The notes beneath the pieces are model-generated. The model had not been told where the DNA came from, ran no database searches, and saw nothing but the letters and a program-made list of their open reading frames with translations. Shown piece by piece: positions 1 through 41,100 of a DNA stretch of 41,100 bases. The DNA lies in the NCBI GenBank assembly GCA_903906315.1, contig CAIVJW010000178.1, positions 1 to 41,100 of the forward strand. Direction: 5' to 3'. Within the stretch, counting starts at the first letter, position 1. Every line of letters starts with the position of its first letter. The position numbers were made by a program, and so were the translations under genes. This DNA is from an uncultured delta proteobacterium. Lineage in GTDB: Bacteria > Myxococcota_A > Polyangia > Polyangiales > Polyangiaceae.

Positions 1-60
1 ACGCGCGCCGACGCCTCCAAGCACGGCGGCGACTTCCGCAAGATCGTCGACGGCGTCAAC
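1..60 (+). repeat. HAMP-unit DNA repeat, copy A
   Basis: This copy matches 274-333 at 57 of 60 bases and is offset by 273 bases (91 codons). It lies inside the MCP gene and reflects a recent duplication, or conversion, of a HAMP-containing module. Confidence 0.85.
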
Positions 61-1293
61 AGGACCCTCGACGCCGTCATCAACCCGCTGAACGTCGCGG
101 CCAAGTACGTCGAGCGCATCTCGAAGGGCGACATTCCCCAGAAGATCACCGACAGCTACAACGGCGATTTCAACGAGATCAAGAACAACCTCAACCAGTG
201 CATCGACGCGGTCAACGCGCTGACCGCCGACGCCAACCTGCTCGCGCAGGCCGCCGTCCAGGGTAAGCTCTCGACCCGCGCCGACGCCTCCAAGCACGGC
301 GGCGACTTCCGCAAGATCGTCGAGGGAGTCAACAAGACGCTCGACAACGTGGTCACTCCGCTCAAGGACATCGGCCGCGTGCTCGAGCGAATGGCGGCGA
401 GCGACCTCACCGCCCGCATCACGAACGACTACTCCGGTGACTTCGACCAGCTCAAGAACGCCGCCAACAAGGCGACCGAGCAGCTGCGCCGGGCCATCGA
501 GCAGATCACCCAGAACACGCTGATGCTCGCCTCGTCCTCGGAGGAGCTCTCCCGCGTCAGCCAGCAGATGTCGAGCAACGCCGAGGAGACAAGCTCGCAG
601 GCGAACGTCGTCTCGGCCGCTTCCGAGCAGGTCAACAGCAACATCCAGACGGTCGCCACCTCGACGGAGGAGATGAGCTCCTCGGTCAAGGAGATCGCCA
701 AGAACGCCACCGAGGCCTCCCGCGTCGCGAGCTCGGCCGTGCGCCTCGCCGAGACGACGAACGAGACCATCTCCAAGCTCGGCGTCTCGAGCGCGGAGAT
801 CGGCCAGGTCATCAAGGTCATCACCTCGATCGCCCAGCAGACGAACCTCCTCGCCCTCAATGCCACGATCGAGGCGGCGCGCGCCGGCGAGGCGGGCAAG
901 GGCTTCGCGGTCGTCGCGAACGAGGTCAAGGAGCTGGCCAAGGAGACCGCGAAGGCGACCGAGGACATCAGCCAGAAGATCGAGGCCATCCAGGGCGACA
1001 CCAAGAGCGCCGTGGACGCCATCGGTCAGATTGGCGCCGTCATCAAGCAGATCAACGACATCCAGTCTTCGATCGCCGGCGCGGTCGAGGAGCAGAGCGC
1101 GACCACCGCGTCGATCGAGCGCAACGTCTCGGAGGCCGCCAAGGCGACCGGCGAGATCGCGCAGAACATCACGGGCGTCGCGCAGGCCGCGGCCAACACC
1201 GCGCAGGGCTCGGGCAACAGCCAGCAGGCGGCCGTCGCCCTGTCGAAGATGTCCGCGGACCTGCAGGCCGTGGTCAGCCAGTTCCGTATCTAG
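1..1293 (+). CDS. Methyl-accepting chemotaxis protein with tandem HAMP units (5' partial)
   Basis: The frame is open from base 1, so the start lies outside the window; 430 residues are visible. The N-terminal half is repeated HAMP-like segments with a 91-residue period (residues 1-91, then again from 92) and no membrane span, as in cytoplasmic poly-HAMP receptors. The C-terminal half is a classic MCP signalling hairpin; the conserved tip ([20 protein letters not shown]) spans roughly residues 290-309. It should send adaptation-controlled signals to a CheA/CheW pair, probably encoded upstream outside the window. CheB and CheR, which would modify its glutamates, lie just downstream. The family is certain from the signalling domain; the stimulus is unknown. 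Confidence 0.95.
274..333 (+). repeat. HAMP-unit DNA repeat, copy B
   Basis: Second copy of the 60-base near-identical segment at 1-60. Similarity falls quickly after 333, where the protein passes into the last HAMP unit before the signalling hairpin. Confidence 0.85.
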
Positions 1294-1317
1294 CCCGCAA
1301 CTCGACCGGAGACCCCA

Positions 1318-1698
1318 ATGAGAGCCCTCGTCATCGACGATTCCAAGGCCATGAGGATCATCCTCAGAGGCGTGCTCAAGCAGGTAGGGTTCACTGAGGT
1401 CCTCGAGGCCGAGAACGGGCGACTGGGGCTGGAGCTCCTCCGGGCCAACCCGTCGGTGGATTGCGTGCTCGTCGACTGGTACATGCCGGAGATGGACGGG
1501 CGGACCTTCATCCGCACCGTCCGAGCCGACCCGGCGTTCGACGCGCTCCCCGTGGTGATGGTCACGAGCGAGTCGGACGCCGGGAACATGGCGAGCGCCT
1601 TGCTCGCCGGAGCCAGCGAGTACGTCATCAAGCCCTTCACGAAGGACGCTATCGTGGAGAAGCTACAAATCCTCGGGCTCGCCGGCACCTGCGCCTGA
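1318..1698 (+). CDS. CheY-like single-domain response regulator
   Basis: This 126-residue protein is a stand-alone receiver domain. Visible landmarks are the acidic pocket (IDDSKAMR, D7/D8), the phosphoacceptor D53 in LVDWYMPEMDG, the switch T83 in MVTSES and K105 in VIKPF. No output domain follows, so it should act through protein contact like CheY. It starts 24 bases after the MCP stop with GGAGA upstream, and cheB follows after 11 bases, so it belongs to the chemotaxis operon. It and the second receiver at 4125 share the unusual DW-x-MPEM and VTSES signatures and are probably paralogues. Confidence 0.93.
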   Translation: MRALVIDDSKAMRIILRGVLKQVGFTEVLEAENGRLGLELLRANPSVDCVLVDWYMPEMDGRTFIRTVRADPAFDALPVVMVTSESDAGNMASALLAGASEYVIKPFTKDAIVEKLQILGLAGTCA

Positions 1699-1709
1699 GG
1701 GAGGAAGTC

Positions 1710-2786
1710 ATGCCTCGTACGCGCGTCCTGGTCGTCGACGACTCCGCATTCTTCCGCAAGGTCGTGAGCGATGGCCTCGGGGCGGACCCCGCCATCGAGG
1801 TCGTCGGCACGGCCTCCAACGGCAGACTCGCGCTGTCGCGCATCCCGCAGGTGAACCCCGACGTCGTCGTGCTGGACGTCGAGATGCCGGAGATGGACGG
1901 CTTGCAGACCCTCGGGGCGATCCGCCGCATCTACCCGAAGCTGCCAGTCGTCATGTTCAGCTCGCTCACCGAGCGGGGCGCGCAGACCACGGTCGACGCG
2001 CTCCTGCTCGGCGCGAACGACTACGTGACGAAGCCCACGGCGGCGGACGCGAAGGAGCGCATCAAGGAGCTCCTCCGCAAGGTGAAGGCCGTCGCCGGCG
2101 TGACGAGCGGGGCGTCCACGCGCCCCGGCGCCGTCGACGCCAAGGGGCTCGGCGTCTATCCGCCCTACGGAGCGGTCACGCGCCCGGACGTGCTGCTGAT
2201 CGGATCCTCCACCGGGGGGCCCAACGCGCTCGCGGCGGTGTTCGCCGCGCTGCCCGCCGACTTGCCGGTGCCCATCCTGATCGTGCAGCACATGCCCCCG
2301 ATGTTCACCAAATGCCTGGCGGAGCGGCTCTCGAGCAGCTCCGCGGTCCCCACCGCCGAGGCGACCGACGGCCTCGTCATCGAGCCCGGCCACGCGTACA
2401 TCGCGCCCGGCGACTTCCACATGCGCCCCGTGCGCGCCGGCACGAAGGTCCACCTCGCGCTCGACAAGGAGCCCCCCGAGAACTCGTGCCGGCCTGCGGT
2501 CGACGTGATGTTCCGAGCGGCCTCGGAGCTGTGGGGCCGGGGCATCCTCGCCGTCGTCCTCACGGGCATGGGCCAGGACGGCTATCGCGGCGCGCAGGTC
2601 ATCCGCGAGCGAGGCGGGCGCATCTGGGTCCAGGACGAAGCGACCTCGATCGTGTGGGGAATGCCCGGCTTCATTGCCCGAGCCGGCATCGCCGAGCGGA
2701 TCCTGCCGCTCACTCAGATCGGTCACGAGCTCACCCGACGTGCACGCCAACACGCGCAGCCTGGTCACGAAGTGAGGAGTTCATGA
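1710..2786 (+). CDS. cheB: Protein-glutamate methylesterase/deamidase CheB
   Basis: This 358-residue CheB removes methyl groups from receptor glutamates during chemotactic adaptation. The N-terminal receiver has phosphoacceptor D56 (VVLDVEMPEMDG). The C-terminal esterase carries the triad S167 (IGSSTGGPNAL), H194 (IVQHMPP) and D290 (TGMGQDG). The start is set by GGAGGA just before ATG 1710; the frame is open further upstream, but that stretch overlaps the preceding cheY. Its stop overlaps the cheR start (ATGA), implying translational coupling of the two opposing enzymes. Length and domain order are standard. Confidence 0.97.
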   Translation: MPRTRVLVVDDSAFFRKVVSDGLGADPAIEVVGTASNGRLALSRIPQVNPDVVVLDVEMPEMDGLQTLGAIRRIYPKLPVVMFSSLTERGAQTTVDALLLGANDYVTKPTAADAKERIKELLRKVKAVAGVTSGASTRPGAVDAKGLGVYPPYGAVTRPDVLLIGSSTGGPNALAAVFAALPADLPVPILIVQHMPPMFTKCLAERLSSSSAVPTAEATDGLVIEPGHAYIAPGDFHMRPVRAGTKVHLALDKEPPENSCRPAVDVMFRAASELWGRGILAVVLTGMGQDGYRGAQVIRERGGRIWVQDEATSIVWGMPGFIARAGIAERILPLTQIGHELTRRARQHAQPGHEVRSS

Positions 2787-3622
2787 GCGCGCCCGCCATA
2801 ACCCCGGACGACTTCGAGTTCATGAAGTCGCTGCTCCACCGACACGCGGCCCTCGTGCTCGAGCCCGGCAAGGAGTACCTCGTCGAGGCGCGGCTCCTGC
2901 CCCTCGCGCGGCGCGCCGCCTGCGCGAGCGTGCACGACTACATCACCCTCCTGCGCGCGACCTCGGCCAGCTACGACGTCCGCCAGGCCGTCGTGGAGGC
3001 CATGACCATCCACGAGACGAGCTTCTTCCGGGACTGGAAGCCCTTCGAGACGTTGAAGGCCTCGGTGCTGCCGAAGCTCATCGCCGCGCGAACGACCACG
3101 AGGGAGCTCACCATCTGGAGCGCGGCGTGCTCGACCGGGCAGGAGCCCTACAGCCTCGCCATGATGGTCCGCGACAGCTTCCCCGAGCTCCTGGGATGGA
3201 AGCTGAAGATCCTCGCGAGCGACGTGTCGAACGACATCCTCGCGAAGGCCCGCGAGGGCAAGTTCTCTCAGCTCGAGATCAACCGCGGCCTGCCCGCGCA
3301 CCTGCTCATCAAGCACTTCGAGCGCAAGGGCGTCGACTGGGTGATCAAGGAGGACATCCGCAAGCTAATCGAGTGGAAGCAGATCAACCTGTCGGCCGGC
3401 TGGCCGCTCTTGCCGAGCGCGGACCTCGTGCTGCTCCGCAACGTGCTCATCTACTTCAGCAACGACACGCGGAAGGATATCCTCGGACGCGTGCACCGGA
3501 TGCTCAAGCCGGACGGCTACCTGCTCATGGGCACCGGCGAGTCCACGATGAACCTGCCGAATGCTTACGAACGGCTCCAGTTGAACGGCGCGTGCTGTTA
3601 TCAGCCAACCAAGCGCGGCTGA
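2783..3622 (+). CDS. cheR: Chemotaxis protein methyltransferase CheR
   Basis: A 279-residue SAM-dependent methyltransferase that methylates receptor glutamates, opposing CheB. The N-terminal helical region is followed by TIHETSFFRD, the SAM-binding loop WSAACSTGQEPYSLAM and the LLRNVLIYFS motif typical of CheR. The start is preceded by GAGGAG and overlaps the cheB stop by four bases. There is no TPR extension, so it is a minimal CheR. Confidence 0.97.
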   Translation: MSAPAITPDDFEFMKSLLHRHAALVLEPGKEYLVEARLLPLARRAACASVHDYITLLRATSASYDVRQAVVEAMTIHETSFFRDWKPFETLKASVLPKLIAARTTTRELTIWSAACSTGQEPYSLAMMVRDSFPELLGWKLKILASDVSNDILAKAREGKFSQLEINRGLPAHLLIKHFERKGVDWVIKEDIRKLIEWKQINLSAGWPLLPSADLVLLRNVLIYFSNDTRKDILGRVHRMLKPDGYLLMGTGESTMNLPNAYERLQLNGACCYQPTKRG

Positions 3623-3630
3623 GGGGAACC

Positions 3631-4086
3631 ATGCAATTCGAAGATGACCAAATCGACTCCATCATGCAGGCCATCTGGACCAGCGTGCTCGGCATCGAGC
3701 TCGCCGAGGAAGCCGCGCCCGTCCACGAGGACGCGCTCGACAGCATCTTCATGACGAGCTGCGTGCACATCGCAGGCCCGTGGTCGGGTGCCTTCACCGT
3801 GGCGTGCCCCCAGGTCCTCGCGCGCAAGTGCGCCGCGCTGATGTTCGGCATGGAGGTGGACGCCGTCTCGGACGACGAGACGAACGACGCGCTCGGCGAG
3901 ATCGCCAACATCGCGGGTGGGAATTTCAAGGCGTTGCTGCCGAGCGGCTGCCTGCTCTCGCTCCCGACCGTGGTGCAGGGGATCAAGCACCGGTTCGTCG
4001 TGCCGAGCAGCCACGTGGCCAGCCAGCGCATGTACCGGAGCGAGGGAGACCTGCTCGTGGTCAAGGTGCTCGAGCGCAAGGACTAG
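3631..4086 (+). CDS. cheX: CheX-type chemotaxis phosphatase
   Basis: A 151-residue protein of the CheC/CheX/FliY group, which dephosphorylates CheY-P. The catalytic signature is visible as D86-x3-E90-x2-N93 in DALGEIANIAGG, with one such motif, as in CheX. The start has a GAGGGG ribosome site 8 bases after the cheR stop. It sits between receptor-modification enzymes and a CheY, as expected for a signal-termination phosphatase in a system that lacks CheZ. CheX assignment from sequence is good; activity is inferred. Confidence 0.88.
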   Translation: MQFEDDQIDSIMQAIWTSVLGIELAEEAAPVHEDALDSIFMTSCVHIAGPWSGAFTVACPQVLARKCAALMFGMEVDAVSDDETNDALGEIANIAGGNFKALLPSGCLLSLPTVVQGIKHRFVVPSSHVASQRMYRSEGDLLVVKVLERKD

Positions 4087-4124
4087 CGTTTGCGCCGCGG
4101 CGGGATGGGAGAGAGGATCCGAGC

Positions 4125-4490
4125 ATGAAGATCATGATCGTCGACGACAGCAAGGCCATGCGCATGATCATCGTGCGCACGCTTCGACAGGCCGGCTACG
4201 GGGACCACACGCTGGTCGAGGCCGCGAGCGGCCCCGAGGCGATCGGGAAGCTCAGCAAGGGCGAGGACCCGGACGTCATCCTGTGCGACTGGAACATGCC
4301 GGAAATGACCGGCCTCGACCTGCTCAAGCGGGTCAAGGTCGAGTGGCCGAAGACCAAGCTCGGCTTCGTCACCTCCGAGTCTTCGGACAAGTTCCGGTCG
4401 GCGGCGGCCCAGGAAGGCGCAGCTTTCTTCCTCTGCAAGCCGTTTACGCCCGAGGGCTTGAAGGCTGCCCTGTCCCCTGTGCTAGGGTAG
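4125..4490 (+). CDS. cheY: CheY-like single-domain response regulator (second copy)
   Basis: A 121-residue receiver with VDDSKAMR (D7/D8), phosphoacceptor D55 in LCDWNMPEMTG, T83 in FVTSES and K105 in LCKPF. The start follows GAGAGGA. It lies directly between the CheX phosphatase and a second GEIxN protein, so it is the likely substrate of one or both. It resembles the receiver at 1318 closely enough to suggest duplication; which of the two is the motor or output CheY cannot be told from sequence. Confidence 0.92.
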   Translation: MKIMIVDDSKAMRMIIVRTLRQAGYGDHTLVEAASGPEAIGKLSKGEDPDVILCDWNMPEMTGLDLLKRVKVEWPKTKLGFVTSESSDKFRSAAAQEGAAFFLCKPFTPEGLKAALSPVLG

Positions 4491-4517
4491 GTTCCACAAG
4501 CAGGAGCAACCTCTGGA

Positions 4518-5003
4518 ATGGCCCCGCCGCGAGCGAATACTCCCACCCCTGACGCGATCGCCGTGCTGCTGAGCGGCCTCATCGGTCGCAAGCTCACCAC
4601 CAAGCCCGGGAAGCCCTGGATCCCGAGCACGAGCGCGCCCTCGGCGATCGGGGTGTTCAAGCACGACGCCGGCGACATCGCGGCGGTCGTCGTGTTCGAC
4701 GTCGCCTTCGCCGCGCATGCGTCGGCATCGCTGGTGCTCATCCCGCCGGGCGTCGCGAACGAGAGCGCCCGCGCCGGAAAGCTGAGCGAATCCCTGCTCG
4801 AGAACGTGGGCGAGATCTTCAACGTCTGCGCCCAGCTCTTCGTGTCGAACGACGCGCCCCACGTGACGCTCAAGAGCGTCGTCGTGTGCCCGCCGCCCGT
4901 CCCCAAGGACCTCGTGCCGCTCTTCGCCAAGCCCGGCGCTCGCGTCGATTTCGAGGCAGCGATCCCGGGCTACGGCGGCGGGCGCATCGCGGTCCTCGTC
5001 TGA
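4518..5003 (+). CDS. Divergent CheX/CheC-like protein
   Basis: This 161-residue protein is not an obvious member of a named family. Residues 95-102 read ENVGEIFN, placing E99 and N102 in the same E-x2-N arrangement as the CheX catalytic motif of the upstream gene (GEIAN), at the end of a similar helix. A beta-rich segment follows (HVTLKSVVV). I infer a CheX-like fold, possibly a second CheY phosphatase or a CheY-binding protein. It lies 27 bases after cheY with AGGAG upstream of the start, and is probably the last chemotaxis gene of the operon. Confidence 0.65.
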   Translation: MAPPRANTPTPDAIAVLLSGLIGRKLTTKPGKPWIPSTSAPSAIGVFKHDAGDIAAVVVFDVAFAAHASASLVLIPPGVANESARAGKLSESLLENVGEIFNVCAQLFVSNDAPHVTLKSVVVCPPPVPKDLVPLFAKPGARVDFEAAIPGYGGGRIAVLV

Positions 5004-5025
5004 CCGCTCGCGCGCCGAGCGTCGA

Positions 5026-6057
5026 GTGGCTCACGAAGCGAAGGCGACGGTCGCGCCCCTGCCCCCCGGCGGGTTCGGTCACGTCCTCGCGCAGCCGACG
5101 GCACTCGACACGCTGACGCGGGCGCTCGTCGGTGGGCGCGTGCATCACGCCTACCGCTTCGAGGGGCCCGACGGCGTCGGCAAGGAGCTCGCGGCGTTCG
5201 CGCTCGCACGGGCGCTCGTTTGCGTGGGAGGCGACCCGCTCGGGTGCGGGCGTTGCGCCGCGTGCACCCGCGCGCTGACCCTCGCGCGCGTGCGGCCCGA
5301 GACGCCCGCACACCCCGACGTGATGATCGTCGAGCGCGGCCTCTACCCGCCGGAGACCATCGGCCGAAGCCGCGAGGAGCTCGCCGAGATCTCCGTCGAC
5401 CAGGTGCGCAAGATCGTGCTCGCGCACGCGAGCTTCGCGCCCCACGAAAACCGCGCAAAGGTGTTCCTCGTACGCGCCGCCGACGAGCTCTCGACGAGCG
5501 CGGCCAACGCCCTGCTGAAGACGCTCGAGGAGCCGCGGCAAGGCACCCACTTCGTCCTGCTCACGTCACGCCCCGACCGGCTGATCGACACCATCCGATC
5601 GCGCACGCTCCCCGTCCGATTCGGGCCGCTCCCCGACGACGTCGTGCGGGGCATCCTGCGAGCCCACGGCATCCCGCCCGAGCGGCACGATCTCGCGATC
5701 GAGCTCGCAGCCGGGAGCGCGAGCGGCGCGATCGAGCTCTGCGACGCGGAGCGATCGACGGCGCGCGACGAGTTCGTCGCGCGGGTCCGCGCCGCCGTGG
5801 GGGCTCACGATCTGGGGCCGGCCGTCGCGATGGCCGAGGCGCGCGATCGCGACAAGGGGGAGCTCCGCAGCGATCTCCGGGCGCTGGCGGCGGCGCTCGC
5901 GCGCGAAGCGAGGGGCGCGGTGGCCCGGGCGCCAGCCGCCGCACTGCAAGCCGCGACCCGCTACCAGGCGGCGCTCCGCGCGCTCGCCGACCTCGAACGC
6001 CACGCCTCGCCCCACCTCCTCCTCATCGCGATGGTCGCGCGGATGCGCGAAGCGTAG
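5026..6057 (+). CDS. holB: DNA polymerase III delta' subunit
   Basis: This 343-residue clamp-loader ATPase-fold subunit starts at GTG 5026, 22 bases after the previous gene. The N-terminal AAA+ domain has GPDGVGKE (residues 47-54), a Walker A-like loop in which the usual Ser/Thr is Glu, consistent with the non-hydrolysing delta' subunit. A zinc site follows (C66, C74, C77, C80), then LLKTLEEP and the sensor region TIRSRTLPVRF. SRT replaces the SRC motif of gamma/tau-type subunits. It is the housekeeping tail of the chemotaxis transcription unit. It could be mistaken for dnaX, but the length and degenerate P-loop favour delta'. Confidence 0.9.
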   Translation: MAHEAKATVAPLPPGGFGHVLAQPTALDTLTRALVGGRVHHAYRFEGPDGVGKELAAFALARALVCVGGDPLGCGRCAACTRALTLARVRPETPAHPDVMIVERGLYPPETIGRSREELAEISVDQVRKIVLAHASFAPHENRAKVFLVRAADELSTSAANALLKTLEEPRQGTHFVLLTSRPDRLIDTIRSRTLPVRFGPLPDDVVRGILRAHGIPPERHDLAIELAAGSASGAIELCDAERSTARDEFVARVRAAVGAHDLGPAVAMAEARDRDKGELRSDLRALAAALAREARGAVARAPAAALQAATRYQAALRALADLERHASPHLLLIAMVARMREA

Positions 6058-6075
6058 TCCGACGCGGCCCGCCGG

Positions 6076-6696
6076 CTAACCGCTGCCGCCCGCGCCGAGC
6101 CGGTCGTACTCGCCCTCGTCGCGACGTTGCCCCACCCAGGCGTGGGCGACGCCGCCGGCCACGATCACGACGGCGACGTCGCGGCCGCCCCCTTCGTACG
6201 TCGCGAAGAGCGCGCCCTCCGCGACCGAAGGCGCGCCCTGGCCCAGGCGATCGACCTCGACCGGGAGCCGACGGCGACGGCGGAGGGCGAGGCCGCGCAG
6301 CTCGATCGTCGCCGGCGGGTCAGGCGGCGCCTCGAGGTCGACGGGCACGAGCCACCACACGGCCCGTTCCGGGGGCGCGAAGACCGCGACCGCCTGGACC
6401 GTTGCGCCTTCGGGCGCGGTGAGCACGGCGGCGACGACGCGGCCGCCCTCGCGCAGCACCAGGCCGCCCGCGAGCCAGCGCTCCTCGCCGCCGACCGAAA
6501 CGACGTCACCGAGGGCGATCGGCAGCCCGACGAAGGGGTCCTCGACCGGACCAACGGCCCGAAGCTCGGTGGGACCCGAGCCCTCGACGCCGGGGCGTGA
6601 CGCGCGGCGCGACCCCGCCGCGGCCGCGCGCGTCGCGACGACGAAGCCGGCAGAGGCGGCCAACGCCGCGACGACGCAGGCCGCGAGCAGGCTCAC
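6076..6696 (-). CDS. Membrane-anchored hypothetical protein, thiE partner
   Basis: A 206-residue protein whose GTG start overlaps the thiE stop (GTGA), so it is translationally coupled. It has one N-terminal hydrophobic segment (residues 2-24) and then a mostly beta-strand soluble part with W/G-rich stretches (GGEERWLAGG, VWWLVPVD) and a C-terminal EYDRLG. The pattern is reminiscent of DUF4178-like domains, but I cannot confirm this. No catalytic motif is visible. It converges on holB with an 18-base gap. Confidence 0.75.
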   Translation of the reverse strand: MSLLAACVVAALAASAGFVVATRAAAAGSRRASRPGVEGSGPTELRAVGPVEDPFVGLPIALGDVVSVGGEERWLAGGLVLREGGRVVAAVLTAPEGATVQAVAVFAPPERAVWWLVPVDLEAPPDPPATIELRGLALRRRRRLPVEVDRLGQGAPSVAEGALFATYEGGGRDVAVVIVAGGVAHAWVGQRRDEGEYDRLGAGGSG

Positions 6697-7385
6697 GCGG
6701 TCCCTCCGAGGATCGCCGCGTGCATCGCCCGAGCCCTGTCGCGCACCTCGACGAGCGCCGCGGGGCCCGCCCCGCGCGGCAAGAGCGCCCCGATCACCGC
6801 AACCGCGGAGCAGAGCTCGCCCACCGCACCGGCGAGCTCGAGGCTCACGCCCCCGATCGCGACCAGCGGCACGCCGGGCCGGTGCCTCGCGAGCCAGTCG
6901 CAGCGCGCGCGCAGGGCCGCGAGCCCGACCGCGGGGTCCGCGCGATCCTTGTTCTCGGTCGGGAACACCGGGCCTACGGCCACGTAGTCGGGAACGCCCT
7001 CGGGCCCCTCGTCCTCGCCATCGAACGCGCGCGCGAGGTGGATCTCGTCGTGCGTCGAGAGCCCGACCTGGAGCGAGACGCCGCTCGCCCGCGCGAGCTC
7101 TCGCACGAGCGCTACGGGCACGTCGTCCTGCCCGACGTGCACGCCGTCGCAGCGCGCGAGGACCGCAAGGTCGGGCCGGTCGTTGGCGAAGAGCGGGACG
7201 TTCGCCCGCGTCGCGAGCGGGCGCAGCTCGCGTAGCAGAGCGAGCGTGCGGCGCGCGCTGCTCGACTTGTCGCGGAGCTGGATGGCAGCGGGACGCGCGT
7301 CGAGCACGGCCTCGGCGAAGGCGGCGACGCCGAGCCCGCAACGTGCGAGCGCGTCGACGTCGACGATGGCATAAAGGCCGCGCAT
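6693..7385 (-). CDS. thiE: Thiamine-phosphate synthase
   Basis: A 230-residue TIM-barrel enzyme that joins HMP-pyrophosphate and thiazole phosphate to give thiamine phosphate. Visible family motifs are QLRDKS (diphosphate/Mg), ANDRPDLA, GVHVGQDDVP, GLSTH and the phosphate loop AVGPVFPTENK. The start MRGLYAIVD is chosen because the barrel begins there; the frame stays open 26 codons further upstream, but that stretch is unlike the family. No other thiamine gene and no obvious TPP riboswitch lies nearby. Confidence 0.92.
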   Translation of the reverse strand: MRGLYAIVDVDALARCGLGVAAFAEAVLDARPAAIQLRDKSSSARRTLALLRELRPLATRANVPLFANDRPDLAVLARCDGVHVGQDDVPVALVRELARASGVSLQVGLSTHDEIHLARAFDGEDEGPEGVPDYVAVGPVFPTENKDRADPAVGLAALRARCDWLARHRPGVPLVAIGGVSLELAGAVGELCSAVAVIGALLPRGAGPAALVEVRDRARAMHAAILGGTA

Positions 7386-7461
7386 GCGGCCCTGGGAAGG
7401 TTCTACGGTTGACTTCATCGGGCAGAAAGCGGAAGCGTTGACGGCCTCGTCCCCCACGTCC

Positions 7462-8811
7462 ATGAGTGTGCGACCTTCTCCTCACGGCCTGCAAGCCCGG
7501 CCGACCGCGCCCCACGCGCGGCCCCTCCACCGTATCGGCTGGTGCGCCGCGGGCGTGGCGATCTCGCTCGGAGCGATCGGCGTGCCCACGGCGGCGCGGG
7601 CCGAGCCTCCCGCGGGCAAGGGGGACGCCGCGGCGCAGGCGCTCCCGCCGGCCCCGGTGCGCACCTGGCTCGTCACGCCCACGCGCAACGGCCCGTGGAC
7701 GATCCGCGTCGACAACACGGGCGACCACCCGGTCCGCATCCCCGCCGACGTCCGCCTCCTCCGGCTCGAGCTGGTCGCGTCGGACGGTCGACGCGCCAAG
7801 CGCACGGTCCGCTGCGACCTCGGCGAGCTGCGCCCGGACGCCTTCCCCGATCGACGCGCCCTGTACCTCGCCCCCTCGCAGTCCTGGGTCGAGACCTTCG
7901 ACCCGCGCCTGATCTGCTTCGGCAAGGACGCCGAGCTCCTCGCGGGCTCGGTCCTCGTCCGGGCGCGCTTCGGCTGGGACCCGCCACCGAAGCGGTCGAA
8001 GGCGCGGCCCGAGGCCCCGTTCGCGGCCGACGGCGTGGATGATCCGGCCTTCTTCGGCCCCTTGCGCGAGCTCGGGATCCCGAGCGTGATGCTGAGCTAC
8101 GACGAGGCGCCGCAAGCCCCCACCGGCCTGCTCGACCCGCCCGCGCCCCCGCAGCCCCCCGCTTCGCCCGCGCCCAGTGCGGCCCCCGCTTCGCCCGCGC
8201 CCGCCCCCCCCGTGGACGCTGGCGCCGTCGTGATCCTGCGGCCCGCCGGGGCCCCGGTCGCCGCTCCGGCCGCTCCGGCGGCCGTCGAGCCGCCCCCCCC
8301 GCCCATCGTGGACGCCAACGCGCCGCGGATCGAGCTCACCCAGGGCGCCATGTCCGACGCCCGCGGCGCCGGTCAGGTGACGGTCACCGTGACCGCGACG
8401 AACGTCGGCAAGTGGCCGCTCATCGCGCCATTCCACGCGCGCATGCTCGAATTCCGGGTGCTCGCCCCCGATGGCCGACGCACGCGCTGCGACGCCGCCG
8501 CGCCGACGCGCGCGATCGCCCGCGACCTGTACCGGACGATGAAGCCGGGAGCCTCGATGACATTCCCCGTGCGGCTCCTCGAGGTCTGCCCGGTCGGCAC
8601 GTTCGGCCGGCCCGGCCTCTACAGCGCGCACGCGACGCTGCGCGCGCGCGAGCCGGGGACCGAGGTCGGGCTCGAGGCCTACACGGGAATCATCCCGGCG
8701 ATCGCTCCGACGCTCGTCCGCGTCCAGAGCGGCCCGAGCCCGTTCTACACCGTGCCCCCCGCCGCGGTCGCCACCCCCGTCGACCCCTCCGCGGCCATCT
8801 CCGCCGAGTAG
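7462..8811 (+). CDS. Secreted Pro/Ala-rich protein of unknown function
   Basis: 449 residues from ATG 7462. An N-terminal stretch with a hydrophobic core ends in PTAARA, giving a probable Sec signal peptide of about 49 residues. Two beta-rich domains are separated by a Pro/Ala linker (about residues 215-280). The first has WTIRVDNTGDHPVRI and the second VTVTATNVGKWPLI, both resembling Ig-like segments for unmodified-amino-acid (non-enzymatic) folds. Both domains carry conserved Cys (TVRCDLGE, RTRCDAA). No catalytic motif is seen. An internal duplication is likely. It is divergent from thiE. Confidence 0.78.
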   Translation: MSVRPSPHGLQARPTAPHARPLHRIGWCAAGVAISLGAIGVPTAARAEPPAGKGDAAAQALPPAPVRTWLVTPTRNGPWTIRVDNTGDHPVRIPADVRLLRLELVASDGRRAKRTVRCDLGELRPDAFPDRRALYLAPSQSWVETFDPRLICFGKDAELLAGSVLVRARFGWDPPPKRSKARPEAPFAADGVDDPAFFGPLRELGIPSVMLSYDEAPQAPTGLLDPPAPPQPPASPAPSAAPASPAPAPPVDAGAVVILRPAGAPVAAPAAPAAVEPPPPPIVDANAPRIELTQGAMSDARGAGQVTVTVTATNVGKWPLIAPFHARMLEFRVLAPDGRRTRCDAAAPTRAIARDLYRTMKPGASMTFPVRLLEVCPVGTFGRPGLYSAHATLRAREPGTEVGLEAYTGIIPAIAPTLVRVQSGPSPFYTVPPAAVATPVDPSAAISAE

Positions 8812-8842
8812 CCCGCGGACGGGATCAGCCCGCTGCCTGGGC

Positions 8843-8869
8843 CTCGCGAGCCTCGCGGCGGCTCGCGAG
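8843..8869 (+). terminator. GC-rich hairpin after the secreted-protein gene
   Basis: A perfect 10-bp stem (8843-8852 with 8860-8869; left arm CTCGCGAGCC) with a 7-base loop lies 31 bases after the stop codon at 8811. There is no T-tract, so it is a weak or Rho-assisted terminator or 3'-end stabiliser by inference. Confidence 0.45.
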
Positions 8870-8970
8870 CGCCGGGCTGCCTCGCGTCCTCTCCGGTGCA
8901 TCGCCATCGCCATCGCACTCGTGCTCGGGCGAATTGCGTACGCGCAACGACGCCCATCGAAGCACCACCC

Positions 8971-8989
8971 AAGCCGTCGAATTCATTCG
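8971..8989 (+). repeat. Upstream element of RNA unit 1
   Basis: AAGCCGTCGAATTCATTCG. It matches 9268-9286 at 16 of 19 positions and sits exactly 9 bases before the sigma-54 -24 box in both units. In this copy an inverted repeat, TCGAAT-TC-ATTCGA, spans 8977-8990. It could be an activator site or simply part of the duplicated unit. Confidence 0.6.
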
Positions 8990-8998
8990 ATGGCATTG

Positions 8999-9014
8999 TG
9001 GCCCCAAGGTTGCA
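8999..9014 (+). promoter_or_regulatory. Sigma-54 (RpoN) promoter of RNA unit 1
   Basis: TGGCCCCAAGGTTGCA fits the -24/-12 consensus TGGCAC-N5-TTGCA with one mismatch (C for A in the -24 box). GG and GC are 12 bases apart, start to start, which is the strict sigma-54 spacing. The -12 C at 9013 puts +1 at about 9025, exactly the first base of the RNA hairpin. Confidence 0.8.
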
Positions 9015-9024
9015 TATACCGAAG

Positions 9025-9080
9025 ACGAAGCGCCCGCGGACGGTTTCCCCCCCCAGCCGTCGAGCGGGCGCTTCGTTTCT
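9025..9080 (+). ncRNA. Small hairpin RNA with C8 loop, unit 1
   Basis: Predicted sigma-54-dependent RNA of about 56 bases. It folds as a perfect 13-bp outer stem (9025-9037 with 9064-9076), a small G/GA internal loop, a 5-bp inner stem (9039-9043 with 9057-9061) and a 13-base loop containing eight consecutive C (9047-9054). It ends in TTTCT. Unit 2 has the same architecture with compensatory changes. No ORF fits the element. A C-rich loop suits pairing with G-rich ribosome binding sites. It could also be just a terminator, but no upstream gene on this strand needs one. Confidence 0.72.
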
Positions 9081-9089
9081 CCTGCTGCT

Positions 9090-9112
9090 GCTCGCGTGAT
9101 TGCACCGCGAGC
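9090..9112 (+). other. Second hairpin just downstream of RNA unit 1
   Basis: Stem GCTCGCG (9090-9096) with CGCGAGC (9106-9112) and a 9-base loop. It has no counterpart after unit 2, where the T-rich tract is better. It may act as the 3' end of unit 1 if transcription reads past the weak TTTCT. Confidence 0.35.
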
Positions 9113-9267
9113 GGATGGTGCCCGGGAGAAGGAATGGCCCGACGTTGCCCGCTCGCCGCACCGACGCGACGATTCGCTGGGCATGACGAGGGCCGAGCCG
9201 CAGCAAGCCATTCAGTTCCGTCGGGGCGGAATGGCATTTGTTGCATCAATGAAATTGCCCCAGGGGT

Positions 9268-9286
9268 AAGCCATCGACTTCACTCG
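9268..9286 (+). repeat. Upstream element of RNA unit 2
   Basis: AAGCCATCGACTTCACTCG. Second copy of the 19-base element at 8971-8989, again 9 bases before the -24 box. The inverted repeat seen in copy 1 is degraded here. Confidence 0.6.
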
Positions 9287-9295
9287 GCCAAAGCC

Positions 9296-9311
9296 TGGCA
9301 CCACCGTTGCT
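9296..9311 (+). promoter_or_regulatory. Sigma-54 (RpoN) promoter of RNA unit 2
   Basis: TGGCACCACCGTTGCT matches the TGGCAC-N5-TTGC(A/T) consensus completely, with correct 12-base GG-to-GC spacing. The -12 C at 9310 predicts +1 at about 9322, one base before the hairpin begins. Confidence 0.85.
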
Positions 9312-9321
9312 ATAGCCTTAT

Positions 9322-9380
9322 GACGGAGCGCCCGCGGATGGTTCCCCCCCCACCGTCGAGCAGGCGCTCCGTTTTCTTTT
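9322..9380 (+). ncRNA. Small hairpin RNA with C8 loop, unit 2
   Basis: Predicted RNA of about 59 bases. The 13-bp outer stem (9323-9335 with 9360-9372) has one C-A mismatch, followed by the same G/GA internal loop, a 5-bp inner stem (9337-9341 with 9353-9357) and an 11-base loop again holding exactly eight C (9344-9351). It ends in TTTTCTTTT, a good intrinsic terminator tail. Compared with unit 1, outer pair 4 changes A-U to G-C and the inner central pair changes C-G to U-G, so pairing is kept while sequence drifts. It is a paralogue of unit 1. Confidence 0.75.
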
Positions 9381-9660
9381 CTCCGTCCGGAAGGTGCGCG
9401 CGCAGGCCGAGTGGCCCCCCACCGACGAGGACGCGGACGGCGCCCAGCCCGCTTCGGGCGCGGCGGCGGTGAGGCGGGAGCCGTAGGGCGGCTCCGACCG
9501 TCCCGGTGTCCGCGCCTCCAGGGGTCACCGCCTCCCGCGCGCCATTGGCAGCGCTCGCCAACGGCCTTTCGTGGCCGCTCGGTCACCCCGGCCACACGCC
9601 ACCTGCGGAGAATCCCCGGCCGTCGTGGTAGGTCGCCGAGCGCCGCCCCCCCCCGTCGCG
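9381..9660. other. Intergenic remainder after the RNA pair
   Basis: No gene recognised. It holds a 7-bp hairpin (9477-9483 with 9489-9495) and a run of nine C (9646-9654) just before the end of the carboxyltransferase gene. Neither has a neighbouring promoter that I can recognise. Confidence 0.5.
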
Positions 9661-11223
9661 TCAAACCGGCACGATGCCGCGGCGCTTCGCGGGCCGCTCG
9701 ACGTGCTTCGTCCGCGCGAGGTCGAGGCCCCAGCCGATGGCGCGGCGGGTGTCGCGCGGATCGATGACGTCGTCGATGAGGCCCCAACCGGCGACCTTCA
9801 TCACGTCGATGTTCTTCTGGATCATCCCGACGATGCCTGCGCGCACCTCGGGCGGCGGCGGCGTGTCGCCGAACAGCTTGCGCGCGGCGATGCCCACCAT
9901 CCCCTCGGCGCCCATCACGCTGATCTCCGCGCTCGGCCAGCCGACGATGAGATCCGGCTCGTAGGCGCGACCGCACATCACGTAGTACCCGGCGCCGTAC
10001 GCCTTCCGGACCACGACAGTCACCTTCGGCACGGTCGCCGCGGCCATGACGTGGAGCATCTTGGCGCCGTGCCGGATGATGCCCTCGTGCTCGACCTTCG
10101 AGCCGACCATGAACCCGGGGACGTCCTGCAGGAAGACGAGCGGGATGCTGAAGGCGTCGCAGATCTGGATGAATCGAGCGGCCTTGTCGGCCGAGTCGAC
10201 GTCGAGGATGCCGCCGAGGTGGTTCGGCTGATTGGCCACGACGCCCACGGGCGCCCCACCGACGCGGGCCAGACAGGTGATGATCGATCGCGCCCAGCGG
10301 GGCTTCAGATCGAGCCACTCACCGTGATCGACGACCGCGCCGATGAGCTTGTACATGTCGTACGGCTTGCGCGGGTTCTCCGGGAGCAGGTCGAGGAGGG
10401 ACTCCTCGCGGCGGTCGATCGGGTCGGTGACGGGCAATCGCGGAGGGGCCTCGTCGCAGCTCGAGGGGAAGAAGGAGAGGTACCGCTTCACGATCGCGAT
10501 ACACTCGGCGTCGTTCGCCACCTCGCAGTCGCCGACTCCGCTCTTCGAGGTGTGGATCTTCGACCCGCCGAGCTCCTGCTCGCCGATCTCCTCGCCGGTC
10601 ACGGCCTTGACCAGCGCGGGGCCGCCGAGGGCCATCGAGCCCACGTTCTTCACCATCGGCACGAAGTCGGCGAGGCCGGGGATGTAGGCCGTCCCCGCGG
10701 CGCCGGGGCCGACCATCGCGGCCACCTGCGGGACGACTCCGCTCATGTGCACCTGCTCGCGGAAGAGGTGCCCCGATCCGGCGAAGAGCGAGATCATGTC
10801 CGGGTGGCTCGACCCCGGGTCGATGCGCGCGCCGCCCGAGTCGATGAACCACACCATCGGCCAGCGGCCGCGGAGCGCCATCTGGCGCATCCGGGTGACC
10901 TTCTCCTCGCCCGTGTGCCCGATGCTCCCGCCCTTCACGGTGAAGTCGTACGCCGCGGCGCACACCATCCGGCCGTCGACCTTGCCGAAGCCGCAGACGA
11001 CCGCGTCCGCCGCAGGGCGATCGGCGCCGTCGGGACCGGCCGCGAGCCCCATCTGGGTGCCGTGCATGCCGACCTCGAAGAAGACGCCGTCGTCGAAGAA
11101 GGCCGCGAAGCGCTCACGTGCCGTCAGCTTGCCGCGCGCGCGCTGCTTCGCGACGCGCTCGTCGCCGCCCATCTTGCGCACTTCCTCGCGGCGCGCCTCC
11201 AGATCCTTCACGAGATCACGCAT
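9661..11223 (-). CDS. Acyl-CoA carboxylase carboxyltransferase (beta) subunit
   Basis: 520 residues of the biotin-dependent carboxyltransferase family (propionyl-, methylcrotonyl- or geranyl-CoA carboxylase beta type). Two crotonase-like halves are visible. The N-half has FIDSGGARIDPGS and VVPQVAAMVGPGAAGTAYIP; the C-half has LVFLQDVPGFMVG and the GAGYYVMCGRAYEPD region. ATG 11223 begins the typical MRDLVKDLEARR. A GTG two codons upstream (11229) is better spaced from GGAGGT and may be the real start. It lies 94 bases downstream of the enoyl-CoA hydratase gene. No biotin carboxylase subunit is encoded nearby, so the alpha partner must be elsewhere; the substrate is unassigned. Confidence 0.92.
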   Translation of the reverse strand: MRDLVKDLEARREEVRKMGGDERVAKQRARGKLTARERFAAFFDDGVFFEVGMHGTQMGLAAGPDGADRPAADAVVCGFGKVDGRMVCAAAYDFTVKGGSIGHTGEEKVTRMRQMALRGRWPMVWFIDSGGARIDPGSSHPDMISLFAGSGHLFREQVHMSGVVPQVAAMVGPGAAGTAYIPGLADFVPMVKNVGSMALGGPALVKAVTGEEIGEQELGGSKIHTSKSGVGDCEVANDAECIAIVKRYLSFFPSSCDEAPPRLPVTDPIDRREESLLDLLPENPRKPYDMYKLIGAVVDHGEWLDLKPRWARSIITCLARVGGAPVGVVANQPNHLGGILDVDSADKAARFIQICDAFSIPLVFLQDVPGFMVGSKVEHEGIIRHGAKMLHVMAAATVPKVTVVVRKAYGAGYYVMCGRAYEPDLIVGWPSAEISVMGAEGMVGIAARKLFGDTPPPPEVRAGIVGMIQKNIDVMKVAGWGLIDDVIDPRDTRRAIGWGLDLARTKHVERPAKRRGIVPV

Positions 11224-11317
11224 GTTCACGAAGCCACCTCCATCGTGCCAATGGGCCCCCGGCACGGCCGGGACCGGATTCCAATCATGCCCGCGCGGCG
11301 GGCCGGGCGGGGGCGTG

Positions 11318-12103
11318 TCACTTGCCCGACCAGCGCGGGGGGCGCTTCTCCAGGAAGGCCGTGAGGCCCTCGCGGGCGTCGTCCGTCGCGAGGACGCCGG
11401 CGAGGCGCTCACGGAGCAGCGGGAGCGCGGTGGCGAGGTCGAGGTCGTCCTGCGCCGCGAATGCCTCGAGCCCGAGGCGCACCGTGACCGGGCTCTTAGT
11501 GCCGATCATGTCGGTGAGGCGCGCGACCGCGGCGTCGAGATCGGCCGCGTCGACGGCGCGCCCCACGAGGCCTATCGAGGCCGCCTCGTCGGCGTCGATG
11601 CGCTCGCCCGACAGCATCAGCTCGAGCAGGCGGCGCCGGGGCACCACGCGCGCGAGCACGGCCATGATCATCATCGGGAACAGGCCGACGTTGATCTCGG
11701 GCGTGCCGAGCTTGGCCCCACGGGCCGCGACCGCGAAGTGCGACGCCGCCACGAGCCCGAGGCCGCCGCCCATGGCGTGCCCGTTCACGCGGGCCACGAC
11801 GGGCTTCGACGATCGGACGAGGGCGAGGAGCAGATCGGCGTAGTCGCCCCTGTGCGGGAGATCGCTCTCCCCTGCCCCGCCCGTCATCTGCGCGAAGTCG
11901 CCCCCGGCGCAGAATGCGTCGCCGGCGCCCGTCAGCACGAGGGATCGGACCTCGGGGTCACAGGCCGCGTCGGCGAGGGCCCAGAGCAGCTCATTGACCA
12001 TCACGGGGCCGATGGCGTTCTTCCGGGCGGGGTTTCTCAGCGTGATGCGCAGGACGCCTCCGGTGCGGGCGACCTCGATCATTCCATATGCGCGCCCGGT
12101 CAC
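11318..12103 (-). CDS. Enoyl-CoA hydratase/isomerase family protein
   Basis: 261 residues of the crotonase fold. Oxyanion-hole segments are CAGGDFAQM and GHAMGGGLGL, and the family Glu appears in LGTPEINVGLFP. GTG 12103 overlaps the upstream BKACE stop (GTGA), suggesting coupling. ATG 12082, seven codons later, is the alternative and matches the family's usual N-terminus. Together with BKACE and the carboxyltransferase it points to degradation of an acyl-CoA formed from a beta-keto acid or branched-chain substrate. The exact reaction is not readable. Confidence 0.9.
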   Translation of the reverse strand: MTGRAYGMIEVARTGGVLRITLRNPARKNAIGPVMVNELLWALADAACDPEVRSLVLTGAGDAFCAGGDFAQMTGGAGESDLPHRGDYADLLLALVRSSKPVVARVNGHAMGGGLGLVAASHFAVAARGAKLGTPEINVGLFPMMIMAVLARVVPRRRLLELMLSGERIDADEAASIGLVGRAVDAADLDAAVARLTDMIGTKSPVTVRLGLEAFAAQDDLDLATALPLLRERLAGVLATDDAREGLTAFLEKRPPRWSGK

Positions 12104-13008
12104 GGCGCGCCCCGGAGCCCGAGGATCTGCCGAGCCTCCTCGACCGTCGCCGGCCGGCGCCCGACGTCGCGGGTCAGGCGCGCCGCCACCTCGACCAGCT
12201 CTCCGTTGCTCTTGGCCATCTCGCCGCTCGGCAGATAGAGGTGGTCCTCGAGGCCCGTGCGGATGTTGCCGCCGAGCACGAGCGCCGTGGCGAGCATGCG
12301 CCAGTGGCCGTGGCTGATGCCGATGACCTCCCACTCCGACCCGGGCAGCATGAGCTTGGTCTGGAGCTGGAGCGACTCGACGTGCCCGGGGATGCCACCG
12401 AGGACGTTCACGATGAACGAGAACTGGAGCGGAGGCCGGAGCAGGCCCATGTCGACAAGCGGCGCGATTCCCGCCGTGTGCCCGGAGTCGAAGCACTCGA
12501 GCTCGGGCTTCACGCCGGACTCGTTCATGGCCTCGAGGAGCTTCGCGATCTTGCCGTACGGGTTCGGGAAGATCATCTCGAAGTCGAACTGCTTGCGAGC
12601 CCGCGAGTACTTCGCGTAGTTCATCGTGCCCATGTTCAGGGCTGCGATCTCGGGCTTGCTCTCGCGGATCGTCGTCGTCTGGTCGGCGACGTCGTCGAGG
12701 AGGGTGCCCGTCGAGAAGTTGAGGATAACGGGGCAACGCCGCTGGACCTCCTCCTTGATGCGGGCGAACGTCGCCGGCGAGAACGTCGGCGATCCGTCGT
12801 CGTTGCGAGCGTGGAGGTGGACGGCGGCGGCGCCCGCCTCGTACGCGCGGCGGGCCTCCTCGCCGATCTCCGCGGGCGTGTACGGGATCGCGGGGCATTG
12901 ACGGCGATTGGCGAGCACGCCCGAGAGCGCGCACGTGATCACGCAGACGTCGGGGTCCCGAGCCCCCGAACTCCTCTGCTCCCCGGTGAACGTCGGCTTC
13001 TCTCTCAT
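12100..13008 (-). CDS. Beta-keto acid cleavage enzyme (BKACE, DUF849)
   Basis: 302 residues of the DUF849/BKACE family, Zn-dependent enzymes that condense a beta-keto acid with acetyl-CoA to release acetoacetate and a new acyl-CoA (Kce is the lysine-fermentation member). Seen: [10 protein letters not shown] near the N-terminus, the metal-binding VHLHARN, LNFSTG, NMGTMNY, ECFDSGH and [13 protein letters not shown] 13008 overlaps the marR stop (ATGA). It is thus the first enzyme of a MarR-controlled operon. Substrate specificity cannot be deduced by eye. Confidence 0.92.
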
Positions 13009-13505
13009 GGCTCCTCGGTTCGGTCGTCGGCGGCGCCCACCCCGCGGGCGGCGACGCGGTTTCGCACGCGCTTCTGCAGCTTGCTCAGGATGCGGAGCAG
13101 GTCGCGCAGGTCCGCGACCGAGAGGTCGAGGAGCGCGCCGCGGAAGATCTCCATGGGCTCGACCGCGATCTGCCGCGCGAGCCCAGCTCCCTTGTCCGTC
13201 AGGCGGATGTAGACGACCCGCCGATCCGTCGTGGAGCGCTCGCGCGTGACGAGCCCCTCGCGCTCCATGCGAAAGATGATGCCCGTCACCGTGCTGTTCT
13301 GGGCCCGGATGCGCTCCGACAAGCTCGACAGCGAGAGGTCGCCGAACGTCTCGAGGAGCTTGAGCACCGTGAGCTGCGGCCCGGTGAGGCCGACCGCGCG
13401 GGCCATGCCCTTCGTGAGCCGGCGCGACTCCGTGTAGAGGTAGATGATCGTCTCGACGATCCCGTCGACCTCGCGCTTGTGCTCTGGGGGTAGCTCGGAC
13501 GCCAC
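13005..13505 (-). CDS. MarR-family transcriptional regulator
   Basis: 166 residues from GTG 13505. A winged helix-turn-helix is visible: LTGPQLTVLKLLETFGDLSL, the recognition helix NSTVTGIIFRMEREGLV, and the wing with the DRR signature (STTDRRVVYIRLT), followed by C-terminal dimerisation helices. First gene of the operon and immediately upstream of BKACE, so it probably senses an aromatic or acyl-CoA intermediate and represses its own operon. An inverted repeat lies just before its start codon. Confidence 0.93.
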   Translation of the reverse strand: MASELPPEHKREVDGIVETIIYLYTESRRLTKGMARAVGLTGPQLTVLKLLETFGDLSLSSLSERIRAQNSTVTGIIFRMEREGLVTRERSTTDRRVVYIRLTDKGAGLARQIAVEPMEIFRGALLDLSVADLRDLLRILSKLQKRVRNRVAARGVGAADDRTEEP

Positions 13506-13509
13506 GATG

Positions 13510-13523
13510 CTTCGCGTACGAAG
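13510..13523. promoter_or_regulatory. Candidate MarR operator
   Basis: Inverted repeat CTTCG-CGTA-CGAAG, 5 bases upstream of the marR GTG. Its position over the expected -10/+1 region fits autorepression. Inference from position and symmetry only. Confidence 0.45.
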
Positions 13524-13542
13524 TAATTCCGGCGAGCCGGCG

Positions 13543-13548
13543 CGTCAA
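13543..13548 (-). promoter_or_regulatory. Candidate -35 box for the marR operon
   Basis: On the minus strand TTGACG matches 5 of 6 bases of the -35 consensus. A poor -10 (TTACTT) follows after 16 bases and abuts the candidate operator. Confidence 0.35.
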
Positions 13549-13572
13549 GCCGCCGGCCCCGCCCGCGCGCCC

Positions 13573-14781
13573 TCAGCGCGGCGCGGCGCTGCTCTCGAGG
13601 CCGTCGAGCTCGGTCAGCACGGCCTTGACCCGCGGGTCGCTGGGGTCGAGCGCGCGCGCCTTCTCGTAGGCCGCGCGCGCCTCCTTGTACGCGCCCGACT
13701 GGGCGAGCGCGTTGCCGAGGTTGATCCACGCGCTGCCGAGCTTGTCGTCGAGGGCGAGCGCCTCGCGATAGAGCGCCACGGCGCGCGGCACGTCGCCCTT
13801 GAGGTGGTGGGCGTAGCCGAGGTTCGACCGGAAGGTCGCGCGCTTCGGCGCAGCCGCCACGGCCGCGTCGAGGTGGGGAATGGCGCGGGCCGGGTCGTTC
13901 AGCGAGAGCAGGGCCGTGCCGAGGTCGTTCTGCACGCGCGCGTCGGTCGGCGCGACTCGGGCGGCGCGCTCGTAGGCCACCACGGCCTCCTGGGCGCGGC
14001 CTGCGGCGAGGAGGGCGGTGCCGAGGTTGCACTGGCGCTCCGGGTCGCCGGGGGCGAGCTCGGCGGCGCGGCCGATCTCGCGAATGGCGTCGTCGAGGCG
14101 ACCGCGGGCCAGGTGCGCGACGCCGAGCGCCGAGTGGGCCTCCGCGTCGTTCGGCGCGAGCGCGACGGCGCGAGAGAGGTGGACGTCGGCCTCGTCCGCC
14201 TTGCCGAGGACGAGCAGCGTGCGGCCGAGCTCGACACGCGCCGGCGCGTACGCCGCGTCGAGCTTCACGGCGCGCTCGAGCTCGCGGGCCGCGGCGAGCG
14301 CGCCGGCGCTCTTCGGAGCGGATGCGTACTCCGTCGGGACACCGTCCTTCGCGAGGCGCACGCGAGCCAGGCCGACGCCCGGAGCCGCGTCCTTCCACTC
14401 GATCTTGGCGGCGGCGCGATAGGCCTGCTCGGCTGCGCGGTATTCGCCGCGCGCGAGGGCCGCATCGCCGGCCTCGAGCGCCTTGTCCGCGGGCGTGCCG
14501 GTCCCGCGCGCGACGCGCGCCGGAGGCGGAGGCGTGACGACGGACGGGGGCGCGGCGGGAGCAGGGTCGACCGGGGGCGCCTGCGGGAGCGGCGGAGGCG
14601 CGAAGACAAGCGGCGGCGCCGCGGGCGACGGGGGCGGCCCCGCCGGCGCGGGAGCAGGGGGCCGCACGACCGGCGGGGGCGCGGTGGGCCACGCCGAGGT
14701 CGGCGCCGGGTCGGTCGCGCAGGCGGCGACGCACGCGGCGAGGAGGGCGACGAGCTGCGGGCGGGCGCGCACGCCGCTCAC
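13573..14781 (-). CDS. TPR-repeat lipoprotein
   Basis: 402 residues. The GTG start overlaps the spoVR stop (GTGA). A short basic N-terminus is followed by a hydrophobic stretch with lipobox-like cysteines (LLAAC, VAAC), then a Pro/Ala linker (about residues 25-90) and some eight TPR units with classic spacing (for example [56 protein letters not shown]). It should be an envelope-anchored scaffold for protein contacts. Coupling to SpoVR suggests a shared role, which is inferred. Confidence 0.87.
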
Positions 14782-16337
14782 ACCGTGTACGGAGCGCTGG
14801 AGTGCTCCTTGCCGTCGAAGCGGAGCAGCATCGCCTTGCCCTCGACCTTGGTGGCGACCGCGACCGGCCGCTTCCACACGCGAACGAGCGCGTTCAACGT
14901 CTCGCGCGCGTAGTCGGCCCGGAGGTCGACGCCCCCGTGGGCGTGCTCGAGGAGGAGCTCTCCGCGATTCGAGAAGTTCGAGTCCACGACGCGGATGTAG
15001 GGATCGCCGAAGTTGGTCAGCTGGAAGAGGAACTTCTCCTTGACCTCCTTGAACTCGCGGGTCTCGATCTCGTAGCGGTCGTTCCGGCCCGAGAAGCCGA
15101 AGGTGTACATCTTCTGCGCGATGACGAACTCGGGAGTCAGGAACTCGTCGATGAAGGTCACGTCGTTGTAGAGCGCCCGCACCTGGAAGATCTTCTGCTG
15201 GCCGAGGCCGAGGCGGAGGTCCCAGCTGCGCTTGGCGTCGAGGTCGCTGCACTCGTCCCACTCGCGCCCGAACTGGCCCTTGTTCCACCGATCCTCGATG
15301 TAGCGGTAGAGCTCGACGCCGACCTTGTAGGGGTTGATTCGGCCGGGCGACGTGGCCATCACGCCGGCGTTGCTCTCGGCGTAGTCGATGATCTCCGAGG
15401 CGTCGAGGACGCGCTCCGTCATCATCTTCGAGTGCCAGTACGACGCCCAGCCCTCGTTCATGATCTTCGTCTGCCGCTGGGGGACGAAGTAGTAGGCCTC
15501 CTCGCGGATCACGTCGAGGACGTCGCGCTCCCAGCGCTCGAGCGGCGCGTGATCGAGCAGGAACTTGAGCACGTCGCGGTCGGGGCGCTCGGGCACCCTG
15601 CGCTCGGGGCGGCGCAGCTCCTCGCGGCGCTTGCGCTCCTTCTGCAGCTCCACCTCCGGGTTGATGAACGCGTCCATGTACTCGTTCGCTCGGAGGCGCG
15701 GGACGCTGACGGGCTCCTCCTCGGCCTCCTCGTCGCGCGGCGCGGTGCGACCGGCGAAGGGCTGCCAGGGGTCGATGAGGTTCTCGAGCGACAGGCACTG
15801 ATCGAGGAAGGCCTCGACCTTGTTGATCCCGTGGCGCTCGATGTGGCGGGAGATGCGCGAGCCGTGGTTCGCCATCTTGTCGATCCACTTGCGGTCGGGG
15901 TCGTAGCCCGCGACCCGCTTCACGGGATCGATCGTGGCGCCCTTCTGGTCGAGGTCGGTCGCGCGGAAGCAGAAGTTATGCTTGAAGAAGTCCACGTGGG
16001 CCATCACGTGGGCCATGACGAGCTTCTGCTCGGTCAGGGAGTTGCCCTCGAGGAGATAGGCATACGAAGGGTTGTTGTTGATGACCATCTCGTAGATCTT
16101 CGAGAGGCCGTATTCGTAGCTCTTGGAGAGCTGCTCGTACTCCATGCCGAAGCGCCAGTGCGGGTAGCGGCTCGGAAAGCCGCCGTACGCGGCGATCTCG
16201 TTCATCTGGTCGTACGTGAGCATCTCGAAGACGATCGGGAAGAAGTCGAGCCCGAAGGCGCGGGCGATCTTCTCGATGCGCTGCTGCTCGACGGAGAGGT
16301 AACGCGGCAGCGAGGTGTTCAGGGCGAACTTGCTCAT
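14778..16337 (-). CDS. SpoVR family protein
   Basis: 519 residues, typical of SpoVR/YcgB. Recognisable family stretches include [74 protein letters not shown] and [19 protein letters not shown]. SpoVR is needed for spore cortex in Bacillus, and in proteobacteria it is co-encoded with PrkA and YeaH under stress control; its biochemistry is unresolved. ATG 16337 lies five bases after the DUF444 stop. PrkA is not found beside it here. Confidence 0.96.
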
Positions 16338-16342
16338 GGGCC

Positions 16343-17452
16343 CTACTTCCCCTTCCCGAGGAATTCCTTGATGCTCCCCATGATGGCGTCCTTGTCGCGA
16401 ATCTCGCTCGTGACAACGCGCTCGTCCTTGGCGAAGTGCTCCTTCAGGTCCTTGATGAACTGACCCGATCCGTAGGGGCTCTCGACCTGGCCATAGGCGA
16501 ACATGTTCACCTTCGGCAGGAGCTGCCGCTTGAGGAGCTCGACACACGAGAGCGTGTCGTCCATCGACCAGTTGTCGCCGTCCGAGAAGTGGAACGGGTA
16601 GATGTTCCACTCGTCGGCAGGGTAGTCCGAGTCGACGATCTGGGCGCAGAGCTTGTACGCGCTCGAGATCATCGTGCCGCCGGACTCGCGGGTGTGGAAG
16701 AAGGTCTCGCGGTCGACCTCGCGCGCCACGGCGTCGTGGATGATGAAGCGGGACTCGAGGCCCTTGTATTGCTTGGTCAGCCAGGCATCGAGCCAGAAGG
16801 ACTCGATGCGGACGATCTCCTTCTGCTCGTCACCCATCGAGCCGGAGACGTCCATCATGTAGATGATGACCGCGTTGGCGACGGGCTCGGTAACCGTCTT
16901 CCACGAGCGGTAGCGCTTGTCCTCCGGCACGGGGACGACGACGGGCTTGTGCGCGTCGAAGGAGCCGCCCGAGATCATGCGGCGCAGGGCCTGGCGGTAG
17001 GTGCGCTTGAAGTGGCGGAGCGACTCCGGACCGACGCTGCGGATGCCGGAGTACTTGTCGTGGGCGCTCGAGATCTTGCTCTTGCCCTTGTTGACGATGT
17101 CGGGGAGCTCGAGCTCCTCGCCGAGGATGGCCGCGAGCTCGTCGAGCGTGACGTCGACCTCGAGGGCGTGGTCGCCCGCGTCGCGGCCGGCTTCACCCTT
17201 CCCCGGCTGCTTCTCGCCGTCGCCCGCGACGGGGTCGCCCGGGTCGCCGCTCCCCTGACCGACACCGCCTCGCTGCTTGTCGCCGAAGCGGAAGCGCGGG
17301 ATGTCGATCTGCGGGATCGGGATCGAGACGAGGTCCTTGCCTTTGCGCCCGATCATCTCGCCTTGCGAGATGTACTTGCGCAGATTCTGGCGGATTCGAC
17401 CGCGGACGATCTGGCGGAAACGCCCGTGATCCTGATCGATCTTAAGCGACAC
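16343..17452 (-). CDS. DUF444 family protein (YeaH-like) with VWA/MIDAS fold
   Basis: 369 residues from GTG 17452. The N-terminal part includes [20 protein letters not shown] and a Gly/Asp-rich linker (about residues 57-95). The C-terminal von Willebrand A-like domain has [15 protein letters not shown] (MIDAS DxSxS), [15 protein letters not shown] and [11 protein letters not shown]. This is the standard partner of SpoVR and the PrkA kinase in stress or sporulation operons. It is first in its operon here. A -10-like TACGCT six bases before the start suggests a leaderless message. Confidence 0.94.
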
Positions 17453-17458
17453 GCCCGT

Positions 17459-17464
17459 AGCGTA
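17459..17464 (-). promoter_or_regulatory. Candidate -10 box (leaderless) for the DUF444-spoVR operon
   Basis: TACGCT on the minus strand, six bases before GTG 17452. Transcription starting 6-7 bases after it would begin at the start codon. Confidence 0.35.
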
Positions 17465-17531
17465 GCAGATCGGCCACGCCCGGGGCCCGTGGCGCGGGCA
17501 GGCCGCGTCGGCCGCGCGCGCGCCGCCGGGG

Positions 17532-18104
17532 TCACTTCAACGGGCCGAGGCGGAAGGTGCCGGAGGGGCGGAGGCGCTGGGTCGACTCGGACCGCAGGAG
17601 GCGCGGGACGAAGATGCACTCCTCGTCGCCTCGGGCGCGGCACGACGGGTGGCGCAGGGCGATGCCTTCGCCGACGAGCGCGGCGAGGCCGACGACGAGG
17701 CCTTCGTCGAACCGGCAGAGGTCGGGATCGCCCCGGTGCTCGATCGACGTGAGGAGGTCACCGCGGCGGGACGCGGCGAGCCGCGCGAGGAGGGGGTGGG
17801 CGGCGAGGTCACCGGCGATCATGCGATCGAGCAGGTCGGCGAAGCTCGTGAAGTGGGGCAGCGAGGCCGGCGTCGTGCGCCGCAGGACCGCCGGGACGGC
17901 CTCGCCGAGCGACCGCAGCGTCGCGGCGAGCGAACCGTGCCCGTCCTGGCGCGCGACCATGCGCCGGGCGAAGGTCAGGACCTCGCCGTCCGGATACGAA
18001 CCGGCCTCGTCGAAGGCGACGGCCGGGAGGCACGCGCGCGAGAGCGCGTCGTCGCCGAGGTCGCGGACATGGCGCGCGAGGGCGGCGAGCACGAGGCCTT
18101 CCAT
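17532..18104 (-). CDS. Small V4R/HNOB-like sensor-domain protein
   Basis: 190 residues. The N-terminal half is helical ([15 protein letters not shown]). The C-terminal half has a Cys pattern, C...[22 protein letters not shown], reminiscent of V4R/heme-NO-binding-associated small-molecule domains and of myxobacterial DUF2378-like paralogues. No output domain is present. ATG 18104 is chosen because GAGGA precedes it. It is divergent from the Cys-rich lipoprotein gene. Family call is tentative; ligand unknown. Confidence 0.65.
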
Positions 18105-18194
18105 GGTCCTCGAGGATCGCATCCGGGGAGGGAGGGAACAACGACGTTCGGCTCGGAGCGGTGGGCGCGATGACGAAGACCTCGACGCATGTGG

Positions 18195-18200
18195 TAGACT
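18195..18200 (+). promoter_or_regulatory. Candidate -10 box (leaderless) for the Cys-rich lipoprotein
   Basis: TGTGGTAGACT resembles an extended -10 (hexamer TAGACT), seven bases before ATG 18208. A weak -35-like TGACGA lies at 18171-18176. The predicted +1 coincides with the start codon. Confidence 0.4.
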
Positions 18201-18207
18201 GGCCCTC

Positions 18208-20535
18208 ATGCTTGACCGAGCCAGGAAGATGGTGGCAGCGCTCGTCGTGTCGACGCTCGCGCTGGTCGGTTGCGGAGCGCGCGGGGAGCTCTTCGACGGG
18301 GGCGCTGGGGGCGCCGCAGGGAGCACCAAGTCGCAGGGCGGCAGCGACGCGGGCGGCGTGTGCCACGGTGTCGGCGCGGCGTGCGCGGCCGCGGACGACT
18401 GCTGCAGCGGCGTCTGCACCGCGGGCGCGTGCGCCGGCGCGGAGTGCAAGTCCGACGGGCAAGCCTGCGGCAAGGGCGACGACTGCTGCAGCAAGGTGTG
18501 CGACGGCGGCACCTGCGGCGGCGCCGTCTGCAAGGCGGACGGGTCGGCCTGCCAGGCGGCGAGCGAGTGCTGCGTGAAGGCGTGCTCGCAGGGCATCTGC
18601 GGCAAGGAGTGCGCCCCCGACGGCATCCCGTGCCTCGGGCCGTCGGACTGCTGCAGCGCGCTGTGTACCGCCGGCCTCTGCGGCGACGGGACGTGCCAGC
18701 CGGACGGCACGCCGTGCGCGTCGCCGAAGGAGTGCTGCAGCGCCGCGTGCGAGGTCCACCCCGGCAGCGACGTCACCTTGTGCGGCGTCGCGAGCTGCCT
18801 GGCCGATGGCCAGAAATGCGGCGTCGCCGGCCAGTGCTGCTCGCTCGTGTGCACCGATGGCCTCTGCGGAGGCAGCGTCTGCGTGCCGCCGGGCGGCCAG
18901 TGCTTCGGGCCCGGCGACTGCTGCGGCGGGCTGCAATGCCTGAACGGCCTCTGCGGTGGCGGCTGCGTCGCCGAGGGCGGCAAGTGCGGGCCGGGCGCGG
19001 ACTGCTGCAACGGGTTCTGCCTCGGCGGCGTGTGCAGCAGCCCGCCGTGCTTGCAGGACGGATCGGCGTGCTTCAGCAACGGTCAGTGCTGCGGGAAGGT
19101 CTGCACGAACGACGTCTGCGGCGGCGGGCAATGTCAGCCCGACGGCGCGATGTGCATGGGGCCGGGCGACTGCTGCAGCCTCACCTGCATCAACAACGTC
19201 TGCGGTGGCAAGTGCGCGCCCGACGGCCTCGGCTGCAAGGTGCCGAGCGACTGCTGCAGCCAGTCCTGCGTGGGCGGCGTTTGCGGGGTCGGGCCGTGCT
19301 CGGCGGACGGCGCGAAGTGCAACGCCGGGTGGCAGTGCTGCAGCGGCGCGTGCACCAACGGCGCGTGCGGCGGCGGCGGCTGCCAGCCCGACGGGCAGAA
19401 GTGCACGGTCGACAAGGAGTGCTGCACGGGCGTCTGCAACCCGAACACCGGGCTCTGCGGCAAGCCCGTCTGCCAGCCCGACGGCAACAAGTGCGTCGGC
19501 CCGCAGGACTGCTGCAACGGCCTCTGCTCGGGCAACATCTGCGGCCCGGGCGCGTGCCAGCCGAACGGCGGCAAGTGCGCGGCGCAGGGCGACTGCTGCA
19601 GCAAGATCTGCAAGGGCAACGTCTGCTACCCGGCCTGCCAGCCGGACGGACAGAAGTGCGGGAGCCCCGCGGACTGCTGCACCGGCGAGTGCAATGGCGG
19701 GGTCTGCGGCCCGGTGCAGTGCACGCCCGACGGCGGCGGCTGCGGGGCGCCGGACACCTGCTGCACCGGCGTCTGCAACAACGGCGCGTGCGGCGGCCCG
19801 GTGTGCGGCGGCAAGGGCGCCGCGTGCAAGGCCCCCGAGGGCTGCTGCAGCCAGAAGTGCGTGAACGGGGTCTGCGACGGCCAGGGCTGCACGCACGACA
19901 CGTGCACGCAGGGCGCGGCGCTCGATCCGACGTGCGATCCGTGCACCAAGACGGTGTGCGCGTCGGACTCGTACTGCTGCCAGACGTACTGGGACGGCAT
20001 CTGCGTGAACGAGGTCGGCACGCTCTGCGGGCAGACCTGCGCGTGCGCGGGCGACGGCTCTCCGTGCCAGCAGCCGACCGACTGCTGCAGCCAGCAGTGC
20101 AACAACGGGGTGTGCGGCGGGCAGCAGTGCCAGCCGGACGGAGCCCCCTGCAAAGGCCCGCAGGACTGCTGCAACCCGGTCTGCTCCAACGGCACCTGCG
20201 GCAAGCAGGTGTGCTCGCCGGACGGCGCGGCGTGCAAGACGGGGGCGGAGTGCTGCACGGGGTCGTGCACGGCGGGCGTCTGTGGCGCGCCGCTTTGCCC
20301 GCTCACGGGCCAGCCCTGCGCGGACTGCCTCGCGACCAACTGCTGCAGCCAATCGGCGGCCTGCTTCAACGACCCGAAGTGCGTGAGCGACGTCGCGTGC
20401 TTCCTGCAGTGCGCGCAGGGCGGAGGCGGCATCGGCGGGCTCGCGCAGTGCTACTTCAAGTGCATCTCGAGCCCCCAGGCGACGCAGATCCTGGTCTGCC
20501 TCGGGCAGAGCTGCGGATCGGGCACCTGCTTCTGA
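18208..20535 (+). CDS. Large Cys-rich repeat lipoprotein
   Basis: 775 residues. The signal peptide ends in a lipobox, LVGC (C22). A short Gly/Ser linker leads to about 21 tandem repeats of roughly 30 residues with pattern C..DG..C.....DCC.G.C..G.CG, for example QPDGQKCTVDKECCTGVCN. A variant Cys module (SYCCQTYWDGICVNE) interrupts the array near residue 590. The C-terminal 75 residues form a different Cys-rich module (CADCLATNCC...CFLQC...CYFKC). Well over 100 cysteines imply a rigid disulfide-bonded rod on the outer surface, perhaps adhesive. Such proteins are common in large-genome myxobacteria and are sometimes mis-annotated as tryptophan synthase. Function is not known. Confidence 0.92.
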   Translation: MLDRARKMVAALVVSTLALVGCGARGELFDGGAGGAAGSTKSQGGSDAGGVCHGVGAACAAADDCCSGVCTAGACAGAECKSDGQACGKGDDCCSKVCDGGTCGGAVCKADGSACQAASECCVKACSQGICGKECAPDGIPCLGPSDCCSALCTAGLCGDGTCQPDGTPCASPKECCSAACEVHPGSDVTLCGVASCLADGQKCGVAGQCCSLVCTDGLCGGSVCVPPGGQCFGPGDCCGGLQCLNGLCGGGCVAEGGKCGPGADCCNGFCLGGVCSSPPCLQDGSACFSNGQCCGKVCTNDVCGGGQCQPDGAMCMGPGDCCSLTCINNVCGGKCAPDGLGCKVPSDCCSQSCVGGVCGVGPCSADGAKCNAGWQCCSGACTNGACGGGGCQPDGQKCTVDKECCTGVCNPNTGLCGKPVCQPDGNKCVGPQDCCNGLCSGNICGPGACQPNGGKCAAQGDCCSKICKGNVCYPACQPDGQKCGSPADCCTGECNGGVCGPVQCTPDGGGCGAPDTCCTGVCNNGACGGPVCGGKGAACKAPEGCCSQKCVNGVCDGQGCTHDTCTQGAALDPTCDPCTKTVCASDSYCCQTYWDGICVNEVGTLCGQTCACAGDGSPCQQPTDCCSQQCNNGVCGGQQCQPDGAPCKGPQDCCNPVCSNGTCGKQVCSPDGAACKTGAECCTGSCTAGVCGAPLCPLTGQPCADCLATNCCSQSAACFNDPKCVSDVACFLQCAQGGGGIGGLAQCYFKCISSPQATQILVCLGQSCGSGTCF

Positions 20536-20548
20536 GGTGCTGACGCGG

Positions 20549-20576
20549 CGCCCCCTCTCCGACGCGGGAGGGGGCG
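20549..20576 (+). terminator. Hairpin after the Cys-rich lipoprotein gene
   Basis: Perfect 9-bp stem CGCCCCCTC (20549-20557) with GAGGGGGCG (20568-20576), 13 bases after the stop. There is no T-tract, so termination efficiency is uncertain. Confidence 0.45.
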
Positions 20577-20669
20577 TGCGCGGCGGGCGGTGCGGGCCAG
20601 CGCGGGGGAGGCCCCGCGCGCGAGGTCGAGGCGGAGGCGGCTCCCGGGCAGGAGCGCCGCCTCACGCAT

Positions 20670-21611
20670 TCACAGGGAAATCGCCTGCTTGCGGGGGAGT
20701 GTCGCCTGGACGACCGCGCCCTCGCTCGACCCGATCCACAGCAGCGGCGAGGCCTTGCCGGAGACGGCGATCGCGCGGGGCTCGCCGCGGGCGCCGAAGG
20801 GGACCACGCTCGTCGGCTCGGCGGGCGCTTCACCGGCGCGCGCGAGGGCGTCGGCGTCGAAGAGCGCCAAGCGGCCGTCGGCGAACGCGGCCACGAGGCT
20901 GGTCTCGGCGATGGCGAGGTCGACGACCGGGCCGCCGAGGTCGATCATCTTCGCGGCGAGCCGCCCGGCCTTCTGCGGGACGACGCACACGGCCGCCGAG
21001 CCACGCTTGAACACGGCGCTGAGGCTCTGGCCGCCGCGGACGCGGTCGAAGCCGGCGGCCGCGTCGGGCAGCGGCGCGCGGCCGGTGGCGCCGGGCTCGG
21101 GCGTCGCGCCGGGATGGACGCGGAGCTCGCCTCCGCCGCCGCCGTCGACGACGACGAAGAGCTCGGTCGCCGTCAGGTCGGCGGCGCGGACGGTGCCACG
21201 CACGGCGAACTGGCGCGTGACGACCTCGTGACCGCTGATGCTGAACGCGGTCGCGGTGCCGTCCCAGCCGAGAGCGAAGGCCAGCTCGCCGGAGGGGCGC
21301 GCGCAGAGCACGCGAACGTCGCGGGCGACCTGGTCCATCTTGGGCGTGTGGGTCACGTCGAGCAGCGCCCAGACGGCGTCGTCCTCGGCGCGGACGACCG
21401 CGATGTCGCGCGACAGGAAGGCGACGTCGTGGGCGCCGTCGAGCGCCACGTTGGTGACCTTGGCCGTGCCGGTGGTCGGGTGGACGGAGAGCCGGACCGG
21501 GTCGGTGGTCAGGAACGCGACGAGGCTCGGGCTGGCGAGGACGGCCGCGGAGCGCACCTCGGCGCCGAGGTCGGTCACGCGGCGGGGCGCGGTGATGCTC
21601 TTGAAGGGCAT
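20670..21611 (-). CDS. Hypothetical beta-propeller-like protein
   Basis: 313 residues with no signal peptide. Repeated short beta-strand blocks of about 40 residues, such as SLVAFLTTDPVRLSVHP, DIAVVRAEDDAVWALLD and LVAAFADGRLALFDADAL, suggest a cytoplasmic WD40/YVTN-type propeller. No enzyme motif is visible. A -10-like TAGTCT six bases before ATG 21611 suggests a leaderless transcript. Confidence 0.75.
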   Translation of the reverse strand: MPFKSITAPRRVTDLGAEVRSAAVLASPSLVAFLTTDPVRLSVHPTTGTAKVTNVALDGAHDVAFLSRDIAVVRAEDDAVWALLDVTHTPKMDQVARDVRVLCARPSGELAFALGWDGTATAFSISGHEVVTRQFAVRGTVRAADLTATELFVVVDGGGGGELRVHPGATPEPGATGRAPLPDAAAGFDRVRGGQSLSAVFKRGSAAVCVVPQKAGRLAAKMIDLGGPVVDLAIAETSLVAAFADGRLALFDADALARAGEAPAEPTSVVPFGARGEPRAIAVSGKASPLLWIGSSEGAVVQATLPRKQAISL

Positions 21612-21617
21612 CCGGCG

Positions 21618-21623
21618 AGACTA
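21618..21623 (-). promoter_or_regulatory. Candidate -10 box (leaderless) for the propeller-like gene
   Basis: TAGTCT on the minus strand, six bases before ATG 21611. Confidence 0.38.
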
Positions 21624-21688
21624 CGAAATGCAGCGGCGCCCGGCGAGCCCCACGTGCACCGCCGGGGCGGGCGGGCGTTGGGCGACCG

Positions 21689-22234
21689 CTAGATGCGCTC
21701 GAGGCCGAACCAGAAGAGCGGGCGGAGCGCGCCACCGAAGGGTACGAGCGCGGGGCCGACCGCGACGCCGTCGCCGACCGTGCGGAGCTCGTCGACGATC
21801 GCGCGGAGGGGCCAGGGGTTCTTGAACGCTGGCTCGTCGTAGCGCAGAGCGAGCGTGGGCCGTCCGTCGAGCGCGGACGGGACGCCCTCGGCGCGGAAGC
21901 GCGCGACGCGGCGGCCGAAGACCACGTTGGCGCCCCCGTTTCCGCCGTGATCGAAGGCCTTGCCCTTCCAGGGCAGGAGGTCTCCGGCGAGCAAGCGCAC
22001 GAGGGGGCGCACGGCGAGGAAGACGTCGGCGCCCAGCTCGAGCGCGAGGAGCCGGCCCCGCGGCTGCTCGCCGAGGTCGGCCGGGTCGGTCGGCGAGCCG
22101 GCGCCGTAGATCGCTCGCAGGGCCTCCGGGTGGGCGCCGGCCAGCTCCCCGAGCGAGTCGACGCGCGTCACGATGCGATTGCCGCTCGCCGCGGCCCCGC
22201 TGCCCTTGCCTCGCCTTTCCACCACGGTGCGCAT
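21689..22234 (-). CDS. Hypothetical protein
   Basis: 181 residues, not recognised. It begins with a basic stretch and contains LGELAGAHPEALRAIYGAG, GRLLALELGADVFLAVRP and a hydrophobic C-terminus (LRPLFWFGLERI). A GAGGAG ribosome site precedes ATG 22234. It looks cytoplasmic; third-position GC is typical of real genes here. Confidence 0.7.
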   Translation of the reverse strand: MRTVVERRGKGSGAAASGNRIVTRVDSLGELAGAHPEALRAIYGAGSPTDPADLGEQPRGRLLALELGADVFLAVRPLVRLLAGDLLPWKGKAFDHGGNGGANVVFGRRVARFRAEGVPSALDGRPTLALRYDEPAFKNPWPLRAIVDELRTVGDGVAVGPALVPFGGALRPLFWFGLERI

Positions 22235-22317
22235 GTGCGGCTCCTCGGCTGACGGCTGCCATTGCGCGCGAGCCGGGTCAACGGTCTCCTCGGCGCGCCA
22301 GGGCGCCCGGTTGGCCG

Positions 22318-22327
22318 CCCCCCCCCC
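22318..22327. repeat. Homopolymeric C10 tract
   Basis: Ten consecutive C in the gap between the hypothetical gene at 21689 and the amidase, about 35 bases before the amidase -10-like box. Such tracts are slip-prone; any role is unproven. Confidence 0.5.
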
Positions 22328-22361
22328 GCGCGCGGCACCGGCGCCGGGCGCGCCACCGCGC

Positions 22362-22367
22362 TATACG
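22362..22367 (+). promoter_or_regulatory. Candidate -10 box (leaderless) for the amidase
   Basis: TATACG, six bases before GTG 22374, so the predicted +1 falls on the start codon. Confidence 0.38.
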
Positions 22368-22373
22368 CCGGGC

Positions 22374-23774
22374 GTGCATGCCCCCGAGCTGATCCGCGCA
22401 AGCGCCCTCACCCAGGCCCGGCTGATCCGAGAGCGCGCCGTGAGCGCCGTGGAGCTGGCGCGCCTCTACCTGGCGCGCATCGAGCGGATCGACCCCGACC
22501 TCAGCTCCTTCGTGCAGGTGCTCCGCCGGTCGGCGCTCGCGGAGGCGGCGCGACGCGACGCGGAGCTGGCCCGGCTCGGGCCGAGCGACGTGGGGCCGTT
22601 CCACGGCGTCCCCATCGGCATCAAGGACCTGAACCTGGCGCGAGGCAGCTTCACGCGCTTCGGATCCCACGCGTACCGCTTCCTGTGGACGCCGTTCGAC
22701 GACAAGACGACGGCGCGGCTCCGGCGCGCGGGGTTCGTCGTGCTCGGCAAGCTGTCGACGTCCGAGATCGGCGCGATGCCCGTGACCGAGCCGGACACCC
22801 ACCCGGCGACACGCAACCCGTGGAATCTCGCGCATTCGTCGGGCGGGTCGAGCGGCGGATCGGGCGCGGCCGTCGCGGCGGGCCTGCTGCCGATCGCACA
22901 GGGCAGCGACGGCGCGGGGTCGATCCGCATCCCGTCGGCCTTCTGCCACCTCTACGGCATCAAGGCTTCGCGGGGGCGCGTGGAGGACTCCTACGGGCGG
23001 CCGGACCGCGACACCCTCGTCACGACGGGGCCGATCGCGCGCGGCGTGGAGGACGCCGCCGCGATGCTCGACGTGATGGCCGGGATCACGGTGGGCGAGC
23101 CGCACTGGGCGCCTCGCCCGGGGGCGCCGTTTCTCGAGCTGGCGCGGCGCGCGCCCGGGCGGCTGCGCGTGCGGTTCGTGACCCGGTCGCCCATCACCGA
23201 GACGCACCCCGAGATCGCGGCCGCGGTCGTCGCCACCGCGCGCCTGCTCGAAGGCCTGGGTCACCACGTCGACGAGGGAGCCGTCGCCGGCGGGACGCTC
23301 GAGGAGTTCATGCCCGTCTGGCAGCGCATGATCGCCGACGTGCCCGTGCCGCCTTGGGCGCGCTTGCAGCCGATCACGCGGTGGCTCGCCGACGCCGGCA
23401 AGCGGGTGCGCCCCGAGGACGCGGCCGCCCTGCAGCGCACGCTGGAGAAACGGGTGCTCGCCTGGTTCGGAGACGCCGACGTGTGGGTCACGCCGACCGT
23501 CGCCCTGCCGGCGCCGAAGGTCGGCGCGTATTCACAGCCGCCGCACGAGGAGAGCTTCCGTCGCGCGGCGGCGATCGGCGCGTTCACGGCGCCCTTCAAC
23601 ATCAGCGGCCAGCCCGCGGCCAGCGTGCCCGCTGGGCTGACGAGCGACGGCTCGCCGATCGGCGTTCAGATCGCCGGGAGGCTCAACGGCGAGGGGACGG
23701 TGCTCGCGCTGTCGCGGCAGCTCGAAGAGGCGATGCCGTGGTCGCATCGCCTCTCGCCGGTGTTCGATCGGTAG
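22374..23774 (+). CDS. Amidase signature family hydrolase
   Basis: 466 residues from GTG 22374. The Ser-cisSer-Lys triad is visible: K84 in IGIKDLN, cis-Ser S159 in [14 protein letters not shown], and nucleophile S183 in [14 protein letters not shown]. The family includes amidases, nitrile-pathway enzymes and GatA. GatA is unlikely because gatB and gatC are absent and the C-terminal part differs, so it is probably a catabolic amidase. It ends at 23774, immediately abutting the convergent TPM gene with no gap. Confidence 0.93.
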
Positions 23775-24614
23775 TCAGTAGTCGTCGCTGGAGCCGCCGC
23801 CGCCGGACTCGCCGCCGCCGCCGGTGAAGCCACCGCCGCCGGAATCGCCGCCGCCGCCTCCGCCGCCCCAATCGCCGCCACCGCCCGAGTAGCCGCCTCC
23901 GCCGCCGGAGATCCAGAACCCGCCGCCTCCGCCGCCTCCGCGTCCGCCGCCGCCTCGGCGAGCGAGCCAGAAGACGAACAGGATCACGAGGATGCCGACC
24001 ACGACAGGGAGCGGCAGCTTGCCGTCGCTCTTCTTGGCGCCGGGCACCTTGCCGACCACCCCGCCCTCGCGGAGCGCCTTGTCGATCGCGTCGGCGCCCG
24101 CGGCGATCGCCTCGCGGAAGCGGTCCTGCTTGAGCAGGGGGCCGATGACGTTTCGGATGATGTCATTGGCCTGGAGGTCGGTGATGCCGCCGCCGGCGCC
24201 CTTGCCGGTCTCGATGCGGACCTTGCGCTCGCCGGGCGCGATCACGAGGAGCACGCCGTTGTCGGCGCCCTTCTGACCGAGCTTCCACGCGTTGAACGTG
24301 GCGAAGGCGATGTCCTCGATGGTCTCGTCGCCGACGGAAGGGACGAGCAGGACGGCGATCTCGTTGCCGGTCGCCTGCCGGATGCCCTCGAGCTGCCGCT
24401 CGAGGATGCGATCGTCCTCGCCACCGAGCTTGAACGCCTTGTCGGTGACGTGGCCCTCGATGGCCGGGGGCACGAACGCGAACGCGGCCCTCCCGATCAG
24501 GAGGACCGCGACGGCGACGAGCACGGCGACGACCTGGAGCAGGCGCGCGAGGCGCCACCGCTGGGCCCGGCGAGACGACGCCGGGCGGGCGGGAGCGGGA
24601 GCCGGGAGCTTCAT
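23775..24614 (-). CDS. TPM-domain membrane protein (YgcG-like)
   Basis: 279 residues. Signal or anchor helix (about 27-46) ending AAFAF, then a TPM/Psb32 domain (about 50-175) with the typical LVPSVGDETIEDIAFATFNAWKLG start and DNGVLLVIAPGERKVRIETG. A second membrane helix (about 204-218) and a Gly/Ser-rich tail of some 60 residues follow, as is common in this family. The start overlaps the lemA stop (TGATG), giving the frequent LemA-TPM pair. Role unknown; envelope protein. Confidence 0.92.
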   Translation of the reverse strand: MKLPAPAPARPASSRRAQRWRLARLLQVVAVLVAVAVLLIGRAAFAFVPPAIEGHVTDKAFKLGGEDDRILERQLEGIRQATGNEIAVLLVPSVGDETIEDIAFATFNAWKLGQKGADNGVLLVIAPGERKVRIETGKGAGGGITDLQANDIIRNVIGPLLKQDRFREAIAAGADAIDKALREGGVVGKVPGAKKSDGKLPLPVVVGILVILFVFWLARRGGGGRGGGGGGGFWISGGGGGYSGGGGDWGGGGGGGDSGGGGFTGGGGESGGGGSSDDY

Positions 24615-25240
24615 CAGAAGCTGACCGCCGGCGCCGCCTGCGCAGCCGCTGCGGCCGCGAAGAAGACGCGCGCCTTGAAGGGCTTGCCCGTGGCCTTGTT
24701 GACCGCGCTGCCGCGGATCTTGCCGAGCTCCGTGTTGTAGTCCTTCACCGCGGCGTTGTACTGCTCGCGCGACCGGAGCACGCGGTTCTCGGTGCCCTCG
24801 AGCTGCACCTGCAGGTCGTGGAACGCGCTGTTCGCCTTGAGCTCGGGGTACGTCTCCTGGACCATCATCAGGCGCGAGAGCGAGCCCTTGAGCTGGTCCT
24901 GCGCCTTCTGGAACGCGGCCATCTTCTCGGGGTTCGTCAGGTCGTCGGCGGTGAGCTTGATCGACGTCGCCTGCGCGCGGGCCTCGGTGACGGCCTTGAG
25001 CGTCTCGGATTCGTGCTTGGCCGAGCCCTTCACGACGTTGACGAGGTTCGGGATGAGGTCGTAGCGACGCTGCAGCTGGGCATCGATGTCCGCCCAGCGC
25101 TGGTCGCAGACCTGGTCCTTCTCCACGAGGGTGTCGTACGTCTCGCAGCCGGGCAGCGCGAAGATCGCCGCCAGGAGGCCGGCGAGGACGACGAGAAACG
25201 CTTTGCGGGAGTGGGGTCGACGGTCAATCATCGCCCTCAT
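24614..25240 (-). CDS. lemA: LemA family lipoprotein
   Basis: 208 residues. The N-terminal signal has lipobox LPGC, then the family core YDTLVEKDQVCDQRWADIDA, RRYDLIPNLVNVVKG, EARAQATSIK and RLMMVQETYPELKAN, forming a helical bundle. It pairs with the TPM gene downstream in an overlapping operon. ATG 25240 is taken as the start; ATG 25231 with AGGG just upstream is equally possible. The C-terminus is Ala-rich. Function of the family is unclear. Confidence 0.93.
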   Translation of the reverse strand: MRAMIDRRPHSRKAFLVVLAGLLAAIFALPGCETYDTLVEKDQVCDQRWADIDAQLQRRYDLIPNLVNVVKGSAKHESETLKAVTEARAQATSIKLTADDLTNPEKMAAFQKAQDQLKGSLSRLMMVQETYPELKANSAFHDLQVQLEGTENRVLRSREQYNAAVKDYNTELGKIRGSAVNKATGKPFKARVFFAAAAAAQAAPAVSF

Positions 25241-25345
25241 CGTTAAGGCTCGCGGCGCTGAGCACAAGCCCCCCGGCCGGCCTCGCCGAGCGCCGAGCGG
25301 CTCCGGCGCGTGGACCCGGGCGGTCGCCGGTGCGAGACTCCGCGC

Positions 25346-26032
25346 GTGCCCGTACCCCCCTCGACGTGCCCTCACTGCGGTCAGATCGCGCCCACCGTCG
25401 TGCGCGGCATGTCGACGACCTGCGTGGCGTGCGGACGGCCGCGATCGCCGCTGTCGGCGATGCCGGTCAACGTCGCCGGCCAGCCCTCGAAGATCGGCGG
25501 AGTGGTCGCGTCGGTCGCCGCGTGGTTCGTCCTCGCGGGGGGCCTCGCCACCTCCGCCGCCGTCGCCGCGTTCTTCCAATGGCTGGTCCCCGCTGGCGTC
25601 CTCGGGTGGGCGTTCGGCGGGATCATCCTGTTTCTAACGCTCGCGGTGTCCGTGCCCCTCCTGGTCGGCGGGGGGGCCCTGCGGCGCGCCGGTGCGCTGC
25701 GGCAGCGTCAGGCCGCCGAGGCGACGGTGATGGCGATCGGCACGCGCAATGGCGGCATCGTGACCGCCGCGCAGGTGGGCGAGGCGCTCGGCGTTCACGA
25801 GACGGAGGCCGAGGCGCTGCTGACCGATCTCGCAAAGCAGGGCGGCGAGGTGAGGCTCGAGGTCGACGACGACGGTCGGCTCTTCTACACGGTCGGGCGC
25901 GGCGCCCTGCCGCCGCAGCGGCTGCGGATCGACGGCGGCCGCCGCGTGGCCACGGACGCCGAGGCCGAGACGGAGCAGGCGGCCATCGACGAGGCCGCCG
26001 CCGGGCGGCCGCAGACGCGCTCGCGTCGCTGA
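25346..26032 (+). CDS. Zinc-ribbon, two-TM protein with C-terminal winged-helix-like region
   Basis: 228 residues from GTG 25346. An N-terminal CPHC...CVAC zinc ribbon is followed by two hydrophobic helices (about residues 53-105). A soluble C-terminal part then includes GGIVTAAQVGEALGVHETEAEALLTDLAKQG, resembling a helix-turn-helix that might sense or bind nucleic acid at the membrane. No named family assigned. A -10-like GAGACT lies six bases before the start. Confidence 0.72.
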   Translation: MPVPPSTCPHCGQIAPTVVRGMSTTCVACGRPRSPLSAMPVNVAGQPSKIGGVVASVAAWFVLAGGLATSAAVAAFFQWLVPAGVLGWAFGGIILFLTLAVSVPLLVGGGALRRAGALRQRQAAEATVMAIGTRNGGIVTAAQVGEALGVHETEAEALLTDLAKQGGEVRLEVDDDGRLFYTVGRGALPPQRLRIDGGRRVATDAEAETEQAAIDEAAAGRPQTRSRR

Positions 26033-26042
26033 TCGGGTCACT

Positions 26043-26074
26043 CGGCGGGCGCGGTCGAGAGGCCGCGCCCGTCG
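26043..26074. terminator. Shared hairpin between convergent genes
   Basis: A 12-bp stem with one G-U pair (26043-26054 with 26063-26074) and an 8-base loop fills most of the 46-base gap between the zinc-ribbon gene and the M36 protease stop. Its placement suggests bidirectional termination; there is no T-tract. Confidence 0.5.
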
Positions 26075-26078
26075 GTCG

Positions 26079-29000
26079 TCAGCGCGACCGACGACGGAGC
26101 AACCGCGCGATCGCGGCGAGAAGCGGGGCGAACAGCGCGAACGCGCCTGCCCCCGTCGGCGAGCCGGCGGCCTCGCAGCCACAGCCCGAGTCGCTCGGCT
26201 CGAGCGGGGGGTGCGCGCCCTCGGCGCCGGTGTCGAACACCGTGCCCGCCCCGCCCGCGCCCGTGTGCGTCGTCGCCGCGCCGCCCGCGCTCGACCCGCC
26301 CGCGCCCGCCGCCGTGCCGCTCCCACCGCCGGCCGCGCCACCGGTGCCCGAAGCGGACCAGCCGCCTCCGCCGTGCGCGACGCCGCCAGCGCCCGCATGG
26401 CCCGCGCCGCCGGCCTGAGCCGATCCGCCAGCTCCGCCGAAGGCGCCCCCGCCGCCCGAGCCGCCGGCCGCGGTCGAGCCGCCCGTCCCGCCGACGCCAC
26501 CGAGACCGCCCGCGCCGCCGGTCCCGCCGACGCCTTGCCCACCTTGCCCACCTTGCCCACCTTGCCCGCCCTGCCCCGCGTCGGGCGCGCCGACGAAGGC
26601 CGTGACGAGCACGTTCGCGGTCGCCGAGGAGGTGGCCTTCCCGTCGCTCACGGCGACGAGGAACGACATCGGCGTGTCGACCGCGACGATCGGGGCGTCG
26701 AACGCGGCCAGCGCGACGTTCGCGCCCGCGACCGCGACCTGCGGCCCGAGCGTCTCCGACCACGCGAAGCCGAGCGCGTCGCCGTCCGGATCGGAGCTCG
26801 CCGTCGCGTCGAGCGTGACGTGCGCGCCGCTCGGCACGACCTGATCGAGCCCGACGAGCGCGGTCGGCGCCGCGTTGCAGACGCCCTGGTCGTCGACGAT
26901 CGCAGGGAACGGCTTGCCCACGAGGCCCGTGAAGCCGACGTCGTCGAGCTCCCAGCCGAAGTCGCTCGACGCGTCGTCGCTCGCAACGCGGAACCGCACG
27001 CGGATCGCCTTGCCCGCGAGCGACTTGCCGAGGTTGAGCGTCGCCTTGTCGGCCGCCGGCCACGTCGGGCTCTGTCCGACGAAGCCCTTGCGCCCATTGA
27101 GCGGGTTGTGGGCCTTGTTCCCGGGGTCGCCGATCGTGCCGGTGTAGCCGGCGTCGCCGTACGTCGAGGCGTCGACCCACGAAACGCCGCCGTCCGACGT
27201 GACCTCGACGAGGCCGCCGTCCCAGGTGACGATCGGGCCGTTCTGGCCGTCGGGACCGGTCTCGAACTTGTAGCGGTGCGTGAACGTGAGCACGAGATCG
27301 TCCGCGACGCCGACCGTGAGGCTCGGCGACACCAGGCGGGTGTCGGAGTTCGACGGGTAGTCGAGGGCGTGCCAGGCGTGGTTGTCGGGGGTCGGCGCCT
27401 CACGGGTCCACACGTCGCTCGCGCTCTTGCCGTCGCGCGTCCACACGTCGAGCTCGGCCTCGAAGGCGTCGACGGAAGACGAGGCCGGCACCTCGTCGTA
27501 GTTCGCGAGGAGCGAGGCCTGCGCGGTGAGCGTCGTCGTGCAGCCGTCGGGCGTCGTCACGGTGAGATCGAACGGGATCAGCAGCTTTTGCGGCGCGCCC
27601 TTGTCGAGCGCGACGGGCAGCGACGCGGTCGCCGTCGTGTACGGCGCGATCACCGGGAACGACGCGGATCCGCCGCCCGGAAAGGAGACGCCCGCGACGG
27701 CGGTGATCGCCTCGAGCTTCGCGCCGATCATCGGCGAGCTGCCGGTGTTCGTGAGCTTCACGGTCAGGTGGCCGGCCTCGCCCGCGTCGAGGTGGCCGTC
27801 CTGGTCGCACGCCACGCCGTCGCCGACGAGCGCGACCGCGCCGAGCTTCGCCCGGCTCTTGAGATCGAAGCTCTCGACCACGCCGATCAGGTCCTGCGAT
27901 GCCCGATCAGGCGACGTCGCGCACGCGCCGGCGCCGCGCTTCGCGAACGCGGCCGCGACCAGGCCGACGTCGGCGGGAGCGAGCGTGGCCAGGGTGGCGA
28001 GGAGGGCGTCGCGCTGCTCGGTGAACGTGGGGTCGATCGGCGCGAGCTTCATGCCGCCGACGACCATGTCGGCGGTGAGGCGCCGCGCCTGGTCGAACGT
28101 GCGCTTCGCGTTCGGCCCCTGGGAGGTGGCGAGCAGCGCGAGGTAGGCCTCGGTCATCATCGCCCCCCAGATCTCGCCGGCGTTGTGCACCTCGGCGTTC
28201 GGCGCGTTCACCGGGTTCATCGGCGCGTTGTTCGGCAGGGGCGCGCCGTTCGCGATGTGGCCGAAGGTGAGCGGGGCCTTGGCGAGGTCGGCGGAGTAGG
28301 GGAAGCGCCGCAGGCCGAAGTAGCCCGGGTCGGCGGTGATGCCGGAGGTGGCGTACTGCCCCATCGCGAAGGTGCCGGCGAGGTCGTCGGTCTGCCGGAT
28401 CGACATGTAGAGCGCGGAGAAATCACCCCAGCCCTCGCTCTGCGACGCGCACTGGACGCTCGAGCACGCGACGAGGCGGTGGTGCAGGTAGTGGCCCCAC
28501 TCGTGGGCGATGATCGACCCGTCGATCGTCCCGTCGCGGCGCGGGCTCGTGACGCGCGTGAGCGTGGCGGTGACCGCGCCGTTCTGCAGCGCCGCCTTCA
28601 GCGCGTTGCCGTCCTGAAGCGTCAGCGAGAGCGGCGCGAGGGTGATGGGGATCTGGAGGTTCGCGTCGTCGCCCATCGGGGGCGGCGCGCCCGCGGCCAC
28701 GTTGTCGACGAGCAGCATCCCGACGGCGCCGGCGTTCTGCAGGTTGAGCGCCTTCGCCTCGAAGCTGCAGTTGCCGCGATCGGCGACGCCGATCTTGCCG
28801 GCCACGTTCGCGACGATGGGCTGGCACGCGTCGCCCGTCGGCGCCTGGCCATCGACGGCGATCGCGACGGGCGCGGTCACGGCAAAGCTCGAGGGCCCGA
28901 AGGCGGCGACGCCGGCGACGGGGCTCGCGTTCTGGGGGCTCAGCTTGATCGAGGCGGAGCTCTTGCCGTTCCACAGGAACATCTGCATGCGCGGCGGAGT

Positions 29001-30407
29001 CCCGTCGGCGCCGGTCTGCATGTTGGCGTTGTTGATCGACCCGGTGAGCGCGCCGTCCTGCGCCTCGGCGCGCATCGCGTCGCCGCCGAGCCCGCCGCGG
29101 CCGAGGTTGTCGGCCTGGCCGTTGCCCGCCGCCTCGTCGAAGCCGGAGTCGTACCAGTGGTCGTGCAGCCAGTTGTTCACGTAGAAGAGCTGCGTGACCG
29201 CGGCGAGGCCCTGCGCCTGGCCGGAGAGCGGATCGAGCCCCGTGTCGTAGACTCGGTCGAAGACGCCCGGGCTCGTCGCGGAGGCGCGGGCGTCCCCCTG
29301 GTTGAAGCCGTCGACGCCGTCCTGGTCCGTGTAGGCGTCGACGTTGTTGCCCTTGGTCTCGAGCGCGCCGGCAGGGAGCCAAGGGTCCGCCGTCTTGTTG
29401 AAGCCGCCGATGGACACGAGGGCGGGTGCGACGAAGGCGGGGAAGCTCCCGTCCGGCTTGCCCGTGGGGTGCGGCGTGAAGTCCGCGATGGGGCCGTCCG
29501 CAGGCCGCTTGTCGCCGGCCGGGTCGGCCCAGACGCGGAACGCGAACGAGTCGTTCTGCGTGAGGTTCTCGCGAAAGAGCAGGCGCCCGTCGTCGGCCGC
29601 GACGACCCAGGCATACGCCTCGGTCGGCGCGCCGACGCGACCGAGCCAGACCTCGACGTAGTACGCAGGCACGAGCCGATCGGGCAGCGGAAAGAGGACG
29701 CGCTTGGCGCGCGCGGGCTCGACGAAGCGGACGCCGCGCGCGCGCAGCGTGGGGTCGGCGACGAGATCGAACACGCGATAGCCACCCTCGCGCTCGCCGA
29801 GGGGCGCGAGGGCGGAGGGGCGCACCGCGAGGCCGGCGAGATCGGAGGTCGCGACGGCGACCGCCTCGGCCGGCGCGAGGCGGAAGGCCGCTGCGGAGGG
29901 CTTGAGCTTGCCGGCGCCATCGGGGTGAAGGTGGCCCGCGACGGCGACGAGGTCGCGGTTGCGGTCGAGCAGCACCTTCGCGTCGGCGCGGTGGAGCTCG
30001 ACGGCCCCGAGGCGCTGGCGCAGCGTGACGATCACCCCACCGCGACCGGTGTCGTGGACGTGAGCGACGACGGCGGCGTCGACGGCGGCCTGCGAGAGGC
30101 CGTACAGGCCGCGCAGCTGCGACATCCAGGCCTTCGCCGCGTCGCCGTACGACGCGGTCCCGAGCGCGCCGCCACCGGTGCCGGGCGCGGCGCGCACGAA
30201 GGTGGGCACGCCTCGCTTCTCGTCGACGGCCGAGACCGTCACGGCAAGGCCCGGCGCGACACGCGCGGGCGAAACCGGCGAGGCGACCGGCGGCGCGTCG
30301 GCGTAGGCGTCGAGGGGCGGCCGATCGGCGGCATGGACGGGGCTCGCCAGGGAGGCCGCGAGCAGGAGGGCGGGCGAGGCGGCGCGGAGGCGGAGGGTTC
30401 GCTTCAT
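26079..30407 (-). CDS. Secreted M36 (fungalysin) metalloprotease with MYXO-CTERM tail
   Basis: 1442 residues. Signal peptide to about residue 26 (PVHA-A). Propeptide with FTP-like region (about 80-250). Catalytic M36 domain with HEWGHYLHH at 635-643 and third zinc ligand E745 in NAGEIWGAMM. A PA (protease-associated) domain is inserted around 500-610 (VADRGNCSFEAKALNLQNAG). C-terminal parts are a jelly-roll/MAM-like domain (about 1010-1130), a PKD/REJ-like domain (about 1155-1250) and a long Gly/Ala linker. The tail has SGCGCEAAG, a hydrophobic helix and RRRSR, the MYXO-CTERM sorting pattern processed by myxosortase. So it is probably anchored or sorted to the surface and used for predatory or nutrient proteolysis. 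Confidence 0.95.
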   Translation of the reverse strand: MKRTLRLRAASPALLLAASLASPVHAADRPPLDAYADAPPVASPVSPARVAPGLAVTVSAVDEKRGVPTFVRAAPGTGGGALGTASYGDAAKAWMSQLRGLYGLSQAAVDAAVVAHVHDTGRGGVIVTLRQRLGAVELHRADAKVLLDRNRDLVAVAGHLHPDGAGKLKPSAAAFRLAPAEAVAVATSDLAGLAVRPSALAPLGEREGGYRVFDLVADPTLRARGVRFVEPARAKRVLFPLPDRLVPAYYVEVWLGRVGAPTEAYAWVVAADDGRLLFRENLTQNDSFAFRVWADPAGDKRPADGPIADFTPHPTGKPDGSFPAFVAPALVSIGGFNKTADPWLPAGALETKGNNVDAYTDQDGVDGFNQGDARASATSPGVFDRVYDTGLDPLSGQAQGLAAVTQLFYVNNWLHDHWYDSGFDEAAGNGQADNLGRGGLGGDAMRAEAQDGALTGSINNANMQTGADGTPPRMQMFLWNGKSSASIKLSPQNASPVAGVAAFGPSSFAVTAPVAIAVDGQAPTGDACQPIVANVAGKIGVADRGNCSFEAKALNLQNAGAVGMLLVDNVAAGAPPPMGDDANLQIPITLAPLSLTLQDGNALKAALQNGAVTATLTRVTSPRRDGTIDGSIIAHEWGHYLHHRLVACSSVQCASQSEGWGDFSALYMSIRQTDDLAGTFAMGQYATSGITADPGYFGLRRFPYSADLAKAPLTFGHIANGAPLPNNAPMNPVNAPNAEVHNAGEIWGAMMTEAYLALLATSQGPNAKRTFDQARRLTADMVVGGMKLAPIDPTFTEQRDALLATLATLAPADVGLVAAAFAKRGAGACATSPDRASQDLIGVVESFDLKSRAKLGAVALVGDGVACDQDGHLDAGEAGHLTVKLTNTGSSPMIGAKLEAITAVAGVSFPGGGSASFPVIAPYTTATASLPVALDKGAPQKLLIPFDLTVTTPDGCTTTLTAQASLLANYDEVPASSSVDAFEAELDVWTRDGKSASDVWTREAPTPDNHAWHALDYPSNSDTRLVSPSLTVGVADDLVLTFTHRYKFETGPDGQNGPIVTWDGGLVEVTSDGGVSWVDASTYGDAGYTGTIGDPGNKAHNPLNGRKGFVGQSPTWPAADKATLNLGKSLAGKAIRVRFRVASDDASSDFGWELDDVGFTGLVGKPFPAIVDDQGVCNAAPTALVGLDQVVPSGAHVTLDATASSDPDGDALGFAWSETLGPQVAVAGANVALAAFDAPIVAVDTPMSFLVAVSDGKATSSATANVLVTAFVGAPDAGQGGQGGQGGQGGQGVGGTGGAGGLGGVGGTGGSTAAGGSGGGGAFGGAGGSAQAGGAGHAGAGGVAHGGGGWSASGTGGAAGGGSGTAAGAGGSSAGGAATTHTGAGGAGTVFDTGAEGAHPPLEPSDSGCGCEAAGSPTGAGAFALFAPLLAAIARLLRRRSR

Positions 30408-30512
30408 GGGGTTCGCGACCTCGGGCCGCGGGGCATCACGCTACCACCGAGCGAGCAGCGGGCGGGCCCGTTCGTGAACGCGAGCGTGCCCCGGAGCGCC
30501 GCGCCCGCCGAG

Positions 30513-33500
30513 CTACTCGGCCCCCGGCCCCACGATCGCGTCGAACGCAGCGCGCACCCGCTCGGTCACCGCGCGGTAGCGGGCGACGAGCTCCGCCGCC
30601 GCCTCGGCGCGCGGCCGCTCTCGGATGCCCATGCGGCGCGCGAGCGGCCCGACGCCGGGCGCCCGCTCGTCGAGCAGTCGCGAGGCGTCTCCGTGGACGA
30701 TCCGCAGGCGCTGCTCGAGCTTGCGGAGAAAGGCGTAGCCCTCGCGGAGCGCGTCTGCGTGGTCCGGCGCGAGGTGGCCGGCGGCTTCGAGGGCGTCGAT
30801 CGCCGCGGCGGTGTCGGTCGTGCGCACGGCAGGATCGGCGCCGTGCTGCATCTGAAGGACCTGCACGGCGAGCTCGATCTCGACGAGGCCGCCGCGGCCG
30901 AGCTTGGGGTCGCGCCGACCGTCGCGCTCGTGCGAGAGCTCGCGCTCCATGCGCACGCGCAGGCGCCGGATCTCGGCCGCGAGCGCGTTCGGGTCGTCGC
31001 GGACGTCGTACGCGGTGGCGTGGGCCACCCGGATCGCGGCGTCACCGAGGGCCACGTCCCCGGCGACGGCGCGGGCGCGCAGCAGGGCGACGCGCTCCCA
31101 GGCGGCCGCGCGCACGTGTCGCGCGCCGGTGGCCGGATCGTGCTCGCGGCCATCGACGCGGACGCCGTGGTAGCGGGCGAAGGACTCGAGCGACGTGACG
31201 AGCAGGCCCTGGCTGCCCGACGGGCGCAGGCGCGTGTCGAGCTCGTAGCCGGGCCCAGCGGGGTGCGAGATGGTGATGAGGCGGATCACGCGGCGGGCGG
31301 CGCGCGTGAAGTAAGCGACGGGATCCGCGCCCTCCGGCGCAGCCGCGGGGTCGAAGAAGAAGAGCACGTCGAGGTCCGATCCGTGGCCGAGCTCGCGACC
31401 GCCGAGCTTGCCCATCGCGATCACCGCGAGCCCGCGCACCGGCTCGCCGGCGGGGGTGCCCAGCGCGTGGCGCGTCGCGGCCTCGAGCGTCGCGTCGGCG
31501 AAGGCGGAGAGCGTGAGGGTGACCTCGCGCAGGCTCTGCTCCTCGGCGAGATCGGAGAGCCCGACCGCGACCGTGACGCGCGCCTTCGCCCGCCGCAGCG
31601 CCCCCACGAACGCATCGTCGGGGTCATCGCCTTCGCCGACGTCGTCGCCGCGCGCCGCGTCCACCTCGAGCCCGAGGTCGGCGCGGGCCTGGTCGGGCGT
31701 GAGCGGAGCGCGCGAGAACAGGACGAGGTCGCCGAGCTCCGGCTTCTGCACGACGGCCTCGCCGAGGAACGCGCTCGCGCCGAGCACCGTGCACAGGCGG
31801 CGCACCGCGCGGGGCTCCGCGGCCAGCAGGCGCAGGTAGATGCCCGGCCGGCGGAAGCGACCGAAGAACATGCGGAGGTAGCGCGCCGCCTGGTCGGGGT
31901 CGGCGGCGTCGACGACGGCGTCGAGGAGCGTCTCGGCCAGCGCGGGGAACGCTTCGCGGCTGCGGCCGCCGAGGGGCGCGTCGGGGCGCCGGGCGAGGTC
32001 GAACAGGTCGCCCGCGACGTCGTGCCAGCGCTCGGCCATCGCCGCGCCGGCGGCCCCGTCGTGGAGGGCCACCGTCGCGCCGGCGAGCTCCGCGTGCGCG
32101 GCCACGCGCGAGAACGCCTCGACGAACCCGCGGCCGTTTCCTCGGTCGAGGGCGGCGAGCGCCTCCACCCAGCGCGACCGCGTCGCGGCGCCCGCGGGAC
32201 GGAGCGACGCGAAGCACGCAGCCACCCGCCTCGTGCGGCGCCCGAGGTCGGCGAGGAACGCGGCGGCGTCGCCGAAGCCGAGGGCCCGCGAAAGGCGCCC
32301 GAGGTCGTCGCCGCGGTCCGGCCGGAGGTGCGTCTGGACGCCGGTCGACGACTGCACCGCGTGCTCCGCGCGACGCAGCGCGAGGTACGCGCCCTCGACG
32401 TCGCGCGCCTCGCGGTCGGTGACGAGGCCGGCCGCGCGCAGCCGACGCAGCGCGACGAGCGTGCCGCGCTCCCGCAGCGCGGGCTCGCGGCCGCCCCACA
32501 CGAGCTGGAGGGTCTGCACGAAGAACTCGGCCTCGCGAATGCCGCCCGGACCGAGCTTGAGGTCGCGCGATGCGTCGTGGGAGAGCTCGCACCGCGCGCG
32601 CTCGGTCAGGTGCGCCATCTCGACCGCGATCCCGGGGTCGACGCCGCGGCGCCACACGAACGGCGCCAGCGCGGCGAGCGCCTCCTCGCCGAGCCCGAGA
32701 TCGCCCGCGACCGGCCGCGCCCGCAAGAGCGCGGCGCGCTCCCACAGGCGCCCAAAGGCCTCGTAGTACCGCTCCGCGGCGGCGAGCGAGTTCACGAGCG
32801 GGCCGCTCTTGCCTTCGGGCCGCAGGCGCAGATCCACCCGCCACACGAAGCCGTCCTCGGTGACGTCCTCGAGCGTCGCCGTGAGCCGCCGCGCGACCCG
32901 CGCCCAGACGTCGTGCAGCGTCGTCGGCTCGCGGCCCGGGGCGTCCGGGCGCGCCTCGCCGTCGTCGGTGTCGTAGACGAAGATGAGGTCCACGTCCGAT
33001 CCCGCGTTGAGCTCGGTCCCGCCGAGCTTGCCCATCCCGAGCACGACGAACCTCGACGGGGCGCCGCTGGCGGTGATCGGGCGCCCATGGCGGGCCGTCA
33101 CGACCGCGACGGCCTCCTCGAGCGCGACCTCGATCGTGGCCTCGGCCAGAAGCGCGAGCTCGCGCGCCGTGACGTCGACGTCGGCGCCGCCGAGCGACGA
33201 GGGCACGATCTCGCGCAGCGCGATGCGGGCGCGCTCGGCCTGAGCGAACCGCCGGAGCTCGCGGCGGACGCGGTCCTCGTCGGCGATCGGTCCCACCGCC
33301 GCTCGAAGGCGCGAGATCAGCCCGTCGCGGCGGCGAGGCGCGGCGAACCCCTCGACGGCGAGGTGCCGCGCGAGGGCCGGCGTGGCCTCGACGACCGGCC
33401 CGAGGGCGGGGTACGCCGACGCCAGCAGCACGGCGATCGCGAGCGCGTCGCTCCCCGCCCCGAGGGCGGGGCCGAGCCGCCGCTCGAACTCGAGGGCGCG

Positions 33501-33554
33501 CGCCGGGTCGATCGACGACGCGAGGGCGTGCAAGCGCGCGCGGCGGGTCACCAC
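30513..33554 (-). CDS. glnE: Glutamine synthetase adenylyltransferase/deadenylylase
   Basis: 1013 residues from GTG 33554. Two nucleotidyltransferase domains are seen. The deadenylylating half has VLGMGKLGGTELNAGSDVD (GSDVD at 185-189); the adenylylating half has AMGKLGGRELGHGSDLD (GSDLD from 725). Both are followed by helical bundles with KLGPGGIREAEF and KLGRGGLVEIELAVQ. It modifies glutamine synthetase in response to nitrogen status, and both active sites look intact. The frame is open to 33725, but the extension is Arg/Pro-rich and unlike the family, so the GTG (or the next GTG, 33551) is preferred. Confidence 0.95.
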   Translation of the reverse strand: MVTRRARLHALASSIDPARALEFERRLGPALGAGSDALAIAVLLASAYPALGPVVEATPALARHLAVEGFAAPRRRDGLISRLRAAVGPIADEDRVRRELRRFAQAERARIALREIVPSSLGGADVDVTARELALLAEATIEVALEEAVAVVTARHGRPITASGAPSRFVVLGMGKLGGTELNAGSDVDLIFVYDTDDGEARPDAPGREPTTLHDVWARVARRLTATLEDVTEDGFVWRVDLRLRPEGKSGPLVNSLAAAERYYEAFGRLWERAALLRARPVAGDLGLGEEALAALAPFVWRRGVDPGIAVEMAHLTERARCELSHDASRDLKLGPGGIREAEFFVQTLQLVWGGREPALRERGTLVALRRLRAAGLVTDREARDVEGAYLALRRAEHAVQSSTGVQTHLRPDRGDDLGRLSRALGFGDAAAFLADLGRRTRRVAACFASLRPAGAATRSRWVEALAALDRGNGRGFVEAFSRVAAHAELAGATVALHDGAAGAAMAERWHDVAGDLFDLARRPDAPLGGRSREAFPALAETLLDAVVDAADPDQAARYLRMFFGRFRRPGIYLRLLAAEPRAVRRLCTVLGASAFLGEAVVQKPELGDLVLFSRAPLTPDQARADLGLEVDAARGDDVGEGDDPDDAFVGALRRAKARVTVAVGLSDLAEEQSLREVTLTLSAFADATLEAATRHALGTPAGEPVRGLAVIAMGKLGGRELGHGSDLDVLFFFDPAAAPEGADPVAYFTRAARRVIRLITISHPAGPGYELDTRLRPSGSQGLLVTSLESFARYHGVRVDGREHDPATGARHVRAAAWERVALLRARAVAGDVALGDAAIRVAHATAYDVRDDPNALAAEIRRLRVRMERELSHERDGRRDPKLGRGGLVEIELAVQVLQMQHGADPAVRTTDTAAAIDALEAAGHLAPDHADALREGYAFLRKLEQRLRIVHGDASRLLDERAPGVGPLARRMGIRERPRAEAAAELVARYRAVTERVRAAFDAIVGPGAE

Positions 33555-33804
33555 GGCCCGGCCCCGTTCGTCCCGGGGGCTCGCCTTCCGAACCCCGCGC
33601 CGCCGCGTCGGGCGAGGGGCGCGGCGGATCGGTCGGGGGTCACTGGCATGGGGGCGCCGGGGTGCAATCTCGCGCGGAAGGCGCGCGGGGCGGCGCAATG
33701 GAGCACGGGGCGGGGACCGCGACAACGACGGCCGATCGCGCCAGCGCGCCGAGCTCGCGGGGGGAAAGTGCGACCGGACCTTGGCGCGCCGAGACCCGAG
33801 CCCT

Positions 33805-33810
33805 TATCCT
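33805..33810 (+). promoter_or_regulatory. Candidate -10 box (leaderless) for the metallophosphoesterase
   Basis: TATCCT, eight bases before GTG 33819. The rest of the 264-base gap to glnE (33555-33804) shows no other feature I can support. Confidence 0.35.
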
Positions 33811-33818
33811 TCGGCCCC

Positions 33819-34460
33819 GTGCGGCTCCTTTGCATTTCGGACATCCACGGCCACGCGGCCGCGCTCGCTGCGGTGCTCGCGACCGCGGAGCGCACCGGCT
33901 ACGGCAAGATCCTGGTCGCCGGCGACCTCTGCTTTCCGGGCCCCGACCCGCTCGAGACGTGGCGCCGCCTGAACCAGGCGGGCGCCGTCTGCGTCCAGGG
34001 CGTGGGCGACCGCGCGCTCGCCACGCTCGATCTGTCGGGCGTGCGCCCCCGGAGCGTGCACGAACGCGCCCGCCTCGACCGCCTCACGGCCGTACGAACG
34101 GAGCTCGGCGACCTCATCCTCCACAAGCTGGCTCATCTCCCGCCCGCGTTGCGCCTGGCGCTCGAGGACGGCCGCGAGCTGCTCCTCGTCCACGGCTCGC
34201 CGACCGACGCGATGGAATCCTTCACGCACGACATGTCGGACGAGGAGGTCATGGCCCTCATCGGCGACGATCCCGCGGACGTCATCGTGTGCGGCGGATC
34301 GCACGTGCCCTTCGACCGGACCGTCGCGGGCGTGCGCGTCCTCGGCGTCGGGTCGGTCGGCGAGGCGCCGGGGGGCCACGCCGACGCGACGCTGATCACG
34401 ACGAGCGCGGACGGCGTCGACGCGGTCCAGCTCGTGATCCCGCTCGGACAGGCGGCCTGA
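33819..34460 (+). CDS. Calcineurin-like metallophosphoesterase (YfcE/MJ0936 type)
   Basis: 213 residues. The dinuclear metal site is readable: D8 and H10 in ISDIHGH, D36 in VAGDLCFPG, then LLLVHGSP and VCGGSHVPF. The usual GNHD loop is replaced by GVGDRA (about 61-66), so substrate or metal geometry may differ. It should hydrolyse small phosphodiesters or cyclic nucleotides. GTG 33819 directly precedes the first strand of the fold. The downstream diguanylate cyclase is on the same strand 121 bases away, so any link to c-di-GMP is speculative. Confidence 0.88.
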   Translation: MRLLCISDIHGHAAALAAVLATAERTGYGKILVAGDLCFPGPDPLETWRRLNQAGAVCVQGVGDRALATLDLSGVRPRSVHERARLDRLTAVRTELGDLILHKLAHLPPALRLALEDGRELLLVHGSPTDAMESFTHDMSDEEVMALIGDDPADVIVCGGSHVPFDRTVAGVRVLGVGSVGEAPGGHADATLITTSADGVDAVQLVIPLGQAA

Positions 34461-34544
34461 CCAGCCCGGGGGGAGGCGCGCCGGGCGACGTCCGCGGCGA
34501 GTCGAGCCGTGCCCATTGTGGAGCCGACCGAGCTTGGGCATTCT

Positions 34545-34558
34545 TTCGGTCGACCGAA
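34545..34558. promoter_or_regulatory. Perfect 14-base palindrome upstream of the diguanylate cyclase
   Basis: TTCGGTCGACCGAA, self-complementary over all 14 bases, 23 bases before the ATG at 34582. A candidate operator or start-site element; chance is possible in GC-rich DNA. Confidence 0.4.
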
Positions 34559-34581
34559 GGACAGAGGACGCCGCGCCGACG

Positions 34582-35493
34582 ATGCCCATCCGAACGCCCG
34601 TCGAGGAGATGACCCGGGTCACCGACGCGAACGAGATGTCGCGCGGCCAGGCCGAGTCGGAGCGGGACCGCGCCTACCTCCTGGTCCTCGCCGGCAAGAA
34701 CGTCGGCGAGATGCACCGGGTCGAGGGCACCGAGATGGTGCTCGGCCGCTCGTCCTCCGCCGAGGTCGTGTTGCTCGACGACGGCGTCTCGCGGCGACAC
34801 GCGCGCATCCTCCAGGTCGACGGCGACATCGTCCTCGAGGACCTGAAGAGCTCGAACGGCACGCACGTGAACGGCGAGCCGATCACCACCCACGCGCTGC
34901 GCGACGGGGACACGATCCGCCTCGGATCGACCACGATCCTGAAGTTCTCGTACCACGATGGCCTCGACGAGGCCTTCCAGCAGCAGATGTACGAGGCCGC
35001 CCTGCGCGACCCGCTGACCAAGGCGCACAACCGCAAGTTCTTCCTCGATCGCCTCGAGAGCGAGCTCGCGCACTGCAAGCGCACCGGCGGCTTGCTCTCG
35101 CTCCTGATGTTCGACGTCGACCATTTCAAGCTGGTCAACGACACGTACGGCCACGTCGCTGGCGATGTCGTGCTGGTCGAGATCGCCCGGCTGACGAAGG
35201 AGATGGTGCGCGTAGAGGACGTCTTCGCCCGCTACGGCGGCGAGGAGTTCTGCGTGCTCTGCCGCGGCATCGGCCTGCAAGGCGCCGGCGCCCTCGGCGA
35301 GCGCTTGCGGGCCGGGATCGCGTCGCAGCCCTTCGAGCACGACGCGCGCCCGATCGCCGTCACGATCAGCGTCGGCGTGGCGGCCTGCCCGGACGTGGCG
35401 TGCGAGGACGGGACGGCCCTCATCGCCGCCGCCGACGAGGCGCTCTACCAGGCCAAGCGCTGCGGCCGCAACCGCGTCCTGCTCAAGCAGTGA
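34582..35493 (+). CDS. FHA-GGDEF diguanylate cyclase
   Basis: 303 residues. The FHA domain (about 33-122) has phosphothreonine-binding landmarks GRSS, SRRH and SNGTHVN. The GGDEF domain (about 142-303) has the active site GGEEF (219-223) and an inhibitory site RVED (210-213), exactly five residues before it, so it should make c-di-GMP with product inhibition. No membrane span or signal peptide. FHA input suggests control by a Ser/Thr kinase, a frequent theme in myxobacteria. ATG 34582 is chosen for the longest non-overlapping start; in-frame ATGs at 34609 and 34636 are possible. Confidence 0.95.
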   Translation: MPIRTPVEEMTRVTDANEMSRGQAESERDRAYLLVLAGKNVGEMHRVEGTEMVLGRSSSAEVVLLDDGVSRRHARILQVDGDIVLEDLKSSNGTHVNGEPITTHALRDGDTIRLGSTTILKFSYHDGLDEAFQQQMYEAALRDPLTKAHNRKFFLDRLESELAHCKRTGGLLSLLMFDVDHFKLVNDTYGHVAGDVVLVEIARLTKEMVRVEDVFARYGGEEFCVLCRGIGLQGAGALGERLRAGIASQPFEHDARPIAVTISVGVAACPDVACEDGTALIAAADEALYQAKRCGRNRVLLKQ

Positions 35494-35527
35494 CGGTGAG
35501 CGGGCCGACGCCCGCGCGGATCGCGCG

Positions 35528-36360
35528 TCACGGAGCGTCGAGCGCCGCCCGCAGCTCGGCGACGAGACCCCTCACGCCCGACGCGCGATCCTCCGGCGTC
35601 GCGCCTCGCTCGACCCGCCGCACGAGCGCGGTGCCCACGACGATGCCGTCGGGCCCCGCGCCGGGCGGCCCGGCGGCGGCGCGCGCGCTCGCTGCGCCAT
35701 CGATGCCGAAGCCGATCACGACCGGACGCGCCATGCGTGCCCGGATCTCGGGCGCGCGAGCGCAGGCGGCCTCGAGGCCCGAGGTCGACCCGCCCGTCAC
35801 GCCGGCCACCGAGACGTAATAGGCGAACCCGCGCGGCCCGCCGCGGGGCGCGCGCGACGCAACCGCGATCGCGTCGACCCGGGCGGCGTCGCTCGTGGGC
35901 GTGACGAGCGCCACGACCGAGATCCCCGCTGCGGCGGCAGCCGCGCGCATCGGGCCCGCCTCCTCGGGCGGCAAGTCGACCACGAGCAGCGCGTCGACGC
36001 CTGCCTCGACCGCACGCGCGACGACCCGCGCCTCGCCCGCGACGAGGATCGGGTTGTAGTAGGTGAAGAGCACCGTCGGCGTCGCCACGCGCGCGCGCAC
36101 GCGGGCGGCCGCGTCGAGCACGCGATCCAGCGTCGCGCCCGCACGGATCGCCCGCTCGGCGGCGCGCGCGATCGCGGGCCCGTCCGCGGTCGGATCGCTG
36201 AACGGCACGCCGAGCTCGAGCACGTCGGCGCCCGCCTCGGCGGCGGCCACGCAGAGGTCGACCGACTCGTCGATCGAGGGATCGCCCATGCACAAGAACG
36301 CGACGAGCGCCTTGCGATGCGCGCGCGCGAGCTCCTCGAACGCGCCGTCGAGCCGCGCGA

Positions 36361-36364
<4 letters not shown>
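35528..36364 (-). CDS. trpA: Tryptophan synthase alpha chain
   Basis: 278 residues. It cleaves indole-3-glycerol phosphate to indole. The TIM-barrel motifs are intact: [15 protein letters not shown] (catalytic Glu and Asp region), [26 protein letters not shown] and VIGFGIDG. The GTG start overlaps the trpB stop (GTGA). Last gene of a trpF-trpB-trpA operon headed by a response regulator gene. Confidence 0.96.
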
Positions 36365-37611
<1,247 letters not shown>

Positions 37612-37673
37612 CACCGCGTCGTCATAGCCCGTTCTCGCCTCGGCCGCTCGCGCACGGGCGCCTCGCGCTCGGC

Positions 37674-38294
37674 TCACGCCGCGCGGGCCGCCACCACGAA
37701 CGCCGCGATCGCGCGCGCGTCCTTCACGCCAGGGCTCACCTCGACGCCGCTCGCGACGTCGACGCCCCACGGCCTCACCGCGCGCACCGCCTCGGCGACG
37801 TTGCCCGGCGCGAGGCCGCCCGCGAGCAGCACCGCGCGACACGCGGCGAGATCGCGCACCAGCGCAGGGTCCACGCGCCGGCCGGTCCCGCCCAGCGCGC
37901 CCTCGACCTTGGCGTCGACCACGATCACGTCGCCGCCAAAGGCCCGCGCGCGCGCGACGTCGCCGGCGTCGCCGATCCGCACGGCCTTCCACGCGAGCGC
38001 GCCGAGCGCCGCGACCAGGGCCGCCGGCTCGTCGCCGTGCAGCTGCAGCCGATCGAGCCCGACCTCGCGCGCCAACCGACGCAGCGAGGCCTCCTCCCCG
38101 CCCGCCACGACCCCGACCACCTCGACGCGCCCGCGCAGCGCCACCGCCAGCGCCCGCGCGGTCGCCTCGTCCACGCGCCGCGGAGACCCCACCACGAAGT
38201 TCAGACCGACGAGGTCGACGCCCGCGTCGACGCACGCCTCGGCGTCCGCGAGCCGCGTCACCCCGCAGACCTTCACGCGAAGGCGCGCGGTCAC
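37674..38294 (-). CDS. trpF: Phosphoribosylanthranilate isomerase
   Basis: 206 residues. It catalyses the Amadori rearrangement in tryptophan synthesis. Family motifs: KVCGVTR (catalytic Cys), [26 protein letters not shown] (catalytic Asp), [10 protein letters not shown] and GVDVASGVE. Starts at GTG 38294, overlapping the stop of the upstream response regulator gene (GTGA), an unusual first partner for a trp operon. Confidence 0.95.
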
Positions 38295-38668
38295 TCGAGG
38301 CCGAGCAGCGCCTTGACCTTCGCGATGACCTGCGGCGCCTGGATGGGCTTGGTGATGTAGCCGTTCGCGCCGAGCGCGAGGGCGCGCTGTCGGTCCTCCT
38401 GCGCGCTCTCCGTGCTGATCACGAGGATCGGCGTGTCCTTGTGCATGGGATCCATGCGGACGCGCTTGACGAGCTTCAACCCGTCCATGATCGGCATGTT
38501 GATGTCGGTGATGATGACGTCGAACTTCGACGACGCGAGCTTCCGCAGGCCGTCGACGCCGTCGTCGGCCTCGATGACCCGGAGGTCTTTCACGCGCGCC
38601 AGGGCGAAGACGAGGAGCTGCCGCATCATCGGCGAGTCCTCGACGATCAGGCAGGTGTGCTCGGCCAT
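38291..38668 (-). CDS. CheY-like single-domain response regulator heading the trp operon
   Basis: 125 residues: receiver domain only. Acidic pocket E10/D11 in IVEDSPMMR, phosphoacceptor D55 in [12 protein letters not shown], switch Thr in VISTES and Lys in YITKPIQ. It differs from the two chemotaxis receivers at the left end ([18 protein letters not shown]) and resembles motility or gliding-type receivers. Its stop overlaps the trpF start, so it is co-expressed with trpF-trpB-trpA. A TGGTAGCTT extended -10-like box lies 13 bases before the ATG. Confidence 0.93.
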
Positions 38669-38743
38669 TCGCTGCGGAGGGAAGCTACCAGAAGCGGCTC
38701 GCGCCGAGTAGGCGCGGGCGCCGCCGACCTCGGCCGAGCGCCA

Positions 38744-40678
38744 TCAGCGCACCCAGATCCCGTAGAACTCGGTGCCCTTGGTCGGGGTGATGGCGTCCGA
38801 GAGGTCGTTCACGTCGGCCTGTCCCGGGCGGGGGCTGCAGTTGACCCCGCTGCAGAAGGCGCCGAGCCCGGCGGGATAGTCGACGCTCGGCCGGTACTCG
38901 GTCGACAGGTACGCCCGGTCCTTGTTCGAGTCCTGCGCTCCGTCGGCCTCGCCGGTCTTGAGGAACAGCTTGGTCCGCGCGACGTTGTTCATGAGCGCCG
39001 TGTCCGTCGGGATCGCGACCGCCGCGGCGATGTCGCACGCGTGCGTGCACGCCGGGTACGGGGCGCCGAACGCCTGCGAGCCGCCGCACTCCCACGCGAG
39101 GCCAACGAGCTTGTCGCGCAGCGTCTTGTCGCCGAGACACGTCGCCGAGGTGCGCAGCAGGAAGAGGTTATGGTGCGTGACGAGCAGCTCCTGGCCTGCG
39201 ACCGAGTGGAACGCCGCGGAGCGAAAGTCCTGGTTCAGGGCCGGATCGGGCACGCCGAAGGTCGCGGTCGTGCTCTCCCAGTTGTTCGGCGTGGGGGCGG
39301 TGACGAGCCAGTTGCCAGCGTCCGCGCCGTCGCCGTTGTTCGTGATCGTGGCCAGGAAGGTGAACCCGCCTCCGGCCGTCACCATGTCGCAGTAGACGCT
39401 GAAGAAAGGCACGGGCCCGGCGCCGTCGGGATCGATCGCGTACACGCCGCTCCCGAGCGCCGGCTGCTGCGCGTGCAGCTCCTTGCAGCTCGTCGCGTAG
39501 CAGCCCTCGTTGACCACGCCGTCGCAGTCGTCGTCGACCGGCGTCGCGCAGCTCTCCGCGGCCGCCGGCGTCACCTCGCCGAGGCACGCGCCGAAGCCCG
39601 TGCCCAGGGCGTTGCAGGTGTGCGTGCCCGCCTTGCACGCGCCGACGCTCAGCGTGGCGAGCGGGCCCGAGTAGCAGACCTCCGACGCGCCCGGGGCGCA
39701 CGCGGTGCCCTGGCACAGGCCGGCGAGGCACTCCTGGCCGGCGGCGCAGGCCGTGTCGCACGCGCCGCAGTGCTTCGGGTCGTTCGCGAGATCGACGCAG
39801 GCGTCGGCGCACTTCGACGCGCCGCCCACGCACTTCAGCGCGCACGCGCCGCCCGCGCAGACCTGGCCCGCCGCGCACGCCGCGTCGCACGCACCGCAAT
39901 TCGTGGGGTCGTTCTGCAAATCGACGCAGGCGGCGCCGCACTTCGTCGAGCCGCCGAAGCACGCGAGCCCGCAGGCGCCCGCGCTGCACACCTCGCCGAC
40001 CGCGCACGCCGCGTCGCACGCGCCGCAGCTCGCCGGGTCGTTCTGCAGGTCGACGCAGGCGTCGCCGCACCTCGTCGATCCGCCGAAGCACGCGAGCCCG
40101 CAAGCCCCCCCGGTGCAGACCTCCCCGACCGGGCACGCGAGCTCGCAAGCGCCGCAGTTCAGCGAGTCATGCTGGATATCGACGCAGACCCCGCCACACG
40201 CCGTCCCGCCTCCGCCGCAGTCGAACGAGCAAACGCCCTGCGAGCAGACCTGCCACACCTTGCAGGCCGCGTCGCACGCGCCGCAGTGCGCCGGGTCGAC
40301 CTGCGCGTCCACGCAGGCGCCGTCGCACACGAGCTGCGCGCCGGGACACGCCGCGCCACCGCCGCCGCCTCCGGCGCCGCCCGATCCACCTCCGCCGGCG
40401 ACGCCGCCCGCGCCGGCCGATCCGCCCGATCCGCCGCTGCCCGTCGTGCCGCCTCCACTGCCGGTCGCGCCCCCGGCGCCGCCGCCGCCCTGAGCTGCGC
40501 CGGCACCTCCGCCCGTTCCCGTCGCCGCCCCGCCGCCACCGCCGGTGCCCGACGTCGACGCCGTGGTCGTCCCGCCGCCCTCGGTCGAGGTCGTGGACTC
40601 GCCGGAGCCGCAGGCCGCGGTGGCGAGGATCGAGGCGAGCAAGGCACCGCGAGCGGGCGAGAGCGGTCGTCGGGACAT
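38744..40678 (-). CDS. Fibrinogen-like, Cys-rich repeat lipoprotein
   Basis: 644 residues. Lipobox ILATAAC (C23), then a Gly/Ser/Thr-rich linker to about residue 105. Five Cys repeats of about 42 residues follow, pattern CGDACVDLQNDPASCGACD (the MXAN_6577-type Cys-rich repeat). A DDDCDG motif lies in a Cys-flanked module (about 390-400). The C-terminal part has the fibrinogen-related signature GVYAIDPDGAG...VYCDMVTAGGGFTFL and ends GTEFYGIWVR. GGAGG precedes ATG 40678. Probably a surface recognition or adhesion protein. In fibrinogen-like domains this signature often binds glycans; that is inference here. Confidence 0.9.
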   Translation of the reverse strand: MSRRPLSPARGALLASILATAACGSGESTTSTEGGGTTTASTSGTGGGGGAATGTGGGAGAAQGGGGAGGATGSGGGTTGSGGSGGSAGAGGVAGGGGSGGAGGGGGGAACPGAQLVCDGACVDAQVDPAHCGACDAACKVWQVCSQGVCSFDCGGGGTACGGVCVDIQHDSLNCGACELACPVGEVCTGGACGLACFGGSTRCGDACVDLQNDPASCGACDAACAVGEVCSAGACGLACFGGSTKCGAACVDLQNDPTNCGACDAACAAGQVCAGGACALKCVGGASKCADACVDLANDPKHCGACDTACAAGQECLAGLCQGTACAPGASEVCYSGPLATLSVGACKAGTHTCNALGTGFGACLGEVTPAAAESCATPVDDDCDGVVNEGCYATSCKELHAQQPALGSGVYAIDPDGAGPVPFFSVYCDMVTAGGGFTFLATITNNGDGADAGNWLVTAPTPNNWESTTATFGVPDPALNQDFRSAAFHSVAGQELLVTHHNLFLLRTSATCLGDKTLRDKLVGLAWECGGSQAFGAPYPACTHACDIAAAVAIPTDTALMNNVARTKLFLKTGEADGAQDSNKDRAYLSTEYRPSVDYPAGLGAFCSGVNCSPRPGQADVNDLSDAITPTKGTEFYGIWVR

Positions 40679-40789
40679 CGAACCTCCGGCGCTCACGAGG
40701 GCGAGCCGCTCAACGTCACTCGGCGGGGCGAGCGCGGTCAAGCGCGCCGTCGCGCGATGCAACCCACGCCGTCGTCGCGCGCGCGGTCG

Positions 40790-41100
40790 GCCAGGCGGTG
40801 AAGCTGCCCCTTCGGCGTCAACCTCGTGCACAACGGCGCCGTCGCGTGCTTCGCTCGAGGAGGAGGGCGTGTGCGAGCGCCCGGTCGACGCCGAGCGCGT
40901 CCGAAGGTTCGTGCGGTCCGCGCGCCGCGGTGCGGGCCGCGTCTAGCGCTACGGCTGCAAAGTTGGCTCGACGAGTGGGTCTGGACGCGCAGCAAGGCCA
41001 CGAAAGCACCGGCGAAACCGGTGGATGAGCCCGTCGCCTGCGGCCCAGGCCGCGCAGCGCCGAAGGAGGCCAAGCCCTCCGGCATGCCCCGCGGCACGAT
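40790..41100 (+). pseudogene. Possible decayed PfaD-like fragment (unresolved region)
   Basis: No intact gene is clear between 40679 and the window end. Consecutive plus-strand frames read AVVARAVGQAVKLP, then PFGVNLVHNGAVA, then LEEEGVCERPVDAERVRRF. Joined across two frameshifts these resemble the YGVNLIHNP region of PfaD/nitronate-monooxygenase-like proteins. From GTG 40871 another frame runs open to the end (LQSWLDEWVWTRSKATKAPA), preceded by a GAGGAGGAGGG stretch that could be either a ribosome site or Glu codons. It may be a broken gene or a genuine partial CDS. Confidence 0.28.

Follow-up and report, generated by a model that had tools for sequence, protein, structure and literature searches.

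A family of predicted sigma-54-controlled C-loop hairpin RNAs in Polyangia shares its control region and loop with the developmental small RNA Pxr

Two small hairpin RNA genes, predicted from sequence in the genome of an uncultured member of the Polyangiaceae, were found to belong to a large and so far uncatalogued family that shares its sigma-54 promoter, activator-like upstream sites, and C-rich loop with Pxr, the small RNA that blocks multicellular development in Myxococcus. Pxr may therefore be one branch of a much older switch. The two units lie in the window, i.e., the whole stretch of 41,100 nucleotides that was analyzed (contig CAIVJW010000178.1 of assembly GCA_903906315.1), in a gap between two tail-to-tail genes, with no plus-strand gene behind them. 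Each unit, 297 bases from the other, contains a conserved element, a 9-base spacer, a sigma-54 box with exact GG-N10-GC spacing, and a hairpin that begins at the predicted start of transcription, has a predicted loop of U plus eight C, and ends in a T tail (table).

Features of the window and the evidence for each
Coordinates	Strand	Feature	Evidence
3631-4490		CheX-like gene followed by a single-domain response regulator	
7582-8811	+	Gene upstream of the gap	No Pfam match
8412-9269		ORF crossing into the gap	No Pfam match at E 0.001; not chosen by a codon-position gene caller
8812-9660		Gap between tail-to-tail genes	
8921-9472		ORF within the gap	No Pfam match at E 0.001; not chosen by a codon-position gene caller
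8913-8926		Weaker dyad of unit 1	7 of 10 consensus positions
8934-8947		Dyad of unit 1 (TTGCGTACGCGCAA), candidate activator site, center -58 from the box	8 of 10 consensus positions, below the 9 of 10 seen in most units
8970-8989	+	Conserved promoter element of unit 1, CAAGTGCTYGA type	8 of 11 positions, at -29
8999-9013	+	Sigma-54 box of unit 1 (TGGCCCCAAGGTTGC)	GG-N10-GC spacing
9025-9079	+	Hairpin RNA of unit 1: 13-bp outer stem, inner stem, U+C8 loop (C run 9047-9054), short T tail 9076-9078	-37.2 kcal/mol, z -6.5; model score 80 bits (seed sequence)
9241-9254		Dyad of unit 2 (TTGCATCAATGAAA), candidate activator site, center -48 from the box	10 of 10 consensus positions
9268-9286	+	Conserved promoter element of unit 2	16 of 19 bases identical to that of unit 1; only 7 of 11 to the family consensus, so not the best match in that region
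9296-9310	+	Sigma-54 box of unit 2 (TGGCACCACCGTTGC)	GG-N10-GC spacing
9322-9375	+	Hairpin RNA of unit 2: outer stem with one C·A mismatch, inner stem, U+C8 loop (C run 9344-9351), T tail 9372-9375	-32.0 kcal/mol, z -5.3; model score 71.6 bits (seed sequence)
9661-11229	-	Carboxyl transferase gene downstream of the gap	

A first-pass annotation of the sequence had described these two units as tandem, stand-alone, activator-controlled small RNA genes, and our analysis supported this reading and confirmed the observation with one correction. While the annotation reported 13 outer pairs in both hairpins, unit 2 folds as 11 pairs, a C·A mismatch, and 2 pairs. Both hairpins are far more stable than shuffled sequence, with 0 of 200 shuffles as stable in either case. 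The boxes alone are weak evidence, as TGGCN7TTGC occurs 3 times in the window against 0.87 expected and 5 of 100 shuffles reach 3. Outer pair 4 is A-U in unit 1 and G-C in unit 2, changed on both sides, whereas the central inner pair is C-G and U-G, changed on one side only. The annotation had taken these differences as covariation, but a single two-sided change between two copies would be thin proof of an RNA, and it is the wider family that supplies it. The 19-base element noted in the annotation (8971-8989 in unit 1) proved to be a conserved promoter element; the upstream dyads, a second pair of units in the same genome, the copy number in other genomes, and the link to Pxr had not been seen. 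No known RNA family was found in the window at the Rfam gathering scores.

A BLAST search with unit 1 in 59 related genomes (sampled genomes are given here by G numbers) revealed clear homologues in G031, G019 (three places), and G017 and a two-hairpin relative in G057; matches in three further genomes and on one other contig of the window's own genome were set aside for want of a C-loop hairpin. A covariance model of seven hairpins without promoter, R1, was then run over 240 genomes of the class, and 32 of 240 had a match at E 0.01 or better. Many of the weak matches are chance; among those inspected, matches in G197, G124, and one contig of G043 lack a C loop, and G217 (locus L083, about 1998-2051, minus strand) and G046 (two loci) have C-loop terminator-like hairpins without a clear sigma-54 box upstream. 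The strong matches are the same set as found by BLAST plus one genus, here g15, in which six genomes (10.8 to 13.4 Mb, a size that suggests Sorangium) have six matches each; this count does not cover genomes of g15 without a match, if any. These copies sit at four loci, i.e., two singles, a pair 320 to 337 nt apart, and a pair 221 to 224 nt apart (914 in G223), and the surrounding DNA aligns between the six species in the parts compared, although the far upstream parts of some rows do not align. Of 43 R1 matches at E 1e-7 or better, 42 have TGGYN8YGC with 9 to 12 nt to the start of the match, the exception being G217, while 782 of 40000 random 40-mers from the same loci (1.96%) contain it. The seed set of R1 includes the two window units, which were picked with their boxes.

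To look for more distant relatives, a pattern of box, C6 run, and T run was searched in 377 genomes of the phylum and hit 30. After folding, 11 of these were dropped because no C-loop hairpin was formed or, in G037, only a weak one of -6.1 kcal/mol; G017 was accepted on its R1 score because its long fold differs. Verified units thus occur in 17 of 35 sampled same-family genomes, 2 of 36 others of the order (G216 and G043), and 0 of 306 others of the phylum, whereas the reversed pattern matched 15 times in 13 genomes, three of them same-family. The pattern is strict and these counts are lower bounds; in G216 a further unit with a perfect dyad and a C5-loop hairpin of -30.0 kcal/mol (contig C28, minus strand, box at 6220 of the reverse complement) was missed by it. 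Stems are very different in sequence between genera, yet the C run begins 30 to 37 nt after the -12 GC in the Polyangia units kept. Tandem units are common and include the window pair, a second pair in the same genome (contig C266, 332 nt apart), a pair in G003 (353 nt apart), and three units in G228 (contig C233, boxes at 1429, 1758, and 2172), each encoding two hairpins with C7 to C8 loops in a row, a layout apparently like that of actinobacterial 6C RNA. Neighboring genes look unrelated from locus to locus, and no shared neighbor was seen, as judged by eye from gene calls.

On alignments fitted to the model, two-sided changes appear at 11 of 18 pairs (32 distinct rows) and at 17 of 18 pairs (21 diverse rows, one of which is a reverse-strand match that was left in), with 0 of 500 shuffles reaching the covariation score in either. 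Because the fitting favors the structure, slid controls are the better comparison, and these reached at most 0.146 against 0.494 in the set of 21 rows.

Enumeration of spaced 4-mers in the 220 nt before 28 nonredundant Polyangia units and M. xanthus pxr put forms of one palindrome, TTKCA-N4-TGMAA, on top (10 of 29 regions, where three shuffled sets peaked at 6 to 7). At least 9 of 10 positions match in 22 of 29 regions, 12 of them perfect, against a mean of 0.35 and a maximum of 3 in 500 shuffled sets, and at least 8 of 10 match in 27 of 29 regions, against 3.9 and 10. Centers recur near -48, -59, and -81 from the box, one or two helical turns apart. The consensus was found on the same sequences on which it was scored; however, six Polyangia units left out of the discovery score 9 or 10 (two of them are orthologues of a discovery unit), and nine further pxr loci, close kin of the one used, have two perfect sites each. 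Among 428 distinct boxes in the loci examined, 52 have the dyad at -66 to -45, of which 51 are followed by a C6+ run at the right distance and the last by a C5-loop hairpin. Another 34 boxes have the C run without the dyad in that interval: 12 pxr loci, whose perfect dyads lie further up; 11 hairpin units with weaker or displaced dyads, among them unit 1 and both C266 units (8 of 10 each); and 11 chance hits without a hairpin, none of which has a dyad of 9 or more between -120 and -40. In the window's own genome, only 1 of 4 units (unit 2) has a dyad at 9 or more of 10, and the three G228 units score 7 to 8. The second element, CAAGTGCTYGA, scores 8 or more of 11 in 22 of 29 regions against a shuffle mean of 3.6 and a maximum of 10; 18 of the 28 Polyangia units have it at -29 to -31, and pxr has it at -41.

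Pxr blocks fruiting-body development in M. xanthus and has a predicted sigma-54 promoter, and its synthesis is regulated by the two-component pair PxrR/PxrK (PMC5684412, PMC5568312). A search of named genomes with the stem-loop 1 sequence taken from published primers gave 15 contigs: 12 Cystobacterineae-type records, two chance matches, and one contig labeled Comamonas sp. KCTC 72670 (BNCN01000002.1, from 1377) that carries a Myxococcus-type pxr gene with box and dyads and looks mislabeled or mixed. The first stem-loop of pxr has the loop UUC7A closed by GG/CC, and a single C-to-A change in this loop, or its deletion, abolishes function (PMC5684412). PxrR, a sigma-54-type activator, has one outstanding relative in each of eight C-loop genomes (53 to 56% identical, 466 to 497 bits; no second hit exceeds 402 bits), although genomes lacking the RNAs were not included and the co-occurrence is therefore one-sided. 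The copy of the window's genome, on contig C117, finds pxrR back as best hit in both genomes queried, M. xanthus and Hyalangium (463 and 472 bits; next, 373 and 381). The domain layout is the same (receiver, sigma-54 activation, Fis-type HTH), and the helix TTLWRKMxRL is kept in the six Polyangia proteins that were aligned. No C-loop unit was found in the eight Polyangia orthologue loci of about 4.3 kb; in six of these, the gene lies beside genes that by eye look like bacterioferritin (four loci) and queA (five loci) and not beside an obvious PxrK.

In contrast to these shared features of the control region and loop, the RNAs differ from Pxr in body plan and are not Pxr by Rfam's definition. 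The Pxr model RF01812 has no match in window positions 8900 to 9450 at E 10 and matches 0 of 6 Polyangia genomes at E 1 but 1 of 1 M. xanthus, and R1 gave no match at pxr. Pxr is about 108 nt with three stem-loops, is single copy in most species (with tandem paralogues in Cystobacter [PMC5568312]), and is encoded next to pxrR, whereas the Polyangia RNAs are one or two hairpins, multicopy, and away from the PxrR orthologue. The single-hairpin pattern was found in 0 of 6 Cystobacterineae genomes. A search for Pxr stem-loop 1 with up to 3 mismatches matched 0 of 377 genomes, but the miss says little because the pattern had C6 where the real loop has C7. Among other known RNAs, 6C RNA has no Rfam match in the window at gathering score, in 8900 to 9450 at E 10, or in six other loci at E 1, and a tfoR match in the G228 locus (E 0.11; 23.8 bits against a gathering score of 70) was set aside as chance. 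Within the open literature collection searched, nothing was listed on such RNAs in Polyangia.

We consider it likely that each unit is a stand-alone gene for a hairpin RNA of about 55 nt, transcribed by RNA polymerase with sigma-54 from near the foot of the hairpin, about 12 nt after the -12 GC, when an NtrC-type activator on the upstream dyads, most likely the PxrR orthologue, remodels it. These steps, the pairing with targets, and the role are inferred, without transcript data. The transcript would be little more than one stem, whose 3' arm and T tail end transcription while the U-C8 loop is held open as the seed. The genome contains RpoN, and Hfq was not detected. It is hypothesized that the loop pairs with G-rich leaders or ribosome binding sites and lowers translation of several mRNAs, gating a nutrient or developmental decision by analogy with Pxr. 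A C/U-rich terminator loop that pairs with a G repeat in an mRNA leader has a precedent in RepG of Helicobacter pylori, a single gene in another phylum (PMC8295292). AGGGGGG shortly before ATG (AGGGGGGN4-9ATG) exceeds the reversed pattern in 7 of 7 genomes (30 against 8 in the window's genome, 89 against 36 in G215, and 87 against 20 in M. xanthus, but 23 against 21 in G003), which permits such targets and does not show them, as Shine-Dalgarno sequences alone could give this excess. Several copies per genome might raise the dose or add inputs, as with the Qrr RNAs of Vibrio, paralogous small RNAs that act redundantly or additively (PMC5568312).

The main mechanistic alternative is that the C loop is a decoy for an RNA-binding protein that likes C-rich single strands. 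Loop letters are kept while stems vary freely, several copies per genome suit titration, and Hfq was not found; however, C loops of known function, as in RepG, pair with G-rich RNA, and the variable loop flanks (UUC, UC, or UAC before; A, G, or U after) suit a homopolymer seed as well, so we regard a decoy as unlikely. It is more improbable still that the hairpins are ordinary intrinsic terminators with C-rich loops and chance boxes. While the T runs and the tail-to-tail gap fit terminators and boxes alone are not rare, the fixed place of the box, the upstream dyads, the tandem whole units, and neighbors on varying strands and of varying kind speak against it. A mobile or REP-like repeat is the most remote possibility: several near-identical copies occur per genome, but there are at most six R1 matches in any genome searched, the surrounding DNA aligns between species in the parts compared, and the stems diverge with pairing kept.

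A more open question concerns descent. The resemblance to Pxr in box, dyads, and loop could reflect convergence or common use of one activator, as the two covariance models do not recognize each other's members and pxr has three stem-loops, a C run that starts 45 nt after the box, and dyads that lie further up. We consider this possible but doubtful, because two dyads, the CAAGTGCTYGA element, the box, a GG/CC-closed U-rich C loop, and an orthologous activator coincide. The Polyangia RNAs probably belong to the same regulon as Pxr, and common descent of the RNAs themselves is likely but not proven. Slightly more likely than not, in our view, a PxrR-type activator, sigma-54, and C-loop RNAs form an older regulon spanning Polyangia and Myxococcia, which in Polyangia runs on multicopy RNAs reduced to a single hairpin in which the terminator itself carries the seed, while Pxr gained further stem-loops. 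The same switch may gate development or nutrient decisions across the myxobacteria.

Pxr controls the switch to multicellular development, its direct targets remain unknown in print (PMC11928866), and its origin is placed at the base of Cystobacterineae (PMC5684412, PMC5568312). A related multicopy family in Polyangia would move that origin back and would supply many natural variants in which little but the control region and the loop is kept, and so would point to the C loop as the active part. It turns the question of what Pxr pairs with into a comparative one, namely, which mRNA leaders keep G runs wherever these RNAs exist. RNAs of about 55 nt in which terminator and seed are one hairpin would also, by inference, be very compact regulators.
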